Source of the DNA: Roseococcus suduntuyensis
GTDB taxonomy: Bacteria; Pseudomonadota; Alphaproteobacteria; Acetobacterales; Acetobacteraceae
NCBI RefSeq assembly: GCF_014196305.1
Contig: NZ_JACIDJ010000001.1
Location: 585,683 to 649,682, forward strand
Length of the DNA: 64,000 bases
Reading direction: 5' to 3'
A model generated the notes under the pieces. It had not been told where the DNA came from. It made no database searches and saw only the letters and a program-made list of their open reading frames with translations. Positions 1-64,000 of the stretch are shown one piece after another. The first letter of the stretch is position 1. Every line of letters begins with the position of its first letter. The translations under genes and the position numbers were made by a program.

Positions 1-393
1 ATCGAGAAGCAGTCCAGCGACCGGCGCTTCGTCATCCTGGACGCGGCCATGAACGAATTGCTGCGCCCGGCCATGTATGATGCCTGGCATGGCATCCTGC
101 CCGTGGCCGCCGCGGCCTTCCACGCGCCCGTCTCGCCGGCCGACGTGGTGGGGCCGGTCTGCGAAAGCAGCGACACCTTCGCGCGCGACCGCGCGCTGCC
201 GGCGCTGCCGCCTGAATCCCTCGTCGCATTTCTCGATGCCGGGGCCTATGGTGCCTCCATGAGCAGCACCTACAACGCGCGCCCCCTGGCCGCCGAGGTG
301 ATGGTGGACGGCGCCCGCTTCGCCCTGATCCGCGAACGGCAGGACCACGCCGCCCTGCTGCGCGGCCAGCGCCTGCCCGACTGGACCGGCTGA
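1..393 (+). CDS. lysA: Diaminopimelate decarboxylase, C-terminal part
   Basis: This is the 3' end of a gene that begins before the window; the frame is open from base 1. The product would decarboxylate meso-diaminopimelate to L-lysine, the last step of lysine synthesis, in the cytosol with PLP. The visible 130 residues carry the family's C-terminal signature: an NELLRPAMYDAWH stretch, then GPVCESSDTFARDR, which holds the active-site Cys of the CESSD motif, then a YNARPLAAEV segment near the end. Only the beta-barrel domain is visible, so the PLP lysine cannot be checked. It is followed two bases later by the DUF4175 gene, probably in one transcript. Confidence 0.93.
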   Translation: MEKQSSDRRFVILDAAMNELLRPAMYDAWHGILPVAAAAFHAPVSPADVVGPVCESSDTFARDRALPALPPESLVAFLDAGAYGASMSSTYNARPLAAEVMVDGARFALIRERQDHAALLRGQRLPDWTG

Positions 394-395
394 GC

Positions 396-2960
396 ATGGC
401 CCCACCCCCCGCCCTGCACCGCAAGCGCCTTCTGGCGCGGATGGCGCTGTGGTGGGAGGGGGCCTGGCCGGCGCTCTGGCCCACCCTGGGCGTCCTGGGG
501 CTTTTCGGCGTCTTCGCCCTGTTGGGCGTGCCCGCCCTGTTGCCGGGCTGGCTGCACGCGCTGGTTCTGCTGGGCTTCGTGCTGGCCCTGGTGCCGGCGC
601 TGCGGCATGCGGCGCGCGGGCTGCGCGCGCCAGCCCTTTCGGCGGCGGACCGGCGGCTGGAGGCCGCCTCCGGCCTGAAGCACCGCCCCTTGGCCGCCTT
701 GCAGGACCGCCCGGCCACCACGGGCGCGGAGGGCGAGGCGCTCTGGGCCGCGCATCAGGCGCGCATGGGCGCGCTGATCACCCGGCTGCGGGTGGGGCTG
801 CCGCGGCCCGGGCTGGCGGCGCGCGACCGGAAGGCGCTGCGCGGCGGCCTTCTGGTGGCGCTGGGTGCCGCCCTGGGCGTGGCCGGGGCCGATGCGCCCG
901 CGCTGCTGGCGCGCGGCCTGACGCCGCAGCTGATGGGCAGCGCACCGGCCGCGCCCCTGCGCGTCGAGGCCTGGATCACCCCGCCCGCCTATACCGGCGC
1001 CCCGCCCATCTTCCTCGACACGCGTGGCGGGCAGGTGATGGCGCCGCTGGGCAGCCGCTTCCAGGCGGCGGTCTCGGGCGGGACGGGCGTGCCGGACATC
1101 AGCGGCCTACCGGGCGCGGCCTTCGCCCCGCTGGGCGGCGGCAGCCATGGCGCCCAGGCCGTGCTGGACACGGCCGGCCGCGTCACCCTGCGCCAGGGCG
1201 GCCGCGAGGTGGCCAGCTGGGAGATCGGCGTGCGCGCGGATGCCCCACCCAGGGCCAGCTTCACCGAAACCCCCGCCCGCGCCCCGCGCGGCCTGGCGCT
1301 TCGCCTGCCCTGGGCGGCGGAGGATGACTGGGGGGTGGTGGGCCTCCAGGCGCGGCTGCACCTGGACGTGCGGCCGGACGAGGCGCCCATCACCCTCGAC
1401 ATCCCGCTCCCCTCGGCCGCCCCGCGCGAGGCCACGGGCCTCTCGCAGCCCGACTTCTCGGCCCATCCCTGGGCGGGGCTGGAGGTGCGCGTCAGCCTGG
1501 AGGCGCGCGACGGCGCCGGCCAGACCGGCCAATCCGAGACGGTGCTGCTGACCCTGCCCGAGCGCAGCTTCACCCACCCCGTGGCGCGGGCGCTGATCGA
1601 GCTCCGCCGCGTGCTCTCGCGCGATCCGGGGGCGCGGATGGAGGTCATGCGCGGCCTCGACGCCCTCGCCGCCGACCCCGAGGCCTTCGAGCACGACTTC
1701 GCGACCTATCTGGGCCTGCGGGTGGCGCGGTCCTTCCTGCACCGCGACCGCCGCCCCAGCGCGGTCGCCGAGGCCCAGGCCGTGATGTGGGAAACCGCCC
1801 TGGCACTGGAGGAGGGCCGCGACAGCCGGACCGCCCGTGCGCTGGCCGAGGCCCAGCGGGCGCTGCGCGAGGCCCTGCAGGAGGCCGAGCGCAACCCCGA
1901 GGACGAGGCCGCCCGCCAGGCCGTGCAGGAACGCATCCAGGAGCTGCGCGAGGCCATCCGCCAGCACCTCGAAGCCCTGGCCGAACGCCTGCGCCAGGAA
2001 AACGCCGAAGCCCTGCCCTACGACCCCCAGCAGCGCATGCTGGACCAGCGCGACATGGAACGCCGCACCCAGCGCATGGAGCAGGCCACGCGTGAGAACC
2101 GCATGCAGGATGCCCAGCGCGAGCTGGCGGATCTGGAGGAGATGCTCCGCGCCCTCCAGGAAGGCCGCATGGCCCGCGGTGAAAGCCCCGAACGCCAGCG
2201 CCAGCGCGAGCGCGGCCAGCAGCAGATGGGCGCCGTGCAGGACATGGTCCGCCGCCAGGCCGAAATGCTGGACCAGGGCCAGCGCCGCGCCGAGCAGGAA
2301 GACCAGCGCCGCGCCCAGGAACGCCGCCTGCAATCCCCCTGGAGCCAGCGCCCCACCCAGCCCGGCCAGCCCACGCCGGAGTCACGCGAGCAGGCGCAGG
2401 CGGAAACCCGCCAGCAATCCGAGGCCGAGGCCCGCATCCAGCGCGCCCTGCGCCGCGCGCTGGGCGAACTCATGCAGCAATTCGGTGATTTGACGGGCGA
2501 AGTGCCCGAGGCCCTGGGCCAGGCCGACCAGGCCATGCGCGAGGCCATGGAGGCCCTGGGCGCCGCCCGTGACGCCCGCCCCGCCCAGCAGGAGGCCATC
2601 CGCCGCCTGCAGGAAGGCGGACGCCAGATGGCCCAGCAGATGCAGCGGCAATTCGGCCAGGGCCAAGGGCAGGGCGAGGGCCAGGGGGATGGCGAGGGCG
2701 GCCCCGACGCCAATGGCGAATTCGGCCAGGGCCAGGACGGGCAGGGCGGGGAGCTGGGGATGGGCGAAGGGCGTGACCCCTTGGGCCGCCCGCGCGATGC
2801 CGCCGGCCAGGCCGAGCATGGCAGCGACACCCGCGTGCCCGACGAGGCGGAACTGCTCCGCACCCGCCGCCTGCAGGAGGAACTCCGCCGCCGCGGCGCC
2901 GAACGCGAGCGGCCGGTGGAGGAGCTGGACTACATCGAAAGGCTCTTGCGGCGGTTCTGA
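396..2960 (+). CDS. DUF4175/TIGR02302 family membrane protein
   Basis: An 854-residue protein of the TIGR02302 (DUF4175) family, found widely in alphaproteobacteria and of unknown function. Two hydrophobic segments lie at about residues 20-75 and a third near 145-165. A beta-rich periplasmic-looking region follows (about 190-390), then a long charged helical region rich in Gln, Arg and Glu (about 450-700) that reads as coiled coil. A Gly/Gln low-complexity stretch and a conserved-looking C-terminus (LDYIERLLRRF) end it. The ATG starts two bases after the lysA stop. Many long reading frames on both strands inside this gene are GC-driven shadows. Family recognition is good; role is unknown. Confidence 0.88.
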   Translation: MAPPPALHRKRLLARMALWWEGAWPALWPTLGVLGLFGVFALLGVPALLPGWLHALVLLGFVLALVPALRHAARGLRAPALSAADRRLEAASGLKHRPLAALQDRPATTGAEGEALWAAHQARMGALITRLRVGLPRPGLAARDRKALRGGLLVALGAALGVAGADAPALLARGLTPQLMGSAPAAPLRVEAWITPPAYTGAPPIFLDTRGGQVMAPLGSRFQAAVSGGTGVPDISGLPGAAFAPLGGGSHGAQAVLDTAGRVTLRQGGREVASWEIGVRADAPPRASFTETPARAPRGLALRLPWAAEDDWGVVGLQARLHLDVRPDEAPITLDIPLPSAAPREATGLSQPDFSAHPWAGLEVRVSLEARDGAGQTGQSETVLLTLPERSFTHPVARALIELRRVLSRDPGARMEVMRGLDALAADPEAFEHDFATYLGLRVARSFLHRDRRPSAVAEAQAVMWETALALEEGRDSRTARALAEAQRALREALQEAERNPEDEAARQAVQERIQELREAIRQHLEALAERLRQENAEALPYDPQQRMLDQRDMERRTQRMEQATRENRMQDAQRELADLEEMLRALQEGRMARGESPERQRQRERGQQQMGAVQDMVRRQAEMLDQGQRRAEQEDQRRAQERRLQSPWSQRPTQPGQPTPESREQAQAETRQQSEAEARIQRALRRALGELMQQFGDLTGEVPEALGQADQAMREAMEALGAARDARPAQQEAIRRLQEGGRQMAQQMQRQFGQGQGQGEGQGDGEGGPDANGEFGQGQDGQGGELGMGEGRDPLGRPRDAAGQAEHGSDTRVPDEAELLRTRRLQEELRRRGAERERPVEELDYIERLLRRF

Positions 2961-2964
2961 CCCG

Positions 2965-3201
2965 TCACCGCATATCGGCGCGGAAGCGCATCTGCTGGCC
3001 GAGCAGGTGACGCCGCGCGGCCCAGAAGGCCCCGCTGAACAGCAGCAGCAGCGCCACCACGCCAAGGATGGCCACCTTGCTCCAGACCGAGGCCACGGTC
3101 AGTGCCGCCACCATCACCACCAGCGCCCAAAGCCCGCGCCGTGTCCGTGCCTGATGGGCGCGCAGCGCCTCGCGCGCGGCCCGTCTGTCTGTCATGTCCA
3201 T
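2965..3201 (-). CDS. Small two-helix membrane protein, unknown function
   Basis: A 78-residue protein with a basic N-terminus (MTDRRAAREALRAHQARTRR) and two hydrophobic segments at about residues 24-41 and 45-65, ending in a basic, Gln-containing tail. It is convergent with the DUF4175 gene, stops four bases apart. A second in-frame ATG two codons later could be the start; neither has a clear ribosome site. No family recognised. The charge pattern and hydrophobic helices make it a plausible real gene. Confidence 0.55.
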   Translation of the reverse strand: MDMTDRRAAREALRAHQARTRRGLWALVVMVAALTVASVWSKVAILGVVALLLLFSGAFWAARRHLLGQQMRFRADMR

Positions 3202-3320
3202 GTGGAAATCGCCCCGGCGGGCGGCGCCCGGAATAGGGCTGGGCCGCTTTCGCCTCTTGGCCTGGACATGGGCCCGGACGGGCGGGGTGCCAGATCCGGA
3301 ACGGCGGCGGAAGAAGCGGC

Positions 3321-3575
3321 TCAGCCCAGCTTGGCGCGGGCCGCGCGGGAACGTTCCAGCCGAGCCATCGCGATGCCGTAGCGCTTGCCGCCATAGATGA
3401 TGACGCCGGCGACGACGAGGATGAAGGCCACGAAGCCGCCGATGGGCACGCCATAGGCGATGGCGGCCCAGGTCAGCCCCAGCGCGGCGGCGAAGAGCGC
3501 CAGCATGGCCAGGAAGGCGCCGCGGATGGCGCGTTGTTCCGCCTGCCAGAGGGGGTCGTTCGCATCCAACATCAT
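3321..3575 (-). CDS. Small two-helix membrane protein, unknown function
   Basis: About 84 residues: a polar N-terminus (LDANDPLWQAEQRAIRG), two hydrophobic helices near residues 22-40 and 45-65, and a basic C-terminal tail. I chose the ATG at 3575 because a G-rich ribosome site precedes it; an in-frame ATG at 3596 would add seven residues. It lies just after the HAD phosphatase gene on the same strand, so it is probably the last gene of the hemE-hemH-HAD run. Family not recognised; resembles other tiny uncharacterised inner-membrane proteins. Confidence 0.6.
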   Translation of the reverse strand: MMLDANDPLWQAEQRAIRGAFLAMLALFAAALGLTWAAIAYGVPIGGFVAFILVVAGVIIYGGKRYGIAMARLERSRAARAKLG

Positions 3576-3600
3576 GGCCCCCAGATGGGGCGGCATGCGC

Positions 3601-4209
3601 TCAATGGAAGGTGTGCAGCCCCACTACCGGCACGCCGAGCCCGGGCAGCAGGCCCACCACCTGGCAGCCGGCGGCCAGCCCGGCGGCCACGCCCGTGGCG
3701 CTGTCCTCCACCACCAGGCACTCCGCCGGCGGCAGTCCGCAGGCGGCGGCGGCGTGGGTGTAGAGGTCGGGCGCGGGCTTGGGGCGGGGCACGTCCTGGA
3801 AGCTGAAGACCCGGCCCTCGAAGAAGGGGGCGAGGCCCAGCACGGTCATCTTCATGGCCAATTCCTCCCGCCCGGAATTGGAGCAGACGGCCATGGGCAC
3901 GCCCCGTGCCGCCAAGGCCGCCACGGCCTCGATCGCGCCCGGCATGGGACGGACGCTGCGGGCCAGTTCGGCGGTGATCCGCATGGCGACGGCCTCCGGC
4001 CAACCGGGGGGCACGAAGGGCACCCGGGCCGCGATGCGCGGCAGCATGTCGGGCAGGGAGACGCCCAGGAATTCACGTTCGGCCGCATGCGGTGTCAGCG
4101 CCCAGCCGAGTGCGGTGATCTCCTCCGCCACGATGGTGTTGGCGATGCTCTCGCTGTCCGCCAGCACGCCGTCGCAGTCGAAGAGGACGGCCCTGAAGGG
4201 GGGTAGCAT
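3601..4209 (-). CDS. HAD-superfamily hydrolase (phosphoglycolate phosphatase/beta-phosphoglucomutase-like)
   Basis: A 202-residue HAD hydrolase, expected to dephosphorylate a small sugar phosphate or related metabolite. Motif I is VLFDCDGVLADSE near residue 8, with both Asp residues present; motif II Ser is in AVCSNSGRE; the motif III Lys is in PRPKPAPDLY; motif IV acidic residues are in CLVVEDSATGV. A cap domain lies between motifs I and II. The ATG at 4209 is preferred because motif I follows directly; the frame runs further upstream only as a GC artefact over hemH. It starts 13 bases after the hemH stop. Substrate cannot be read from sequence. Confidence 0.85.
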   Translation of the reverse strand: MLPPFRAVLFDCDGVLADSESIANTIVAEEITALGWALTPHAAEREFLGVSLPDMLPRIAARVPFVPPGWPEAVAMRITAELARSVRPMPGAIEAVAALAARGVPMAVCSNSGREELAMKMTVLGLAPFFEGRVFSFQDVPRPKPAPDLYTHAAAACGLPPAECLVVEDSATGVAAGLAAGCQVVGLLPGLGVPVVGLHTFH

Positions 4210-4222
4210 CAGGGCGGCAGCA

Positions 4223-5326
4223 TCAGGCGGAAACGGGCATGCCGGCGGGCCTCGCCGGGGCGTCGGCGCGGGCGCGGGCATGCGGGCAATCGCCGTGCTG
4301 CTTCGGGCATTGCCGGGCGCCGGCGAAGCTGCACAAGGCGCGGCCGCCATTCCGGGCGCGCAGCACCAGGTCCGTCAGCGCCGTGATGAAGGCGAGGTCG
4401 CTGTTCTGCGCCGGCACGCGGAAATACCCGGGAATGCCGAGCTTCTCGGCCTCCTCGCGGTATTCCACGTCCAGCTCCACCAGGGTTTCCGAATGCTCGG
4501 AGACGAAGGCGATGGGGCAGATCAGGATGGCGGTCTTCTCATGCGCCGCGCGTTCGATCTCGTCCTCGGTGGAGGGGCTGATCCATTTCTGCGGCGTCAC
4601 GCGCGACTGGTAGCAGACCACGCTGTCCAGCTCGGGCATGTTCAGCTGGCGCAGCACGGCTTCCACCGTCTGTTCCACCTGCCACTGGTAGGGGTCGCCG
4701 GCCTTCACGATGCTCTCGGGCAGGCCATGGGCGGAGAACAGCACGCGCAGCGGCACGCCGAGTGGCAGGGTGTTGCGGGCATCCTCGATGGATTGGCGCA
4801 CCAGGCGCGCGGTGGCGGCGGCGAAGCCCTCATCCGAATGGAAGCAGCACAGCGTGGTGGTGGGCAGCGAAAGCCCGATCTTCGCCGCGGCCTCGTTCCA
4901 GGCGATGATGGAACTGCCCGTCGTGGTGGTGGAGAATTGCGGGTAGAGGGGCACGAGAAGCACCTCCTCCGCGCCCCAATCCTTCACCGCGCGCGCGCAT
5001 TCGTCGGACATCGGGTGCCAGTAGCGCATGCAGACGAAGGATTTGTACTCGGCCGAGGGGTCGCGCGCGGCCAGGATCGCGTCCAGCGCCTCGCCCTGCG
5101 CGATGGTCAGTTCCAGCAGCGGGGATTTCCCGCCCAGCACCGCGTAGTTCTCCATGGCGGGCGCGGTGCGCCGCCAGGCGATCAGCTTGCCGAGCCAGGG
5201 GCGGATGAAGCCCGGCACGCGCAGGATGGCGGGGTCGGTGAAGAGGTTGACCAGGAAGGGGCGCACGCTTTCGGGGGCGTCAGGCCCCCCGAGATTGAAC
5301 AAGACCACCGCCACGCGCCGCGCCAT
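4223..5326 (-). CDS. hemH: Ferrochelatase
   Basis: A 367-residue ferrochelatase that inserts Fe(II) into protoporphyrin IX, the last step of heme synthesis, at the inner membrane. Visible family motifs are the start AVVLFNLGGPD, LLVPLYPQFSTTTTGSS, the catalytic-His segment LFSAHGLPESIVKAGDPY, and the late EHSETLVELDVEY. The C-terminus has three cysteines spaced C-x7-C-x6-C, beyond the usual catalytic core. Some bacterial ferrochelatases, including that of Caulobacter, carry a 2Fe-2S cluster, so this tail may bind one. It lies downstream of hemE on the same strand, consistent with a heme operon. Confidence 0.95.
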   Translation of the reverse strand: MARRVAVVLFNLGGPDAPESVRPFLVNLFTDPAILRVPGFIRPWLGKLIAWRRTAPAMENYAVLGGKSPLLELTIAQGEALDAILAARDPSAEYKSFVCMRYWHPMSDECARAVKDWGAEEVLLVPLYPQFSTTTTGSSIIAWNEAAAKIGLSLPTTTLCCFHSDEGFAAATARLVRQSIEDARNTLPLGVPLRVLFSAHGLPESIVKAGDPYQWQVEQTVEAVLRQLNMPELDSVVCYQSRVTPQKWISPSTEDEIERAAHEKTAILICPIAFVSEHSETLVELDVEYREEAEKLGIPGYFRVPAQNSDLAFITALTDLVLRARNGGRALCSFAGARQCPKQHGDCPHARARADAPARPAGMPVSA

Positions 5327-5377
5327 ACCTGAGTTCCCCGGTTCCGTGCCCCCGACATGCCCTCGATTGGCGTCGAA

Positions 5378-6415
5378 TCAACCCGCGCGTAGCACGTCCA
5401 TGAGTTGCGCGACATGCTCGGGCGGCGTGGGCGGGACAATTCCATGGCCCAGGTTGAAGATGAAGGGCCGCCCGCGCATGGCGGCCAGGATGGCGCGGGC
5501 CTCCTCGTCCAGCGCCGGGCCGCCGGCCACCACGGCCTGCGGGTCCAGATTGCCCTGCAGCGCCATGTTGGGCGGCACATGGGCGGCGGCCCATTTCGGG
5601 TCCATGCCCGTGTCCATGGCCACCGCCTGGATGGGCATGGCGGCCGCGTATTCCTGGAGCAGCGGGCCCGCGAGGCGGGGAAAGCCGATCAGCGGAATGT
5701 CCGGCCGCGCGGCGCGCAGCGCCGTGGCGAGCCGCACCGAGGGCTCGATCACCCAGCGCCGGAACCCGCTGGGCGAAAGCAGCCCGGCCCAGCTGTCGAA
5801 CAGCATCAGCGCCTCAGCCCCGGCATCGGCCTGGGCGAGCAGGTAGGTGAGGGTGGCGGCCTCCAGCTTCGCCATCACGGCGGCGAACAGCTCGGGGTTG
5901 CGGAAGGCCATGCGGCGGGCCTCGGCGAATTCGCCGCCGCCGCGGCCCTCCACCATGTAGCAGGCCACCGTCCAGGGACTGCCCGCGAAGCCGATCAGGG
6001 CGGTGTTGGGGTGGTCGGCCTCCAGGGCGGCACGCACCCGGCGCACCGTCTCCATGATGGGGGCGGCGCGTTCCGCCACACCCTCCAGCTGCAGGGCGTC
6101 CAGACCCGCCTGGTCCCGCACGGGGTCCAGCAGTGGGCCCTCGCCTTCGGCGAAGCGCAGCCCCTGCCCCATGGCCCAGGGCACCATCAGGATGTCGGAG
6201 AAGAGGATGGCCGCGTCGAAGCCATAGCGCCGGATGGGCTGCAGCGTGACCTCGGCCGCCGCTTCCGGCGTGGTGCAGAGCTTGATGAAGCCGCCGGCCT
6301 CGTTCCGCACCGCGCGGTATTCGGGAAGGTAGCGCCCGGCCTGGCGCATCAGCCACACGGGGGGCGGCCAGACGGCCTCGCCAGCGAGAGTCCGGAGGAA
6401 GGGCTTTGTCGTCAT
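5378..6415 (-). CDS. hemE: Uroporphyrinogen decarboxylase
   Basis: A 345-residue enzyme that decarboxylates the four acetate side chains of uroporphyrinogen III to give coproporphyrinogen III. Family signatures are [14 protein letters not shown] near residue 22, the Asp-containing [38 protein letters not shown] and [16 protein letters not shown] near the end. The start ATG at 6415 gives the usual family length; the frame is open much further upstream but that extension crosses the candidate replication origin and is not coding. In many alphaproteobacteria hemE borders oriC, as it appears to here. Confidence 0.96.
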
Positions 6416-6719
6416 GCCCGAACCATCACACCAAAAGGAAAAGAGAAGAAGAGGCTGTGGTGGTTGTAGGGCCTGTGAATCACGGGGAGGCAGCCTGTCC
6501 CGGAAATATCCACAGCTTTTCGCCGGGGCTGGACAGCGCCGCGACTCGCGCACCCGCCTGCCCCCGGCGGCGCTATCCTCCGCGCGCACAACCATGGCCC
6601 CGGATTTCTCCCCTGTGCCGGCTGCTGTCCGCTTCATCCCCGCTGTGGATGTCCGGGACGCTGGCGGGGGCGGTTCATCCCCGTTATCCCCTGTGTGTCC
6701 AGGAACGGTCCACAGATCC
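6416..6719. other. Candidate chromosomal replication origin (oriC)
   Basis: This 304-base gap is the longest gene-free stretch in the window and separates divergent hemE and ppsR. In Caulobacter and relatives oriC sits between hemE and this regulator gene, so position is the main argument. The sequence supports it: a box ATATCCACA at 6506-6514 (one mismatch to the DnaA consensus TTATCCACA), weaker boxes at 6644-6652 (reverse), 6684-6692 and 6706-6714, and a purine-rich, relatively AT-rich tract at 6421-6453 that could be the unwinding element. Two GANTC sites (6477 and 6543) could be CcrM methylation sites. No TTAA-N7-TTAA CtrA site was seen. It presumably also holds the promoters of both genes. 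Confidence 0.65.
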
Positions 6720-7610
6720 ATGCCCATCCGGAACACCAACCTGCACCTCGTCTCCGACAGCACGGGCGAGACGCTGAACAGCATCGCCCGCGCGGCGCTC
6801 GCGCGGTTCGAGCAGCCGAGCGTGATCCAGCACCGCTGGTTCCTGGTCCGCTCCCGCCTCAACCTCGACCGCGTGATCGAGGGCATCGAGCATGAGCCTG
6901 GCCCCGTGATGTTCACCCTGGTGGACCGCAGCCTGCGCCTCGCCCTGGAGGAGACCTGTTCGCGCCTGGGCATCCCCGCGCTCTCGGTGCTCGACCCCGT
7001 GATGGAGATGCTCCAGATGGAGATCGGCACCACGGCCAAGGAAAAGCGCGCGGCCCAGTATGTGATGGACGCCGACTACTTCCGCCGCATCGACGCCATG
7101 CACTATGTGCTGAGCCATGATGACGGGCAGGGCACGGCCGGCATCATGAACGCGGACGTGGTGCTGGTGGGCGTCTCGCGCAGTTCCAAGACACCGACCT
7201 GCTTTTATTTGGCGAACCGTGGGGTCAAGGCGGCCAATGTGCCGCTGGTACCCGGCGCGCCCCTGCCGCCCGAGCTGGACACCGCGCCCTGCCCCATCGT
7301 CGGCCTGACCATAGACCCGCTTTCATTGCTGGAAATCCGGCGGCACCGGCTGCGCATCCTGGGCGCCGAGGGCGTGCGGATGGGCGAGAACGACTATGTG
7401 GACGCCGATGCGGTGAAGGCGGAAATCCTGGCCGCGCGGCGGCTGTGCACGGCCAAGGGCTGGCCGGTGATCGACGTGACCCGCCGTTCCATCGAGGAGA
7501 CGGCGGCCACCGTCATCCAGCAGATGGAGCTGTGGCACCAGCGCCAGGGCACGGCCCGCGCCGTGCCGCCGCATGACCCGGCCGCACCCATCCTGGGGGC
7601 GAAACGATGA
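6720..7610 (+). CDS. ppsR: Pyruvate, phosphate dikinase/PEP synthase regulatory protein (DUF299 kinase-phosphotransferase)
   Basis: A 296-residue bifunctional ADP-dependent kinase and Pi-dependent pyrophosphorylase of the DUF299 family, which switches PPDK or PEP synthase off and on by phosphorylating an active-site Thr. The N-terminal [13 protein letters not shown] and the P-loop-like [15 protein letters not shown] at about residues 151-165 are family hallmarks. The ATG at 6720 begins at the conserved N-terminus; the frame continues upstream into the origin region but shows no conservation. The target enzyme is not in this window, so PPDK versus PpsA is open. It overlaps maf by four bases (ATGA). 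Confidence 0.9.
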
Positions 7611-8200
7611 GGTTGGTGCTGGCCTCGCAAAGCGCCTCCCGCCGGGCGCTGCTGGAAGCGGCGGGCCTCACTTTCGAGGCCCTGCCCGCCGCGGTGGACG
7701 AGGCCACCATCAAGGAATCCGCCCGCGCCGAGGGCATGGCGGTGGCCGAGGCCGCCACCCTGCTGGCCGATGCCAAGGCCGCGCGCATCGCCCGCAAGCA
7801 CCCGGAGGCCGTCATCATCGGCGCCGACCAGATCCTGGTCTGCGAGGAGGAATGGTTCGAAAAGCCCGAGGATGTGGAGGGCGCCCGCGCCCATCTGCGC
7901 CGCCTTCGCAACAGGCCGCATGAGCTGGTGACGGCCGTGGTGGTCTGGCGCGAGGGCGAGCGGGCCTGGCACCATGTGGCCCGCCCGAAACTTGTGATGC
8001 GCGACTTCTCCGACGCCTTCCTGGACGACTACCTGGCGCGCGAGGGCGGCTTCGTCACGCAGAGCGTGGGGGCCTATCGCCTCGAAGGGCTCGGCCTCCA
8101 GCTCATGCGCGACATCAAGGGGGAGCACACGGCCATTCTCGGCCTGCCCATGCTGCCCCTGCTGGCCTATCTGCGGGACAGCGGCGTCATCCCCGCCTGA
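7607..8200 (+). CDS. maf: Maf-family nucleoside triphosphate pyrophosphatase
   Basis: A 197-residue Maf/Ham1-fold enzyme that hydrolyses non-canonical or specific nucleoside triphosphates to the monophosphate. The conserved N-terminus [13 protein letters not shown], the middle [12 protein letters not shown] with its catalytic-type Asp, the [16 protein letters not shown] segment and [11 protein letters not shown] end match the family. The YceF-like subgroup (7-methyl-GTP) versus YhdE-like (dTTP/UTP) cannot be decided with confidence. Its ATG overlaps the ppsR stop, indicating translational coupling. Its last 14 bases overlap the convergent binding-protein gene. Confidence 0.9.
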
Positions 8201-9773
8201 GGTTCCACAGCATCGGGCTCGGCGCCTGGAGCACCCCCGTCAACTCGCGGCGGAAGGCGGTGCGGAGGCGGAACAGGCCGGTGGGGGCGAAGGGGACGGA
8301 CTCCCAGGCGGCGTCCTGCAGCTTCGTCATCGCGGCCTCCTGCCCCGCGCGGTCGGGCGCGGCGAGCCAGGCCTGCACCTGTTCCTCGATGGCGGGGTCT
8401 TCCGGCCAGCCGAACCAGGCGCTCGCGCCATGCGCGCGGATGATGGGGCTGAGGCCCGGATTCGCGATACCGGGCGAGGGGAAGTTGGTGTTGTGCAGGC
8501 TCCAGCCGCCCTGGGTGGGAGGGGCCCGGTTGGCGCGGCGCGCGACGATGGTGGCCCAGTCGCTTTCCACCGCCTCGATGGTGACGCCGAGGCGGCGCAT
8601 GAGGTCCACGGTCAGGCGGCCCTGCTGGGTGACGGCGGGGAAGTCGCTGGGGTTGATGTGGACCAGGGTTTCGCCGCGATAGCCGGCTTCGCGCAGAGCC
8701 GCGCGCGCGCGGTCCATGGCCGCGGCGTTGCGCGGGGCAGCCTCGAATTCGCGGATGCCCGGCAGGCTGCACGGGAACATGGCGTGGCATTCCTGCCAAT
8801 CGCCCGGGATGGCGACGGCGGACATGAAGTCGCTCTGCACGATCAGGTCGCGGATGGCGCGGCGCACGCGCACATCGTCGAAGGGCTTGTGCAGGTGGTT
8901 GAAGCGCAGGAATCCTAGGAAGCCCAGCGGATCATAGATCTGGGTGCGGGTGTTGCGGTCGCGGTCCAGCACGGGAACCAGGTCCGGCAGGGGGTATTCG
9001 ATCCAGTCGATCTCACCGGTGCGGAGTGCCGCGGCGGCGGTGCCGCCATCCGGGATCCAGACCATCTCCAGCCGGTCGAAATGCACACGCTTGCCGCCGG
9101 AGGAGAGTTCCGCCGGTTCGTCGCGCGGGATGTAGCTTTCGTTCTTCGCATAGGCCGCGAAGGCGCCGGCGTTGAACTCGCCTGGCAGGAAGCGCCAGGG
9201 GCCGGAGCCGATGATCTCGGTGATCGCGCGGTCGGCCGGGGTGGCGGCGATGCGCGCGGGCATGATGAAGCAGGGGATGGTCATGATCTTCGCCAGCCCG
9301 TCCAGCAGGCTGGGGAAGGGGCGGTGCAGGCGGAAGATGATGCGCCTGTCGTCGGGCGCTGACAGTTCGGCGGTGGCCTGCATCAGCACCTGGCCGAAGC
9401 CGTCGCGCACCGCCCAACGGCGGATGGAGGCCACGCAGTCCCGCGCCAGCACGGGTTCGCCGTCATGGAAGCGCAAACCTTCGCGCAGGGTGATGGTCCA
9501 GGTGAGGCCATCGGGCGCGACCTCATGCCCCGCCGCCATCTGCGGCCGCGGGCGCAGCTGCGCGTCCACGCCATAGAGCGTGTCGAAGACGCAATTGCCG
9601 TGCGTGGAGGTGATGGTGGTCAGGTTGAACACCGGGTCCAGCGCGGCGAGGCCCGCCTGCGGCATGAAGCGCAGGGTGCGGGCGCGGGCATTCTGGGCGG
9701 TGGCGGGGGCGGCCAAGCCGGCCGCCAAGGGCGCGGCCAGGACGTGACGGCGATTGAGGCGAAGGGCGTTCAC
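8187..9773 (-). CDS. ABC transporter substrate-binding protein (SBP_bac_5, DppA/OppA family)
   Basis: A 528-residue periplasmic solute-binding protein of the extracellular family 5, which usually feeds di-/oligopeptide or related ABC importers. The N-terminus LRLNRRHVLAAPLAAGLAAPATAQ is a twin-arginine-type signal with an AxA-like cleavage site. Typical family segments follow: TSTHGNCVFDTLYG, LTWTITLREGLRFHDGEPV, and DLMRRLGVTIEAVESDW. The start is a GTG at 9773 placed six bases after GGAGG; the overlapping ATG is out of frame. No permease or ATPase gene adjoins it. A TPP riboswitch lies just upstream on the same strand, so the ligand may be thiamine-related rather than a peptide. Confidence 0.87.
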   Translation of the reverse strand: MNALRLNRRHVLAAPLAAGLAAPATAQNARARTLRFMPQAGLAALDPVFNLTTITSTHGNCVFDTLYGVDAQLRPRPQMAAGHEVAPDGLTWTITLREGLRFHDGEPVLARDCVASIRRWAVRDGFGQVLMQATAELSAPDDRRIIFRLHRPFPSLLDGLAKIMTIPCFIMPARIAATPADRAITEIIGSGPWRFLPGEFNAGAFAAYAKNESYIPRDEPAELSSGGKRVHFDRLEMVWIPDGGTAAAALRTGEIDWIEYPLPDLVPVLDRDRNTRTQIYDPLGFLGFLRFNHLHKPFDDVRVRRAIRDLIVQSDFMSAVAIPGDWQECHAMFPCSLPGIREFEAAPRNAAAMDRARAALREAGYRGETLVHINPSDFPAVTQQGRLTVDLMRRLGVTIEAVESDWATIVARRANRAPPTQGGWSLHNTNFPSPGIANPGLSPIIRAHGASAWFGWPEDPAIEEQVQAWLAAPDRAGQEAAMTKLQDAAWESVPFAPTGLFRLRTAFRRELTGVLQAPSPMLWNLRRG

Positions 9774-9816
9774 GCATTTCCTCCATGCGGCCCGGAACGC
9801 ACGCAGGAAGGGGGTC

Positions 9817-9835
9817 GCGCGGCGGGATGCCGCGC
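9817..9835 (-). promoter_or_regulatory. Perfect 7-bp hairpin between riboswitch and coding region
   Basis: On the minus strand GCGCGGC, loop ATCCC, GCCGCGC form a perfect stem seven bases after the TPP aptamer and about 43 bases before the GTG start. A short C/T-rich run follows (gaccccctt) rather than a U-tract. It is well placed to be part of the riboswitch expression platform, acting as terminator or anti-sequester, but this is inference. Confidence 0.45.
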
Positions 9836-9841
9836 CTCGTC

Positions 9842-9934
9842 CACCGCTCCCTTCGCCGGTCCGAACCGGATCAGGTTCCAAGGCTCGCGGGATGCATCCC
9901 GCCTCTCAGCCCAGCGTCAGGGCTCACCCAGGTG
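9842..9934 (-). promoter_or_regulatory. TPP riboswitch (THI element)
   Basis: Read on the minus strand this segment has the thiamine pyrophosphate aptamer signatures in order: a 5' CACC-GGGTGAGCC block, the conserved GCTGAGAGG of the pyrimidine-sensing arm, a variable GGGATGCATCCCG hairpin (GGGATG/CATCCC), then GAACCTGATC-CGGTTCGGACCG-GCGAAGGGA of the pyrophosphate arm, closed by GGTG pairing with the opening CACC. It sits 68 bases upstream of the GTG start of the SBP_bac_5 gene, so thiamine status should control that gene. Recognition of the aptamer is strong; whether it acts on transcription or translation is unknown. Confidence 0.93.
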
Positions 9935-9989
9935 ACGGAATGAGGTTTGCGCCGGTTGCGGGCGGGCGACAAGAGGCTTGCACGAAGTT

Positions 9990-10020
9990 AGATGTCGAAC
10001 TAGATAGTAAGATATCGAAC
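9990..10020. promoter_or_regulatory. Direct-repeat operator, probably for the MarR regulator
   Basis: Two copies of AGATRTCGAAC (9990-10000 and 10010-10020) are spaced exactly 20 bases start to start, about two helical turns, in an AT-rich patch directly upstream of the nitroreductase-marR operon. The first copy ends only 36 bases before the ATG. This is the kind of site a MarR-family repressor encoded in the same operon would use for autoregulation. Assignment to this regulator is inference. Confidence 0.55.
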
Positions 10021-10036
10021 GAAAGGAGCCTGCCCC

Positions 10037-11164
10037 ATGTCCCCCACCCGTCGCTGTTTCCTGGCCGCCTCCGGCGCCACGCTGATGACCCTCCAAGCCG
10101 GGATGGTCCGCAGCCAGCCCTTGGTCGGGCCGCTCGCGCCCTGGGCCGTCGCCGGCGCCACCGCCGCCGACCCGCGCGTCGCCGCCATGGCCTGGGCGGT
10201 GCTGGCCCCCAACCCGCACAACCGCCAGCCCTGGGCTCTGCGGCTGGTCGGTGAGAACAAAGCCCTGCTGTTCTGTGACCTGGACCGCCGCCTGCCCGCG
10301 ACCGACCCCTTCGACCGGCAGATCGTGATCGGCCTGGGCTGCTTCCTGGAACTCTTCCGCATGGCGGCGGCCGAGCGCGGGCTGCATGCCGCCCTCACCC
10401 CCTTCCCCGAGGGCGAACCCGCCCCGCGCCTCGACGCCCGGCCCGTCGCGCGCATTACCCTGCGGCCCGGCGGCGCGAAGGATCCGCTGTTTGCCGCCGT
10501 GCCCCAGCGCCGCAGCGCGAAGCAGCCCTATGACGTCGCGCGGCCCCTGCCCGAGGGCACCCAGGCGCGCCTCGCCACCGCGCTGCTGGAACCGTCGCGG
10601 CTTGGGCTGGCCGATGGCGATGTGGCGGCCCTGCGCGACCTCACCTGGCGCGCGTGGGTGATCGAGGCGAACAGCCCCGAGGCCTGGGGCGAAAGCGTGG
10701 AACTTTCGCGGCTTGGCTCAGCAGCAGTGGCGGCCCGGCCGGACGGCATTTCCCTCTGGGGTCCGCAATTCGACGCCATGCTGGCACGGGGCGAACTCAG
10801 CCATGCGGCGATGCGCCCCGGCCAGCCCGGCCACGCCTTCGCCATGCGGCAATACGAGGCGATGCTGGGTGCCACCAACGCCTATGTCTGGCTGACCACG
10901 CCGGGCAACAGCCGCGCCGAGCAACTCGCCGCCGGCCGTGACTGGCTGCGGCTGAACCTGGCGGCGACCGCGGCGGGCCTCGCCATGCAGCCCGTCAGCC
11001 AGGCCTTGCAGGAATTCCCCGAGATGGCGGAGCCCCATGCCGAGATGCCGCGCCTGCTGAACGCCACCGGCACGGTGCAGATGCTGGGCCGCGTCGGCTT
11101 CGCCACGCGTCCCGCCCCCCCCACCCCCCGCTGGCCCGCGGAATCGCGTATCCTGCCTGGGTGA
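10037..11164 (+). CDS. Tat-exported nitroreductase-family protein (Acg-like)
   Basis: A 375-residue protein with a twin-arginine signal (SPTRRCFLAASGATLMTL) and the nitroreductase-like fold of the Acg/TAT-translocated group, likely binding FMN. The AVLAPNPHNRQPWALRL segment at about residues 54-70 is the characteristic N-terminal FMN-contact motif, and AAGLAMQPVSQALQEF near the C-terminus fits the family. The electron acceptor is unknown. A good ribosome site (GAAAGGAG) precedes the ATG. It overlaps the marR gene by four bases, so the two are co-translated, and a paired direct repeat sits in the promoter region. Confidence 0.82.
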   Translation: MSPTRRCFLAASGATLMTLQAGMVRSQPLVGPLAPWAVAGATAADPRVAAMAWAVLAPNPHNRQPWALRLVGENKALLFCDLDRRLPATDPFDRQIVIGLGCFLELFRMAAAERGLHAALTPFPEGEPAPRLDARPVARITLRPGGAKDPLFAAVPQRRSAKQPYDVARPLPEGTQARLATALLEPSRLGLADGDVAALRDLTWRAWVIEANSPEAWGESVELSRLGSAAVAARPDGISLWGPQFDAMLARGELSHAAMRPGQPGHAFAMRQYEAMLGATNAYVWLTTPGNSRAEQLAAGRDWLRLNLAATAAGLAMQPVSQALQEFPEMAEPHAEMPRLLNATGTVQMLGRVGFATRPAPPTPRWPAESRILPG

Positions 11165-11607
11165 ATGACCAGGACCCCGCCCTCTTCGCCCTGCTGAACG
11201 AGATCGGCATCATCGAGCAGCTGGCGCGCAACCGCTTCGAACGCGCGCAGCCCGACGGGCTGCGCCTGCCCCACTTCACCGTGTTGAACCACATGGTGCG
11301 GCTGGGCGATGGGAAGACGCCGGGCCAGCTCGCCCGCGCCTTCCAGCTCACCAAGGCCACCATGACCAACACGCTGCAACGGCTGGAGGCACGGGGTTTC
11401 ATCCGCCTCGAACCCGACCCGGACGACGCGCGGGCCAAGCGCGTCTTCCTCACGCCCGAGGGTCGCGCCCGGCGCGAGGAAGCCGTGGCCTTCACCGCCA
11501 CCGACCTCGCGGCGCTGGCGCAGCGCGCCGATATTCGGGCCGACGCCCTGCTCGCTCCGCTGCGCGCGCTCCGCACCGCGCTGGACCGGGACCCGCGGCG
11601 CAACTGA
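11161..11607 (+). CDS. MarR-family transcriptional regulator
   Basis: A 148-residue winged-helix repressor. The N-terminal helix leads into the DNA-binding region TPGQLARAFQLTKATMTNTLQRLEARGF (about residues 58-84; recognition helix LTKATMTNTLQRL), then the wing with the family's DPDDARAKRVFLTPEGRA signature. The start is a GTG whose last bases overlap the TGA of the nitroreductase gene (GTGA), so expression is coupled. It probably represses its own operon in response to a phenolic, quinone or oxidant ligand, judging from the partner enzyme and the upstream direct repeats; the ligand is not readable. Confidence 0.9.
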   Translation: MNDQDPALFALLNEIGIIEQLARNRFERAQPDGLRLPHFTVLNHMVRLGDGKTPGQLARAFQLTKATMTNTLQRLEARGFIRLEPDPDDARAKRVFLTPEGRARREEAVAFTATDLAALAQRADIRADALLAPLRALRTALDRDPRRN

Positions 11608-11705
11608 AACAGGCGCCATCATGCGCGCAATGGTGGCAAGTCTTGCCTGATGATTGATAGGCTCCCCCGTCGGCCCCGGAATGAGGGCCGCTCGGGAGAA
11701 CGTCC

Positions 11706-12701
11706 ATGACCTTGTCTCGTCCCACCCTGTCGCGTCGGGGTGCCTTGGCCCTGCCCGCCCTGCTGGGCCTGCCCACCCTCGCCTCGGCCGCCGCGCCGCC
11801 GGTCGGCACGCAGGTGCCGGCCTGGTATCGCTTCCGCATCGGCAGCTTCGAGGCGACCGTCATCTCCGACGGCCATTTGCCGCTGGGCAAGCCCGCCGAC
11901 GGCTTTCCCACCGCCCCCCCGCAAGAACTGGCGCAGGTGCTGCAGGACGCCTTCCTGCCCTCCGAGTCCGTGGTGCTGGAACAGAACCTGCTGGTGGTGA
12001 ACACCGGCACCCAGATGGTGCTGTTCGACACCGGCATGGGCGAAAGCATGGGCGATGCCAGCCGCATGTTCGGTCCCACCACCGGGCGCATGGTGGCGAA
12101 CCTTCGCGCCGCCGGCATAGATCCCGCGCGCATCGACATGGTGGTGCTGACCCACGCCCATTGCGACCATTGCTGGGGCCTGGTGGACGCGCAGGGCGCC
12201 AAGGTCTTCCCCAACGCCCAGGTGGCCCTGCACGAGGCGGACCTCTCCTTCTGGACCAATGACGCGAACAAGCGCGGCCCGGCCTTCATGGAGGTCTTCA
12301 TCGAGGGCGCGAAGCGAAACCTCAACGCCTATCGCGACCGCATGGTGATGCTGCGCAACGAACAGCCGGTGCTGCCCGGCATCATCGCGCTGCACACGCC
12401 GGGGCACACGGTGGGGCACACCACCTTCGCCATCTCCAGCGGCGGGCAGACGGTGGTGAACTGGGGGGATCTGGCGCACCACCACGCCATCATGCTGCGG
12501 CATCCGGGCTGGGAATTCGCCTATGACACCGACGCCGCGCAATCGGCCCGCAGCCGCACCCGCATGCTGGACCGGCTGGCGACCGACCGGCACGCGGTGC
12601 TGTCCTACCACTTCCCCTGGCCGGGGCTGGGGAACATCGCGCGGCAGGGCAATGCCTTCGCCTGGGTGGCGGCGCCGATGAACGTGACGGGGGTGGGTTA
12701 G
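11706..12701 (+). CDS. Exported metallo-beta-lactamase-fold hydrolase
   Basis: A 331-residue MBL-fold enzyme with a twin-arginine signal (LSRRGALALPALLGLPTLASAA). The metal site is complete: THAHCDHCWG (HxHxDH, about residue 150), a His in HTPGHTVGHT (about 236), an Asp in NWGDLAHHH, and a late His in SYHFPWPG. The length and the pattern of motifs resemble the AHL-lactonase/AttM-like and methyl-parathion-hydrolase-like group, which hydrolyse lactones or esters. The natural substrate is not known. A GGGAGA ribosome site precedes the ATG. Its end overlaps the convergent OmpA-like gene by four bases. Confidence 0.87.
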   Translation: MTLSRPTLSRRGALALPALLGLPTLASAAAPPVGTQVPAWYRFRIGSFEATVISDGHLPLGKPADGFPTAPPQELAQVLQDAFLPSESVVLEQNLLVVNTGTQMVLFDTGMGESMGDASRMFGPTTGRMVANLRAAGIDPARIDMVVLTHAHCDHCWGLVDAQGAKVFPNAQVALHEADLSFWTNDANKRGPAFMEVFIEGAKRNLNAYRDRMVMLRNEQPVLPGIIALHTPGHTVGHTTFAISSGGQTVVNWGDLAHHHAIMLRHPGWEFAYDTDAAQSARSRTRMLDRLATDRHAVLSYHFPWPGLGNIARQGNAFAWVAAPMNVTGVG

Positions 12702-13210
12702 GGCGAGTAGCGGATGGGAATGCCCGGGTCTGGTTCCGGCGCCGGCGCAGGCGCCGGTGCCTCCGGCCGCGCCGGGCGGTCGAGGCTCGGCAGCACGATC
12801 ACACGCACGCCGGCCTGCCGGTCGCCACGGCCAGGGGTGAAGCCGCGGGTGCGCGCCTCGGCGCGGATGCGGTCCCGCTCCACGCCCAGGCGCGAGAGTT
12901 CCTCCGCCACGGCCCGCGCGCGGCGGGCGGCCAGGCGGCTCGCGGTCTGGGCGCCACCCTCCTCGGCGGCGGCATAGCCCAGCACGCAGATGTTGCGGTG
13001 ATGGTCCTCGCGCGCCGCCTCGGCCAGCGGCGCCAGGGCGGCGGCGGCGCCCTCCGGCAGCCGGTCGGCGTTGCGGGCGAAGCGCAGGCTGGCGGTGTCC
13101 TCCTCCAGCTCCTCCACGCCCACGCAGCTGAAGTCGCGCGGCTGGGCGCCCAAAGGGGTGACGCCGGAGCCGGCCAGCAGCAGCAGGGCCAGCGCCAGCC
13201 GCAGCCTCAT
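12698..13210 (-). CDS. OmpA-like domain envelope protein
   Basis: A 170-residue secreted protein: a signal peptide (MRLRLALALLLLAGSGVTPLGA), a short linker, then an OmpA-C-like peptidoglycan-associating fold (about residues 45-135) with ICVLGYAAAEEGG, ASRLAARRARAVAEELSRLGV and DRIRAEARTRG. A proline/alanine-rich C-terminal tail ends it. The region is shorter and more divergent than classical OmpA domains, so peptidoglycan binding is inferred. Its ATG overlaps the stop of the JmjC/cupin gene by four bases, so the two are coupled. Confidence 0.72.
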   Translation of the reverse strand: MRLRLALALLLLAGSGVTPLGAQPRDFSCVGVEELEEDTASLRFARNADRLPEGAAAALAPLAEAAREDHHRNICVLGYAAAEEGGAQTASRLAARRARAVAEELSRLGVERDRIRAEARTRGFTPGRGDRQAGVRVIVLPSLDRPARPEAPAPAPAPEPDPGIPIRYSP

Positions 13211-14433
13211 GTCGGCACCAGCAGCCCGGCCTCGCGCAGGCGGGAGAGAAGGGCGGGCGCATCGGCGCCAGGATGGGCGCCGCGCAGCTCGGCCTCGGTC
13301 ACGTCGGGGCGGCCCAGCAGCCATTGCGCGGCCTCGGCCTCGGGCGGTGTCAGCGGCATGACGCCCGCGCCGGTCTTGAGCACCCATTCCGCGCCGCGCC
13401 GCACCGGCTTCGCGCCACCGGCCACCACGCGGAAGGCGCCGCCCTCCTCGGCGGCGCCGGCGCCGCTGGAGGCCGCGGCCAGGCCGCGCCAGGCCAGCAG
13501 GTCATTGCCGCCGCGGTGGAAGCGGTAGTTGGCGACGAAGCCTTCCAGCACCTCCATCACCTTGGGGTCCTTGGCGAGTTCCGCGAGCCGCGCGCCCAAC
13601 TGTCCCGCGCGCTGCGTCAGCGCGAATTTCGCGGGGGCCGAGCCATCCTGGCGCGGCAAGGGCTGGCGGAAGAGCGGTTCGTAGAGGATGCGCTCCATCA
13701 GGATGTTCAGGATGTCCATGCCCACCGGCGCGTGCGCGCCATAGGCGACATGGACGCTGGTGGGCGCCTCGGCCAGGGCGTCGTGATACCAGCCGCGCGG
13801 CAGATAGAGCAGGTCACCGGTCTTGATGGTGACCTTGGCGCGCAGCTTGCCCTTGGCCTTCTCGTGGTGCTCCTGCGGCTGGCCCCGGAACAGCGGGTGG
13901 GCGATGGGCCATTCGGCGCGGCCTTCCCAGATGTTCCAGGCCTTCTCGCCCTCCACCTGCACGGCCCAGACGTCATGGGTGTCGTAATGGGCGTGGAAGG
14001 CCTTGTGGCTCTGCCAGGAGATGTAGACGTTTGCCTGGGCCTTCCCCAGCCCCGCGCCCTCGATCGCCTCGCTGACCGAAGCCAGGCCCGGCGTCAGGCT
14101 GTCCACGTCGTTCATCACGACCGAGGCGCCCTTGGCCACCCAGTCGCGCACCTTGGCGGCGACGGGCTGGAGAAGCTGCTGCGGGGTGTCGCGGGCGGTG
14201 GCCGGCGTGCAATAGGCCTCGGCCGGGATGGAGCCGCTGTCCAGCACCAACTTCAGGCTCTGGCTGGTCCAGATATGCGTCATGTCCAGCAGCCGGTTGA
14301 TCTGCCGCCAGGACAGCACCGAGGCGAATTTCGCCGGGTCCCCGCGCAGGTGCAACGGCTGCTTGTCGTGATATTCGGCGAAGAACTGCTCCACGCTCAT
14401 CGGCGCCAGCAGCTGGGCGAGGGTCATGGTCAT
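13207..14433 (-). CDS. JmjC/cupin-4 domain oxygenase (ribosomal-oxygenase-like)
   Basis: About 408 residues with a JmjC-type cupin that would use Fe(II) and 2-oxoglutarate. The iron facial triad is visible as HAHYDTHDVW (His-x-Asp) near residue 145 and the later His in YLPRGWYHDALA (near residue 210). Its N-terminal segment MSVEQFFAEYHDKQPLHLRGDP and the C-terminal winged-helix-like region resemble the YcfD/RoxA group of ribosomal-protein hydroxylases, but many homologs are untested. Start is uncertain between ATGs at 14451, 14433 and 14427; none has a clear ribosome site. It is followed by the overlapping OmpA-like gene. Confidence 0.78.
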   Translation of the reverse strand: MTMTLAQLLAPMSVEQFFAEYHDKQPLHLRGDPAKFASVLSWRQINRLLDMTHIWTSQSLKLVLDSGSIPAEAYCTPATARDTPQQLLQPVAAKVRDWVAKGASVVMNDVDSLTPGLASVSEAIEGAGLGKAQANVYISWQSHKAFHAHYDTHDVWAVQVEGEKAWNIWEGRAEWPIAHPLFRGQPQEHHEKAKGKLRAKVTIKTGDLLYLPRGWYHDALAEAPTSVHVAYGAHAPVGMDILNILMERILYEPLFRQPLPRQDGSAPAKFALTQRAGQLGARLAELAKDPKVMEVLEGFVANYRFHRGGNDLLAWRGLAAASSGAGAAEEGGAFRVVAGGAKPVRRGAEWVLKTGAGVMPLTPPEAEAAQWLLGRPDVTEAELRGAHPGADAPALLSRLREAGLLVPT

Positions 14434-14576
14434 GCGGGCAGGATAGACCATCCGCCCCGCATCGCGCCATGCCGCCACCGGGAGGGTTGCAGCCCGGGGG
14501 GCGGCGGCCAAGATCAGGGCTGTTACCGGCCAGCCGGCCGCAAGAACGGGCCAATCGCGCCCAGGAAGGAATGCAT

Positions 14577-17500
14577 ATGCCAGAAGCGCCGCACACCCCG
14601 GACCCGGTGCGCGAGGAGGTCTTCCATGGCGCGCTGGGGGTGCTGCATGGCGCGCCACGCGGCGCCCAGCCCCTGCTGCGCCCGCTCTTCGAGGGCATCC
14701 CCACCGCCGAACTCGCCGCGCGCTCGCCCGAGGCGCTGGCGGCTGCCGCCGCCTCCCTGGCCGGCCTCGCCGCCCAGCGCGCCCCAGGCGAAATCCGGCT
14801 GCGTCTCTTCCCGCCCGGCGGCGGGCGCGGGCCGCATGCGGTGGTCGAGATCGTCAATGACGACATGCCCTTCCTGGTGGACAGCGTCCTGGCCTCGCTG
14901 AACCGCTCCGGCCGGGTGGTGCGGGAATTCCTGCACCCCATCCTGGCCGTAACGCGCGACGGCGCCGGCGCCCTGCACGCCCTGGGCGAGGGCGAGGCGC
15001 GCGAAAGCCTCATGCGCGTCACCATCGCCGGGACGCCCGCGCACATGCTGCCCGGCACCGAGCCCGGAGACTGGGCGGAGGTGGAGGCCGCGCTGCGCCG
15101 CACCCTGGCCGACACCCAGCTCGCCGTGCGGGACTTCCCCGCCATGCTCTCCCTGCTGGACCAGGCGGCCGAGGAGGTGCGCGGCCATGGCGAGGCGGCG
15201 GAATTCCTGGGCTGGCTGCGCGACGAGAACTTCGTGCTGCTGGGCCACCGCCGCCTGATGCTGGACGCGGATGGCGCGCGCATGGTGGCCGAGGAAAATC
15301 TCGGCCTGCTGCGCGACATGACGCTGCCCGTCTTCGACGCGCTGCGCGGCCTGCCCGAATTGCCGGAGGCCATCCGGACCTCGCTGCTCGGCGTGCAGGC
15401 CGTGCGGGTGGCCAAGGCCAATATGCGCAGCACCGTGCATCGCCCACAGCACGCCGATGTGGTGGCGACGCGCATCCAGGATGCGTCAGGGCGCGTGCTG
15501 GGCGTGCGGCTCTTCGTGGGGCTGTTCGCGGCGGCCGCCTACAACCGCAACCCGCGCTCCATCCCGTTGCTGCGTGGCAAGGTGGAGCGCATCCTGGACG
15601 CCTCCGGCATCCGGCCCGACAGCCATGACGGCCGCGCGCTGCGCAACGCGCTGGACACCTGGCCGCGCGACGAACTGTTCCAGGCGAGCGAGGAGGCGGT
15701 GCTGGAAGGCGCACGCATCGCACTCGACCTCGCCATCCGGCCGCGTCCGGCGCTGTTCACGCGGCGCGACCCCTTCGGGCGCTTCGTCTCCATCATCGCC
15801 TGGCTGCCGCGCGAGGGGTTCGACACGAAGCAGCGCGAGAAGGTGGGCGGCATCCTGGCCCGCGCGCATGGCGGGCGGTTGTCCGCCTTCCACATTGCGC
15901 TCGGGGATTCGCCGCTGGCGCGCATCCACTACATCGTGGGCACGGACCCCGCCCATGCGGTGATGCCCGACCACGCCGCGCTGGAAGCCGCGATCGCCCA
16001 GGCCGTGCGCGCCTTCCCAGACCGCCTGGCCGAGGCGCTGAGCGAGGAGCTGGGCGAGGCCCGCGCCACCACCCTGCTGGGCCGCTGGGGCGATGCCTTC
16101 CCGGCCTCCTACCGCGATGGCGTGACCGCCGCCCAGGCCCTGGCCGACCTGCATCTGGCCGAGGCCGCGCTGGCCGCGCAGCGCCCGCGCGCGGAGCTGC
16201 ACCACCTGCCCGGCGAAGGCCCGCGCCGCCTCACCCTGCGCCTCGCCAGTCCCGGCCATGCGCTGGCGCTGGCCGACGTGCTGCCGCTGTTCGAGAGCCT
16301 CGACCTGCGCGCCATCGAGGAGCAGCCCTATCGGCTGGCCCCGCGCGGGGTGGAGGGGCTGGTGCTGCACATCTTCCAGCTTGAGGCCGGGGCGGATTGC
16401 CCGGAGGAACGCTTCGCGCCCCTGCTGGACGCGCTGTCGGCCCTGCTGGAGGGCCATGCGGAGACGGATGGCTTCAACCGCCTGGTGCTGCGCGCGGGCC
16501 TGTCCTGGCGGGAATGCTGGGTGCTGCGGGCGATGTTCCGCTGGCTGAAGCAGGTGGGCTTCGCCTTCTCGCAGGGCTCGGTGGAGACGGCGCTGGTGGC
16601 GAACCCGCAGGCGGCGCGGCTGCTGCTGGAAATCTTCGCCGCGCGCTTCGACCCTGAGGCCGCCGCGCGCGACGAGGCCGCGCTGGAAACCCGGTGGGAC
16701 GCGCTGCTGGACGCGGTGGCGGACCCCGATTGCGACCGCATCCTGGCCCGGCTGCGGCACATGCTGGACGGCATGCTGCGGACCAATTTCTACCAGGGCA
16801 AAGCCTACCTCGCCTTCAAGCTGGACAGTGCCGCGGCGGGCGACATGCCGCAGCCCCGCCCCTGGCGGGAAATCTTCGTGCATTCGCCGTCCATGGAGGG
16901 CTGCCACCTGCGCGCCGGCCCCGTGGCGCGCGGCGGCATCCGCTGGTCCGACCGGCGCGAGGATTTCCGCAGCGAGGTGCTGGACCTGATGAAGGCGCAG
17001 CGCCTGAAGAATGTCGTCATCGTGCCCACGGGTGCGAAGGGCGGCTTCGTGTTGAAGGGCACGGTCCCGTCCCAGCGCGAGGCCTTCATGGCCACCGGCA
17101 TCGCCGCCTATTCCACGCTGATCCGCGGCATGCTGGACGTGACCGACAACCTGCACGGCACGGAGGTGGTGCCGCCGCCTTCCGTGGTGCGGCGCGATGG
17201 CGACGACCCCTACATCGTCGCCGCCGCCGACAAGGGCACGGCCACCTTCAGCGACATCGCCAATGGGCTTTCCGCCGAATACGGCTTCTGGCTGGGCGAT
17301 GCCTTCGCTTCCGGCGGGTCGGCGGGCTATGACCACAAGGGCATGGGCATCACCGCCCGCGGCGCCTGGGTGATGGTGGAACGCCATTTCCAGGAGGCGC
17401 TGGGCCGCTCCATCCACGATGCGCCCTTCACCTGCGCCGGCGTGGGCGACATGTCGGGCGACGTGTTCGGCAATGGGCTGCTGGTCTCGCGCCAGACGAA

Positions 17501-19202
17501 GCTGGTGGCCGCCTTCGACCACCGGCACATCTTCCTCGATCCCGACCCCGATCCGGCGCGCAGCTTCGAGGAACGCGAGCGGCTGTTCCGCCTGCCGCGC
17601 TCCTCCTGGGCGGATTACGACACCGCGCTGATCAGCACCGGCGGCGGCGTGTTTCCGCGCGGGGCGCGGAGCATCCCGCTTTCCCTCCAGGCGCAGCGCC
17701 TGCTGGGGCTGAAGATGGACCGCGCGGAGCCCGCGCTGGTCATGCAGGCCATTCTCCGGATGGAGGTGGACCTGCTCTATTTCGGCGGCATCGGCACCTA
17801 TGTGAAGGCCGGCACCGAAACCCAGGCCCAGGCGGGCGACCGCGCCAATGACGCGCTGCGCGTGGATGGGCGGGAACTCCGCGCCCGCGTGCTGGGCGAG
17901 GGCGCCAATCTCGGCATCACCCAGGCGGGCCGCATCGAGGCCGCGCATGCCGGCGTGCGCCTGAACACCGATGCGCTGGACAATTCGGCCGGCGTCAGCA
18001 CCTCCGACCACGAGGTGAACATCAAGATCCTGCTGGCGGCGGCCGAGGCGGAAGGCGGCTTGACCCGCCGCAGCCGCGACGCCCTGCTGGCCGAGATGAC
18101 CGACGAGGTCGCGGCCATGGTGCTGCGCGACAACGCGCTGCAATCGGTGGCCGTCTCGCTGGAGGCGCTTTCCGGCGCGGCGGGCCTGCCCGGCCAGGCC
18201 ACGCTGATGGCGCGGCTGGAGGCGGAAGGGCTGCTTGACCGCCAGCAGGCCGTGCTGCCCGGCGCCGAGGCGATGGCGGCGCGCGAGGCCGAGGGCGCGG
18301 CCCTGACGCGGCCCGAGATCGCGGCCCTTCTGCCGGTGGCCAAGCTCTGGCTGACCGACGCGCTCGCGGAGAGCACCCTGCCCGACGCGCCCGTCTTCGC
18401 GCCCCTGCTGGAGGCCTATTTCCCCACGCCGCTCCGCGTCCCGCCTTTCGCGGAGTTCCTGGCCGGCCACAAGCTGCGCCGCGACCTGACGGCCACCGCC
18501 CTGGCCAACCAGGTGGCGAACCGGCTGGGCTGCGCGGCACTCGGGCGCCTGACCGCCGAGGCCGACCCGGTGTCCGTGGTGGGCGCGGCCTGGCTGGCGA
18601 GCGAACTCTACGGTCTGGAGGAGCGTTTCGAGGAAGCCGAGGCCGCCGAACCCGGCCCGCGTCTCGACGCCCAGCGCGTCCTGCGGGACCTGCTGGAGGC
18701 GGCGACGGTCGAACTGCTGGAGGGCGGGGACATCGCGGAGCGCCTCGCCGCGCTGCGTGAGGGTGTGGGCGCGCTGATCGCCGCCGAGACCGCCCTGCCC
18801 GACGACGCCCATTGCCGCACCGACCTCCCCGCGGGGTTGGCGGCCTTCGTGGCGGCCGCGCCGCGCCTGGCCTCGGCGCCCAGCATCGTGGCCCTGGCGG
18901 CGCGGGCCGGCGTCACGCCCGGCGAGGCTGCCCAGGCCTGGGCCGAGGCAGGGCATCGCTTCGCCTTCGAACCCCTGCGCGAGGCGCTGCGCCGCCTGCG
19001 CATCGGCGGGCCCTTCGGCGACCGGGCGCGGGCCGCGCTTCTGGCCGACCTGCGCGCCACGCAGTCGCGGCTGGCGGCGGCCATCCTGGCCGGGCAGAAG
19101 GTCGAGGGGCCGCAGGCCGTGGCGCTGGCGCGCGAGGCGGCGCGGCAGGCGGACCTCGCCTCGGCCACCGTGGCGGCGCGGGCCCTGGCCGCGCTGGCCT
19201 GA
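14577..19202 (+). CDS. gdhB: NAD-specific glutamate dehydrogenase (large, GDH180 type)
   Basis: A 1541-residue enzyme of the very large NAD-GDH family that oxidises glutamate to 2-oxoglutarate and ammonia, with a long N-terminal regulatory region. The catalytic core lies in the second half: GGIRWSDRREDFRSEVLDL at about residue 785 and VPTGAKGGFVLKG, with the substrate-binding Lys, near 820; the Rossmann NAD domain follows with GANLGITQAGRIEAAHAG and LNTDALDNSAGVSTSDHEVN. The ATG at 14577 has AGGAAGGA six bases upstream; an ATG at 14571 is too close to that site. Length is typical (about 1,500-1,600). A 1,156-codon antisense frame inside it is a shadow. Confidence 0.95.
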   Translation: MPEAPHTPDPVREEVFHGALGVLHGAPRGAQPLLRPLFEGIPTAELAARSPEALAAAAASLAGLAAQRAPGEIRLRLFPPGGGRGPHAVVEIVNDDMPFLVDSVLASLNRSGRVVREFLHPILAVTRDGAGALHALGEGEARESLMRVTIAGTPAHMLPGTEPGDWAEVEAALRRTLADTQLAVRDFPAMLSLLDQAAEEVRGHGEAAEFLGWLRDENFVLLGHRRLMLDADGARMVAEENLGLLRDMTLPVFDALRGLPELPEAIRTSLLGVQAVRVAKANMRSTVHRPQHADVVATRIQDASGRVLGVRLFVGLFAAAAYNRNPRSIPLLRGKVERILDASGIRPDSHDGRALRNALDTWPRDELFQASEEAVLEGARIALDLAIRPRPALFTRRDPFGRFVSIIAWLPREGFDTKQREKVGGILARAHGGRLSAFHIALGDSPLARIHYIVGTDPAHAVMPDHAALEAAIAQAVRAFPDRLAEALSEELGEARATTLLGRWGDAFPASYRDGVTAAQALADLHLAEAALAAQRPRAELHHLPGEGPRRLTLRLASPGHALALADVLPLFESLDLRAIEEQPYRLAPRGVEGLVLHIFQLEAGADCPEERFAPLLDALSALLEGHAETDGFNRLVLRAGLSWRECWVLRAMFRWLKQVGFAFSQGSVETALVANPQAARLLLEIFAARFDPEAAARDEAALETRWDALLDAVADPDCDRILARLRHMLDGMLRTNFYQGKAYLAFKLDSAAAGDMPQPRPWREIFVHSPSMEGCHLRAGPVARGGIRWSDRREDFRSEVLDLMKAQRLKNVVIVPTGAKGGFVLKGTVPSQREAFMATGIAAYSTLIRGMLDVTDNLHGTEVVPPPSVVRRDGDDPYIVAAADKGTATFSDIANGLSAEYGFWLGDAFASGGSAGYDHKGMGITARGAWVMVERHFQEALGRSIHDAPFTCAGVGDMSGDVFGNGLLVSRQTKLVAAFDHRHIFLDPDPDPARSFEERERLFRLPRSSWADYDTALISTGGGVFPRGARSIPLSLQAQRLLGLKMDRAEPALVMQAILRMEVDLLYFGGIGTYVKAGTETQAQAGDRANDALRVDGRELRARVLGEGANLGITQAGRIEAAHAGVRLNTDALDNSAGVSTSDHEVNIKILLAAAEAEGGLTRRSRDALLAEMTDEVAAMVLRDNALQSVAVSLEALSGAAGLPGQATLMARLEAEGLLDRQQAVLPGAEAMAAREAEGAALTRPEIAALLPVAKLWLTDALAESTLPDAPVFAPLLEAYFPTPLRVPPFAEFLAGHKLRRDLTATALANQVANRLGCAALGRLTAEADPVSVVGAAWLASELYGLEERFEEAEAAEPGPRLDAQRVLRDLLEAATVELLEGGDIAERLAALREGVGALIAAETALPDDAHCRTDLPAGLAAFVAAAPRLASAPSIVALAARAGVTPGEAAQAWAEAGHRFAFEPLREALRRLRIGGPFGDRARAALLADLRATQSRLAAAILAGQKVEGPQAVALAREAARQADLASATVAARALAALA

Positions 19203-19211
19203 GGGGCGCCT

Positions 19212-20009
19212 TCAGGGCGTCCAGACGATGTCCTCGCCCGCCCGGGCGAGGGCGTAGTCCCAGACCCGCCGGTCGAGCCGGGTGACGCGATCCAGCTCCA
19301 CCTGCGTCTCGGGCGGGATGGGCTCGTCCGGGACGGCGTAGAGCCCCGGCACCTCCTGGTCATGGCCGTTGGTACGGGGCAGGCGCGCGGGGCCGGACCA
19401 GCCCATGCGGTCGCAGACGGCGGCGTGGAAGCTGTCCAGCGCGCCGGTGAAGCCCACCAGGTCGAAGCTGGAGAGGTTGCGGCAGGCGGTCTCGACGATC
19501 GCCTCCTCCGCCAGGGGCGCCCGGTCGTTCCAGGCCCAGCGGGTGTAGAGGCCGGGCGAGCGGGCCCGGCAATCCCCCGCCAACTGCCGCGCCAGGGCGT
19601 TGTCGAAGGCTTCCAGCACCTCCAGGTGGTCCGAGCGCAGGAAGTCCCGCAGGCCCAGCTCCTGCGCCAGCCGCACGCCTTCGTTCTTTTCCCCGGCTGA
19701 TGGCCAATGGCGGCGCCAATGCTGCCAGAGGGACACGACCCGGGCGCGGGGCTCCCGCAGGACCGTGACGGTCACGCGCGGCGTGGGCGTCAGCGCCAAG
19801 TGCTCGAAGCGGTAATGGCCGGAGAAGAAACGGTAGCGCGCGAGCTTGTCCGCCGGCAGCAATTCCAGGCGGTTGAGGCGCATGGGGCAGATCTCGTCTG
19901 GCGCATGGTGTCGGGACAGGGCCTCATGCAGCGTGGTGCCGCCGGTTCGGGGCAAATGGAGAAAGACGAGAATGGCAGGGTGCTCGCGCAGCAGGTCCGG
20001 GGCGGTCAT
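19212..20009 (-). CDS. Sulfotransferase-family protein
   Basis: A 265-residue protein resembling PAPS-dependent sulfotransferases. The 5'-phosphosulfate loop is FLHLPRTGGTTLHEAL near residue 17, and the 3'-phosphate-binding motif is TVLREPRARVVSLWQHW near residue 80. The acceptor may be a lipid or surface carbohydrate, but nothing nearby identifies it. ATG at 20009 with a GGAAGA-type ribosome site. It is convergent with the glutamate dehydrogenase gene (nine bases apart) and divergent from the MFS gene. The frame is open far upstream through the MFS gene; that part is noise. Confidence 0.8.
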   Translation of the reverse strand: MTAPDLLREHPAILVFLHLPRTGGTTLHEALSRHHAPDEICPMRLNRLELLPADKLARYRFFSGHYRFEHLALTPTPRVTVTVLREPRARVVSLWQHWRRHWPSAGEKNEGVRLAQELGLRDFLRSDHLEVLEAFDNALARQLAGDCRARSPGLYTRWAWNDRAPLAEEAIVETACRNLSSFDLVGFTGALDSFHAAVCDRMGWSGPARLPRTNGHDQEVPGLYAVPDEPIPPETQVELDRVTRLDRRVWDYALARAGEDIVWTP

Positions 20010-20081
20010 GCATTCTTCCGCTGGGGTGGGGGGGCACAATCGGCAGAGGCTTCGCGCCGCGTCAACTCGGAGGCCCGTGGC

Positions 20082-21335
20082 ATGAACCGGCGCGAATGGG
20101 CCTGGGCGAGCTATGACTGGGCCAACAGCGCCTTTCCTACCGTCATCTCCACCTTCGTCATCGCGGCCTATTTCACCCAGGGCATCGCGCCCGACCCCGT
20201 GACGGGCCAGGTGATGTGGGGCTGGATGCAGGCGCTGGTGGGGCTGGGCATCGCCGTCCTGTCGCCGCTGATGGGCGCCATCGCGGATGCGGGGGGGCGC
20301 AGGCGGGCCTTGCTGGCCATGAGCACGGTGCTGATGGCGGCCTTCACCGCTTCCATCTGGTTCGCTGAGCCCGCGCCGGGCTACGCGCTCTGGGCGCTGG
20401 CCTGCGTGGCGCTGGCCACCCTGGCCTTCGAGGTCGGCACCGTCTTCTACAACGCCATGCTGCCGGATGTGGCGAGCCGCGCGCGCATCGGCCGTGTCTC
20501 GGGCATCGGCTGGGGGCTGGGCTATGCGGGGGGGCTGGCCTGCCTCGTGGCCTGCCTGGTGCTGCTGGTGCAGCCGGACCCGCCCATCCTGCCGCTCGAC
20601 CGGGGCGCGGCCGAGCATGTGCGCGCCACGGCGCTGCTGGTGGCCGTCTGGATCCTGGTCTTCGCCTGGCCGGTGCTGGTCTGGGTGCCCGACCCGCCGC
20701 GGGTGCGCCGCGGCTGGGGTGCGGCCGCGCGGGCGGGGCTGGCGGAACTGCTGGCGCTGATCCGCCGCCTGCCTGCCCGCCCGCCCGTGCTGCGCTTCCT
20801 GCTGGCGCGATTGTTCTACACGGACGGGCTGAACGTGCTCTTCGTCTTCGGCGCGGTCTTCGCCGCCGGCGTCTTCGGGATGGGGTTCGAGGAGATCCTC
20901 CTCTTCGGCATCGCGCTCAACGTCACGGGCGGCATCGGCGCCGTGGCCGGCGGCTGGGTGGAGGAGCGCATCGGCGCCAAGCCCACCATCCTGGCCGCGC
21001 TGCTGGCGCTGATGGTGGTGGGCGGGGCCATGCTGACGGTGGAGAGCAAGGCGGTGTTCTGGGTGCTGGGCGTCAGCCTGGGGCTGTTCTTCGGGCCCGC
21101 CCAGGCAGGGTCGCGCAGCCTGATGGCGCAGCTGGCGCCGCCGGCCGAGATGGCGGCGCATTTCGGGCTGTTCGCCCTGTCGGGCCGCGCCACCAGCTTC
21201 CTGGGCCCCGCCGCGCTGGCCATCGTGACGGAGGCCACCGGCAGCCAGCGCTGGGGCATGGCGGTGGTTCTGGTTCTGCTGGGCGTGGGGCTGGCCCTGC
21301 TGCTGACGGTGCGTGCCCCGCCGGTCGCGCGGTGA
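20082..21335 (+). CDS. MFS transporter, UMF1/Atg22-like family
   Basis: A 417-residue inner-membrane permease with about 12 hydrophobic helices. The start MNRREWAWASYDWANSAF is highly characteristic of the UMF1/Atg22-like MFS group, and the loop after helix 2 has GAIADAGGRRRALL, the MFS motif A equivalent. A repeat of this motif lies in the second half (GGWVEERIGAKPT). Substrates of bacterial members are mostly undefined; yeast Atg22 exports vacuolar amino acids. A GGAGG site nine bases before the ATG at 20082 fixes the start. It appears to be a single-gene unit. Confidence 0.88.
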   Translation: MNRREWAWASYDWANSAFPTVISTFVIAAYFTQGIAPDPVTGQVMWGWMQALVGLGIAVLSPLMGAIADAGGRRRALLAMSTVLMAAFTASIWFAEPAPGYALWALACVALATLAFEVGTVFYNAMLPDVASRARIGRVSGIGWGLGYAGGLACLVACLVLLVQPDPPILPLDRGAAEHVRATALLVAVWILVFAWPVLVWVPDPPRVRRGWGAAARAGLAELLALIRRLPARPPVLRFLLARLFYTDGLNVLFVFGAVFAAGVFGMGFEEILLFGIALNVTGGIGAVAGGWVEERIGAKPTILAALLALMVVGGAMLTVESKAVFWVLGVSLGLFFGPAQAGSRSLMAQLAPPAEMAAHFGLFALSGRATSFLGPAALAIVTEATGSQRWGMAVVLVLLGVGLALLLTVRAPPVAR

Positions 21336-21371
21336 TCAGGGCGGGGTCCGCTAAGGTCAGGGCCGCGAAGG

Positions 21372-22058
21372 TCAGGGCCAGGGCCCCAGCCGGCCGGGCA
21401 GTTCCACCGCCACCACGGCCCATTGCAGCGCCAGCGGGTCCGTCAGGCGCAGCGTCAGCCGGACAGGCTGGTGCGGCGCATGGGGCGAGGCGAGGCTCAC
21501 CTGCCACAGCCCGGGCGAGATGGGCCGCGCCTGCCGCATCGCCTGGCCGAAGCCCGTTCCGCCCTCGGGCGGCAGGTGATGGGCCAGGACGCGCGCCAGC
21601 CCCTCGGGCGAGGCCAGCCGGTCCGCCAGCGAGGATTTCAGCTCCTCCAGGAAGGCCGGCGGCGGGCCGCTGATATGCGTGGACGCGATCTCGGTCAGCC
21701 TTGCCTCGATGCCGGGGCGCAGCAACGACCAGTCCACCCGTGAGGCCAGGGTGGCCGGGTCGGCGCGTTGCACCGCGACGGCGAACTGCACGGCCGAGGC
21801 GATGGGCGAGCCCAGATAGAGGCAGACCAGCGCCACCAGGGCCAGGGCCGAGCGGCGCCAGCCCCAAAGACGGCGCGGGATGAAGTGTGAGAGGAGGCGC
21901 CAGGGCCGGCGGGGCGCGGCCGGGCTTTTCGGGGGGGTGGATGGCCTGGGCGTGGGGGCGCTGGGCCGATGCGGCGCACCATGGACGGCCGCGCGCCGGT
22001 CATAGTCATTCCACACCTCGTCCCAAAGGCTGCGATCCGGACGGATATCCGCCGTCAT
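21372..22058 (-). CDS. DUF2939-domain membrane-anchored protein
   Basis: A 228-residue protein with a charged, proline-rich cytoplasmic N-terminus (about 60 residues), one transmembrane helix near residues 72-90, and a periplasmic domain recognisable as DUF2939: LYLGSPIASAVQFAVAVQRADPATLASRVDW is the kind of start seen in the family. The domain often occurs as a small inner-membrane-tethered lipoprotein-like protein; function unknown. It is transcribed toward the MFS gene stop, 36 bases apart. Confidence is good for a real gene and moderate for the domain. Confidence 0.72.
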   Translation of the reverse strand: MTADIRPDRSLWDEVWNDYDRRAAVHGAPHRPSAPTPRPSTPPKSPAAPRRPWRLLSHFIPRRLWGWRRSALALVALVCLYLGSPIASAVQFAVAVQRADPATLASRVDWSLLRPGIEARLTEIASTHISGPPPAFLEELKSSLADRLASPEGLARVLAHHLPPEGGTGFGQAMRQARPISPGLWQVSLASPHAPHQPVRLTLRLTDPLALQWAVVAVELPGRLGPWP

Positions 22059-22204
22059 GCCCCCATGCCCGCCTGAGACAGGCGCCGCGAAAGGTCAGCC
22101 CACAAGGGGCTGGCAGGCACTTGGGTCCTGTCAGACATTCACGTCTCTCCGGTGGAGGATTGTCTCGTCCGGTGAGATTTAGGGTGGGAATCCTGACGTA
22201 TTCG
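22059..22204. other. Intergenic gap between the mla operon end and the DUF2939 gene
   Basis: This 146-base stretch is less GC-rich than its surroundings and must carry the DUF2939 promoter and the end of the mla transcript, both on the minus strand. A short hairpin CAGCCC-CTTGT-GGGCTG (minus strand, about 22095-22111) is visible without a U-run. No RNA gene, repeat or other open frame with coding character was seen. Confidence 0.35.
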
Positions 22205-22855
22205 TTAACGCCGTCTCGATTCCGGAACGGCGGCGGTGATCCAGGCCTCCATCTCCGCGAAGACGCGGCCCAAGGCGGCGGTCATGGCGGCCGCCTGGGC
22301 CAGGCCTGCTTCCTCTGCCGTGCTCGCGGCCAGGGGGGCGGTGGCGACGAAGCTGCGCTGGGCCAGCACCTGGGCATCGGCCAGGGCGCCCGTCTCCCGC
22401 AGCAGCAGCGCGGCGACGCCGGCCCGGGCCTGTCCTTGGGCGGGCAAGGCTTCCAGCGCGGTGAGCTCCGCCTCCAGCACGAGTGGCGTGGCCAGCCGCG
22501 TGCCGGGGGCGGCCACCGCGGAAAAGCCACCACCGGCGATGAGCCATTGCCGCAGCGCTGCCTCGGCCAGCTCGGCGGGCGGGGCCAACCATTCCTCGTA
22601 GAAGGCGATGTCCAGTGTGCCGTTGGCGGCGATGCGGCGCAGCCCGCGGACCTCCTGGCCCGGGGCGGCGCGCACCGTGCGCAGCAGCAGCACCTGGCCC
22701 GTCGCGTGCGGGCGCGGCAGGCCGGCCGGGCGCTCGGGCGAGAGGGCATGGCGGCGCGTGGGCACGAAGGGGCGGTCGGGCAGCACGGAACACCCGCCGA
22801 GGCCGACCAGTCCCAGCAGGGCGCCACGGCGCGGGAGGGAGAGGTGGCGCGTCAT
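22205..22855 (-). CDS. ABC-type transport auxiliary lipoprotein (MCE/Mla-associated, PqiC-like)
   Basis: A 216-residue lipoprotein that accompanies the MCE transporter encoded just upstream. The signal LPRRGALLGLVGLGGCSVL ends in a lipobox (LGGC, acylated Cys at about 22). The mature region has the auxiliary-lipoprotein look: IAANGTLDIAFYEEWLAPPAELAEAAL, then a variable domain with conserved VLEAELTALEA. Such proteins sit at the outer membrane or in the periplasm and pair with MlaD-type proteins. Its start overlaps the mlaD stop by four bases, so it is the last gene of the operon. Confidence 0.82.
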   Translation of the reverse strand: MTRHLSLPRRGALLGLVGLGGCSVLPDRPFVPTRRHALSPERPAGLPRPHATGQVLLLRTVRAAPGQEVRGLRRIAANGTLDIAFYEEWLAPPAELAEAALRQWLIAGGGFSAVAAPGTRLATPLVLEAELTALEALPAQGQARAGVAALLLRETGALADAQVLAQRSFVATAPLAASTAEEAGLAQAAAMTAALGRVFAEMEAWITAAVPESRRR

Positions 22856-23856
22856 CGGGGGGGCGGCGCGCCAAGGAGGGTCTGGGATGGCGAGCGGCGC
22901 AAGGCTTCCGTGGTCTCCCGCAAATTGCTGGTGGTGGAGCGCAGGTCGCGCAGGATGGGGGCGAGTTCGGCCTGCAGGTCGGTGGTGGTGCCGCGCGCGG
23001 CGCGCAGCGTGGCCTGGATCTGCGTGATGGTGGCCGGCAGGCGCTGTGTGGTCTCGCGCAGGGCGGCCGTCGTTTGCGTCAGCGCGGCCAGCGTTGCGCG
23101 CAGTTCCTCGCCTTCCAGGATGCCGCGCGTGGCGGTGGTGGTGGCGCGCAATTCCTGCATGAGGCCAGGAACGTCGCTGGCGGTCACCACGTTGCGTGCC
23201 TCACGGACCAATTCCTGCAACTCGGCCATGGCCGGGCCCACATCCACGCCCTGGGCCACGCGGCGCAGGTCGGTCAGCAATCCGTCGACGTTGGACACGA
23301 AGCCCACGATATCCACGTTCTCCACCTGGCGCATCACCAGTTCGAGGGTGGATTGCGCCTGGGCCACGGTGGAGGGTGTCGCGGGGATGAAGTCGAAGCG
23401 CGGCGTCCAGGGCAGCGTCGGGACCGGGGAGCGCGTGGGGTCCACGAAGTCCATCTCGATATAGACGACGCCCGTGATGCCCTGGCTGGCCAGGCGGGCG
23501 CGCAGGCCCTGGGCCACGGCGTCGCCGATGCTGGGAATTTCGCCCACACGTTCGAGGCTGACGGCGAAGCGCACCACCACCAGCTGGAAGGCGCCGGCGA
23601 AGGGCTGCCCCTCCGCCCGCCGGTATTCGGAGGAGGCGAGGCGGATTTCCGTCACGCGGCCGATGGCGACGCCGCGGTAGCGCACGGCCGAGCCCACTTC
23701 GAGGCCCTGCACGCTCTCGCGCAGATAGGTCTCGAACAGTGCGTCCTGCGAGCGGATGCGGTCGCGCGTGAGGAACAGCACGAAGCCGACCGCCAGCACG
23801 AGGCCGGTCAGGACCAGCAGGCCCACGGAGAATTGGGTGCGGCGGGACTGGGGCAT
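22852..23856 (-). CDS. mlaD: MCE-domain (MlaD-family) lipid transport protein
   Basis: A 334-residue substrate-binding component of an MCE lipid transporter. It has an N-terminal transmembrane helix (about 8-30), then the MCE domain (about 38-115; GSAVRYRGVAIGRVTEIRL is the core), then a long helical, Thr/Leu-rich region (about 170-320) typical of MCE proteins that form extended tubes. It is longer than E. coli MlaD (183), closer to the PqiB-less MCE proteins of Rhizobiales and Rhodospirillales. It follows mlaF by three bases and overlaps the lipoprotein gene. Confidence 0.88.
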   Translation of the reverse strand: MPQSRRTQFSVGLLVLTGLVLAVGFVLFLTRDRIRSQDALFETYLRESVQGLEVGSAVRYRGVAIGRVTEIRLASSEYRRAEGQPFAGAFQLVVVRFAVSLERVGEIPSIGDAVAQGLRARLASQGITGVVYIEMDFVDPTRSPVPTLPWTPRFDFIPATPSTVAQAQSTLELVMRQVENVDIVGFVSNVDGLLTDLRRVAQGVDVGPAMAELQELVREARNVVTASDVPGLMQELRATTTATRGILEGEELRATLAALTQTTAALRETTQRLPATITQIQATLRAARGTTTDLQAELAPILRDLRSTTSNLRETTEALRRSPSQTLLGAPPPR

Positions 23857-23859
23857 GCG

Positions 23860-24651
23860 TCAGACCCCCGCCCGCGCCTCGCGCCGGAAGAAGGCGCGGA
23901 CGGTGGGGTGCTCGCTCTGGTCGCGGAGATGCTTGGGGTTGCCCTCGGCGATGAGGCCGCGGGCCTCCTTGTCCAGCATGATGCAGCGGTCCCCTATAGC
24001 CAGGATGGATTGCAGTTCGTGCGTCACCACCACGAAGGTGGTGCCGGTCTCCCGCGCGAGTGAGAGGATCAATTCGTCAAGCCCCGCCGAGGTGATGGGG
24101 TCCAGCCCCGCGCTGGGTTCGTCCAGAAACAGGATTTCGGGGTCCAGCGCCATGGCGCGGGCGATGCCGGCGCGCTTGAGCATGCCGCCCGAGATTTCGG
24201 CCGGCAGGCGATCGGCCGCGTCGGAGAGGCCGACTAGGCCGAGCTTCGCCATGGCGATCATGCGCCGGGCCGCCTCGGGCAGCTTGGTGTGGGCCTCGAT
24301 GGGCAGCATGACGTTCTCGGCCAGCGTCAGGCTGCCCAACAGGGCGCCCGACTGCCACATGACGCCGATGCGGCGCAGCAGGTCGCGGCGGGCGGCGCCT
24401 TCCAGCTTGGCCATCTCCTCGCCCAGCACGGTCATGGTGCCGGCGGAGGGCGGCATGAGGCCGATGAGCAGCTTCAGCAGGGTGGATTTGCCGCAGCCCG
24501 AGCCGCCGAGGATGACGAAGACCTCGCCGCGTCGGACCTCGAAGGTCACGTCCTGGAAGACGGTGTTGGTGCCGAAGCGCATGGCGACGCCCTCGGCGGT
24601 GATGACGACATCCGTCTTCGCAGTATCGGCCTTTACGACGTCCTGGGCCAT
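23860..24651 (-). CDS. mlaF: Mla-type ABC transporter ATP-binding protein
   Basis: A 263-residue ATPase that would energise lipid transport through MlaE. The Walker A is GGSGCGKSTLLK near residue 50; the Q-loop is VMWQSGALLGSLTLAENV; the signature is ISGGMLKRAGIARAMA; Walker B is ILFLDEPSAGLDPI; the H-loop is VVVTHEL. The signature ISGGMLKR (instead of LSGGQ) is typical of the MlaF/TTG2A group. Its ATG overlaps the mlaE stop by one base (TGATG), so they are translationally coupled. Confidence 0.93.
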   Translation of the reverse strand: MAQDVVKADTAKTDVVITAEGVAMRFGTNTVFQDVTFEVRRGEVFVILGGSGCGKSTLLKLLIGLMPPSAGTMTVLGEEMAKLEGAARRDLLRRIGVMWQSGALLGSLTLAENVMLPIEAHTKLPEAARRMIAMAKLGLVGLSDAADRLPAEISGGMLKRAGIARAMALDPEILFLDEPSAGLDPITSAGLDELILSLARETGTTFVVVTHELQSILAIGDRCIMLDKEARGLIAEGNPKHLRDQSEHPTVRAFFRREARAGV

Positions 24652-25742
24652 CACCAGCCCAGCCGGAAGAAGAGCACGGCGAAGATGCCGTCCAGCACCA
24701 CCAGGGCCACGATGCCGCCGACCACGGCCGAGGTCGCGGCGTCGCCCACCGCGCGGGGACCACGCCCGGCCGACAGCCCCGCATGGCAGCCGATATAGCC
24801 GATGACCAGTCCGAAGCAGGCCGCCTTGCCCAGGCCCCCCATGATGTCGCCGACCGACATCCATTGCACCAGCTGGTTCATCACGGCCGTGGGCGGGAAG
24901 CCCAGCAGCGCCATGACGAAGCCCATGCCGATGAGGCCGGTGATGTCCATGACCAGCGCCAGCACCGGCATGACCAGCATGGCCGCCAGCACGCGCGGCA
25001 GCACCAGCCAGGCCATGGGGTCGAGGCCCATGGTGCGCAGCGCGTCCACCTCCTCGTTCACCCGCATGGTGCCGAGTTCGGCCGCATAGGCCGAGCCGGT
25101 GCGCCCGGCCAGGATGACGCCGGCCAGCAGCGGCCCGAGTTCCCGCGTGAGCGAGATGCCAACCAGCTGCGGGATGAAGATTTCCGCGCCGAATTGCCGC
25201 ATGGGGATGGAGGACTGGAAGGCCAGGATCACGCCGATCAGCACGCCCAGCAGCATGCACAGGCCGAAGGCGCGGGTGCCGGCCTCGTCCAGGTGGCGCA
25301 GCACCTCCACCCAGCGCAGCCGCCAGGGACGGGGAGCGAGGGCGGCGGCGGTCATAGTGGTCTCGCCCAGGAAGGTCAGGCGGGTGCGCATGTTGCGGAC
25401 CATGCCCAGCACGGCGCCGCCGAGGCTGGTGATGGGCCGGAAGGGGGCGGCGGGCTTGGCCGGGCGGGGTTCGCCCAGGCCGGAGCGGAAGCGGCGCAGC
25501 ACGCCGGCGGCGCCCGCATCCTCCGGTTCGCGCCATTCCGCCTCGTTGCCCGCCACGGAGACGAGCAAAGCGGCCCCCGCGGAGTCGAGCTCCGTCACGC
25601 CGCTCGCGTCCAGCAGGAGGCGGGATTGGCCGCGGCTTGCCTTATGCGCCTCGTTCCAGAGGCGCGCGGCGTCCGCGGCGCTGAGGCTTCCGGTGAAGCG
25701 GAGCCTGGTGGCGCCGTCCGTGCTGTCGGCCTCGAAACTCAT
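24651..25742 (-). CDS. mlaE: STAS-MlaE fusion permease
   Basis: A 363-residue lipid transporter permease with two parts: an N-terminal STAS-like domain (about 1-85; LLLDASGVTELDSAGAALLVSV is the STAS core) and a C-terminal MlaE permease (about 110-363) with several membrane helices, including ELGPLLAGVILAGRTGSAYAAELGTMRVNEEVDAL, the conserved coupling-helix region. In E. coli the STAS domain is a separate protein, MlaB; the fused form is common in alphaproteobacteria. Start taken at the ATG at 25742; a TTG at 25754 is an in-frame alternative. First gene of the operon mlaE-mlaF-mlaD-lipoprotein. Confidence 0.9.
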   Translation of the reverse strand: MSFEADSTDGATRLRFTGSLSAADAARLWNEAHKASRGQSRLLLDASGVTELDSAGAALLVSVAGNEAEWREPEDAGAAGVLRRFRSGLGEPRPAKPAAPFRPITSLGGAVLGMVRNMRTRLTFLGETTMTAAALAPRPWRLRWVEVLRHLDEAGTRAFGLCMLLGVLIGVILAFQSSIPMRQFGAEIFIPQLVGISLTRELGPLLAGVILAGRTGSAYAAELGTMRVNEEVDALRTMGLDPMAWLVLPRVLAAMLVMPVLALVMDITGLIGMGFVMALLGFPPTAVMNQLVQWMSVGDIMGGLGKAACFGLVIGYIGCHAGLSAGRGPRAVGDAATSAVVGGIVALVVLDGIFAVLFFRLGW

Positions 25743-25776
25743 TCGCAGGTGCAAATGGGGCGTGGAGGGCGCCGGA

Positions 25777-26556
25777 TCAAGCTTTGGGGGCCATCAGGGC
25801 ATGCATCAGCACGGCCGTGGCGGCGGCCACGTTCAGGCTTTCCACCAGGCCGCTGCCCGAAAGTGTGACGCGGGCCTCGCAGCAGGCCAGCACCTCGGGC
25901 GAGGGGCCGCTCTCCTCATTGCCCAGCACCAGCGCGATGGGCTTGCGGCGCGGCAGTGCCTCGGGCCGCTGCCCGCCCGCCGCCACGGCCGCCGTGACGA
26001 GCAACTGGCCCGAGAGGCGGCGCAGCAGGCTGGGCAGATGCTCGGCGCGGAAGACGGCCATGTGCTCCAGCCCGCCCTCCGAGGTGCGGTAGGCGGCATC
26101 CGACAGGTCCGCCTGGCGCGAATCATCGGACAGGATCATGGCCTTGGCGCCGAAGAAGGCGGCACCCCGGGCGATGGCGCCGAGGTTGTGCGGGTTGCCG
26201 ATGCCGTCCAGCACCGGCAGCACCGGCCCGGCGAAGAGGATGGGCGGCGGCGGGTTGGGCATGGGGAGCGCCCGGCGCGGCTCGGCGAGGGCGACGATGC
26301 CGCCATGGTGCTCGGTGCCCGCGATGCGGGTGAGCTCGTCGTCCAGCACCTCGCGATAGGCCTTGTGATGGCGCGCGAGATAGCGGCAGAGCGGGCCGGC
26401 CACGGGGCGGCGCTCGGCCAGGTAATGCAGGCGGATGACCGCCTCCGGCCGGCGGATGAACAAGGCGCGCACGGCATTCACGCCACAGATGCGGGCGGGT
26501 TCCGGCCGGCGGGGACGGGGCGCCTCGCCCCAGCCTTCAGGAATTTGCGAGGGCAT
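25777..26556 (-). CDS. TrmH/SpoU-family RNA 2'-O-methyltransferase
   Basis: A 259-residue SPOUT-class enzyme that would methylate a ribose in tRNA or rRNA. It has an N-terminal substrate-binding domain (ICGVNAVRALFIRRPEAV) and the trefoil-knot SPOUT domain with PVLDGIGNPHNLGAIARGAAFFGA (motif 1), LVLGNEESGPSPEVLACCE (motif 2) and SGSGLVESLNVAAATAVLMH (motif 3). The Asn, Glu and Ser/Asn of these motifs are present. Which RNA position is modified cannot be told. The ATG at 26556 lies 20 bases inside the preceding dehydrogenase gene's end, so they are probably co-transcribed. Confidence 0.87.
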   Translation of the reverse strand: MPSQIPEGWGEAPRPRRPEPARICGVNAVRALFIRRPEAVIRLHYLAERRPVAGPLCRYLARHHKAYREVLDDELTRIAGTEHHGGIVALAEPRRALPMPNPPPPILFAGPVLPVLDGIGNPHNLGAIARGAAFFGAKAMILSDDSRQADLSDAAYRTSEGGLEHMAVFRAEHLPSLLRRLSGQLLVTAAVAAGGQRPEALPRRKPIALVLGNEESGPSPEVLACCEARVTLSGSGLVESLNVAAATAVLMHALMAPKA

Positions 26557-27550
26557 GGAGTTGATCCAGCACGGGCTGGGGCACGGCCAGGCCCTGGGTG
26601 ACGGCGTTGGCGCGCAGGATTTCGCGCCGGGCGCCGGGCAGGCGCACGCCCTCATCCCCCAGCATGGCGGTGATCAGGGCCTCCACGCGGTCCAGATAGG
26701 CGGCGTGGCCGGCCAGCGCGCCCGGGTCCACCGCCAGCAGGGTGTGGCCGAGGCGCGGCGGGTTGGAGGAAGGGGCGAAGAAGCTGTCGGCCTCGAAGCC
26801 GAAGGCGGCGGCGCCCAGCGAGACGCAGAGGAGTTCCACCACCAGGGCCAGCGCCGCGCCCTTCGTGCCGCCCATGGCCAGCATGGCGCCGTCCAGCGCG
26901 GCCTTGGCGTCGGTGGTGGGGTTGCCCTCGGCGTCCAGCGCCCAGCCCTCGGGGATGGGGCGGCCTTCCTTGGCGGCGACCATGATCTTGCCGCGTGCGA
27001 CCTCGGACAGCGCCAGATCCACCAGCAAGGGCGGCCCCTTGCGGCGCGGGAAGGCGGCGGCCACGGGGTTGGTGCCCAGCAGCGGGCGCCGCCCGCCCGG
27101 CACCGGCATGGCGTAGGGCGAATTGGTGAAGGCCAGCGCCACCAGCCCGCGCTCGGCCAGCCGCCGCACGGGCAGCGACATGGCGCCCGCATGGTGGCTG
27201 TTGGTGACGGTGACGAAGCTGACGCCATGGGCGATGGCGCGGGCGGCCGCTTCGGCCTCGGCCAGCGCGAGCGCGGGGTAGGCCAACCCGTTGCCGGCAT
27301 CCACCAGGGCGGCGCCGCCACGCTCGGCCGTCACGCGCGGGGTGGCGTCGCCCTTGGCGCGTCCCTCGCGCAGATAACCCGCATACATGGCCACGCGGGA
27401 GAGGCCGTGCCCGCCCTGCCCCTCCGCCTCGGCGGCGACCAGGGCGGCGGCGGTGAGGCGGGCCATCTCGGGGTTCGCCCCCGCGGCGGAGAGCGCGCGG
27501 GCGGCGAGGGTCTCGGCTTCGCCGAGGCTCAGGCGTGGCTGGTCATTCAT
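26537..27550 (-). CDS. Malate/L-lactate dehydrogenase family oxidoreductase
   Basis: A 337-residue NAD(P)-dependent oxidoreductase of the type-2 malate/lactate/sulfolactate/ureidoglycolate dehydrogenase family, distinct from Rossmann-fold dehydrogenases. Visible marks include GGHGLSRVAMYAGYLREG, TVTNSHHAGAMS with the catalytic-type His, ALAFTNSPYAMPVPGG and the GTNPVAAAFP segment. The substrate is a 2-hydroxy acid or ureidoglycolate and cannot be fixed. It lies just after a Bug-type carboxylate receptor gene on the same strand, which fits a role in organic-acid use. Confidence 0.87.
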   Translation of the reverse strand: MNDQPRLSLGEAETLAARALSAAGANPEMARLTAAALVAAEAEGQGGHGLSRVAMYAGYLREGRAKGDATPRVTAERGGAALVDAGNGLAYPALALAEAEAAARAIAHGVSFVTVTNSHHAGAMSLPVRRLAERGLVALAFTNSPYAMPVPGGRRPLLGTNPVAAAFPRRKGPPLLVDLALSEVARGKIMVAAKEGRPIPEGWALDAEGNPTTDAKAALDGAMLAMGGTKGAALALVVELLCVSLGAAAFGFEADSFFAPSSNPPRLGHTLLAVDPGALAGHAAYLDRVEALITAMLGDEGVRLPGARREILRANAVTQGLAVPQPVLDQLHALANS

Positions 27551-27612
27551 GCGCTTCCTTGAAGCGCGGATGGGCCGCCGCGTCCATCACGGCGGCCCGG
27601 AGCGTGGCGGTG

Positions 27613-28590
27613 TCAGGCGTCCACGCGGATATTCGCCTCGCGCACCAGCTGCGCCCAGCGGTCCACCTCCTGGGCCATGAAGCCCTTGGAGCGGTCGGGG
27701 TCCCAGCCCAGCACGTCGAAGCCGCCTTCCTCGGCGCGGCGGCGGGTGTCGGCGTGCTGGATGGCGCCCTGGGTGGCGCGACTGATCTCCGCGAAGACGG
27801 GCGCAGGGACGGCGGCGTTGGTCAGCACCGCGGTCCAGTTGGTCATGGTGAGTTCCGGCGCGCCGGCCTCGGCCACGGTGGGCACGTCGGGGATGAGGCG
27901 GTGCCGTTCCGTGCCGGTGGTGGCCAGCGCGCGCAGGCGGCCGCCCTGGATCTGGCCCAGGCATTCGGGAAGGTTGGAGACGATCAGGTCCAGGTTGCCG
28001 CCGGCGAGGTCCGTCACCGAGGGCGCGCCGCCGCGATAGGGCACATGGGTGATGTTGGTGCCGGCGCGCGAGGCCTGGCGGAACAGCTCCAGCCCCAGAT
28101 GCGGCGGGGAGCCATTGCCGGACGAGCCGCCATTCATGGTGCGCGACCGCGCCTGTTCCATCAGCTCGGCCAGGGTGCGGGCGGGATTGTTGGCGTTCAC
28201 CACCACCACCAGCGGCAGCGAGCCCAGCACCGAGACGGGCGCGAAGTCTCGCATCAGGTTGTAGGGCGCGTTGGGGAAGAGCGAGACATTGACCGTGTGG
28301 GTCATGGTGATGGCCAGCAGGGTGTGGCCATCGGGCGGCGACTTGGCGGCGGCGTCGGCGCCGATCAGCGCGTTGCCGCCGGCGCGGTTCTCGACCACCA
28401 CCGGCCGGTTCCAGGTGTCGGACAGGCGCTGGGCCACGAGGCGCGCCATGATGTCGGTCAGGCCGGCCGGCGGGAAGGGCACGATGTAGCGCAGGTTGCG
28501 GTCGGGGAAGGCCTGGGTCTGGGCCTGGGCGGCGAGGGGCAGGGCAGCGAACGGCAAGGCCGACAGCGCCATGCGGCGGGTCAGGGACAT
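27613..28590 (-). CDS. Bug/TTT-family tripartite tricarboxylate receptor
   Basis: A 325-residue periplasmic binding protein of the Bug (TctC-like) family, usually specific for a carboxylate or aromatic acid. The signal peptide LTRRMALSALPFAALPLAAQA is twin-arginine-like. Family motifs include RYIVPFPPAGLTDIMARLV, VVENRAGGNALIGADAAAKSPPDGHTLL and HVPYRGGAPSVTDLAGGNLDL. ATG at 28590 with GGAGGA four bases upstream; an upstream ATG 12 bases away is less likely. No TctA/TctB membrane genes are nearby, as is common for Bug proteins. Paired with the dehydrogenase gene downstream. Confidence 0.88.
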   Translation of the reverse strand: MSLTRRMALSALPFAALPLAAQAQTQAFPDRNLRYIVPFPPAGLTDIMARLVAQRLSDTWNRPVVVENRAGGNALIGADAAAKSPPDGHTLLAITMTHTVNVSLFPNAPYNLMRDFAPVSVLGSLPLVVVVNANNPARTLAELMEQARSRTMNGGSSGNGSPPHLGLELFRQASRAGTNITHVPYRGGAPSVTDLAGGNLDLIVSNLPECLGQIQGGRLRALATTGTERHRLIPDVPTVAEAGAPELTMTNWTAVLTNAAVPAPVFAEISRATQGAIQHADTRRRAEEGGFDVLGWDPDRSKGFMAQEVDRWAQLVREANIRVDA

Positions 28591-28720
28591 GAATTCCTCC
28601 ATTCACGGCGCTTGCTGCGCCGCATTGCCGCTGAGCATGGCAGGGGGGGATGGGGGCGCCAAGCCCAAAGACTTCCCGCCGGGCCGCCGCGGGTGGAGGA
28701 TGGCGGCCGGAGGATGATCA

Positions 28721-29836
28721 ATGACCGTGCCCTTTCCTTTGCCAGACGCCAGCCCCGCCGAACTCGGCCTCGACCCTGGGCGGCTGGAGGCGCTCTGTGC
28801 CCGCATCGAGGCCGATATCGCGGCCGAACACCATTCCGGCGCGCAGCTCGCCATCGCGCGGCATGGACGGCTCGCGTTGCACCGCAGCTTTGGTGAGGCG
28901 CGCCCTGGCGTGAAGGCGACGGCGGAGACGCTGTGGCTGCTCTATTCCAACACCAAGGTGCTGACGGCGGCCGCCCTGTGGCTGCTGGCCGAGCGGGGCG
29001 CGCTGCGCTTGAGCGACACCGTGGCCGAGCACCTTCCGGGCTTCGAGACGGGCGGCAAGGGTGCCATCACCTTCATCGAGCTACTGACCCACCAGGCGGG
29101 TTTCCCCAGCGCCGAAGTGCCCGCCGAGGCCTGGGAGGACCCCGCCAAGCTGCGCGAGGTGGTGTGCGATTTCAGCCTGGAATGGGCGCCTGGCAGCCTG
29201 GTGCGTTACCACCCTGCCGCGGCCCATTGGGTGGCGGCGGCGGTGATCCGCGCCGTGACGGGCGAGGATCACCGCGCCTTCCTGCGCCGCAACATCATCG
29301 AGCCGCTGCGGCTGGAGCGGGAACTCTTCGTGGGCCTGCCCGAGGCCGAAGCGCCCCGCGTGGCCGACATGCGCGACGTGGACGGCAGCGTGCGGATGCC
29401 CGAGGGCAGCCAGGCGCACCGCGCAGCGGGCATCCCGGGCGGGGGAGGCTATGGCACGGCGCGCGCCATGGCGGCCTTCTACCAGGCGCTGTTGGGTGGG
29501 GGTGCCTTGGCGGGGCGGCGCATCCTGTCGCCGCGCAGCGTCGAATATGCCGTACGGAACTACACGGGTGACCGGCCGGACGAATACAACGGCATGCCCA
29601 TGCACCGGGGCCTGGGGCCGCATCTGCGGGGCACCACGCCTGCCATCCGGGGGCTGGGCGCCATCGCACACCCCTCCACCTTCGGGCATGGCGGCGTGGG
29701 GTCGTCCTATTGCTGGGGAGACCCGGCTTCGGGGGTGAGCTTCGCCTTCCTGTCGAACACGCGGCAGAGCGAGGAATTCCATGGGCCGCGCATGGACACG
29801 CTCAGCACCATGGCGCACGCCGCCATCATTTCGTGA
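28721..29836 (+). CDS. Serine hydrolase (class C beta-lactamase/esterase family)
   Basis: A 371-residue protein of the beta-lactamase-related serine hydrolase family (penicillin-binding-like esterases). The nucleophile motif SNTK (SxxK; in LYSNTKVLTAAALWLL) lies near residue 76. The second motif region reads LVRYHPAAAHWVA near residue 160, with a Tyr but no Asn in the YxN position. A late FGHGGVGSSYCWGD near residue 325 takes the place of the KTG motif. No signal peptide, so it is probably a cytoplasmic esterase rather than a lactamase. GGAGG at 28709-28713 supports the ATG. It ends 11 bases inside the convergent parB gene. Confidence 0.82.
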   Translation: MTVPFPLPDASPAELGLDPGRLEALCARIEADIAAEHHSGAQLAIARHGRLALHRSFGEARPGVKATAETLWLLYSNTKVLTAAALWLLAERGALRLSDTVAEHLPGFETGGKGAITFIELLTHQAGFPSAEVPAEAWEDPAKLREVVCDFSLEWAPGSLVRYHPAAAHWVAAAVIRAVTGEDHRAFLRRNIIEPLRLERELFVGLPEAEAPRVADMRDVDGSVRMPEGSQAHRAAGIPGGGGYGTARAMAAFYQALLGGGALAGRRILSPRSVEYAVRNYTGDRPDEYNGMPMHRGLGPHLRGTTPAIRGLGAIAHPSTFGHGGVGSSYCWGDPASGVSFAFLSNTRQSEEFHGPRMDTLSTMAHAAIIS

Positions 29837-30677
29837 GGAGGCGGACGATCCCGTCGAGCTGGTCGAGGTCCTTGTAGGACAGCACCACCTGCCCCCCGCG
29901 CGGCCCGTGCTTGATGGCGACCTTGAGGCCGAGATGCGCGATGATCTTCTGCTCGATCGCGCGGGTGTCGGCGTCCGAGCGGGGCGCGCGCGGGGCCGGG
30001 GGCAGGTTGCGGCTGGCGGCCAGCGCCTCGGCCTGGCGCACGTTCAGGCCGCGGTCCACCACCTGAAGGGCCAGGCCGACCGGGTCCTTGGCGGTGAGCA
30101 GGGCGCGGGCGTGGCCGGCGGTCAGCGCGCCCTCTCGCAGCAATTCGCGCACACGGTCGGGCAGTTGCAGCAGGCGTAGCGTGTTGGCGATGTGCGGGCG
30201 GCTCTTGCCGACGGCGCGGGCAAGGGCGTCCTGCGTCAGGCCGAACTGCTCGACGAGGCGGCCATAGCCTTCGGCCTCTTCCAGCGCGTTGAGGTCCTGG
30301 CGCTGGAGGTTTTCCACGAGGCCCGCGGCCATGGCTTCGCGGTCCGACAGGTCGCGCACCAAAGCCGGCACCTCGTGGAGGCCGGCGGCCTGGGCGGCGC
30401 GCCAGCGACGTTCGCCACCGATGATCTCGAAGCGCTGGCCGCGGCTGGATTTCAGCGGGCGCACCAGGATGGGCTGCAGCACGCCATGCTCGCGGATGGA
30501 GCCGGCGAGTTCGGCCAGGGCCGCTTCGTCCATGGCCTCGCGCGGCTGAAAGGCGCCGGGTTCGATGGACGCAACGGGGAGGTGGCGCAGGCCTGGGGTG
30601 TTGGCCCCGGTACTGGCAGCCGCGGCATCGCCCAGCAGGGCCGAAAGGCCACGGCCCAAGGCGGGGGGCTTGCTCAT
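29826..30677 (-). CDS. parB: Chromosome-partitioning protein ParB
   Basis: A 283-residue ParB CTPase and clamp that loads at parS and directs segregation. The N-terminal CTP-binding domain has REAMDEAALAELAGSIREHG, QPILVRP and the signature GERRWRAAQAAG near residue 80. The central HTH that reads parS follows (EAEGYGRLVEQFGLTQDALARAVGKSRPHIANTLRLL), and the C-terminal dimerisation domain ends LSYKDLDQLDGIVRLL. Two perfect parS sites lie at 32040-32095. Overlaps parA by four bases. Confidence 0.96.
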   Translation of the reverse strand: MSKPPALGRGLSALLGDAAAASTGANTPGLRHLPVASIEPGAFQPREAMDEAALAELAGSIREHGVLQPILVRPLKSSRGQRFEIIGGERRWRAAQAAGLHEVPALVRDLSDREAMAAGLVENLQRQDLNALEEAEGYGRLVEQFGLTQDALARAVGKSRPHIANTLRLLQLPDRVRELLREGALTAGHARALLTAKDPVGLALQVVDRGLNVRQAEALAASRNLPPAPRAPRSDADTRAIEQKIIAHLGLKVAIKHGPRGGQVVLSYKDLDQLDGIVRLLTK

Positions 30678-31492
30678 GTGGTGGCCTCCTGGCGGAGCCG
30701 CGCGCGATGGCGGCGGAGGAATTCGGCGGCAAGGCGGGTGTAGGCATCGGCCCCGGGCGAGCGCGGGTCATACAGCGTCACGGGCAGGCCGTGCGAAGGC
30801 GCCTCGGAGACGCGGACGTTGCGCGGAATGACCGTCTCATAGACCTGCTGCTTGAAGAAGCCGCGGACATCGTTCTCCACCGCCTCGGAGAGGTTGTTGC
30901 GGCGGTCCAGCATGGTCAGCACGATGCCTTCCAGGCGCAGCGCGGGGTTGAAGCCGCCGCGCACCCGCTCCAGCGTCTGCATGATCTGGGACATGCCTTC
31001 CAGCGCGTAGAATTCTGCCTGGAGGGGGACCATGACGGCCTCGGCCGCCACCAGCGCGTTCAGGGTCAGCAGGCCGAGCGAGGGCGGGCAGTCCAGCAGC
31101 ACCCAGTCCACGCCGCGCAGACGTTCGGCGCCGGCCTCGATCGCGGTCTTCAGGCGGGATTCACGGCGGGAGAGGTCGGCCAGCTCCAGCTCGGCACCGG
31201 CCAGGTCCTGATCGGCGGGCACGAGATGGAGGTTCTTCACGGCGGTGGGACGGATGACCTCGGCCAGGGGGCGGCCATCGATCAGCAGGGCGTAGCTGCC
31301 CGCGCCACGATCCGCCCGTGCCACGCCGAGGCCGGTGGAGGCATTGCCCTGCGGATCGAGGTCGATCAGCAGCACCTTCTGCCGCGCGGCAAGGGCGGCG
31401 GCCAGGTTCACGGCGGTCGTGGTCTTGCCCACGCCACCCTTCTGGTTGGCGAGGGCGAGGATGCGCGGCGGCGGGGTGTCAAACGACTTCAG
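30674..31492 (-). CDS. parA: Chromosome-partitioning ATPase ParA
   Basis: A ParA/Soj ATPase that moves ParB-bound origins. The deviant Walker A, NQKGGVGKTTT, is intact, with the Asp of LIDLDPQGNAS and DWVLLDCPPSLGLLTLNAL as the remaining ATPase motifs. The start is unusual: between the in-frame TGA at 31505-31507 and the Walker A there is no ATG, GTG or TTG. The only plausible start is CTG at 31490-31492, giving 272 residues beginning [20 protein letters not shown] at 31432 lies inside the Walker A and would destroy it. The 5' end overlaps the end of rsmG, so translational coupling is likely. Identity is certain; the start is not. Confidence 0.93.
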   Translation of the reverse strand: MKSFDTPPPRILALANQKGGVGKTTTAVNLAAALAARQKVLLIDLDPQGNASTGLGVARADRGAGSYALLIDGRPLAEVIRPTAVKNLHLVPADQDLAGAELELADLSRRESRLKTAIEAGAERLRGVDWVLLDCPPSLGLLTLNALVAAEAVMVPLQAEFYALEGMSQIMQTLERVRGGFNPALRLEGIVLTMLDRRNNLSEAVENDVRGFFKQQVYETVIPRNVRVSEAPSHGLPVTLYDPRSPGADAYTRLAAEFLRRHRARLRQEATT

Positions 31493-32123
31493 GGCGAATC
31501 TCGCTCAGCCGGAAAATGGTGGCGGCAGCGTCCGTCCGGCTCGCGAACCGCTCGACCCGCATAAACCAATGCGGCGCGGCGGCCGTCAACTCCGCTTCAG
31601 CGGTTCTGCCCTTTGGAAAGACCGCAACGCCGCCTGGGGCCAGCAGGCGCGCGGCGTGCGGCAGCAAATCCGTCAGTGGCGCAAGGGCGCGGGCGGTCAG
31701 GACGGTGAGTGGCGGCAGTTGCGCGGCCTCGATGCGGCGTGCGTGGACGCGCACATGGGGCAGGCCAAGCTGGCGCGTCGCCTCCATCAGAAAGGCGGAT
31801 TTGCGCCGATCCGATTCGACGAGGTGCGTTTCCTGCGCGCGCCCTATGGCGATGACGAGGCCTGGCAGTCCGCCACCGGAGCCGAGGTCCGCCAGGGGGC
31901 CGTCGGGTAGGAGCGGAAGAAGTTGCCAGCCATCCAGGATGTGGCGCTGCCACAGCACCTCTTCCGGCGCGGCGGCCACGAGGTTGATGCGGCCGTTCCA
32001 TTCCAACAGCAGGCGCAGATATGCACGCAGCCGCGCTTCTGTTTCACGTGAAACAGGGTGCTCCGGGGGCGGGTCAGGCTGTTTCACGTGAAACACGCAT
32101 TTGGCGCCGGAGGTGGACGGCAA
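31479..32123 (-). CDS. rsmG: 16S rRNA (guanine-527-N7) methyltransferase
   Basis: A 214-residue SAM-dependent methyltransferase that modifies G527 of 16S rRNA. The Gly-rich SAM motif [16 protein letters not shown] is near residue 80, and the [10 protein letters not shown] and GGVAVFPKG segments fit RsmG. Its N-terminus is translated through both parS sites, which supply the residues VFHVKQ and VSRET. Start is ambiguous: ATG at 32123 overlaps mnmG by 50 bases, while a GTG at 32087 lies within parS. Order mnmG-rsmG-parA-parB is the classic origin-proximal gene set. Confidence 0.92.
32040..32055. promoter_or_regulatory. parS centromere site 1
   Basis: A perfect copy of the 16-base palindrome TGTTTCACGTGAAACA, the nearly universal bacterial parS consensus bound by ParB. 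It lies within the rsmG coding region just 9-10 kb from nothing else of the kind, and 40 bases from a second identical copy. Because ParB-parS sites mark the origin region, it supports the origin call about 25 kb away. Confidence 0.96.
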
Positions 32124-33951
32124 GGGCCGCGAGGGCTGCGGGCGTCACGCCCGGGAGGCGGCCAGCGCTGCCCAGGGTGGCGGGGCGGGCGTGGTGCAGA
32201 CGGTCCCGCATTTCGTTGGACAGGCCGGCGATGGCGGCGAAGTCAATGTCGGCCGGGATCGCGAGGGCCTCCTCCCGTTCCAGCATCGCGCGCTCCGCCG
32301 CGTGGCGGTCGAGGTAGGGGGCATAGAGGGCTTCCGCCTCCAGATAGGCGCGGACGCGCGGTGGCAGGTCGGTCAGCCAGGGGAACAGCACTTCGATCGC
32401 GGCTGCCGCGGCGGCTGGCAGCGCCAGCACGTCGAAGAGGCTGCGCCAGCGGCCGTCCTGGTTGATGGGCATGCCGGCAGCCAGATACTGCGCGGGGGTC
32501 GCGCCTTCAGAGCGGGCGCGGGCCAGGGCGTCCTCCACCGCCCGCGCGAAGCTCCGGTGGGCGGCGGCGCGGGCCGGGCCGATGCAGCCCCAGGCCAGGC
32601 CATGGGCGGTCAGGCGCATCCCCGCATTGTCCGCCCGCAGGCTGAGCCGGTATTCGGAGCGCGCGGTGAGCATGCGGTAGGGTTCGCTGACGCCATGCAG
32701 GGTCAGGTCGTCCACGAGCACGCCCAGATAGGCGTCGGCCCGCGTCAGCGTTGCCGGCGTATCCCCGCCGCCCGCGCAATGCGCCGCGTTCACGCCGGCC
32801 AGCAGCCCCTGGGCCGCGGCCTCCTCATAGCCCGTGGTGCCGTTGATCTGCCCCGCCAGGAACAGGCGCGGCAAGGCGCGGCATTCCAGCGTGGGCCATA
32901 GCGCACGCGGGTCCACGTGGTCGTATTCGATGGCATAGCCGGGGCGCAGGATGGTGGTACGCTCCAGCCCCGGAATGGACGCCACCAGCGCGGCCTGGAC
33001 CTCCTCAGGCAGGCTGGTCGAGATGCCGTTGGGGTAGACGGTGGGGTCGTCCAGCCCCTCGGGTTCCAGGAAGATCTGATGGCGCGGCTTGTCGGCGAAG
33101 CGCACCACCTTGTCCTCGACCGAGGGGCAGTAGCGCGGGCCCACCCCCTCGATCCGCCCACCATAGACAGCCGAAAGGTGCAGGCTGCCGCGGATGATCT
33201 CATGCGTGCGGGCGGTGGTGTGGGTGATGCCGCATTCCACCTGGCGGTTGGTGATGCGCTCCGTCATCCAGGACAGAGGCTCCGGCTCCGCATCGCCCGG
33301 CTGAGATTCGAGGGCGGCCCAATCGATGGTGCGGCCATCCAGCCGCGGCGGTGTGCCGGTCTTGAGGCGCGCCAAGGGCAGCCCCAGCCGCTCCAGAGCA
33401 AGCGCCAACCCCACCGCCGGCGCCTCGTCCACGCGCCCGGCCGGAATGCGCCTCTCGCCGATATGGATCATGCCGCGCAAGAAGGTGCCGGTGGTGATGA
33501 CCAGCGCGCCACAGCCGATGCGACGGCCGGAGGCAGTCAGCACGCCAGTCAGCGCGCCATCTTCCAGCAGCGGGTCCTCGGCGGGATCACCCAGAACGCT
33601 CAGCCCCGGTGTTTCGGCCAACAGCGCCCCCACCGCCTGGCGATAGAGCTTGCGGTCCGCCTGGGCGCGCGGCCCGCGCACGGCCGGGCCCTTGCTGCGG
33701 TTCAGCAACTTGAAGTGGATGCCGGCGGCATCTGCGGCGCGGCCCATGATGCCGTCCAGCGCGTCCACCTCGCGCACCAGATGCCCCTTGCCGATGCCGC
33801 CGATGGCGGGGTTGCAGGACATCTCGCCCAGCTTGGCGGGATCATGGGTCAGCAGCAGCGTGCGGGCGCCGCAGCGCGAAGCGGCCGCCGCCGCCTCGCA
33901 GCCGGCATGGCCGCCGCCCACCACCACCACGTCATAGCGCATGTCGAACAT
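32074..33951 (-). CDS. mnmG: tRNA uridine-5-carboxymethylaminomethyl modification enzyme MnmG
   Basis: A 625-residue FAD enzyme that, with MnmE, makes cmnm5U or nm5U at the tRNA wobble position. The FAD-binding [14 protein letters not shown] starts the protein; [61 protein letters not shown] (with a catalytic-type Cys) and [16 protein letters not shown] follow in the expected order. The last residues VSRETA are encoded by parS site 2. Downstream genes rsmG, parA and parB are close or overlapping, and mnmE lies just upstream on the same strand. Confidence 0.96.
32080..32095. promoter_or_regulatory. parS centromere site 2
   Basis: A second perfect TGTTTCACGTGAAACA, 40 bases (about four helical turns) from the first. 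It spans the C-terminal codons of mnmG (VSRET) and the N-terminal codons of rsmG in another frame, so one DNA segment encodes parts of two proteins and a centromere. Confidence 0.96.
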
Positions 33952-33969
33952 GCGGGGGCTATAGCACCG

Positions 33970-35262
33970 CTACTTGCCGATGCAGAACTCGCCGAACACC
34001 AGGTCCAGCACCTGCTCCACATCCACCCGTCCCGTCAGGCGCGACAACCCGCGCAGCGCGCCGCGCAGCGCCTCGGCGCGCAACTCGGGCATGGGGGCGA
34101 TGGGCAGGCGGTCGAGCCATTCCACCGTCTCGCCCAGGGCGGCGCGGTGGCGGGGGCGGGTCAGGCCGGCGGCTTCCGAAAGCCCCGCCCTGTCCCGCAC
34201 CGCCGCCTCCAGCGCCGCGCGCAGCGCGGGCAGGCCGGCACCTGTGTGGGCCGATACGGCCAGCGCGCCCATCATTGTCGTCCCACCCAGATCAGCCTTG
34301 GTGGCGACCAGGATGGCGTCCGGCCCTTGCAGTGCCAGGGTGGCGGAATCCGGCGCCGCGTCGCTTGCGAAGGCCAGCAGGCGCAAATCGGCTGCCTCGG
34401 CGCGGGCCAGAGCGCGGCGCACCCCTTCGGCTTCGATCTCGTCCGCCGTTTCGCGCAGCCCGGCCGTGTCGGCCAGCGTCACCGGCACGCCGCCCAGTTC
34501 GAGGCGCACTTCCACCACATCGCGCGTGGTTCCGGCGCGGGCGGAGACGATGGCGGCCTCGCGCTCCGCCAGCGCGTTCAGCAGCGAGGATTTTCCCGCG
34601 TTCGGCGCGCCCAGTATGGCCACGGCCACGCCTTCGCGCAGACGTTCGCCGCGCGGCGCCTCGGCCAGCAGGGCGGCCATTTCCTCGCGCAAAGCCAGGG
34701 CATCGGCCGTGACCTGGGCGTCGAGGTCCGAAGGCAGGTCCTCCTCCTCGAACTCGATGAAGGCTTCCTGTCGCGCCAGCAGCCGGGTCAGCCGAGCGGC
34801 CCATTCCGCATGGCGCGCGGCCAGCCCGCCCTCGGCCTGGCGCAAGGCCTGGCGCCGCTGCGCTTCGGTCTCTGCGGCGATGAGGTCCGCGATGCCCTCC
34901 GCCGCCGTCAGGTCCAGCTTGCCGTTCAGGAAGGCGCGGCGCGTGAATTCGCCCGGCTCGGCCGGGTGCATGCCCAGCGCCACCAGGGCATCCGCCACCG
35001 CCGCCACCACCGCCGGCCCGCCATGCAGGTGCAACTCCGCGCTGTCTTCGCCGGTGTAGGAGGCCGGGCCCGGGAACCACAGCACCAGCGCCTGGTCCAG
35101 CACCACGCCGCCATGCCGCAGCCGCCGCAGGCTGGCCATTCGCGGTGTCGGGAGCCGGCCCACCAGGGCTTCCAGCACCGCGCCCGCCCCAGGCCCCGAG
35201 ACGCGCATCACCGCCACCGCTGCCCGCCCCGCCCCGGAGGCGAGGGCGAAGATCGTCCTCAC
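33970..35262 (-). CDS. mnmE: tRNA modification GTPase MnmE
   Basis: A 430-residue K+-activated GTPase that partners MnmG. It has the N-terminal THF-binding domain (IFALASGAGRAAVAVMRVSGP; HLHGGPAVVAAV), a helical domain, and an inserted G domain with GAPNAGKSSLLNAL (G1, about residue 222), the G3 DTAGLRE, and TKAD (G4). The C-terminus ends FCIGK, with the essential Cys of the CxGK motif. The gene follows the ferredoxin-like gene with a four-base ATGA overlap and precedes mnmG by 18 bases. Confidence 0.96.
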   Translation of the reverse strand: MRTIFALASGAGRAAVAVMRVSGPGAGAVLEALVGRLPTPRMASLRRLRHGGVVLDQALVLWFPGPASYTGEDSAELHLHGGPAVVAAVADALVALGMHPAEPGEFTRRAFLNGKLDLTAAEGIADLIAAETEAQRRQALRQAEGGLAARHAEWAARLTRLLARQEAFIEFEEEDLPSDLDAQVTADALALREEMAALLAEAPRGERLREGVAVAILGAPNAGKSSLLNALAEREAAIVSARAGTTRDVVEVRLELGGVPVTLADTAGLRETADEIEAEGVRRALARAEAADLRLLAFASDAAPDSATLALQGPDAILVATKADLGGTTMMGALAVSAHTGAGLPALRAALEAAVRDRAGLSEAAGLTRPRHRAALGETVEWLDRLPIAPMPELRAEALRGALRGLSRLTGRVDVEQVLDLVFGEFCIGK

Positions 35263-35612
35263 GACTTCGGCGGCGGCACGTCCTTCTCGGTCAGCATCAG
35301 CCGCGTGGCGCGGCCGCCCGCCACGAGATGCGCCGAGAGGATCTCATCCACATCCGCTTCCGTTTGCGGGCGATACCAGACGCCCTCGGGATAGATGACG
35401 ACGGCCGGGCCGAACTCGCAGCGGTCCAGGCAGCCCGCCATGTTCACCCGCACCCGCTTGAGGCCGAGTTCCTTCGCCCGCGCCTTCATGTAGTCGCGCA
35501 GCTTCTCGCTGCCCGCGGCCGCGCAGCTGCCGCGCCGATGGCCCTCCGCGCGGCGGTTGCAGCAGACGAAGACATGCGCGTCGAAGTAGAGCGGGGGATC
35601 GGCCTCGGCCAT
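35259..35612 (-). CDS. Thioredoxin-like 2Fe-2S ferredoxin-domain protein
   Basis: A 117-residue protein of the (2Fe-2S) ferredoxin/NuoE-like family of small thioredoxin-fold cluster proteins. The cluster cysteines are in HVFVCCNRRAEGHRRGSCAAAG near residue 15 and VNMAGCLDRCEFGP near residue 58. AGCLDRCEFGPAVVIYPEGVWY is the family's typical second half. The partner and role are unknown. The start at 35612 is preferred because CAGGAG lies seven bases upstream; an ATG at 35627 is an alternative. It overlaps mnmE by four bases. Confidence 0.85.
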   Translation of the reverse strand: MAEADPPLYFDAHVFVCCNRRAEGHRRGSCAAAGSEKLRDYMKARAKELGLKRVRVNMAGCLDRCEFGPAVVIYPEGVWYRPQTEADVDEILSAHLVAGGRATRLMLTEKDVPPPKS

Positions 35613-35741
35613 GGCAAGCTCCTGCATTCCCCCATGCATGTAGCGGCGCCATGGCCCTGCGCCCAGGGGCTTGAAAACCCCCGCTTGACGCGCGCCCCCG
35701 CGGGGTGCTGCATCCCTCCCGTCACTGCAATCTAGGGAAAC

Positions 35742-36212
35742 ATGCCTCAGCTCTCGCTGATGACACCGCTGGGTGAACTCACCCTCTCGGAGGAGGACGG
35801 CGCCCTTGTCGCCCTCGACTGGGGGCGGGGTCGGGACCAGTCGGCGACAGCGCTGCTGCGCGAGGCAAGGGACCAGCTGCAAGACTATTTTGACGGGCGC
35901 CGCCTGCACTTCCAGCTGCCGCTGGCGCCGCACGGCACCCCCTACCAGCGCCGGGTCTGGGCCGCGCTCACCCGCATCCCGCCCGGCGAGACCCGCAGCT
36001 ATGCCGACATCGCGCGCGAGGTGGCCTCCGTGGCCCGCGCGGTGGGCCAGGCCAATGGCGCGAACCCCATCCCCATCCTGATCCCCTGCCACCGCGTCGT
36101 GGCGGCGGGCGGGAAGCTGGGGGGCTATTCCGGCCTCGACGGCCCCAACACCAAGCGCTTCCTCCTCGACCATGAGGCGCGCCATCTCAATCCAGGAGCT
36201 TCCGCCCCGTGA
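35742..36212 (+). CDS. ogt: Methylated-DNA--protein-cysteine S-methyltransferase
   Basis: A 156-residue suicidal DNA-repair protein that transfers the methyl group of O6-methylguanine to its own Cys. The active-site motif PCHRVV is in ILIPCHRVVAAGGKLGGYSGL, and RIPPGETRSYADIAREV is the DNA-binding HTH segment. It is Ogt/AGT-type, without an Ada N-terminal domain. The following quinone reductase starts with GTG overlapping the stop by four bases, so they are co-translated. It is divergent from the ferredoxin-domain gene, with a 129-base gap. Confidence 0.93.
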   Translation: MPQLSLMTPLGELTLSEEDGALVALDWGRGRDQSATALLREARDQLQDYFDGRRLHFQLPLAPHGTPYQRRVWAALTRIPPGETRSYADIAREVASVARAVGQANGANPIPILIPCHRVVAAGGKLGGYSGLDGPNTKRFLLDHEARHLNPGASAP

Positions 36213-37183
36213 ACCACAGCATCCGCATCCATGAGCATGGCGGCCCCGAGCAACTGGTGTGGGAGGAGGTGCCGCTCCCCGCGCCCAAGCCCGGCGAGGC
36301 GCTGGTGCGCCACAAGGCCGTGGGCCTCAACTTCATTGACGTCTATTTCCGCACCGGCCTCTACAAGCTGCCCAGCCTGCCCGCCACCATCGGCATGGAG
36401 GGCGCCGGCATCGTCGAGGCGATCGGCGAGGGCGTGACCGAGGTCGCGGTCGGCGATCGCGTGGCCTATGCCTCCGGGCCCGTCGGCGCCTATGCCGAGG
36501 CCCGCACCATCAAGGCCGACCGCCTGGTGAAGATGCCCGACGCCATCGGCTTCGAGGACGCAGCCGCCATGATGCTCCAGGGCATGACGGCGCAATACCT
36601 GCTGCGGACCACCTACCGCGTGAAGGCCGGCGAGACGATCCTGGTGCACGCGGCGGCCGGTGGCGTCGGCCTCATCATGTGCCAATGGGCGAAGCATCTG
36701 GGCGCCACCGTCATCGGCACCGTCAGCACCGAGGCGAAGGCCGAACTCGCCCGCGCGCATGGCGCCGACCACGTCGTTCTGACGGGCGAGGACCTGCCCG
36801 CCGCGGTGAAGAAGATCACCGGCGGGGCCATGCTGCCCGTGGTCTATGACAGCGTGGGCCGCGACACCTTCATGCCCTCGCTCGATTGCCTGGCGCCGCT
36901 GGGCTACATGGTCAGCTACGGCAATGCCTCGGGCCCCGTGCCGCCGATTGATATCGGCGTGCTGGCCGCCAAGGGCTCGCTCTACCTGACGCGCCCCACG
37001 CTGGCCTCCTACACCGCCAAGCGCGAGGATCTCGTGGCCGTGGCCGAGGACCTGTTTGACGTCGTTACCAAGGGCGCGGTGAAGATGAACGTGAACCAGC
37101 GCTACCCGCTGAAGGAGGCCGCCCAGGCGCATCGCGACCTGGAGGCGCGCAAGACCACGGGCAGCACCGTCCTGCTGCCCTGA
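36209..37183 (+). CDS. Quinone oxidoreductase, zinc-independent MDR family
   Basis: A 324-residue NADPH:quinone reductase-like enzyme of the medium-chain dehydrogenase family. The N-terminal GroES-like domain (HKAVGLNFIDVYFRTGLY, which is characteristic of quinone reductases) is followed by a Rossmann domain with VHAAAGGVGLIMCQWAKHLGA at about residue 148. No structural or catalytic zinc-binding cysteines appear, as expected for this subgroup. GTG start overlapping ogt. The substrate is a quinone or an alpha,beta-unsaturated carbonyl. It is followed by a single copy of the hairpin repeat. Confidence 0.92.
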   Translation: MNHSIRIHEHGGPEQLVWEEVPLPAPKPGEALVRHKAVGLNFIDVYFRTGLYKLPSLPATIGMEGAGIVEAIGEGVTEVAVGDRVAYASGPVGAYAEARTIKADRLVKMPDAIGFEDAAAMMLQGMTAQYLLRTTYRVKAGETILVHAAAGGVGLIMCQWAKHLGATVIGTVSTEAKAELARAHGADHVVLTGEDLPAAVKKITGGAMLPVVYDSVGRDTFMPSLDCLAPLGYMVSYGNASGPVPPIDIGVLAAKGSLYLTRPTLASYTAKREDLVAVAEDLFDVVTKGAVKMNVNQRYPLKEAAQAHRDLEARKTTGSTVLLP

Positions 37184-37185
37184 GC

Positions 37186-37230
37186 GTCTGATCGCCTTCG
37201 GCGCTCCGCGAAGGCGTGAATCAGCCGCCC
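37186..37230. repeat. Single copy of the 52-bp hairpin repeat family
   Basis: GTCTGATCGCCTTCGG ... CGAAGGCGTGAATCAGCCGC begins three bases after the quinone reductase stop. The outer arms CTGAT (37188-37192) and ATCAG (37220-37224) pair, and the inner CGCCTTCG pairs with CGAAGGCG; a TGA lies unpaired on the 3' side. It occupies the gap between two convergent genes. This matches the tandem copies at 43299-43454 in layout. Confidence 0.8.
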
Positions 37231-37244
37231 GACAAAGCCGAAGG

Positions 37245-37616
37245 CTATGCCTCGGCGCGCTTCGCCGCGCGCCGCAGCACCGCGCAGAGCCGCGAAAAGC
37301 TTAGCCAGAAGGCGCCATGGCCCGGCGCATCGTCGGCGCGGCCATTCACCAGCGGCTCGCCCCGCCGCAGCATGCCCAGCCGCGCCTCGACGCGGCCGCG
37401 CATGTTCTCCAGGAAGGCATCGGTCGCGGAGAGATACTGCTCCAGCACCTCCGCGGTGATCTCGATCTCGGCATTGGAGCGGCCGGCCGTGGTGAAGCGC
37501 TTCAGCGCGCGCGTCTCGGCCAGCAGGGTCAGATGCAGCTTGTGCAGCTCGGTCAGGTGGCGGGTCAGGCGCATCCGGGCCTCCCGCACCTCCTCCGCCG
37601 TGGCGTCGCCGGTCAT
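37245..37616 (-). CDS. Small helical protein, unknown function
   Basis: A 123-residue, mostly charged and helical protein (ATAEEVREARMRLTRHLTELHKLHL ... ALKRFTTAGRSNAEIEITAEVLEQYL), with no signal peptide or membrane helix. I do not recognise the family. The start at 37616 has GGAGG five bases upstream; an ATG at 37628 would add four residues. It is convergent with the quinone reductase gene across the hairpin repeat, and divergent from the kinase gene 75 bases away. Composition and the strong ribosome site support coding. Confidence 0.6.
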   Translation of the reverse strand: MTGDATAEEVREARMRLTRHLTELHKLHLTLLAETRALKRFTTAGRSNAEIEITAEVLEQYLSATDAFLENMRGRVEARLGMLRRGEPLVNGRADDAPGHGAFWLSFSRLCAVLRRAAKRAEA

Positions 37617-37690
37617 GCTGTCCTCCATTCCCCCGCGAGGGTGCGGCAGCAGGCTTAACGGATGCTTATGATCGCCCCAGGAACACCATC

Positions 37691-38200
37691 ATGCTCATCG
37701 TCTTCAGCGGCCTGCCGGGAACGGGCAAGACCACGATCTCGCGGGGGATCGCGCGTCGTCGCCATGCGATGCACCTCCGCATCGACGTGATCGAGCAGGC
37801 CATCCGCAACGCCGGGGTGTTGGCTGGCGAGGTGGGCACCGCAGGCTATGGCGTGGCCAATGCCCTGGCCGAGGCCAACCTCGCCGCCGGCCTCGCCGTG
37901 GTGGCGGATTGCGTGAACCCCGTGCGGGAAAGCCGCGCCGGCTGGCAGGCGGTGGCCGCGCGAAGGAGCGTTCCGCTGGTGCAGGTGCTGGTGGTCTGTT
38001 CCGACGTGGCGGAACACCGCCGCCGGGTCGAGGAGCGGGTCTCGGACCTGCCGGGCCTTGTCCCGCCGGACTGGCACTCTGTGACCCACCGCCGGTTCGA
38101 GGCCTGGGAGGGGCCGCATCTCCGCCTCGACACGGCCATGCTCAGCCCCGCCGAGGCCATCGAGCGTGTCGAGGCCCATATCGCGGCCTTGCGGGCGTGA
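37691..38200 (+). CDS. P-loop small-molecule kinase (AAA_33 type)
   Basis: A 169-residue nucleotide-binding protein. Walker A is FSGLPGTGKTTISRGIA at residues 5-21, followed by DVIEQAI, ADCVNPVRESRAGW and VVCSDVAEHRRRVEERV, the layout of small kinases related to gluconate, adenylylsulfate and tRNA-ligase-type kinases. The substrate cannot be inferred. There is no antitoxin neighbour, so a zeta-toxin reading is unlikely. ATG at 37691. Confidence 0.78.
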   Translation: MLIVFSGLPGTGKTTISRGIARRRHAMHLRIDVIEQAIRNAGVLAGEVGTAGYGVANALAEANLAAGLAVVADCVNPVRESRAGWQAVAARRSVPLVQVLVVCSDVAEHRRRVEERVSDLPGLVPPDWHSVTHRRFEAWEGPHLRLDTAMLSPAEAIERVEAHIAALRA

Positions 38201-38222
38201 CGATCGCGGGGCTGCTGCGGCG

Positions 38223-38642
38223 CTACCGGATCACCTCGAAATACCCCGTCTCCTCGTCCATCCGCCCATGCTCTTCCGTGCGGAAATCGTAGCGTGACAC
38301 GATGCCCAGCACCCGGCCTTCTTCCACCACCGGCAGGTGACGGAAGCCGCCATCATTCATCAGGCGCAGCGCCTCTATGGCGCGATCCTGTGCGCGGAGC
38401 GTGGTGGGGGATTTGGTCATCACCTGGCCGAGCGCGGTGCGGGCGGGGTCCATCTCCCGCGCCAGGCAGAGCACGGCGTCACGCCCGGTGAAGACGCCGG
38501 CGAGCTTGCCGTGCTCCACCACCAGCACCGCGCCCACGCGGCGGCGGTGCATGGCGATGCAGGCTTCCTGCACGGTGGCGCCCGGTGGCATCGCCAGCGG
38601 GTCCTGGTGGCGGACCATCTCCGCCATGGTGCGCGTCTTCAT
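38223..38642 (-). CDS. CBS-domain protein
   Basis: A 139-residue protein made of two CBS domains (about 8-60 and 68-125), which together form a Bateman module binding adenosine nucleotides. The pattern PPGATVQEACIAMHRRRVGAVLVVEHGKLAGVFTGRDAV then DRAIEALRLMNDGGFRHLPVVEEGRVLGIVSRYD is clear. It has no fused catalytic domain, so it may regulate another protein or serve as an energy sensor. It is 22 bases from the convergent kinase gene. Confidence 0.88.
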   Translation of the reverse strand: MKTRTMAEMVRHQDPLAMPPGATVQEACIAMHRRRVGAVLVVEHGKLAGVFTGRDAVLCLAREMDPARTALGQVMTKSPTTLRAQDRAIEALRLMNDGGFRHLPVVEEGRVLGIVSRYDFRTEEHGRMDEETGYFEVIR

Positions 38643-38736
38643 GTCTTGGCCCTCCCGAATGCACTGTCCGGAAGGATAACATGACAGGCGCGTGAAGGTT
38701 CTTGCGTTGCCGCAAGACCCCCACCGCTTTTCAATT

Positions 38737-38755
38737 CCAGCGCATGAAGCGCTGG
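38737..38755. terminator. Hairpin downstream of peroxiredoxin gene
   Basis: CCAGCGC-ATGAA-GCGCTGG is a perfect 7-bp stem seven bases beyond the peroxiredoxin stop on the minus strand; a second stem CTTGCG-TTGC-CGCAAG lies at 38701-38716. Neither is followed by a U-run on the minus strand, so termination would be weak or Rho-dependent. The remaining part of this 120-base gap also holds the CBS promoter. Confidence 0.4.
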
Positions 38756-38761
38756 ATGCGC

Positions 38762-39244
38762 TCAGAGCGCGGCGAGAACCGCCTCGGCGCTGCTGACCTC
38801 GAAGGCGCCCGGCGCCTCCACGGCCACATGCGTCACCACGCCGTTCTTCGCCACCAGCACGAAGCGCTGCGCGCGCACGCCCAGGCCGCGGGCCGTCAGG
38901 TCGAACTCGAGGCCCATCGCCTTGGTGAAGGCGGCGCTGCCATCGGCCAGCATGGCCACGTTCTCGCCCACGCCCTGGTCCTTGCCCCAGGCGCCCATGA
39001 CGAAGACGTCGTTCACCGCCATGCAGGCCACGGTGTCCACGCCCTTGCCCTTGATGGCGGCGATGTTGGTCACGAAGCCCGGGAGATGCTTGGCCGAGCA
39101 GGTGGGGGTGAAGGCACCCGGCACGCCGAACAGGACCACGGTCTTGCCGCCGAAGAGCTCCTCGGTGGTCACCTCCTTGGGGCCTTCGGCGCTCGCCATC
39201 ATCAGCTTGGCCGAGGGGATGCTGTCACCGACCTTGATCGTCAT
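38762..39244 (-). CDS. Peroxiredoxin, Prx5 type
   Basis: A 160-residue thiol peroxidase that reduces H2O2 and organic hydroperoxides. The peroxidatic Cys is in GVPGAFTPTCSAKHLPGFV near residue 48, with the Prx5 pattern around it; AVNDVFVMGAWGKDQG and RGLGVRAQRFVLVAKNGVV are typical. No obvious C-terminal resolving Cys was seen, so it may use glutathione or glutaredoxin. The ATG at 39244 has AGGAGGA upstream; the longer frame is not conserved. Confidence 0.92.
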   Translation of the reverse strand: MTIKVGDSIPSAKLMMASAEGPKEVTTEELFGGKTVVLFGVPGAFTPTCSAKHLPGFVTNIAAIKGKGVDTVACMAVNDVFVMGAWGKDQGVGENVAMLADGSAAFTKAMGLEFDLTARGLGVRAQRFVLVAKNGVVTHVAVEAPGAFEVSSAEAVLAAL

Positions 39245-39354
39245 GGGGGATTTCCTCCTGTGCGGAGTGGCCCGTTTAGAACAGAACCGGCGCCAAGAGA
39301 ATGCGGCGCCGCCCGCGGCTTGCAGCCGGCCCGCCCGCGCGCCATCTCTGTGCC

Positions 39355-39951
39355 ATGGCACAGCAGGACTCCCTCGACCCCCTAGACCCCGTTGGCGGCG
39401 ACACCCTCTCTGGGCAGCTGCTCATCGCGATGCCCTCCATGCGCGACAGCCGCTTCGCCCGCAGCGTGATCTGCATCTGCGCCCATTCGCCCGAGGGGGC
39501 CATGGGCCTCGTCCTCAACCGCCCCATCCAGAAGCTCAGCTTCGATGCGCTGCTGCGCCAGGTGGGGGTGGAGGCGGTGCCGCCGCAGCGCGACATCCGC
39601 CTGCTGAATGGCGGGCCGGTGGATGAGGGGCGCGGCTTCGTGCTGCACACCAATGAATGGCGCGAGGAGGGCTCGCTGCCCGTCGAGGGCGGCTTCGCCA
39701 TCACCGCGAACGTGGACATCCTGAAGGCCATCGCCGAGGGCAGCGGCCCGCGCCAATGCGTGCTGGCGCTGGGCTATGCCGGCTGGGGCCCGGGGCAGCT
39801 CGACGCCGAGATCGCGGAAAACGCCTGGCTCATCGCGCCCCCGGACGAGGCGCTGCTGTTCGACACGGAACTCAAGACGAAGTGGGACCGCGCCATGTCG
39901 AAGCTGCGCGTGGACCCCAGCCGCATCGTGGGCGCGGCCGGGCACGCCTGA
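39355..39951 (+). CDS. YqgE/AlgH-family protein
   Basis: A 198-residue member of the UPF0301 (YqgE/AlgH) family, a conserved cytosolic protein of unclear role that in Pseudomonas affects alginate production. Motifs: LSGQLLIAMPSMRDSRFARSVICICAHSPEGAMGLVLNRP, then LLNGGPVDEGRGFVLHTNEW and LALGYAGWGPGQLDAEIAENAWL. The ATG at 39355 begins the conserved part. It is followed by two tandem copies of the 52-bp repeat. Confidence 0.92.
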   Translation: MAQQDSLDPLDPVGGDTLSGQLLIAMPSMRDSRFARSVICICAHSPEGAMGLVLNRPIQKLSFDALLRQVGVEAVPPQRDIRLLNGGPVDEGRGFVLHTNEWREEGSLPVEGGFAITANVDILKAIAEGSGPRQCVLALGYAGWGPGQLDAEIAENAWLIAPPDEALLFDTELKTKWDRAMSKLRVDPSRIVGAAGHA

Positions 39952-39956
39952 CCGCG

Positions 39957-40060
39957 TCCGATCCGTCGCGGCGCAGGCGCGGCGGTAAAGCGGCCGCGCA
40001 AAAGCCCGTCCGATCCGTCGCGGCGCGGCCGCGGCGGTGAATCGGCCGCGCAGAAAGCCC
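39957..40060. repeat. Two tandem 52-bp hairpin repeat copies, GC-rich version
   Basis: Two copies of a 52-base unit with GATC at 39960 and 40012. Copy 2 has GTCCGATCCGTCGCGG ... GGCGGTGAATCGGCCGC; its outer arms CCGAT (40010-40014) and ATCGG (40041-40045) pair exactly. Copy 1 is degenerate on the 3' side (TAAAGCGG instead of TGAATCGG). It fills the gap between two convergent genes. Confidence 0.8.
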
Positions 40061-40064
40061 GCCC

Positions 40065-40931
40065 CTACCAGCGCAGGCTGCGCAGCGCCCCCAACGGGCG
40101 CACGCCCTCTTCCTCCGCCACGCGCGCCAGGACCTCCGACGACGGGTCATCGCCATGGGCATTGGCCGTCAGGCCCGTCATGGCCCAGAGGCTGTCCATC
40201 CCCGCCGCGGCGGCGCCGGCCAGGTCGGTGTGGGGCGTGTCGCCCACCGCCACCACGCGGGCGCGGTCGGTCATCTCCAGCGCCTCCATGACGGGGCCAT
40301 AGACGGCCGGGTCGGGCTTGCCGACCTCGAAGACATCGCCACCCCAGCCCAGGTAGATGTCGGCCAGCGCGCCCGCGCAGATCAGCTTGTCCGTGCCCAC
40401 CATCACCGCGCGGTCGGGGTTCACGCAGACCATGGGCAGCTTGGCCGCGAAGCAGCGTTCCAGGGCGGGGCGATAGGCCTCGACGGAATGCGAGCCGCGG
40501 TCCGGGTCGGGGCCGGTGTTGAGCAGGAAGTCGGCTTCCTCAGGTGTGGCGACCAGCTCGGCCGCGCCGTCCTCGGCCACCGAGAGATCGCGCTCCGGCC
40601 CGATGTGGAAGCCGCGCGGGCCGAACTTGCGGAACCAGCCCTCCGGCCGGTGCTTCAGCCAGAGCCAGGAGACCTCGCCCGAGGAGATGATGCCGTCATA
40701 CAGCCCGCGCTCCAGCCCCATCTTGTCCAGCATGCCCTGGATGAACCAGGCGCGGCGCGGCGCGTTGGTCAGGAAGACGATGCGCTTGCCGCGCTGCCGC
40801 AGCATGGCCAGGCATTCAGACACGCCCGGGTAGAGGGCGCGGCCATCATGCACCACGCCCCAGAGGTCCAGCACGTAGCCGTCATAGCGGTCGGCCAGGG
40901 GTTCCAGGCCTTCGTAGATCTTGATCGTCAC
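40065..40931 (-). CDS. HAD-IIA family hydrolase (TIGR01459-like)
   Basis: A 288-residue phosphatase of the HAD-IIA class with GYVLDLWGVVHDG (motif I, about residue 18), VFLTNAPRRAWFI (motif II), GKPDPAVYGPVMEAL (motif III Lys) and VVAVGDTPHTDLAGAAAAG (motif IV). This subgroup (TIGR01459) is common in alphaproteobacteria and its substrate is unknown. The start is the GTG at 40929-40931, overlapping the TGA of pyrD by four bases, so it is coupled to it. An upstream, much longer frame is a pyrD shadow. Confidence 0.88.
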   Translation of the reverse strand: MTIKIYEGLEPLADRYDGYVLDLWGVVHDGRALYPGVSECLAMLRQRGKRIVFLTNAPRRAWFIQGMLDKMGLERGLYDGIISSGEVSWLWLKHRPEGWFRKFGPRGFHIGPERDLSVAEDGAAELVATPEEADFLLNTGPDPDRGSHSVEAYRPALERCFAAKLPMVCVNPDRAVMVGTDKLICAGALADIYLGWGGDVFEVGKPDPAVYGPVMEALEMTDRARVVAVGDTPHTDLAGAAAAGMDSLWAMTGLTANAHGDDPSSEVLARVAEEEGVRPLGALRSLRW

Positions 40932-41974
40932 GCGTCCACTCCCACGGCATCGGCCACGCGCGCGAAACCGTCGCGCGCCAGCAGCCCCGCCAATTCCCGC
41001 TTGATCCGTCCCACCAGGGCCGGGCCGCCATAGGCGAAGCCCGTGTAGAGCTGCACCAGGGTCGCCCCCGCGCGGATCTTCGCATAGGCCTGTTCGCCGC
41101 TGGCCACGCCGCCGGCGCCCACCAGCACCAGCCTCCCGCCCGCCAGCCGCCGCACGGCCCGCAGCACCTCGGTGGAGCGCTGGAAGAGCGGCGCGCCGGA
41201 GAGCCCTCCCGCCTCGCCCCTGGCCGCGCCGCGCAGCGTCTCCGGCCGGGCGATGGTGGTGTTGGAGATGATGAGGCCCGCCACACCCGCCGCCACGCAG
41301 ACCTCGACCAGCGGCCCCAGGGCATCGTCGGCAAGGTCCGGCGCCAGCTTCACCAGCACGGGCTTGCCCAGCGTCGGCGGCGCAACGGCGGCGAGGATGG
41401 AGGCGAGCCTCGCCTCCCCCTGCAAATCCCGCAGCCCGGGCGTGTTGGGGGATGAGATGTTGATGGTGACGTAGTCCGCCAGCGGCGCCACGGCGCGGCA
41501 GAGCGCGGGGTAGTCGCGCTCCGGGTCCGCGCCCTCCTTGTTCACGCCCACATTGGCGCCCAGCACGCCTGGCAGTGGGCGCGGCAGGGCGCGCAGGCGG
41601 CCCAGGTAGGCGTCGAGGCCCCCGTTGTTGAAGCCCATGCGGTTGATCACCGCCGCGTCCTCCGCCAGGCGGAACAGGCGCGGGCGCGGGTTGCCCGCCT
41701 GGGGGCGGGGGGTGACGGTGCCGGCCTCCACGAAGCCGAAGCCCAGGCGCAGCAGGGGCAGCACCGCCACCGCATCCTTGTCGAAGCCCGCCGCCAGCCC
41801 GATGGGGTTGCGGAAATCGAGGCCCAGGGCCTGGACCGCCAGTGACGGCGCATCGGGCGCGGAATCCGTCCCCGCCAGCCCCGCCGCCAGCCCGCGCAGG
41901 GCGAGGCCATGGGCGGTCTCGGCGTCGAGCAGCCGCAGCGCGGGGGTCAGGGCGGAGGCGAGGGCGGGTGTCAT
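40928..41974 (-). CDS. pyrD: Dihydroorotate dehydrogenase (quinone)
   Basis: A 348-residue FMN enzyme of class 2 that oxidises dihydroorotate to orotate using ubiquinone at the inner membrane, in pyrimidine synthesis. Class-2 marks are the N-terminal helix region preceding FRNPIGLAAGFDKDAVA, AVINRMGFNNGGLDAYL, the catalytic-Ser segment YVTINISSPNTPGLRDLQ, and LVGAGGVASGEQAYAKIRAGA near the end. The following HAD gene overlaps it by four bases. Confidence 0.95.
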   Translation of the reverse strand: MTPALASALTPALRLLDAETAHGLALRGLAAGLAGTDSAPDAPSLAVQALGLDFRNPIGLAAGFDKDAVAVLPLLRLGFGFVEAGTVTPRPQAGNPRPRLFRLAEDAAVINRMGFNNGGLDAYLGRLRALPRPLPGVLGANVGVNKEGADPERDYPALCRAVAPLADYVTINISSPNTPGLRDLQGEARLASILAAVAPPTLGKPVLVKLAPDLADDALGPLVEVCVAAGVAGLIISNTTIARPETLRGAARGEAGGLSGAPLFQRSTEVLRAVRRLAGGRLVLVGAGGVASGEQAYAKIRAGATLVQLYTGFAYGGPALVGRIKRELAGLLARDGFARVADAVGVDA

Positions 41975-42064
41975 GTCGCGGGGCAGATACCGCAGATCCG
42001 TGCGTTGACACAGGGGCAGGCGGGCCGGACATGCTGTCCTTCACACGGCAGGAAGGAACGGGAT

Positions 42065-42955
42065 GTGAAGGGGCCGGTCATGCTCATGACCGGGATCGCG
42101 ATGTTCGGCGTGCTCGACGCCAACAGCAAGATCCTGTCGGCGGAATACAGCGCGGCCCAGGCCATTTTCCTGCGCCATGTCACCCTGCTGGCGCTGCTGC
42201 TGGGGCTGCGCGCCCTGTGGCGCGAGGCGGGCGGGTCGCTCCGCACGCGCCACCCCTTCCTGCACGGGCTACGGGCGGTGGCCATGCTGTTCTCGGGCCT
42301 GCTGTTCTTCCTGGCCTTCCGGCATTTGCCGCTGGCGCTGGGCTACCTGGTCTTCTTCACCGCCCCCTTCCTGACATTGGTCATGGCCGCGCTGTTCCTG
42401 CGCGAGGAAGTGCCGCGCGCGGCCTGGATCTGGTCCGGCGTGGGGTTCGGCGGCGTCATCATCGCGCTGGTGCCGCAGATCGGCGGAGGGGCGAGCCTGC
42501 TCGGGTTGGGCTATGCGCTGTTGGGCACGGTCTGCTACGCCACCAACATCACCATCAACCGGGGCCTGCGCGCCGAGGCGGGGCTGGCGCGGCTGATCTT
42601 CTGGCCCTCGCTGCTGGGGCTGCTGGCCATGGCGCCCTTCGCCTGGGGCGCCTGGGTGCCGCCCGATGCCGAGGGCTGGGCGCGGCTGACGGTGAACGGC
42701 GTGATCGCGGGCGGCGCGACGCTGCTGCTGGCGCTGGCCTTCCGCCATGCCTCGCCGGCGCGGCTGGCGCCCTTCGAATTCATCGCCCTGCCCTGGTCGG
42801 TGGTGCTGGACTATGCGGTGTTCGGCAACACGCCGGGGCTGGCCGTCATCCTGGGCGGGGCCGTGGTGGTGCTGGCCTGCCTGATGAGCGAACGCGCGGT
42901 GATCGCGGCCGCGCGAAGGCCGTCGCGTCAGGGAACATCCTCCGGGAAGGCGTGA
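42065..42955 (+). CDS. EamA/DMT-family transporter
   Basis: A 296-residue integral membrane protein with ten predicted helices in two EamA repeats (about residues 5-135 and 150-285). LDANSKILSAEYSAAQAIFLRHV and LFLREEVPRAAWIWSGVGFGGV are typical of the DMT superfamily; the substrate could be an amino acid or a metabolite. The start is GTG at 42065 with AGGAAGGA seven bases before it; an ATG at 42080 is the fallback. Its 3' end overlaps the DUF952 gene by 28 bases. Confidence 0.87.
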   Translation: MKGPVMLMTGIAMFGVLDANSKILSAEYSAAQAIFLRHVTLLALLLGLRALWREAGGSLRTRHPFLHGLRAVAMLFSGLLFFLAFRHLPLALGYLVFFTAPFLTLVMAALFLREEVPRAAWIWSGVGFGGVIIALVPQIGGGASLLGLGYALLGTVCYATNITINRGLRAEAGLARLIFWPSLLGLLAMAPFAWGAWVPPDAEGWARLTVNGVIAGGATLLLALAFRHASPARLAPFEFIALPWSVVLDYAVFGNTPGLAVILGGAVVVLACLMSERAVIAAARRPSRQGTSSGKA

Positions 42956-43284
42956 CGGCCTTCCGCGTCCAAGGGCACATGCAGCGCCCGCCGCACGGCC
43001 GAGAGCGGCAGGGGCGCGTAGAGATGCGGGAACAGGCCGGGGCGCGAACTGCCGGAGGCCGGCTCCCAGCGCAGCGCATCGCCGAGCGCCGCGCATTCGG
43101 CCTCGATCATCCAGAGATCCGCCTCGCCCGCGCGGTGCTTGGCGGCGGTGGCGCGGAGCTGGGCGGCGGTGGAGAAATGCAGGAAGCCGTCCCGCCGGTC
43201 ATCGGCGCTGCCGCGGTATTCGCCGTGCGTCTCCGCCTCACGCCAATCGGCGCCGCGGATGAGGGTGTAGATGAAGCGTTCCAT
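42928..43284 (-). CDS. DUF952-family protein
   Basis: A 118-residue protein of the DUF952 (ART-like fold) family. MERFIYTLIRGADWREAETHGEYRGSADDRRDGFLHFSTAAQLRATAAKH is the characteristic start (DGFLHFST); then LRWEPASGSSRPGLFPHLYAPLP, and the usual DGRHAFPEDVP-like ending. Function unknown; structurally related to ADP-ribosyltransferases. The three-copy 52-bp repeat lies just upstream of its start, so its promoter is inside or beyond that array. Confidence 0.85.
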   Translation of the reverse strand: MERFIYTLIRGADWREAETHGEYRGSADDRRDGFLHFSTAAQLRATAAKHRAGEADLWMIEAECAALGDALRWEPASGSSRPGLFPHLYAPLPLSAVRRALHVPLDAEGRHAFPEDVP

Positions 43285-43298
43285 TCGCGCCGATTAGC

Positions 43299-43454
43299 GT
43301 CTGATCGCCTTTGGCGGAACGCCAAAGGCGTGAATCAGCCGCTTGGCGAGGTCTGATCGCCTTTGGTGGAACGCCAAAGGCGTGAATCAGCCGCTTGGCG
43401 AGGTCTGATCGCCTTTGGTGGAACGCCAAAGGCGTGAATCAGCCGCTTGGCGAC
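43299..43454. repeat. Three tandem 52-bp hairpin repeat copies
   Basis: Three head-to-tail copies with GATC at 43303, 43355 and 43407, exactly 52 bases apart. Each unit has outer arms CTGAT and ATCAG and an inner near-perfect stem: in copy 1 CGCCTTTGGC, loop GGAAC, GCCAAAGGCG; in copies 2 and 3 one stem base is C to T (a G-U wobble). TGA is left unpaired on the 3' side. It lies between DUF952 (upstream side) and the cell wall hydrolase stop. Confidence 0.9.
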
Positions 43455-43462
43455 ACAACAGC

Positions 43463-43939
43463 TCATTCGGCCTCCGCGTAGAAGCACAGGCCCCCCGTCG
43501 CCAGCCGCGGCACGCGCCCCATGGCCCAGCGCGGCAAGACTTCCTCGGCATGCCACAGCACCGCACCACCCGTCGCGTCCGGCAGGGTGCCCGCCATGGC
43601 GCGGCGCGCGATGCGGCGGCAGACGGCCAGCGCCGGGTCCGCCTCGGGCGGGGCCAGGAAGCGCGCATGGTCCGGGTGGTGTGGGTGGCGCGTGGGGAAC
43701 TGGAAGGGTGCCCGCAGCACCGCCAGCAGGGCGCGGGCGGTGCTGGAGGGGTGTTCCCCGCCGGCATAGCGCAACGCGGCGTCCGGGCAGGCCAGGGCAA
43801 GCCGCGCGCGGGTCAATGCCATGGCGGCCAGCGCCTCGATGGCGCGCGCCGGACGCCCGCCCGCCTCGGCGTAGAGGATGCGCGCCAGCAAGGCTTCCGC
43901 GGCCTCGGTCGCGGTCATGGCGGCGGGGGCGGCGCTCAT
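43463..43939 (-). CDS. Cell wall hydrolase, SleB/Hydrolase_2-like
   Basis: A 158-residue enzyme of the SleB/CwlJ cell-wall-hydrolase family, which cuts peptidoglycan glycan strands. LLARILYAEAGGRPARAIEALAAMALTRARLA holds the catalytic-type Glu in YAEAGG; ARRAMAGTLPDATGGAVLWHAEEVLPRWA is the second family block. There is no signal peptide, as is common in phage-borne lysins. The ATG at 43939 overlaps the preceding small gene's stop by four bases. In the company of a terminase it probably served as a phage endolysin. Confidence 0.82.
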   Translation of the reverse strand: MSAAPAAMTATEAAEALLARILYAEAGGRPARAIEALAAMALTRARLALACPDAALRYAGGEHPSSTARALLAVLRAPFQFPTRHPHHPDHARFLAPPEADPALAVCRRIARRAMAGTLPDATGGAVLWHAEEVLPRWAMGRVPRLATGGLCFYAEAE

Positions 43940-44244
43940 CGGCCGAACCCCCCGTCGCGGCGCAGGTCCTCCAGCTTCTCCTCGATGCGGAGGAGCTGTT
44001 CCGTCAGCCGCTGGTCCACGTCGCGGATGAGGGAGAGGGGCACATAGGTCCGCGCCACCTCCAGCTTGAAATCGGTCAGTTCCTGGCGCGTGCGGGCCAG
44101 GCCGTCCATCTCGCGCCGGTCGCCATGTTCGATCCGCTGGTCGAGGTCGCGCTTGATGCCCAGGACCAGCCACAGCAGCAGGACCGAGACCGGCGCCTCG
44201 GCCAGGCGAAGCAGCATGTGCGGCTCCAGTTCGAGGATGTTCAT
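43936..44244 (-). CDS. Small membrane/coiled-coil phage-type protein
   Basis: A 102-residue protein: a short N-terminus, one hydrophobic helix (APVSVLLLWLVLGIKRDLD; about 17-30), then a long charged amphipathic helix likely to form a coiled coil (GLARTRQELTDFKLEVARTYVPLSLIRDVDQRLTEQLLRIEEKLEDL). This shape is seen in small proteins preceding lysins of tailed phages and in DUF2730/DUF2746-like proteins, but I cannot assign it. ATG at 44244 after AAGGAG. Overlaps the lysin gene by four bases, suggesting a lysis or tail-assembly pair. Confidence 0.62.
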   Translation of the reverse strand: MNILELEPHMLLRLAEAPVSVLLLWLVLGIKRDLDQRIEHGDRREMDGLARTRQELTDFKLEVARTYVPLSLIRDVDQRLTEQLLRIEEKLEDLRRDGGFGR

Positions 44245-44316
44245 GACATCTCCTTGCGGTGGGCGCGGGGCCGCCCCACAACGGGGCGGACCCCGGAGAG
44301 GGGGTATGGAGGGGCG

Positions 44317-44547
44317 ATGTGGAACGAGCCGTATCTCGAGACCTGCTGCCGCTCGGCCCTGCACCGGCTGACGCTGGTGCGGCAGCACGGCCGCCCGCCG
44401 GGCCTGGCGGACGAACCCTGCCTGCGACGGCTTTCCACGATGGGGCTGGCCGGGCTGGGGCCTGACGGACGCTTCGCGATCACGCCCGCGGGGCGGGAGC
44501 GCCACGCGAGTGAAATTCTGAAGACACCCCGCGCCCGATCGGCGTAG
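44317..44547 (+). CDS. Small winged-helix-like protein ending in the first repeat copy
   Basis: A 76-residue protein with Cys-rich start (ETCCRSALHRL) and a winged-helix-like C-terminus (EPCLRRLSTMGLAGLGPDGRFAITPAGRERHASEIL) similar to the effector-side of small MarR/PadR-type regulators. GGAGGGG lies before the ATG. Its last codons and TAG stop come from the first 52-bp repeat copy, so the array may have replaced the original end. It is divergent from the small membrane protein gene. No family recognised. Confidence 0.55.
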   Translation: MWNEPYLETCCRSALHRLTLVRQHGRPPGLADEPCLRRLSTMGLAGLGPDGRFAITPAGRERHASEILKTPRARSA

Positions 44548-44784
44548 GCGCGGCCGCAGCCGTGAATCGGCCGCGTGGCAAAGCGCCCGATCGGCGTAGG
44601 CGCAGCCGCAGCCGTGAATCGGCCGCGCGGCAAAGCGTCCGATCGGCGTAGGCGCGGCCGCAGCCGTGAATCGGCCGCGCGGCAAAGCGTCCGATCGGCG
44701 TAGGCGCAGCCGCAGCCGTGAATCGGCCGCGCGGCAAAGCGTCCGATCGGCGTAGGCGCAGCCGCAGCCGTGAATCGGCCGCGC
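44535..44784. repeat. Five tandem 52-bp hairpin repeat copies
   Basis: Five head-to-tail copies with GATC at 44537, 44589, 44641, 44693 and 44745, exactly 52 bases apart, nearly identical (they differ mainly at a CGCGG/CGCAG pair and at a few spacer bases). Outer arms are CCGAT (44535-44539) and ATCGG (44566-44570), with GTGAATCGGCCGC as in the other arrays. Inner pairing is weaker than in the 43.3 kb array. It lies between the convergent 76-residue gene and terminase gene. Confidence 0.92.
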
Positions 44785-44791
44785 AACACAC

Positions 44792-46204
44792 CTAACCGCG
44801 CCAGCTCGGCCCGCGGGGTTGCGGCGGCAGGGCCGGCATCCGCACCGGTTCGGCCAGGATGGCGCCGGCCACGGCGTCCAGCGCGTCGTCGCGCGCGCCC
44901 TTCGCGTCCGGGCGCCATTCCGCCATCTCGCGCGCGAAGGCCGAGGTCATCACGCCCTCATGCGCGTAGAGGCGGCGGGCGGCCAGCAGCGGGTCGAAGG
45001 CGGCCAGGATGCGCTCCGCCTTGGGGCGGTGGCTGGCGTGTTCCAGCACCTGGCAGGCGGCCCCGGCGCGCGCCATCTCACGCTTGAGCAAGGCGGGCAG
45101 GAAGCGGCCCAGCCCGTTGGTCTCGACCCGCACCACCGGCAATTGCAGGTCCCGCGCCAGCGCCGCCACCTGGCGGCACTGCTGCGTGGCGGGGTCGTCC
45201 GGAGCGTCGGCACGCTGGGTGATCCACTCCACGCGATGGATGAAGTGGTGGTTCTCCCCATCCATGTAGGTGGCGGCGAGGACGGAGCCGTCGCCCCCCT
45301 TCTCGCGCCCGAAGGCCGGGTCCCAGAAGCCGCCGCCCGAGACCATGCGCCGCCCGAGCAGCCAGAGCTGCGGGCGGCCCTGCGCCTCGACATATTCCGT
45401 CTGCTCCGCGTAGCGCAGCAGCAGCGCGGGATCGAGCCGCGCGGCCGCGGCGGGCACGGGTTGCAGCAGCATCTGCCGGGCGAAGTGCATGGGACCCACG
45501 CGTCGGCGGATGGCGGCGATGGCGGGCTCGGAAAAGCGCTCGGGCCAGGCGCTGCGGCCCTCGGCGTCCAGGATGGGCACTTCCAGCCGGGCATAGCCGC
45601 GCAGGAAGTCGTCGCCGGGGCGGTAGAGGCTCTCCTCCGTGTGCGGCGTGCCGACGTAGAGGATGGCGCCGCCCGGCGTCAGGATGAACTCGGTCTCCGC
45701 CAGGCGTTCGCGCAGCTCGTGGCGCTTGCCGGGCGTGTCGCAATTGCCCGGCACCTCCACGTCGTCGCAGATGATGAGGTCCGCGCGCGCGCCGGTGATG
45801 TTGCCCTGCAGCCCCTGCGCGAACATCGAGGGGTCGCGCAGGGCGGAGCGCCGCGATACGGTGAAGCGGTCGGTGGCCCAGGCCTCGCCGTCCTCGGGCA
45901 GAAGCGGGCGGCAGAGCGGGTGGCGCTCCAGCACGCGGCGCACATGCGCCACCATGCGCGCGGCGAGCGACTGTTCGGCCGCCAGCACCATGATCCGCAG
46001 CTCCGGGTTGCGATACAGCGACCAGGCGCAGAGCAGCCCCACCAGCGTGGATTTCCCGCAGCCGCGGAAGGCCATCAGCAGCATGCGGTTCGACGGCCGG
46101 CCCTCCAGCCAGAGCAGGATGCGGCGGTGGAGGGCGGGCGTCCTCAACTCCTGGGCGCGGTTCCACATCCAGGTGAATTCCAGCAGGTCAGCCGGCTTCT
46201 CCAT
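44792..46204 (-). CDS. Phage terminase large subunit
   Basis: A 470-residue DNA-packaging motor with an intact ATPase and nuclease. Walker A is MAFRGCGKSTLVGLL near residue 48, Walker B is ADLIICDDVE near 140, and the coupling motif is AILYVGTPHTEES near 178. The RNase-H-fold nuclease is GGGFWDPAFGREKGGDGSVLAATY near 288 and the late RDDALDAVAGA. ATG at 46204, which overlaps the frameshifted upstream gene by 17 bases; the frame is also open upstream. Portal, capsid and tail genes are absent, so this is a remnant or a domesticated gene. Confidence 0.9.
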   Translation of the reverse strand: MEKPADLLEFTWMWNRAQELRTPALHRRILLWLEGRPSNRMLLMAFRGCGKSTLVGLLCAWSLYRNPELRIMVLAAEQSLAARMVAHVRRVLERHPLCRPLLPEDGEAWATDRFTVSRRSALRDPSMFAQGLQGNITGARADLIICDDVEVPGNCDTPGKRHELRERLAETEFILTPGGAILYVGTPHTEESLYRPGDDFLRGYARLEVPILDAEGRSAWPERFSEPAIAAIRRRVGPMHFARQMLLQPVPAAAARLDPALLLRYAEQTEYVEAQGRPQLWLLGRRMVSGGGFWDPAFGREKGGDGSVLAATYMDGENHHFIHRVEWITQRADAPDDPATQQCRQVAALARDLQLPVVRVETNGLGRFLPALLKREMARAGAACQVLEHASHRPKAERILAAFDPLLAARRLYAHEGVMTSAFAREMAEWRPDAKGARDDALDAVAGAILAEPVRMPALPPQPRGPSWRG

Positions 46205-46616
46205 CGCGTGCGGTGTCCTCCCCCGTGTCGCTGTCCTGGTCCATCTGGTGGCGGGCTTCGTGCAGCAGGTTCTCGGTGTCGGCCTCCGTCGTCTCGGCGG
46301 GTGTGTCGGCGAGCTTGATGATCTGTTCGATATGCGACAGCGGGGCATGCCGCGCTCGCCCCAGATGCGGAGGATGCGCGCGTGGCACAGTTCGATGCGC
46401 CGCTGGCGGTAGAGGCGGTCGAGGCATTTCACCACGTCATCCGGGTCGCAGGGGCGCAGCGCCGCGCCCTTGCCGGGGCTGATGCGCGCGCCGTCGCGCC
46501 GGGCGGTCAGGGCGGCCATGATCCAGAACCAGGCCTCCTCCGCGCAGCGAAAGGGTTCGGCCTTGGCGAGGCTGGCGAAGACGGGCGAATACCCTGGACG
46601 GGGGGGAGGCGGACAT
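46188..46616 (-). pseudogene. Frameshifted gene in the small-terminase position
   Basis: A roughly 142-residue gene read only with two corrections. It starts ATG at 46616 (SASPP) then, after a seven-base C run (46600-46606 as G on the plus strand), coding sense jumps frame: SLAKAEPFRCAEEAWFWIMAALTARRDG and DDVVKCLDRLYRQRRIELCHARILRIWGERG. It jumps back near 46352-46358, at a four-base C run, to LSHIEQIIKLADTPAETTEADTENLLHEA. Removing one C at the first site and adding one at the second gives a continuous protein, and start and stop are in the same frame. It looks like a terminase-linked small protein; family uncertain. Confidence 0.6.
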
Positions 46617-46757
46617 CAGCGACACATCCTTCTTGGAGGGAGGCTTGGGGGCGTGCAGCGCCATCGGCCATGCACACTCAGGGTTGTGACTCACCTCCCC
46701 GACAGAAAGCAAGATTTTCCTATTGCATCCGGACCAACGACCTAACATGTTTTGTAT
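46617..46757. other. Promoter gap of the phage-derived block
   Basis: This 141-base stretch separates the leftward terminase block from the rightward S24 regulator gene, so it should hold both promoters and the regulator's operator. It is locally AT-rich at its right end (AACATGTTTTGTATATG at 46744-46760). No clear -35/-10 pair or inverted repeat with adequate spacing was seen. Confidence 0.35.
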
Positions 46758-47411
46758 ATGCGACACGATGACATTTGGCGGGCGCTCGATTCGCTCGCCG
46801 CCGAGAACGGGCTCTCGCCCTCGGGGCTCGCGCGTCGCGCAGGGCTCGACCCCACTGCCTTCAACCCCTCCAAGCGGGTGGGGCCGGATGGGCGGGCCCG
46901 ATGGCCCTCCACGGAGAGCATCGCCAAGGTGCTGGCCGCCACGGGGGCAGGAATAGAGGCCTTTTCCAGCCTGGTCTCCGGCAGCGCCACCCTGCCCAGC
47001 CAGTCACGCGGCGGGCGGGGCGTGGTGCGGCGCGTGCCGCTGATCGGCCTCGCCCAGGCGGGCAGCGAGGGATATTTCGACGATGGCGGCTTCCCGGTGG
47101 GCGGCAGCTGGGACGAGATCAGCCTGCCCGAAATCGGTGACCCCAACGCCTATGCGCTGGAGATCTCGGGCGATTCCATGTCGCCGGTGTTCCGCGACGG
47201 GGATGTGGTCATCGTCTCGCCCGCCGCCCCCATCCGGCGTGGCGACCGCGTGGTGCTGCGAACCCGTGCGGGCGAGGTGATGGCGAAGGAACTGCGCCGC
47301 CAAAGCGCCAAGCGCATCGAGGTGGCGAGCCTGAATCCCGCCCACCCCGACTACAGCTTCGACCTGCAGGACGTGGCCTGGATGCACCGCATCCTCTGGA
47401 GCAGCCAGTAG
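46758..47411 (+). CDS. XRE/S24-family transcriptional regulator (LexA/CI-like)
   Basis: A 217-residue repressor: an N-terminal XRE-like HTH (LDSLAAENGLSPSGLARRAGLDPTAFN, about 8-34) and a C-terminal S24/LexA self-cleavage or dimerisation domain (about 100-215). The catalytic Ser is in ISGDSMSPVFRDGD, and the Lys is in VMAKELRRQ, so autoproteolysis appears possible. Such regulators control prophages or cell-wide stress. The ATG at 46758 follows an in-frame TTG at 46752. It faces the terminase block, and its stop is 16 bases from the convergent mprF-like gene. Confidence 0.88.
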   Translation: MRHDDIWRALDSLAAENGLSPSGLARRAGLDPTAFNPSKRVGPDGRARWPSTESIAKVLAATGAGIEAFSSLVSGSATLPSQSRGGRGVVRRVPLIGLAQAGSEGYFDDGGFPVGGSWDEISLPEIGDPNAYALEISGDSMSPVFRDGDVVIVSPAAPIRRGDRVVLRTRAGEVMAKELRRQSAKRIEVASLNPAHPDYSFDLQDVAWMHRILWSSQ

Positions 47412-47427
47412 CCGGCAGGCGCGTCCC

Positions 47428-49341
47428 TCAGGCCGCCTGCACCACCTCCAGGTCGCGCTGCGCGTCGCAGGCGAGATAGCGGCCGGGACGCTTGGCGTCG
47501 GGGAAGGTTTGCAGGCCGGTGTCCGCGTAGACGCGCAAATTCTCGGGGCCGATGTCCACGAAGGCCGGGCGCGCGCCGTTCCGCTCGCACAAATCACGGA
47601 AGCGCCAGATGGCGGAGACGGCGTCACGCGCCTCGCCCGCCGGGTCCCCATGCGCGATCCAGACAGGGCCGTGCCGGCTGAAGGCAAGGCCCGCGCGCTC
47701 GGCCTCGCCCCAGAGCACCGCATCGGCGGTCGCGGGCGGGCGGGCGCCGAAGTTGGCGAGGCGTTGCCGTGCCTCGGCATTCCAGGCCAGCGCCTCGATC
47801 CGCGCCGGGCGCAGAAGCTGCACCATGCCGGCCAGCAGCAGCACGGCAGTGATCCCGACCGTGAAGCGCAGCTGCGGCGTAGCGTCTTCCATCAAGACGA
47901 TCTGCCACCAGCTCTCACCCTGGAGCTGGCCGGCATTGGCCAGCAGCGCCAGCGTGAGGCCGCAGATGGATGTGGCGGCCAGCGGCAGCAGGATTTCGTT
48001 GGACAGTGGTTCACGCCGCAGCCGGCTGCCGCGATAGAAGGCCGAGCGCATGGTGGCGAGCAGCACCGACACCACCAGGAAGATGCCCCAGGTCCACCAG
48101 GCTTCCTCACGCAGCCAGCCGATCAGCGCGCCGTTCAGCAGCAGGATCAGCCCGCCCCACCAGGCGATGGCCAGCCGCCGCGCCAGGCCGAAGGCCATGA
48201 CGATCAACAGCGAACCCACCACCGATGCGGCGAACTGCGACGCCACGGCCGCCTCGTAGCCCGCCCATTCCTTCAGAACGGTGGCCGAGGTCGGCAGCCC
48301 GCCCAGGAAGATCAGCATCGCACCGCAGATCGCGACCAGCCCCGTCAGCGCCGGTACCTCCAGCGGCATGGCGCCTCGGCCGATGGCGCCGAAGCGCGAC
48401 AGCAAGTCGCTGCGCTGCGTCACCTCGAAACCCGCGAAGAGCCCACCCGCGATGAAGAGGGGCACGATGTAGTAGTAGAGGCGGAACACCAGCAGCGCCC
48501 CCACCACCTCCGCCGCGCCCATGTAGGGCGCGAGGCCCAGCAGGATGGCGCCGTCGAAGACGCCGAGGCCCCCCGGCACATTGGCCGCGATGCCCGCCGC
48601 ATAGGCCGCGAGGTAGATGCCCACGAAGAGCAGGAAGGTGAGGCCGGGGGCGTCAGGCAGCAGCACGTAGAAGATGGCGGCCGTCACCGCCACGTCCACC
48701 GTGGCCAGCAGGGTCTGCACCATGGCCATGCGAACGCCAGGCAGATTCACCCGATGGCCAAAGACGCGGATGTCGCGACGGAACTTGCTGAGCAGCACAT
48801 AGCCCAGGACCAGGGCGAACATGGGCACGGAGATGAGTTGCAGCGCCCAGCGCGGCAGGTGGTCGCCCGCCCAGGGCAACACCTCCGGCTCGAACAACAG
48901 GACCATGCCGCCCAGCGCCAGCCCGCCCAGCCCGAAGGTGAGCGAGGTGAAGCCGATGATCTTGCCGATCTCGATGGGCGAATAGCCCCAGGCCGAATAG
49001 AGCCGGTAGCGCACCGCGGCCCCGGACACCGCCGCGAAGCCGATATTGTGCGCGAGCGAATAGCCGCAGAAGGAGGCCAGCAGCGCCCGAGGCCAGGAGG
49101 AAGGCCGCCCCGCATAGCGCGCCCCCAGCCAGTCATAGATGGTCAGCACACCATAGGCCGCGACGGTCAGCCCCGCCGCGGCCAGCAGGCCGGACATGGG
49201 CAGGGCCGCCAGCGCGGCGCGCACATCCGCCATCGAGAGGTTGCGGAATTCGCGCTGCACCACCCAGATGGCGCCCACCAGCACCACCAGCCCGAAGACG
49301 GTGGCGCCATGGCGGCGCACGAAGGGCCACAAGGTCTTCAC
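47428..49341 (-). CDS. mprF: MprF-like flippase with truncated lysyltransferase domain
   Basis: The N-terminal part is the membrane flippase of MprF (about 12-14 hydrophobic helices; SFCGYSLAHNIGFAAVSGAAVRYRLYSAWG, NVPGGLGVFDGAILLGLAP). The C-terminal DUF2156 synthetase domain begins (FSRHGPVWIAHGDPAGEARDAVSAIWRFRDLCERNGARPAFVDIGPENLRVYADTG) but ends about 25 residues later, so roughly 250 residues of a normal MprF are missing. The protein is about 637 residues versus about 850. Start assumed at GTG 49341 (a GTG at 49371 would overlap lysS). With the synthetase gone it may only flip lipids or be non-functional. Confidence 0.82.
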   Translation of the reverse strand: MKTLWPFVRRHGATVFGLVVLVGAIWVVQREFRNLSMADVRAALAALPMSGLLAAAGLTVAAYGVLTIYDWLGARYAGRPSSWPRALLASFCGYSLAHNIGFAAVSGAAVRYRLYSAWGYSPIEIGKIIGFTSLTFGLGGLALGGMVLLFEPEVLPWAGDHLPRWALQLISVPMFALVLGYVLLSKFRRDIRVFGHRVNLPGVRMAMVQTLLATVDVAVTAAIFYVLLPDAPGLTFLLFVGIYLAAYAAGIAANVPGGLGVFDGAILLGLAPYMGAAEVVGALLVFRLYYYIVPLFIAGGLFAGFEVTQRSDLLSRFGAIGRGAMPLEVPALTGLVAICGAMLIFLGGLPTSATVLKEWAGYEAAVASQFAASVVGSLLIVMAFGLARRLAIAWWGGLILLLNGALIGWLREEAWWTWGIFLVVSVLLATMRSAFYRGSRLRREPLSNEILLPLAATSICGLTLALLANAGQLQGESWWQIVLMEDATPQLRFTVGITAVLLLAGMVQLLRPARIEALAWNAEARQRLANFGARPPATADAVLWGEAERAGLAFSRHGPVWIAHGDPAGEARDAVSAIWRFRDLCERNGARPAFVDIGPENLRVYADTGLQTFPDAKRPGRYLACDAQRDLEVVQAA

Positions 49342-49351
49342 GGCAGGCGGG

Positions 49352-50974
49352 TCAAGCGGGCGCGGCCTCACGGGCCAGGGCCGTCTCGATCAGGGCGCAG
49401 GTTTCGTCCACGCCCATGATGGCGACGGTGCCGCCGAAGCGCGGCCCCTCGCTCTTGCCCAGCAGCACTTCGTACAGCGCCTGGAACCAGGCGCGGCCGA
49501 CGCCGAGCGAGCCGTCCTTCTTGTTCACCACCGCGAAGGGCTCGCGCCGGCCGGCGTCGTAGACGGCGTTCTGGATGGCGGCCTCCCGCTCCGGCCCAGC
49601 GGGCAGGGCGTCGAACTCGGCGCGCCGCTCGCGCAGCAGGCGGACCAGTTCGCGCATCGCCACGGCTTCCTCGGGCGTGGCGGGGCGGAAGTGGCGCTTC
49701 GGCGCCACCCAGTCGCGCCAATAGGCGCAGGCGTTGCGGACCAGGCGGTCCAGCATGGGCTCATGCTCCGGCGCGGCGTCCGGATAGTATTTGCGGATGA
49801 AGGCCCAGAGCCGCGCGGGGTCGTCGGTGTTGGCGATGCCCGCCAGGTTCAGCAGCGTGGCGTAGGAGATGGGCGGCAGTTTTTCGTTGGGCGCCACGCC
49901 GCCGTGGATGTGCCAGGCGGGGTTCGCGGGGTCGCGCTCGGTGCGCAGCTTCTCCATGCCCGCCATCCAGTCATCCACGGCGCGGGGAATCACTTCCTTG
50001 TGCAGGCGCTTGGCACTTCCGGGCGAGCCGAACATGAAATGGGCCAGACTCTCGGGCGGGCCGTATTCCAGCCATTGCTCGATGGTCAGGCCATTGCCCT
50101 TGCTCTTGCTGATCTTCTGACCGTTCTCGTCGTTGAACAGCTCATAGGTGAAGGTGACGGGCGGCTCGCCGCCCAGCACACGGCAGATGGCGGAACTCAG
50201 CCGCACGCTGTCGATCAGATCCTTGCCGGACATCTCGTAATCCACGCCCAGCGCATACCAGCGCAACGCCCAGTCGGCCTTCCACTGCGCCTTGCAGGCG
50301 CCGCCGGTGACGGGGGTTTCGAAGCGTTCGCCGGTCTCGGGGTCGGTCCAGACGATGGTGCCCGCCTCGGGCCGCGTCTCCTCCACCGGCACCTGCATGA
50401 CGATGCCGGTGCGCGGATGGATGGGCAGGAAGGGCGAATAGGTGGCGCGGCGTTCGGCGCCCAGCGTGGGCAGGATCACCTGCCGCACCTCCTCGTGCAG
50501 CGAGAGCATCCGCAGCAGCGCCGCGTCGAAGCGGCCCGAGGCGTAGTAGTCGGTGGAGGAGGCGAACTCGTATTCGAAGCCGAAGGCGTCCAGGAAGGCG
50601 CGCAGCCGGGCGTTGTTGTGCGCGCCGAAGCTGGGGTGGGTGCCGAAGGGGTCGGGGATGCGCGTCAGCGGCTGGCCGAGGTGCCGCGCCAGCAATTCCT
50701 TGTTGGGAACATTGTCCGGCACCTTCCGCAGCCCGTCCATGTCGTCGCTGAAGGCGATGAGGCGGGTGGGCAGGCCGGTCATGGCCTCGAAGGCACGGCG
50801 GACCCAGGTGGTGCGCGCCACCTCACCGAAGGTGCCGATATGGGGCAGGCCGGAGGGGCCATAGCCCGTCTCCAGCAGCGCCTCGGTTTTGCGCGCCGCG
50901 GCCAGGCGGTCGGCGAGCTTCGCCGCCTCCTCGAAGGGCCAGGCGCGGACGGAACGGAGGGCAGGGTCGGACAT
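49352..50974 (-). CDS. lysS: Class I lysyl-tRNA synthetase
   Basis: A 540-residue class I LysRS, unrelated in fold to the common class II enzyme and typical of archaea and some alphaproteobacteria and spirochetes. HIGH-type motif is [12 protein letters not shown] near residue 42, and KMSKS-type is [14 protein letters not shown] near residue 285. It charges tRNA-Lys for translation; the class I form carries the anticodon-binding domain at the C-terminus. It runs into the mprF-like gene, so Lys-tRNA supply and lysyl-lipid functions are neighbours. ATG at 50974 begins the conserved [17 protein letters not shown]. Confidence 0.94.
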
Positions 50975-51155
50975 GGGCCTTGGGATGGCAGGGGGCGGGG
51001 CGCCGGTCAATGCGGAAGGGGCGGGCTTTGCACAATCCCGCGCCACCTTGCCGAGCAGGGGCGCAGCGGGCGCATGGCGGGCCATGATGCCCCCTGCGCG
51101 CCCTCTTGGCGCGCCGGCACCTCCCGGCCGAAACAGGCGGGCTGGAGGTGCCGCC

Positions 51156-51356
51156 ATGCCGGAATTCGACCCCGAAGCCTATGCCCGCCAGGCCGCGGCC
51201 GCGGTGGGGCTGCCGCTGCACGAGAAGCATCTGCCAGGGGTGGTGATGAACCTCGCCCTGGCCGCGCGCATGGCCGGGCTGGTGGCGCAGATGCCCCTGA
51301 CCTCGGCCGACGAGGCCGCGCCCGTCTTCACCCCCGCCCGGACGCCGCCCAAGTGA
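51156..51356 (+). CDS. atzG: AtzG-like (DUF4089) small subunit
   Basis: A 66-residue helical protein of the DUF4089/AtzG family, related to GatC, which binds and stabilises the AtzE-type amidase. [19 protein letters not shown] and [19 protein letters not shown] are characteristic. The ribosome site GGAGGTG lies just before the ATG. Its stop overlaps the GTG of the amidase by four bases, so they are co-translated. Related HpxX is found in hypoxanthine/allantoin clusters. Confidence 0.83.
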
Positions 51357-52756
51357 GCGCGGCCGCCCTCGCCGCCGAAATCCGCGCCGGGCGCCGCCGC
51401 GCCATCGAGGTGGTGGAGGCGCACCTCGCCGACATCGCCGCCCGCGACGCGCGCTTCAACGCCTTCACCGAAGTCACCGCCGCCCGCGCACGCGCCGAGG
51501 CCGAAGCGGTGGACGTGGCCGTGGCGGCGGGCCAGGACCCCGGCCCGCTGGCCGGTGTGCCCATCGCCGTGAAGAACCTGTTCGACCTGGAAGGCGTGGT
51601 GACGCTGGCCGGCGCCAAGATCGAGCGCGACAGCCTCCCCGCCCGCGCCGACGCCTTCCTGGTGCGGAAGCTGCGCGAAGCGGGTGCGGTGATGCTCGGC
51701 GCGCTGAACATGGACGAATACGCCTATGGCTTCACCACCGAGAACGCCCATTTCGGCCCCTGCCACAATCCGCACGACCTGACGCGCATCGCCGGCGGGT
51801 CCTCGGGCGGGAGTGCCGCGGCGGTGGCGGCGGGGCTGGTGCCCATCACGCTGGGCAGCGACACCAATGGCTCCATCCGCGTGCCGGCCTCGCTCTGCGG
51901 CATCTGGGGGCTGAAACCCACCTATGGCCGGCTGTCCCGGCGCGGGGCCTTTCTCTTTGTCGGCGCGCTGGACCATCTGGGGCCGTTTGCCCGCGACGTG
52001 GCGGACCTGGCGCTGGCCTACAACGCGCTCCAGGGCGACGACGCCGAGGACCATGCCCAGGCCTGGCGCGGGCCGGAGCCGGTGTCGCTGGAGGGTGGCG
52101 CGGAGGGCCTGCGCATCGGCATCCTGGACGACCATTTCGCCCGCAACGGGCACGCCGAGGCCTTCGCGGCCGTCGCCGCCGTGGCCCGCGCACTGGGCGC
52201 CACCCACCGCGTGACGCTGCCCGATGCCGCCATCGGCCGGGCGGCGGCCTTCCTCATCACCATGGCCGAGGGGGCGAACCTGCATCTGCCCAACCTCCGC
52301 GCCCGGCCCGATGATTTCGACCCCGGCACGCGCGACCGCTTCCTGGCCGGCGCCCTGCTGCCCGCCACCTGGGTGCAGCAGGCACAGCGGGTGCGCGCCG
52401 CCTATCGCGCCCGCGCCCTGGCCCTGTTCGACGAGTTCGACGTGCTGATCGCCCCCGCCACACCCTATGTGGCACCCCCCATCGGCCAGGAGATGATCGA
52501 GGTGGACGGGCAGATGATCCCGGTGCGGCCCAACCTCGGCGTCTACACCCAGCCCATCTCCTGCATCGGCCTGCCGGTCATCGCGGCCCCCGTCGCGGGC
52601 GTGGCGACGCCAGGCAACCTGCCCATCGGCGTCCAGTTGATCGGGGCACCCTGGGCCGAGGACAAGCTGTTCCGCCTGGCCGCGCATCTCGAACGCATCG
52701 GCGCCTGCCGCGCCCCCGAACCAAGGAATGCCCCCAATGGGAACCCCCATGCCTGA
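51353..52756 (+). CDS. atzE: AtzE-like amidase-signature enzyme
   Basis: A 467-residue amidase of the AtzE/HpxY type; AtzE hydrolyses 1-carboxybiuret in cyanuric acid breakdown. The Ser-cisSer-Lys triad is visible: Lys in [13 protein letters not shown] (near residue 77), the Ser pair in [17 protein letters not shown] (near residue 152). GTG start inside the AtzG stop. It is followed by an AtzH/HpxZ-like gene, the usual third partner. No cyanuric acid hydrolase or uricase genes are in view, so biuret, allophanate or oxalurate are all possible substrates. Confidence 0.86.
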
Positions 52757-53135
52757 GATCAACAACCCCGAGGCCCTGGCCGAGCTGACGGCCGCCTTCC
52801 GCCGCTACGAGGTGGCGCTGACCACCAATGACGTGGCCGTGCTGGACGAGCTGTTCTGGGTAAGCCCCCACACCGTCCGCTACGGACCGGGCGAGAACCT
52901 GCACGGCCATGCCGAGATCGCCGCCTTCCGCGCCGCCCGCCCCGGCCCCTTTGGCCGCGAGCTGCTGCGGACCGTGCTGACCACCTATGGAAGCGACTTC
53001 GGCACCGCCAACACCACCTTCCGCCGTGAGGGCAGCCAGCAGATCGGCCGGCAGTCGCAGAGCTGGGTGCGGATGCCGGAGGGTTGGCGCGTGGTGGCGG
53101 CGCATGTCTCGCTGCTGCCACCCGGTGTGGGATGA
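52737..53135 (+). CDS. AtzH/HpxZ-like protein (DUF3225)
   Basis: A 132-residue SnoaL-like protein of the DUF3225/HpxZ family. AtzH removes an amino group from the 1,3-dicarboxyurea product of Atz[43 protein letters not shown] and [22 protein letters not shown] are family signatures. The start at 52737 lies nine bases after AAGGA; ATGs at 52728 and 52749 are alternatives. It overlaps the atzE end by about 20 bases. The three genes atzG-atzE-atzH form one operon. Confidence 0.83.
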
Positions 53136-53218
53136 TGGGCGTGGGGGAAGTGTAACGAACCCTGGCATTGGCCGTGGGTGGCGCCCAAATCCCGTCCGCA
53201 AGGAATTGGGAGAAGCAT

Positions 53219-53758
53219 ATGGGCAGGAAAGGCATCGCGGCCTGTGCCGTGGCCGCCTTGGGGCTGGGGGCATGCGCCATCCCGCCCCCCAGCGGGCCGA
53301 GCGTCACGGCGCTGCCGCCCGCGGGGAAGGATTTCGCGCAGTTCCAGCGCGAGGATTTCGCCTGCCAGCAGACCGCCTTCCACGCCATCGGCGGTGGTGG
53401 GCCGCAGGTGGCGGCCAACCAGGCGGCTTTGGGCTCGGCCGTGGTCGGCACGGCGCTGGGCGCCACGGCGGGCGCGCTGCTGGGCGCGGCCACGGGCAAT
53501 GCCGGTGCGGGCGCGGCGTTGGGTGCCGGGGTGGGGCTGCTGGGTGGCTCGGCCGTCGGCGCCAACCAGGCCCAGGCCGGCGGCATGGGGCTGCAACACC
53601 GCTATGACGTGGTCTACGCGCAATGCATGGCGGCCGCCGGCAACACCATCCAGGAGCCGCGCGCCGTGGTCACGGTGGTCGAGCCCGTGCCCTACTACTA
53701 TGGCCCCCCGCGCTGGCGCGGCTATTACGGCTATGGCGGCGGCGTGTGGGTGTGGTGA
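53219..53758 (+). CDS. Glycine-zipper lipoprotein
   Basis: A 179-residue envelope lipoprotein: signal and lipobox (AALGLGACAIPP, Cys near residue 19), a short linker with FQREDFACQQTAF, then a glycine-zipper membrane segment rich in GxxxG and GAxxG repeats (ALGATAGALLGAATGNAGAGAALGAGVGLLGG, about 80-120), and a Tyr/Gly-rich tail (YYYGPPRWRGYYGYGG). Such proteins sit in the outer membrane, often without known function. GGGAGA precedes the ATG at 53219. Confidence 0.78.
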   Translation: MGRKGIAACAVAALGLGACAIPPPSGPSVTALPPAGKDFAQFQREDFACQQTAFHAIGGGGPQVAANQAALGSAVVGTALGATAGALLGAATGNAGAGAALGAGVGLLGGSAVGANQAQAGGMGLQHRYDVVYAQCMAAAGNTIQEPRAVVTVVEPVPYYYGPPRWRGYYGYGGGVWVW

Positions 53759-53794
53759 GGAAGCCTTGCTGGCCGGCTGATCCACTGCCTCGGA

Positions 53795-55033
53795 TCAGCC
53801 GCCAACCCTGGCCAGCCGCATGACGAAGAACCCGTCCATGCCGCCTTCCGGCCCCTGATCAGGCCGGGTCCGCAGCGCGCCCTGGGGGGTGATGCAGCCC
53901 TCCAGCCCTGGCAACTCCTCGGGGCGGATGGGGTCGAGGCGCATCCCCTCGGGCAGGGCGGCCAGGTGCGCCTCGCCCTCCTCGGCCTGGAGCGAGCAGG
54001 TGGCGAACACCATCCGCCCGCCCGGCCGCAGCATCCGGGCGGCGGCGTGCAGCAGGCGGCGCTGTTCCTGCGCCAGCTTCGACACATCCTTCGGCCGGCG
54101 CAGATGCGGCAGGTCGGGATGGCGGCGGATGGTGCCGGTGGCGGTGCAGGGCGCGTCGAGCAGCACGGCGTCCAGCGGCGCGGCGGGCTGCCAGCGTGCC
54201 ATATCCTCGCAGACCAGTTCGGGGGCGATGCGAAGCCGCAGCATATTCTCGCGCAGGCGCCCCATCCGGACGCTGTCGCGCTCCACCGCCACCACGCGGG
54301 CGCCGGTCAGGGCCAGTTGCGCCGTCTTGCCGCCGGGGGCGGCGCAGAGGTCGGCCACATGTTCGCCCTCGCGCGCCGCCAGCAGGCGCGCGGGCAGGGC
54401 GGCGGCCATGTCCTGCGCCCAGAAATCGCCCTCGGCGAAGCCGGGCAGTTCCGTGATGCGCGTGCCGGCGGGCAGGCGGGCGGTGCCGGTGGGCAGCAGG
54501 GTGGCGCCCTCGGGCGGGGTGGCGCCGGGGCGCAGGCTGAGGTCCAGCGGCGCCTCCACCCGGTGCGCGGCGGCGATGGGGCGCACCGCCTCGCCATGGG
54601 CGGCGTGCCAGGCGGCCCAGAGCCAGGGGGGTGTGTCCAGCCGCTCGGCGTCCAGGCCGTCCAGCGCGGCGGGCCCGGCCTCGGCCAGGCGGCGCAGCAC
54701 GGCGTTGACCAGCCCGGCCAGCGGGCGTGGGGCCAGCGACACGGCCGAGGCCACGGCGGCATGCGGCGGCGTGCCCAGCAGCAGCAGTTCAGCGGCACCG
54801 ATCCTGAGGGCGCGCAGGGCGGGGGCCGGGGGCGCGCGGCGCAGCCAGGGCTCCATGGCTGCGTCCAGGCTGCCCAGGCGGCGCAGTACGGCTGCGGCGA
54901 TGCGGTGGCCGGCGGCCTTGTCGCGCGGGTCCATGGGGGGCACGCCGTCCAGCGCCTCCTCCAGGGGGCGCTGGGCCTCCAGGACGGTTTCAAGAAGATG
55001 GGAGGCGGCGCGGCGGGCGGGTGAAGCGGACAT
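53795..55033 (-). CDS. rsmB: RsmB/NOP-family RNA 5-methylcytosine methyltransferase
   Basis: A 412-residue SAM-dependent m5C methyltransferase, similar to RsmB (Sun/Fmu), which modifies C967 of 16S rRNA. The N-terminal NusB-like RNA-binding domain (DPRDKAAGHRIAAAVLRRLG) leads to the catalytic domain: SAM motif VADLCAAPGGKTAQLAL (near residue 230), the catalytic-Cys motif DAVLLDAPCTATGTIRRHPD (near 293), and a late GGRMVFATCSL Cys. Start ATG at 55033. Substrate assignment to C967 is by family resemblance only. Confidence 0.87.
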   Translation of the reverse strand: MSASPARRAASHLLETVLEAQRPLEEALDGVPPMDPRDKAAGHRIAAAVLRRLGSLDAAMEPWLRRAPPAPALRALRIGAAELLLLGTPPHAAVASAVSLAPRPLAGLVNAVLRRLAEAGPAALDGLDAERLDTPPWLWAAWHAAHGEAVRPIAAAHRVEAPLDLSLRPGATPPEGATLLPTGTARLPAGTRITELPGFAEGDFWAQDMAAALPARLLAAREGEHVADLCAAPGGKTAQLALTGARVVAVERDSVRMGRLRENMLRLRIAPELVCEDMARWQPAAPLDAVLLDAPCTATGTIRRHPDLPHLRRPKDVSKLAQEQRRLLHAAARMLRPGGRMVFATCSLQAEEGEAHLAALPEGMRLDPIRPEELPGLEGCITPQGALRTRPDQGPEGGMDGFFVMRLARVGG

Positions 55034-55182
55034 CCGCCGGTTTATGGCCGCCCTGCCCCGCCCGTGCTAGAGCGTGATGCGTTGAGGCGGAATCGCCGAA
55101 AACGCTGAATCATCCTTTCAGAAAAAGGCTGGGCCAGGCGGCGTGAGCGCAAGCGAACGCAGCATGGTCTGGACGCCGCGCC
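55034..55182. other. Divergent promoter gap between rsmB-like and dedA genes
   Basis: This 149-base gap separates divergent genes. It holds a hairpin of the repeat-family type (next entry) and little else: no second open frame of coding character, no RNA gene. Promoters of both genes should lie here, but no -35/-10 pair stood out. Confidence 0.35.
55075..55112. repeat. Degenerate single hairpin resembling the 52-bp repeat layout
   Basis: TGAT-GCGTT ... AACGC-TGA-ATCA: outer arms TGAT (55075-55078) and ATCA (55109-55112) pair, then GCGTT pairs with AACGC, with a TGA bulge on the 3' side; an inner GGCG-GAAT-CGCC hairpin fills the loop. The order outer arm, stem, TGA bulge, ATCA is as in the tandem family at 37-45 kb, although the sequence differs. 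Confidence 0.5.
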
Positions 55183-55788
55183 ATGGTGGACATGATCACG
55201 GAATGGGTGTCGGCGGCGGGCTATGCCGGCGTGCTGGCGCTCATGTTCCTGGAGAACCTGTTTCCGCCCCTGCCCTCGGAACTCATCATGCCCTTCGCCG
55301 GCTTCGCCGCCGCGCGCGGGGAATTGTCGCTGACGGGCGTCGTCATCGCGGGCGTGGCGGGCACGGTCCTGGGCAATGCCCTCTGGTTCGAACTGGCCCG
55401 AGCCTTCGGCGCCGACCGCGCCAAGCGCTTCTGCGAACGCTTCGGCCGCTACGCCGGGGTGACGCGCGAGGACCTGGACGCCGCCGAATCCGCGCTTCGC
55501 CGCTGGGGGCCGATGGCGGTCTTCATCGGGCGGATGATGCCTGGCATCCGCACGCTGATCTCCGTGCCTGCGGGGCTGATCGAGATGCCGCGCCACATCT
55601 TCTATGCCTGGACGCTGGCCGGCACCTTTCTCTGGGTCGGTGGCCTCGCCTTGCTCGGCTACATGCTGGAGGACGCCTACACCCGCATCGAGGAGAGCAT
55701 CGGCGGCGCGGGCAAGATCTTCGTGGGCCTGGGCGCGCTTCTGCTGGTGTTCTACGGCTACAGAGCCTGGAAGCGCCGGCGCCGCTGA
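55183..55788 (+). CDS. DedA-family membrane protein
   Basis: A 201-residue inner-membrane protein of the DedA (VTT/SNARE-associated) superfamily, implicated in lipid scrambling and envelope homeostasis. FLENLFPPLPSELIMPFAGFAAARGELSL near the start contains the family's ExxxxP/SE motif, and GRMMPGIRTLISVPAGLIEMP near residue 115 is the second conserved block (GRMMPGxR). About five helices in all. The ATG at 55183 is one of two nearby. Its end overlaps the convergent permease gene by 31 bases. Confidence 0.9.
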   Translation: MVDMITEWVSAAGYAGVLALMFLENLFPPLPSELIMPFAGFAAARGELSLTGVVIAGVAGTVLGNALWFELARAFGADRAKRFCERFGRYAGVTREDLDAAESALRRWGPMAVFIGRMMPGIRTLISVPAGLIEMPRHIFYAWTLAGTFLWVGGLALLGYMLEDAYTRIEESIGGAGKIFVGLGALLLVFYGYRAWKRRRR

Positions 55789-56663
55789 AGGGCGACGGCC
55801 ACCGTCAGCCCCGCCAGCGTGCCGATCAGCCCCGCCGCGCTCAGGGCGAAGTCCAGCCCCAGCGCCGCCGGCAGCGGCCCGGCCAGCAGCACGCCCGCCG
55901 CCCCCAGCCCGGCGCCCAGCGCCGCTCCGCCCCAGACCTGCACGTTGTAGCGGTCGGTCATCAGCCGCAGGGCGGCGGCGGGGCAGACCAGCAGCGCGAT
56001 GACGAGGATGCTCCCCACTGCCTCGAAGGCCGCCACGGCAGCGGCGGCGATCATCAGGTTCAGCAGGATTTCCCAGCGCCCCACGCGCAGCCCCAGGCTG
56101 CGGGCGAAGTCGGGGTCGAAGCAGAGCAGCTTCAGGGGCCGCCAGAAGGCCGCGACGAAGAGGCACGCGGCTAGGGCCACGCCGGCCAAAAGCCCCAATT
56201 GGCGTGGCAACCCGGCCAGCGCCGCCGGGTCCAGCAGCGAGGCCAGGCCCGCCGCCTCCAGCCAGACCAGCGTCTCCAGCTGGCCGAACAGCACGCAATC
56301 AATGTCGAGGTCGGCATTGCGCGCCCCCGTCACCTCCAGCAGCACCAGGCCCAGGGCGAAGAAGCCGGTGAAGACCAGGCCCGTGGCCGCGCCGGCCTCC
56401 ATCCGTGCCGCGCGGCGCACCCAGGTGATGGCGAGCGTCGCCAGCAGCGCCGCCCCCAGCGCGCCCAGCAGCATGGGCCAGGCGCTGCGCAACCCGGTCA
56501 GCGCGAAGCCGACCACGATGCCGGGCAGCACGGCGTGGGAGAGGGCATCGCCCAGCAGGCTTTCCCGTCGCAGCACCAGGAAGCTGCCCAGCAGCCCGCA
56601 GGTGCCCCCGGCCAGCATGGCGGCCAGCAGGGCCGCGAAGTCGAGGCGGAGGAAATCGGTCAT
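55758..56663 (-). CDS. Metal ABC transporter permease 2 (ZnuB/MntD-type)
   Basis: A 301-residue ABC-3 family permease with about eight helices. LVLRRESLLGDALSHAVLPGIVVGFALTG is the characteristic N-terminal block and VLFGQLETLVWLEAAGL and PLKLLCFDPDFARSLGL are conserved loops. A second, distinct permease gene lies just upstream, so this importer has two different transmembrane subunits, as in some Mn(II)/Fe(II) systems (SitCD). Start ATG at 56663 overlaps the previous gene by four bases. It overlaps dedA by 31 bases at the 3' end. Confidence 0.88.
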   Translation of the reverse strand: MTDFLRLDFAALLAAMLAGGTCGLLGSFLVLRRESLLGDALSHAVLPGIVVGFALTGLRSAWPMLLGALGAALLATLAITWVRRAARMEAGAATGLVFTGFFALGLVLLEVTGARNADLDIDCVLFGQLETLVWLEAAGLASLLDPAALAGLPRQLGLLAGVALAACLFVAAFWRPLKLLCFDPDFARSLGLRVGRWEILLNLMIAAAAVAAFEAVGSILVIALLVCPAAALRLMTDRYNVQVWGGAALGAGLGAAGVLLAGPLPAALGLDFALSAAGLIGTLAGLTVAVALQRRRRFQAL

Positions 56664-57499
56664 GCGCGCCGCAGCCGCGAGACACCCAGCGCACCCGCGA
56701 AGAGCACCAGCCCCCCCAGCACCACCGCCGCCCCGGTTGGGATGCTGGCGAAGCGGGTGGACACCAGCGCGCCCCCCGCCCCTGCCACGGCGCCAAAGAC
56801 CGCAGCCAGGGCAAGCATTCCCGGCAAGCGCGCCGCCAGCAGCCGGGCGGCGGCGGCCGGCACCACCAGCAGCGCCACCACCAGCACCAGCCCCACCGCG
56901 GGCAACCCCGCCACGCAGACGGCCAGCAGCAGACCGAGCAAGGTGAGATCCAGCGCCCGCACGGGCAGGCCCTGGGCGCGGGCGAAGGCCTCGTCGAAGC
57001 AGAGCGCCCGCAAGGGTTGGAACAGCGCCACGGCCACCGCGACGCAGCCCAGGGCCAGCGCGCCGGCCAGGATGGCGTCGCTCTCGGTCAGGGTGGCCGC
57101 CTGGCCCAGGATGAAGCTGGACAGCCCGGCCTGGGCCACGCCCGGCAGGGTCTGGGCGATGGAAAGCCCCACCGTGCCGAGCGCATAGAAGGAGGACAGC
57201 ACCACGGCGATGGCCGCATCGGGCCGGATGCGGCCAGACGCCGTCAACCGCCGCAGCGCCAGCAGGCCCAGCACGCCGGTCAGCGCCGCGCCCAGCAGCA
57301 GCGGCGCCAGCGCCCGGCTTTCGCCGCCCAACAGCGAGACGATCATGGCGGCCAGCACCACGCCGGGCAGGGCCGCGTGGCCGATCGCATCCGCCAGCAA
57401 AGCGCGGCCGCGCAGCAGGGCGAAGCTGCCCACCACGCCCGCCGCCACCCCAAGTGCGGCGCAGCCCAGCAGCACCACCAGCGTGTTGTGGCCGATCAC
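56660..57499 (-). CDS. Metal ABC transporter permease 1 (ZnuB/MntC-type)
   Basis: A 279-residue ABC-3 family permease. FALLRGRALLADAIGHAALPGVVLAAM and SSFILGQAATLTESDAILAG match the ZnuB/MntB type, with PLRALCFDEAFARAQGL as the coupling loop. It is about as related to the following permease as paralogs of the Sit/Mnt type are. It overlaps the ATPase gene by four bases upstream and permease 2 by four bases downstream, so the four genes are translationally coupled. Confidence 0.88.
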   Translation of the reverse strand: MIGHNTLVVLLGCAALGVAAGVVGSFALLRGRALLADAIGHAALPGVVLAAMIVSLLGGESRALAPLLLGAALTGVLGLLALRRLTASGRIRPDAAIAVVLSSFYALGTVGLSIAQTLPGVAQAGLSSFILGQAATLTESDAILAGALALGCVAVAVALFQPLRALCFDEAFARAQGLPVRALDLTLLGLLLAVCVAGLPAVGLVLVVALLVVPAAAARLLAARLPGMLALAAVFGAVAGAGGALVSTRFASIPTGAAVVLGGLVLFAGALGVSRLRRA

Positions 57500-58236
57500 G
57501 CCGCCGCCTCGGTGGGCGCGCGGCCGGGCAGGCCGCCGAAGGCGCGGGCAATGGCGGGTTCGGTGAAGGCCTCCTCCACCGTCCCGGCGGCCACCACCCG
57601 CCCGGCCAGGATCAGCACCTGGTCGAAATGCGCCTGCACCAGCGAGAGGTCATGATGCACCATCAGCACCGACTTCCCCGCGCGAACAAGGCCATGCAGC
57701 ACGGCGAGGATGGTCTGCTCGGTCACCACATCCACGGCGGCCAGCGGCTCGTCCATCAGGAAAAGGTCCGCCTCCTGCGCCAGGGCGCGGGCCAGGAACA
57801 CCCGTTGCTGCTGCCCGCCCGAGAGCCGGCCGATCTGCCGGTCGGCGAAATCCGCCATGCCGACGGCGCCGAGCGCGTCGCGGGCGGCCTCGCGCTCGGC
57901 GCGCGGCAGGCGGCCGAACCAGCGGGTGCGCGGCAGCCGGGCCATTGCCACCACATCCAGCGCGCTCGCTGGAAAATCCCAGTCCACGCTGGCCCGTTGC
58001 GGAAGGTAGGCGAGGCGCGGGCGCGCCTGTTCCAGCGGCAGCCCGAAGAAGCGCACCTGGCCCTCTGCCGTTGGGATCAGCCCCAGCGCGGCCTTGAGCA
58101 GGGTGGATTTCCCGGCGCCATTCGGCCCCAGGATGGCGGTGAGGCCGGGCGCGGCTGTCCAGCTCACGCCGGTCAGCGCCGCACGCTCGCCATAGCGGAC
58201 GGTGAGGCCCTGGATCTCGACCGGGGGCGCGCTCAC
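57496..58236 (-). CDS. Metal ABC transporter ATP-binding protein
   Basis: A 246-residue ATPase of the ZnuC/MntA class. Walker A is LGPNGAGKSTLLKAALG near residue 38; the signature is GRLSGGQQQRVFLARALAQEADLFLMDEPLAAVDV with Walker B immediately after; the H-loop is VLMVHHDLS. Length and order fit the family. It overlaps the binding protein gene by four bases upstream (its ATG sits in the TGA region) and permease 1 downstream. Confidence 0.92.
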   Translation of the reverse strand: MSAPPVEIQGLTVRYGERAALTGVSWTAAPGLTAILGPNGAGKSTLLKAALGLIPTAEGQVRFFGLPLEQARPRLAYLPQRASVDWDFPASALDVVAMARLPRTRWFGRLPRAEREAARDALGAVGMADFADRQIGRLSGGQQQRVFLARALAQEADLFLMDEPLAAVDVVTEQTILAVLHGLVRAGKSVLMVHHDLSLVQAHFDQVLILAGRVVAAGTVEEAFTEPAIARAFGGLPGRAPTEAAA

Positions 58237-59186
58237 AGCCGGTTGTTCAGGCCGCGCGGCGGTGGGTTGCCCCCCAGCGCGCGCGCGATGGTGGTGATGT
58301 TGTGGTCCATCATGCCCTCATAGGTGCCGGTATAGGTGCCTGGGCGTCCCATCGAGTCGGAGTACAAAACGCCGCCCATGGCAAGACGCTGCCCGCGCGC
58401 GCCCGCGCCCTCGATCAGCGCGCGCACCGCGCGGTCCGGCACGGAGCTTTCGGCGAAGACGGCGGGGATGCGGCGCTCCACGATCAGGCGGACCATGGCC
58501 TCGATGTTGGCGAGGCTGGCTTCGGCCTCGGTGGAAAGGCCCTGGATGCTCTCGACCTCCAGCTCGTAGCGGGCGCCGAAATAGGCGAAGGCGTCATGCG
58601 CCGTCAGCAGCACGCGGGAGGCGGCGGGGATGGGCGCCAGCGCCTCGCGCGCATAGGTGTCGAGCCGGGCGAGCCGCAGTCGCGTGGCCTCGACGCCGCG
58701 GCTGAAATCCTCGCCGGGGCGCAGCCGCGTGAGGGTGCGGGCCACGGCGGGCGCGCATTCGGCCCAGAGCGTCGGGTCCATCCAGACATGCGGGTCCGCG
58801 GCGTCGGGGTAGTCGTCATTGGGGCGCAGGCGCTCACGGGGCAGGGTCTCGGCCACGGCCAGGATGGGCCGGCCTTGGGTGGCCGCCCGTTCCAGCACCT
58901 CGGTCATGCGGCCTTCCAGCCGGTGGCCGTTGTAGAAGACGGCATCGGCCCGCAGCAGACGGGCCACGTCGTTGCGGGTGGGACGGAAGAGGTGAGGGTC
59001 CACGCCCTCGCCGATCAATGTCTCGATGTTGAAGCCCTCGCCGGCCACGCCGCGCACCAGGTCGGCCACCATTCCGGTGGTGGCGAGCAGGGTGGGCCGG
59101 GGGCCGCGCTGGGCCAGGGCGGGGCTGGCGAGCAGCGTGCCGGCGGCGAGCAGCGCCCTGCGCCCAATAGCTGCATAGCTGTTCAT
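58233..59186 (-). CDS. Metal ABC transporter substrate-binding protein (TroA/ZnuA type)
   Basis: A 317-residue periplasmic Zn/Mn/Fe-binding protein of cluster A-I. Signal peptide MNSYAAIGRRALLAAGTLLASPALA. The metal-ligand pattern matches TroA: His in GEGVDPHLFRPTRND, His in AADPHVWMDPTLW, His in VLLTAHDAFAYFGARYEL, and an Asp late in VFAESSVPDR. There is no His-rich loop as in many ZnuA proteins, so Mn or Fe are possible as well as Zn. First gene of the operon; divergent from the ArsR-type regulator. Confidence 0.9.
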   Translation of the reverse strand: MNSYAAIGRRALLAAGTLLASPALAQRGPRPTLLATTGMVADLVRGVAGEGFNIETLIGEGVDPHLFRPTRNDVARLLRADAVFYNGHRLEGRMTEVLERAATQGRPILAVAETLPRERLRPNDDYPDAADPHVWMDPTLWAECAPAVARTLTRLRPGEDFSRGVEATRLRLARLDTYAREALAPIPAASRVLLTAHDAFAYFGARYELEVESIQGLSTEAEASLANIEAMVRLIVERRIPAVFAESSVPDRAVRALIEGAGARGQRLAMGGVLYSDSMGRPGTYTGTYEGMMDHNITTIARALGGNPPPRGLNNRL

Positions 59187-59284
59187 GTCTTCATTTATCC
59201 GTTTAAAATCAATCCATTAGTGATGCATGTTGCGTCGGCGCGCGGAAACGTCAAGGTTGATGTGGCGTTGGAGGCGCGGTTGGC
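59187..59284. promoter_or_regulatory. Divergent promoter region of the metal importer and SmtB-like sensor
   Basis: This 98-base gap between divergent genes is strikingly AT-rich (59191-59220) against its GC-rich setting and so should carry the importer promoter. No clean 12-2-12 SmtB/ArsR inverted repeat or Zur box could be read by eye; GATGCATGTTGCGTC at 59222-59236 is the most palindrome-like element and is weak. Confidence 0.4.
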
Positions 59285-59611
59285 ATGAAGGCAAGGCTGC
59301 GCATCAACGAGGATGAGGTCGTTGAACTCGCGGAAATGTTCCGCCTGATGAGCGACCCCACGCGCCTCAAGATCATCCTCGCCTGTCTGGACGAGCCGGC
59401 CTCGGTGGGCGCCATGGCGGACCGGCTGGAAATCTCGGCCAGCCTGGTCTCGCACCACCTGCGCCTGCTGCGCGCGGCGCGGCTTTTGCAGGCCGACCGG
59501 CGCGGGCGGATGGTGTTCTACGTGGTGGGCGACCCGCATATCCGCTCGATGCTGACCGACATGGCGGACCACGTGGCCGAAGAGGTCGAAGGCGAGATCG
59601 AGCCGGGCTGA
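59285..59611 (+). CDS. ArsR/SmtB-family metal-sensing repressor
   Basis: A 108-residue winged-helix regulator. The DNA-binding helix is MADRLEISASLVSHHLRLLRAARL (about 44-68). The C-terminal helix carries the alpha-5 metal site with the exact SmtB spacing: Asp83-x-His85 and His96-x2-Glu99. The alpha-3 Cys motif (ELCVCDL-like) is absent, so sensing is through the alpha-5 site, typical of Zn(II)/Co(II). GGAGG precedes the ATG. It stands divergent from a metal importer, which is unusual for a family that mostly derepresses efflux. Confidence 0.85.
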   Translation: MKARLRINEDEVVELAEMFRLMSDPTRLKIILACLDEPASVGAMADRLEISASLVSHHLRLLRAARLLQADRRGRMVFYVVGDPHIRSMLTDMADHVAEEVEGEIEPG

Positions 59612-59665
59612 CGGAAACCGCGCACGAGCGGCCCATAAGCGCACGCTGACCCTTGCCGCGCCTTG

Positions 59666-59687
59666 GGCCGGAGACTATGGTCCGGCC
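59666..59687. terminator. 7-bp inverted repeat between the sensor and cox genes
   Basis: GGCCGGA-GACTATGG-TCCGGCC is a perfect 7-bp inverted repeat, about 55 bases after the SmtB-like gene stop and 126 bases before the coxB GTG. No T-run follows, so it may be a protein-binding site or a Rho-dependent terminator as easily as an intrinsic terminator. The rest of this 201-base gap shows no gene. Confidence 0.4.
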
Positions 59688-59812
59688 GCCCTGCCGGGTG
59701 TGGGACCTTCGGGAAAGATGCCGCGGGCAGGCGCGCAAAAAGGCGGCCATGGGGCTGCCGGACAGCGCCCCCAGCAGGGTCTGTCTCCAGGTTCGAGGGC
59801 AAGGTGCGGCGC

Positions 59813-60706
59813 GTGATTGGGCGTATCGGACGAATCATCATGATGGCGGCGGTGCTTCTGGCAGGCGCCGGAACCGCATTCGCGCAGACGGCCCCGGCGA
59901 TGGAGCCCATGGTCGGCGCGCCGGTGCCTTGGGCGATGGGGCTGCAGGCCTCGGGCGGTCCCATCAAGGACGCCATCGGAAGCTTCAACACGCTGGTGTT
60001 CAACATCATCGTGGTGATCACGATCTTCGTGGCGCTGCTGCTGGCCTGGTGCATGTGGCGCTACAGCGCCAAGCGCAACCCGGTGCCGTCGCAGACCAGC
60101 CACAACACCTTCCTGGAAATCGCCTGGACGGTGGTGCCGGTGCTGATCCTTGTGGTCATCGCCATCCCGTCCTTCCGGCTGATCTATTACCAGGACCGCG
60201 CGCGCGACGCCGACTTCACGATCAACGTGACCGGCCACCAGTGGTACTGGAACTACCGGATGCCGGACCACGGCAACTTCGCCTTCGACAGCCGCCCCGT
60301 CTTTGACGAGGACCTGACGCCAGGCCAGTTCCGCAACCTGGAAGTGGATGAGCCGCTGCTGATCCCGGTGGGCGCCACGGTGCGCGTGCTGACCCAGGGC
60401 GCAGATGTGATCCACAGCTTCTTCATCCCGTCGCTGGGCGTGCAGCGCTACAACATCCCGGGCCGCACGCTCGAGACCTGGATGCGCGCCGACCGTCCCG
60501 GCACCTTCTACGGCCAGTGCAACCAGATCTGCGGCACGAACCATTGGTTCATGCCGATCGTGATCCGCGCCGTGCCCCAGGAGGAGTTCAATGCCTGGGC
60601 CGAGGCCGCGCGCACGCGCTTCGCCCACACCATTCCGGGGAACAACGCGCCGGCCCTTGCCATGCCCGCCGCCAACCCCATCCGTACCGCAGCGGCCCAG
60701 CAGTGA
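59813..60706 (+). CDS. ctaC: Cytochrome c oxidase subunit II
   Basis: A 297-residue subunit II of an aa3-type oxidase. Signal-like N-terminus (MMAAVLLAGAGTAFA), two membrane helices (about 60-82 and 100-120), then the periplasmic CuA domain with the aromatic patch TGHQWYWNYRMPD. The CuA ligands are present: His in GADVIHSFFIPSLGVQ, and C-x3-C-x3-H-x2-M in GQCNQICGTNHWFMP. Start is the GTG at 59813 with AAGGTG upstream. Begins the ctaC-ctaD-ctaB-ctaG operon. Confidence 0.95.
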   Translation: MIGRIGRIIMMAAVLLAGAGTAFAQTAPAMEPMVGAPVPWAMGLQASGGPIKDAIGSFNTLVFNIIVVITIFVALLLAWCMWRYSAKRNPVPSQTSHNTFLEIAWTVVPVLILVVIAIPSFRLIYYQDRARDADFTINVTGHQWYWNYRMPDHGNFAFDSRPVFDEDLTPGQFRNLEVDEPLLIPVGATVRVLTQGADVIHSFFIPSLGVQRYNIPGRTLETWMRADRPGTFYGQCNQICGTNHWFMPIVIRAVPQEEFNAWAEAARTRFAHTIPGNNAPALAMPAANPIRTAAAQQ

Positions 60707-60741
60707 CCGCGTAGGCTGAGAAAGAGAAAGGCGACCGGACA

Positions 60742-62331
60742 ATGGCATATGCTGCGGACGCGCATGGTCATGACGACCACAAGCCGAACTTTGTGAATCG
60801 CTGGCTGTTCAGCACGAATCACAAGGATATCGGCACCCTCTACATCATCTTCTCGCTCTTCGCCGCGCTGGTCGGCGTGGGGCTGTCCTTCCTGATGCGT
60901 CTCGAACTGCAGTCCCCCGGCCTGCAGATCTTCGCTGACGGGCAGATGTGGAATGCCTATGTCTCGGCCCACGGGCTGATCATGGTGTTCTTCGTGATCA
61001 TGCCCGCGCTGATCGGCGGGTTCGGGAACTGGTTCGTGCCCATCATGATCGGCGCGCCGGACATGGCCTTCCCGCGCCTGAACAACATCAGCTTCTGGCT
61101 GCTGGTGCCGGCCTTCCTGCTGCTCGGCGGCAGCCTCTTCGTGGGCGGCGGCGCCGGCGCGGGCTGGACCATCTACCCGCCGCTGTCGGACAGCACCTAC
61201 CAGCCAGGCCCGGCCATGGATATGGCGCTGTTCGCGCTGCACCTGGCGGGCGCCAGCTCCATCCTGGGCGCGGCGAACTTCATCACGACCATCTTCAACA
61301 TGCGCGCCCCGGGCATGACGCTGCACAAGATGCCGCTGTTCGTGTGGTCCATGCTGGTGACGGCCTTCCTGCTGCTGCTGGCCGTGCCCGTGCTGGGTGG
61401 CGCCATCACCATGCTCATCACGGACCGCAACTTCGGCACGGCCTTCTTCGACCCGGCCGGCGGCGGTGACCCGGTGCTGTTCCAGCACCTGTTCTGGTTC
61501 TTCGGCCACCCCGAAGTGTACATCATGATCCTGCCGGCCTTCGGCATCGTCAGCCACGTCATCTCCACCTTCAGCCGCAAGCCGGTCTTCGGCTACCTCG
61601 GCATGGCCTACGCCATGGTGGCCATCGGCGTGGTGGGCTTCGTGGTGTGGGCGCACCACATGTACACCTCGGGCATCGACGTGGACACGCGCGCCTACTT
61701 CATGGCGGCGACCATGGTCATCGCCGTGCCGACGGGCATCAAGATCTTCTCCTGGATCGCCACCATGTGGGGCGGCTCCATCAAGATGGACACGCCGATG
61801 CTCTTCTCGGTGGGCTTCATCTTCCTGTTCACGGTGGGCGGCGTGACGGGTGTGGTGCTCGCCAATGCCGGCATCACGCAGATCCTGCACAACACCTACT
61901 ATGTGGTGGCGCACTTCCACTACGTGCTGAGCCTGGGCGCGGTGTTCGGCATCTATGCCGGCATCTACTACTGGATCGGCAAGATGAGCGGCCGCCAGTA
62001 CCCGGAGCGCCTTGGCAAGATCCACTTCTGGCTGACCTTCGTGGGCGTGAACCTGACCTTCTTCCCCATGCACTTCCTGGGCAACCAGGGCATGCCGCGG
62101 CGCTACCCGGATTATCCGGATGCCATGACGGGGTGGAACATGGTCGCCTCAGTGGGCTCCTACATCGCGATCGCCAGCTTCCTGTTCTTCTTCTACGTCA
62201 TGTGGGTCACGCTGCGCCGTGGCGAGCAGGCGGCGCCCAACTACTGGGGCGAGGGTGCCACCACCTTGGAATGGCAGGTCAGCAGCCCGCCGCCCTTCCA
62301 CACGTTTGACGAACTGCCCCGCATCCGCTGA
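60742..62331 (+). CDS. ctaD: Cytochrome c oxidase subunit I
   Basis: A 529-residue heme-copper oxidase catalytic subunit with 12 helices. Heme a and a3 and CuB ligands are visible: an early His in [10 protein letters not shown], the CuB/Tyr cross-link region [26 protein letters not shown], and [10 protein letters not shown]. The D-channel region [22 protein letters not shown] is conserved, so it is probably A-type and proton-pumping. Starts 35 bases after ctaC. It reduces O2 to water with cytochrome c. Confidence 0.96.
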
Positions 62332-62359
62332 GCGGGGGAACTGAAACCGGGACCCCGCC

Positions 62360-63337
62360 ATGAGCGATGCGACCATGAGCCGAACGGGGGGGGCGAAAGC
62401 CCCCCTCGCCATATCAGCGCCCGCCGCCGACGACCTCATGGGCTCCGAGGTGCGGGACTGGATCACGCTGCTCAAGCCGCGGGTCCTGTCGCTGGTGGTG
62501 TATTCGGGCGTGGCCGGGCTGCTGGTGGCGCCGGGCGTTGGCGAGATGCCGCTGGTGCTGGCGCTGACGGCCGTCCTCTGCATCACCATCGCCGCCGGCG
62601 CGGCGGGCGCCATCAACATGTGGTATGACCGCGACATTGATGCGGTGATGCGGCGCACGCAGAAGCGGCCCATCCCCTCGGGCCGCATCAGCGCCGATGG
62701 CGCGCTGGCCTATGGCGTACTGCTGGCGGTGGGTTCGGTCGCGCTGATGGGGCTGGCCACGAACTGGCTGGCCGCCGCGGTGCTGGCGGGGTCCATCCTG
62801 TTCTATGTCGTGATCTACACGATGTGGCTGAAGCGTCGTACGCCGCAGAATATCGTCATCGGCGGCGCGGCGGGCGCCTTCCCGCCGCTCATCGGCTGGG
62901 TGGCGGTGACGGGCAGTGTCGAGGCGCTGCCACTGGTGCTCTTCGCCATCATCTTCATGTGGACGCCGCCGCATTTCTGGGCGCTCTCGCTCTGGGCCCA
63001 TCAGGACTACCAGCGGGCCGGCGTTCCCATGCTGCCGGTGGTCTCGGGCGCGCGGGAAACCCGGCGCCAGGTCGTGATCTACACCGTTCTCCTGGTGCCG
63101 CTGACGCTGGTGCCCTGGCTGATGGGCTTCAACTCCTGGGCCTATGGGCTTGCGGCGGCGGTGCTGGGGGCCAACTTCCTCCGCCACGCCTGGGCCGTCT
63201 GGCGCGATGCGCAGGATGCGGCGGGCGTGTCCCAGACGCAGGACATGCCGGCCAAGCGCTGCTTCAAATACAGCATCTCCTACCTGTTCCTCCTGCTCGG
63301 CGCCCTGGTGGTGGACCGGCTGTGGCTGGTGGCATGA
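62360..63337 (+). CDS. ctaB: Protoheme IX farnesyltransferase
   Basis: A 325-residue membrane prenyltransferase that makes heme O, the precursor of heme A for the oxidase. Nine or so helices; LLKPRVLSLVVYSGVAGL near residue 35, the Asp-rich NMWYDRDIDAVMRRTQKRPIPSGRI near 90, and FMWTPPHFWALSLWAHQDYQRAGVPMLPVVSG near 200 are the family blocks. The ATG at 62360 is one of two nearby. Overlaps the next small gene by four bases. Confidence 0.95.
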   Translation: MSDATMSRTGGAKAPLAISAPAADDLMGSEVRDWITLLKPRVLSLVVYSGVAGLLVAPGVGEMPLVLALTAVLCITIAAGAAGAINMWYDRDIDAVMRRTQKRPIPSGRISADGALAYGVLLAVGSVALMGLATNWLAAAVLAGSILFYVVIYTMWLKRRTPQNIVIGGAAGAFPPLIGWVAVTGSVEALPLVLFAIIFMWTPPHFWALSLWAHQDYQRAGVPMLPVVSGARETRRQVVIYTVLLVPLTLVPWLMGFNSWAYGLAAAVLGANFLRHAWAVWRDAQDAAGVSQTQDMPAKRCFKYSISYLFLLLGALVVDRLWLVA

Positions 63338-63483
63338 CCGCGCCGCTTGACCGGCCGATGACGCCGGAGGAGCGCGCGGTGTTCGACCGCCGCCGCCGTG
63401 CGCGGAACTGGGCCATCCTGGCGGCCCTGATGGGGTTGGTGGTGCTGTTCTTCTTCATCTCGACCGCAAGGCTGCTGCGCTGA
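63334..63483 (+). CDS. Small single-helix protein of the cox operon
   Basis: A 49-residue protein with a charged N-terminus (DRPMTPEERAVFDRRRRARN) and one membrane helix (about residues 29-46). Its ATG overlaps the ctaB stop and its stop overlaps the ctaG start, so it is fully embedded in the operon between ctaB and ctaG. Alphaproteobacterial cox operons often carry such a short protein here (CoxF-like), perhaps for assembly. The tight four-base and one-base overlaps argue that it is real. Confidence 0.7.
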   Translation: MTAPLDRPMTPEERAVFDRRRRARNWAILAALMGLVVLFFFISTARLLR

Positions 63484-64000
63484 TGCGAATCGAACGCCCC
63501 GACCCCGCCATCCTCGCGCGGAAGAACAAGCGCCTCGCCGTGGCCTCCTTTGGCTTCGTGGCCTTCATGGTGGGCGTCTCCTTCGCCGCCGTGCCGCTCT
63601 ATGACCTGTTCTGCCGGGTCACGGGCTTCGGTGGCACGCCCATGATCGGCCAGGCCGCACCCGCCGCCCCGGGCGAGGCCACCATCACGGTGCGGTTCAA
63701 CGCCAACACCCAGCCCAACCTGCCCTGGCAGTTCGCCGCCGAGACGCGCGCCATGACGCTGCGCGTGGGCGAGGAGGGCCTGGCCTTCTACACCGCCCGC
63801 AACACGGCGGATCGGCCCGTCACCGGCATCTCGACCTACAACGTGACGCCCGAGATCGTGGGCCGCTACTTCCACAAGACCGCCTGCTTCTGCTTCGAGG
63901 AGCAGACGCTGGAGCCCGGCCAGCGGGCGGACATGCCGCTGACCTTCTGGGTGGACCCGCGCATCGCCGAGGACCCCGCGACGCGCGACATCCGCACCAT
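63483..64000 (+). CDS. ctaG: Cytochrome c oxidase assembly protein CtaG, N-terminal part
   Basis: At least 172 residues, running off the window. A CtaG/Cox11-type copper chaperone that delivers Cu to the CuB site of subunit I. It has one N-terminal membrane helix (LAVASFGFVAFMVGVSFAAVPLYDLFCRVTGFGGT) and a periplasmic immunoglobulin-like domain. The copper-binding CFCF motif is in HKTACFCFEEQTLEPG. The ATG overlaps the preceding stop by one base. The C-terminal end is not in the window. Confidence 0.93.
   Translation, partial: MRIERPDPAILARKNKRLAVASFGFVAFMVGVSFAAVPLYDLFCRVTGFGGTPMIGQAAPAAPGEATITVRFNANTQPNLPWQFAAETRAMTLRVGEEGLAFYTARNTADRPVTGISTYNVTPEIVGRYFHKTACFCFEEQTLEPGQRADMPLTFWVDPRIAEDPATRDIRT

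Follow-up and report, generated by a model that had tools for sequence, protein, structure and literature searches.

Four sites within one stretch of the Roseococcus suduntuyensis genome (64,000 nucleotides, referred to as a whole as the window) carry copies of the same hairpin unit, which raises the question of what kind of element this is, what moves it and how it persists beside genes. The 11 copies of the preliminary description (one near 37186, two near 39957, three near 43299 and five near 44535) were re-located at these positions, and Tandem Repeats Finder returned the claimed period of 52 for all three arrays. A covariance model (R1), built from 50 copies of which five were taken from the window, re-found 11/11 window copies at 39.6–70.8 bits. 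These are listed below together with a sister-family copy.

37182..37231, + strand: single copy in a convergent gap; R1 58.5 bits; RNA MFE -24.3 kcal/mol
39952..40000, + strand: two-copy array, copy 1, degenerate (GTAAAGCGGCCGC); R1 39.6 bits
40004..40052, + strand: two-copy array, copy 2; R1 50.8 bits
43295..43345, + strand: three-copy array, copy 1; R1 70.8 bits
43348..43397, + strand: three-copy array, copy 2; R1 51.8 bits
43400..43449, + strand: three-copy array, copy 3; R1 51.8 bits
44529..44577, + strand: five-copy array, copy 1, containing the TAG stop of ORF 44317–44547; R1 58.9 bits
44581..44629, + strand: five-copy array, copy 2; R1 60.4 bits
44633..44681, + strand: five-copy array, copy 3; R1 60.4 bits
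44685..44733, + strand: five-copy array, copy 4; R1 61.4 bits
44737..44785, + strand: five-copy array, copy 5; R1 61.6 bits
55068..55120, + strand: sister-family copy (GATGCGT…ACGCTGAATC), found by pattern search; R1 33.3 bits

The CTGATC core of the 37182 copy begins 4 nt past the stop codon (TGA) of a gene for a zinc-type alcohol dehydrogenase, and the two-copy array (39952–40052) occupies a convergent gap behind an AlgH-like gene. The copy at 43295 starts on a TAG that does not serve as a stop, and both flanking genes are antisense to it. ORF 44317–44547 (+), of 76 aa, ends on translation at a TAG within copy 1 of the five-copy array. Three of the four loci had been placed between convergent genes; this stands if that ORF is a gene, the 43299 array being the one located between two minus-strand genes. 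As the gene caller missed the ORF, the five-copy array is tallied as antisense in the statistics below. A 659-aa ORF was also found to represent two overlapping genes, for a HAD hydrolase and a dihydroorotate dehydrogenase.

The repeat unit forms a hairpin of 50 nt, [A]GCG-Y-CYGAT-C…G-TGA-ATCRG-C-CGC[T]. The CYGAT/ATCRG arms drawn originally were recovered within a stem that is longer than drawn, comprising an outer GCG/CGC (often AGCG/CGCT), a Y·C mismatch, the CYGAT/ATCRG arms, the TGA bulge and a variable inner stem of about 8–11 pairs. The string GTGAATC(A/G)GCCGC, described as constant, was present in 10/11 window copies and not in the first copy at 39957. The TGA bulge on the 3' side, also described as constant, was nearly fixed in a scan not conditioned on TGA, accounting for 20/24 three-base bulges in 224 kb and 49/65 in 1.04 Mb, with none in three shuffles of each. 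A K-turn was considered and dropped, there being no G·A pairs after the bulge as in the K-turn consensus. The median fold of copies was -28 kcal/mol; the copy at 44737 was matched in folding by 26 of its 200 shuffles, that at 40004 by 8, that at 37182 by 3 and that at 43295 by 0. RNAalifold alone predicted only the lower 12 of the 20 named pairs. A short motif with two mismatches allowed performed no better than shuffles in the window (27 found vs 22.6 expected), indicating that specificity resides in the whole hairpin. No Rfam match above gathering score was obtained for window positions 36000–46000.

Across 50 aligned copies, pairing was kept in most stem pairs despite letter changes. Paired cells made up 88.5% vs 76.0 in shuffles, double-change cells numbered 134 vs 46, and the covariation score was 0.320 vs 0.109 when shuffled, with slid controls at no more than 0.098. 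On the named strand, G·U outnumbered A·C by 106 to 24 among 218 distinct cores, and by 48 to 7 when counting one copy per array, which indicates that a single strand folds, as RNA or as ssDNA. The same excess was seen in antisense and divergent arrays (7:0), so an effect via the mRNA of the upstream gene is not favoured; running the test separately on sense and antisense arrays did not distinguish RNA from ssDNA.

The preliminary description took compensatory change in the arms to indicate selection on structure. Double changes with pairing kept, the near-fixed bulge and the G·U excess all agree with this, although selection need not be the sole source of compensatory change, because template switching can rewrite both hairpin arms at once (PMC8794818, in excerpt). 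We regard it as rather unlikely that the changes arise wholly from such replication template switching in quasi-palindromes, with structure unselected. The mechanism itself is known from that excerpt, and at locus 921843, which contributes 5 of the 9 double changes at orthologous sites, this genome (G000) and G004 share the foot but differ in the whole inner stem, as would fit one switch. However, double changes also occur at 215283, 539068 and 749224, neither the bulge nor the Y·C mismatch has been corrected, and G·U outnumbers A·C. The near-fixed bulge and the G·U excess speak for a role of structure as well.

GATC and GAATC occur in the conserved foot and bulge of every unit, which might point to sites bound by gyrase, a methyltransferase or a nucleoid protein, although the copies were chosen by patterns containing both strings. 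We consider this reading very improbable. The GAT/TGA/ATC core by itself accounts for both strings, and a one-strand G·U preference would be unexpected of a duplex site. Furthermore, the GAT / TGA-bulge / ATC core recurs in the sister-family copy at 55068, where a swap has put G-C at the pair above. The sister family reads GATG where GATC is expected, so GATC is not required.

Over the whole genome, a strict pattern gave 213 matches (113 forward, 100 reverse) and its reversed control 0, so that the further copies sought in the genome and its relatives were found, about 200 here and family-wide by model search, the carriers numbering 73 genomes. Neighbours within 200 bp formed 85 direct pairs and 1 inverted pair, which does not bear out the classical BIME organisation suggested earlier; the largest arrays had five units. 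Inner identity was 0.94 between adjacent copies vs 0.68 between arrays. By our own gene calls, 97/106 arrays were intergenic and 9/106 lay inside called genes. Convergent gaps held 55 of the 97 intergenic arrays vs 17% of intergenic length, a strong enrichment that bears out the convergent placement noted in the window.

Most sense arrays (67/77) started -4 to 15 nt from a stop codon. Where a nearby stop was readable, it was TAG in 45/58 cases vs 128/809 genes, this TAG frequently overlapping the stem foot. TAG was present at the 5' foot in 54/106 first copies and 9/89 later copies, and where it served as the stop its G was paired in 42/43 folds. Co-directional gaps had sense and antisense arrays at 22:15 (p 0.32), and the sense bias thus rests on stop-codon placement, not on orientation alone. 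A lagging-strand bias was unsupported in 1.04 Mb of G004, where convergent-gap arrays were split 9:8 and the GC3 skew was too flat to be of use.

Such placement, together with strong hairpins and one-strand G·U tolerance, would be expected of functional terminators or 3'-end stabilisers that are selected at gene ends and not mobile. In line with this, fully paired stems prevail over purine-loop types in sense arrays (48 vs 14) and not in antisense or divergent arrays (6 vs 13; p 5e-4), in a comparison leaving out 15/77 sense and 1/20 other arrays that were mixed or too short. Nonetheless, we judge this explanation unlikely. No window copy appeared in the output of a simple terminator scan, which counts against the bidirectional terminators proposed at first, and inspection by eye likewise found no window hairpin followed by a T-run. 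In addition, 20/106 arrays were called antisense or divergent, and arrays reach five units.

Placement also differs between sister species. Among 40 comparable sites, 20 had a same-strand copy, 2 a copy on the opposite strand and 18 no strict copy, states that come from two genomes and at most sites do not polarise gain vs loss; half of the sites thus have no same-strand strict copy, contrary to what fixed gene-end signals would predict. In the window, G003 and G004 are without the 37182 copy and have a different short hairpin instead (by eye), and G003, G004 and G013 are without the copy at 40004. The empty 43295 site reads TTAG^CTCA in G003 and TAGCTCA in G004, G010 and G018, and the same gap in G009 has one copy with other arms. 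In the gap of the five-copy array, G003 has three related copies and G004 one inverted copy of another type. Precise element ends were clear at few sites only. A MITE would have terminal inverted repeats and a fixed target duplication; the duplications seen here by eye were 21-bp at 895161 and shorter at 394445 and 940219, with none evident at 628983.

REPs are usually explained through their RAYT enzyme, and none was seen in the window. The Y1 (RAYT) profile PF01797 likewise had no match in this genome, nor in 19/20 congeners, G035 and G041, with controls positive; thus 20/21 genomes of the genus have no Y1 enzyme by this profile. Other carriers, each with at least 17 covariance-model matches among the matches listed, gave the same result in 7 of 8 cases (G173, G227, G187, G130, G155, G125 and G044; controls positive). 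G053 had a weak PF01797 match and 20 R1 matches among those listed. The search for a mover covered the Y1 and Y2 families, and the Y2 transposase profile PF04986 had no match in 7 genomes, its control also being silent.

The family shares with GTAG REPs and BIMEs (E. coli group 2), as described in excerpts of PMC8266576 and PMC3733652, a high copy number of intergenic imperfect palindromes close to gene 3' ends, and GTAG REP ends may likewise supply a TAG stop. It could therefore be asked whether these are ordinary GTAG-type REPs whose RAYT is no longer present, works in trans or has diverged beyond detection. The CTGAT/ATCAG lower stem with an irregularity just above it, as in REPs of the E. 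coli malE-malF gap (by eye), the TAG at the 5' foot in about half of first copies and the intergenic position near stops (cf. PMC3733652, in excerpt) all agree with this. The irregularity, however, involves different bases and the other arm, TGA being extra on the 3' arm here in place of the AA-GC mismatch of the described elements. GTAG is not conserved, nor unpaired at one end: G at -7 occurs in only 29/106 first copies, and TAG is scarce in later copies. Direct arrays replace the inverted dimers of the excerpted accounts, and the Y1 profile was silent in the genomes given above. An ordinary GTAG-type identity thus appears improbable.

CGTC REPs are described in the excerpted part of PMC3733652 as mostly alphaproteobacterial and without a dedicated transposase. 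GCGTC often opens the element here, and the Y1 profile was silent in the genomes given above. According to the same excerpt, their stems measure 8–9 bp and open with A-T pairs, most have a CCA tail, the dimers are head-to-head, and the Acetobacteraceae are reported to be without them. Here, in contrast, the GCG and C are paired in a stem of about double that length, and the consensus and structure show neither an unpaired CGTC tag, an 8–9 bp A-T-first stem nor a CCA tail. The use of one strand and an irregular hairpin is shared with IS200/IS605 single-strand transposition (PMC8266576, in excerpt), with the difference that no Y1 enzyme was found here. According to an excerpt of PMC12306157, REPs lying no more than 15 nt from a stop reduce translation (citing earlier work), and 446/4072 predicted E. 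coli REPs are so placed; the corresponding figure here is the 67/77 sense arrays above, often with the stem overlapping the stop.

No description of the Roseococcus hairpin family was found in the literature at the level of titles and abstract openings, in a search covering long result lists in part. In a sequence-string literature search with a rhizobial palindrome, the matches listed looked unrelated by title. Lichenicola cladoniae, a member of the Acetobacteraceae, offers a possible further case. Its 1,369 loosely defined REPs (PMC12306157, in excerpt) could include this family.

Taken as a whole, the family is probably best explained as a non-autonomous, REP-like hairpin element of the Acetobacteraceae, so that the REP-like assignment made initially holds overall. 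The best reading is that it is confined almost wholly to this family of bacteria and is tolerated at positions where it becomes a 3'-UTR hairpin. We infer a sequence of events in which one strand would be recognised as a folded single strand through its bulge and its GAT/ATC foot, either by some enzyme or by replication-linked template switching, and new copies would enter the genome, often directly after a T. Copies within genes would be lost. Where the AG of a copy completes a TAG stop, the protein would be left almost intact and the copy could persist, after which tandem slippage may multiply it. If transcribed, a hairpin at the stop codon would be a 3'-UTR structure affecting termination, ribosome release or mRNA decay. 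More tentatively, and on balance doubtfully, the family may represent a transposase-independent or differently powered REP-like class, characterized by TGA-bulge recognition on one strand, insertion after T, AG completing the host stop and head-to-tail amplification; it would then act as a mobile 3'-UTR, rewriting stop codons and leaving proteins unharmed.

A family of about 200 copies, with placement differing between sister species and 20/21 genomes of the genus without Y1, raises the question of what moves REPs without a RAYT. This combination of a copy-rich, shifting family with no detected Y1 in the genus makes RAYT-independent REP movement testable in a culturable group. The many matched gene pairs with and without a stop-codon hairpin likewise provide a natural experiment on the role of 3'-UTR hairpins in termination and translation.

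The eleven copies of the 52-base hairpin unit that a preliminary description had placed in the window were all found at those positions, and the period of 52 held in all three arrays. Two copies do lie near 39957, as described, but one of the pair is degenerate (GTAAAGCGG). In the whole genome of R. suduntuyensis (4.14 Mb, 17 contigs, the window lying within contig 1), a strict pattern of CYGATC, 15–40 bases and TGAATCRG gave 113 forward and 100 reverse matches, and the same pattern read backwards as a control gave none. At least 150 candidates from this genome match R1, a covariance model built from 50 copies (150 scored, all at E ≤ 6.7e-11).

The structure of the unit was determined from an alignment of 50 copies, chosen by patterns demanding GATC and TGAATC. 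The lower part consists of [A]GCG, a Y·C mismatch, CYGAT/ATCRG and, in the 3′ arm, a bulge of TGA. Above the bulge the stem continues with one C-G pair, then three pairs that vary, a zone of three bases and some four further pairs closed by a small loop. In some copies the three-base zone pairs throughout (TTC/GAA, TTT/AAA, CCC/GGG), and in others it sets purine against purine (GGA/GGA and kin). The outer arms vary with pairing retained, as in GTGAG/CTCAC at locus L003 and CGCC/GGCG at locus L019. Folding energies of first copies (n=106) had a median of −28.4 kcal/mol (range −37.0 to −18.5), and when six copies were each set against 200 shuffles, equally stable shuffles numbered at most 3 for four copies and 8 and 26 for the others.

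Under the structure named here, 88.5% of 978 cells paired (76.0 in shuffles, which ignore the kinship of copies), 13 of 20 pairs showed double changes (shuffles 9.5) and double-change cells numbered 134 (shuffles 46.0). The covariation score was 0.320, compared with 0.109 for shuffles and 0.098 for the best slid control. RNAalifold unaided recovered the lower 12 pairs only, with double changes in six of them. The GAT/ATC columns and the C above the foot were invariant in the 50 copies, as was partly demanded by the selection pattern. The bulge itself was recovered by scans that did not require TGA: among bulges of three bases, TGA accounted for 20 of 24 within 224 kb of this genome and for 49 of 65 within 1.04 Mb of the sister species (G004), and no TGA bulge occurred in three codon-shuffled versions of each stretch. 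Hairpins with another or no bulge numbered 20 and 78 in the two stretches, where shuffles gave 5–14 and 40–65 hairpins in all; judged by eye, most of these match coding sequence, and a few, with bulges of CGA, AGA, TAA or TTA, resemble family members. The hairpin family is real, large and structurally constrained.

The copies also show a strand preference. A duplex or cruciform site predicts equal numbers of G·U and A·C, whereas 218 distinct cores, selected by counting Watson–Crick pairs only, contained 106 G·U (either order) and 24 A·C. With one copy per array the counts were 48 and 7, under a rule that slightly favours G·U by admitting it at inner pairs one to four. Kinship among the copies makes the p values (1.7e-13 and 1.3e-8, respectively) too small, though the direction of the difference is plain. 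Arrays called antisense or divergent (n=20) have the excess as well (7 versus 0), and it is therefore not proof that the mRNA of the upstream gene is the selected molecule; single-stranded DNA is equally possible.

The sister species differ in their copies. Among 56 contig-1 arrays, 40 had a syntenic stretch in the part of G004 examined (flanks ~89–99% identical), of which 20 were filled on the same strand, two on the opposite strand and 18 were without a strict copy, these last including a near copy at 956402 and partial copies at 514834 and 895161 (site numbers here are those of contig 1). Across the 20 filled site pairs, seven of which were of unequal length and compared in part only, 242 stem pairs were the same, nine had changed doubly with pairing kept, six singly to G·U, 13 singly to or from a mismatch and two doubly with a mismatch. 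Five of the nine double changes come from 921843, where the entire inner stem was exchanged: the copy at 921843–921902 and its G004 ortholog at ~3065276 share the same foot, and their inner stems are wholly different yet well paired, a candidate replacement in a single event. This leaves four doubles at three loci, and for that reason template switching is still a serious rival explanation.

Array structure was surveyed in stretches of this genome chosen for holding copies. These contained 200 copies (195 with GATC and five with GATG) in 115 same-strand arrays, comprising 63 single, 29 double, 14 triple, eight quadruple and one quintuple. Neighbours less than 200 bp apart were direct in 85 cases and inverted in one, and spacing was 51–59 in 74 of the 85 intervals. 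Inner sequence identity was 94% between neighbours (74 of 85 pairs, equal length only) and 68% between arrays, so arrays probably enlarge through local duplication, with stems that differ from site to site. G041, a genome of another genus, carries arrays of 12 and 11 near-identical direct copies (C2 80065–80696 and C40 340571–341127), longer than those read in R. suduntuyensis.

With a simple in-house gene caller, 109 arrays were placed (six were dropped for lack of flank). The 106 GATC arrays among them were distributed as 55 convergent, 37 co-directional, five divergent and nine within called genes; convergent gaps make up 17% of intergenic length (enrichment binomial p 2e-18). Co-directional arrays were split into 22 sense and 15 antisense (p 0.32), the window's five-copy array being among the 15 only because the caller missed the ORF at 44317–44547. 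Sense arrays (n=77) started exactly 3 nt past the stop in 43 cases and between −4 and 15 nt in 67. Of 66 stops near arrays, 58 were readable from the flank kept: 45 TAG, 12 TGA (six inside the element's own CTGATC) and one TAA, compared with a background of TAG in 128 of 809 genes. In folds of copies with TAG as stop (n=43), the stem included the G in 42 cases and the A in 19. TAG also precedes nine of the 20 arrays called antisense or divergent. Fully paired stems outnumbered purine-loop stems 48 to 14 in sense arrays, against 6 to 13 in antisense or divergent ones (p 5e-4; mixed or short arrays, 15 of 77 and one of 20, omitted), a split that may reflect either function or subfamily.

At 943597 and 1105798 the filled gene stops at TAG and the empty ortholog at TGA, and at 496471 the latter stops at TAA (by eye); 807960 aligns likewise by eye, with no gene end called there. 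The simplest reading of these alignments, if the empty state came first, is that the element would enter after a host T, its AG completing a new stop codon. TAG is already present in the empty site at 628983, the window's three-copy array, and at 1034531. In R. thiosulfatophilus the empty sequence at 628983 is TTAG^CTCA; TAGCTCA recurs in G004, G010 and G018, and G009 carries one copy in this gap, its arms being CATGAT/ATCATG. The copy at 895161 is flanked by a 21-bp duplication, and duplications of lesser length were seen at 394445 and 940219. Outer arms and spacers that look host-derived, with CATCA shortly past the hairpin, were seen at L019 (C1 394445), C1 895161, C2 137730 and C6 28094, a subset that may be a clue to copy origin. 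At L210 (C1 990060–990141) two copies have been inserted at an ATGA stop/start overlap; compared with G004, they apparently displace the point where the next gene begins (by eye).

In the window, a terminase large subunit gene (44795–46204, − strand; phrog_38, E 1e-82) lies beside a gene for a phrog_29007 protein (43936–44244, − strand). The stretch just before the terminase gene (~43460–44520) has nucleotide matches in most congeners, so this region is possibly a gene transfer agent or old prophage remnant.

Each of the 20 other congeners searched contained the strict pattern, with copy numbers from 3 to 131 (the low counts overlap the background of up to 15 in other families). R1 at E ≤ 1e-6 matched 73 of 200 family genomes (45 of 102 genera) and, in a class-wide draw, two of 289, namely the window's own and G362 (two weak matches); both surveys used stricter filters. 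We infer close relatives of the source genome to be Roseococcus, Rubritepida and Sabulicella. The sister family, GATGCGT…ACGCTGAATC, has the same bulge with the pair above it swapped, and its inner stem is more uniform. It matched 11 of 120 genomes (own included), with 26 copies in the window's genome, 74 in G055 and two in G035, at least one of these apparently by chance. The window holds one copy:

Window 55068–55120, + strand: sister-family copy TAGAGCG…GATGCGTTGAGG…AACGCTGAATC (pattern search)

The preliminary description saw no RAYT transposase in the window, and a search of the whole genome with PF01797, the Y1 (RAYT) profile, likewise found none. Among 120 genomes (own included) 17 had a match, within the genus only G016, which has six pattern copies; among eight further genomes with at least 17 R1 matches there was a weak match in G053 only. 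E. coli and Caulobacter positive controls matched every time.

According to PMC3733652, REPs as a rule are found behind genes, and those of the GTAG type may provide TAG stops; REPs up to 15 nt from a stop reduce translation, per work cited in PMC12306157. The CTGAT/ATCAG foot of E. coli REPs, compared in the malE-malF gap, is the same as that of the hairpin family. Directly above it E. coli REPs have an AA-GC mismatch, needed by their enzyme together with GTAG (PMC8266576). The family departs from GTAG REPs in three defining features. From CGTC REPs, which have no transposase and reportedly do not occur in Acetobacteraceae (PMC3733652), it departs in tag, stem and tail. The family is REP-like in its working and is filed here as a new REP-like variant.
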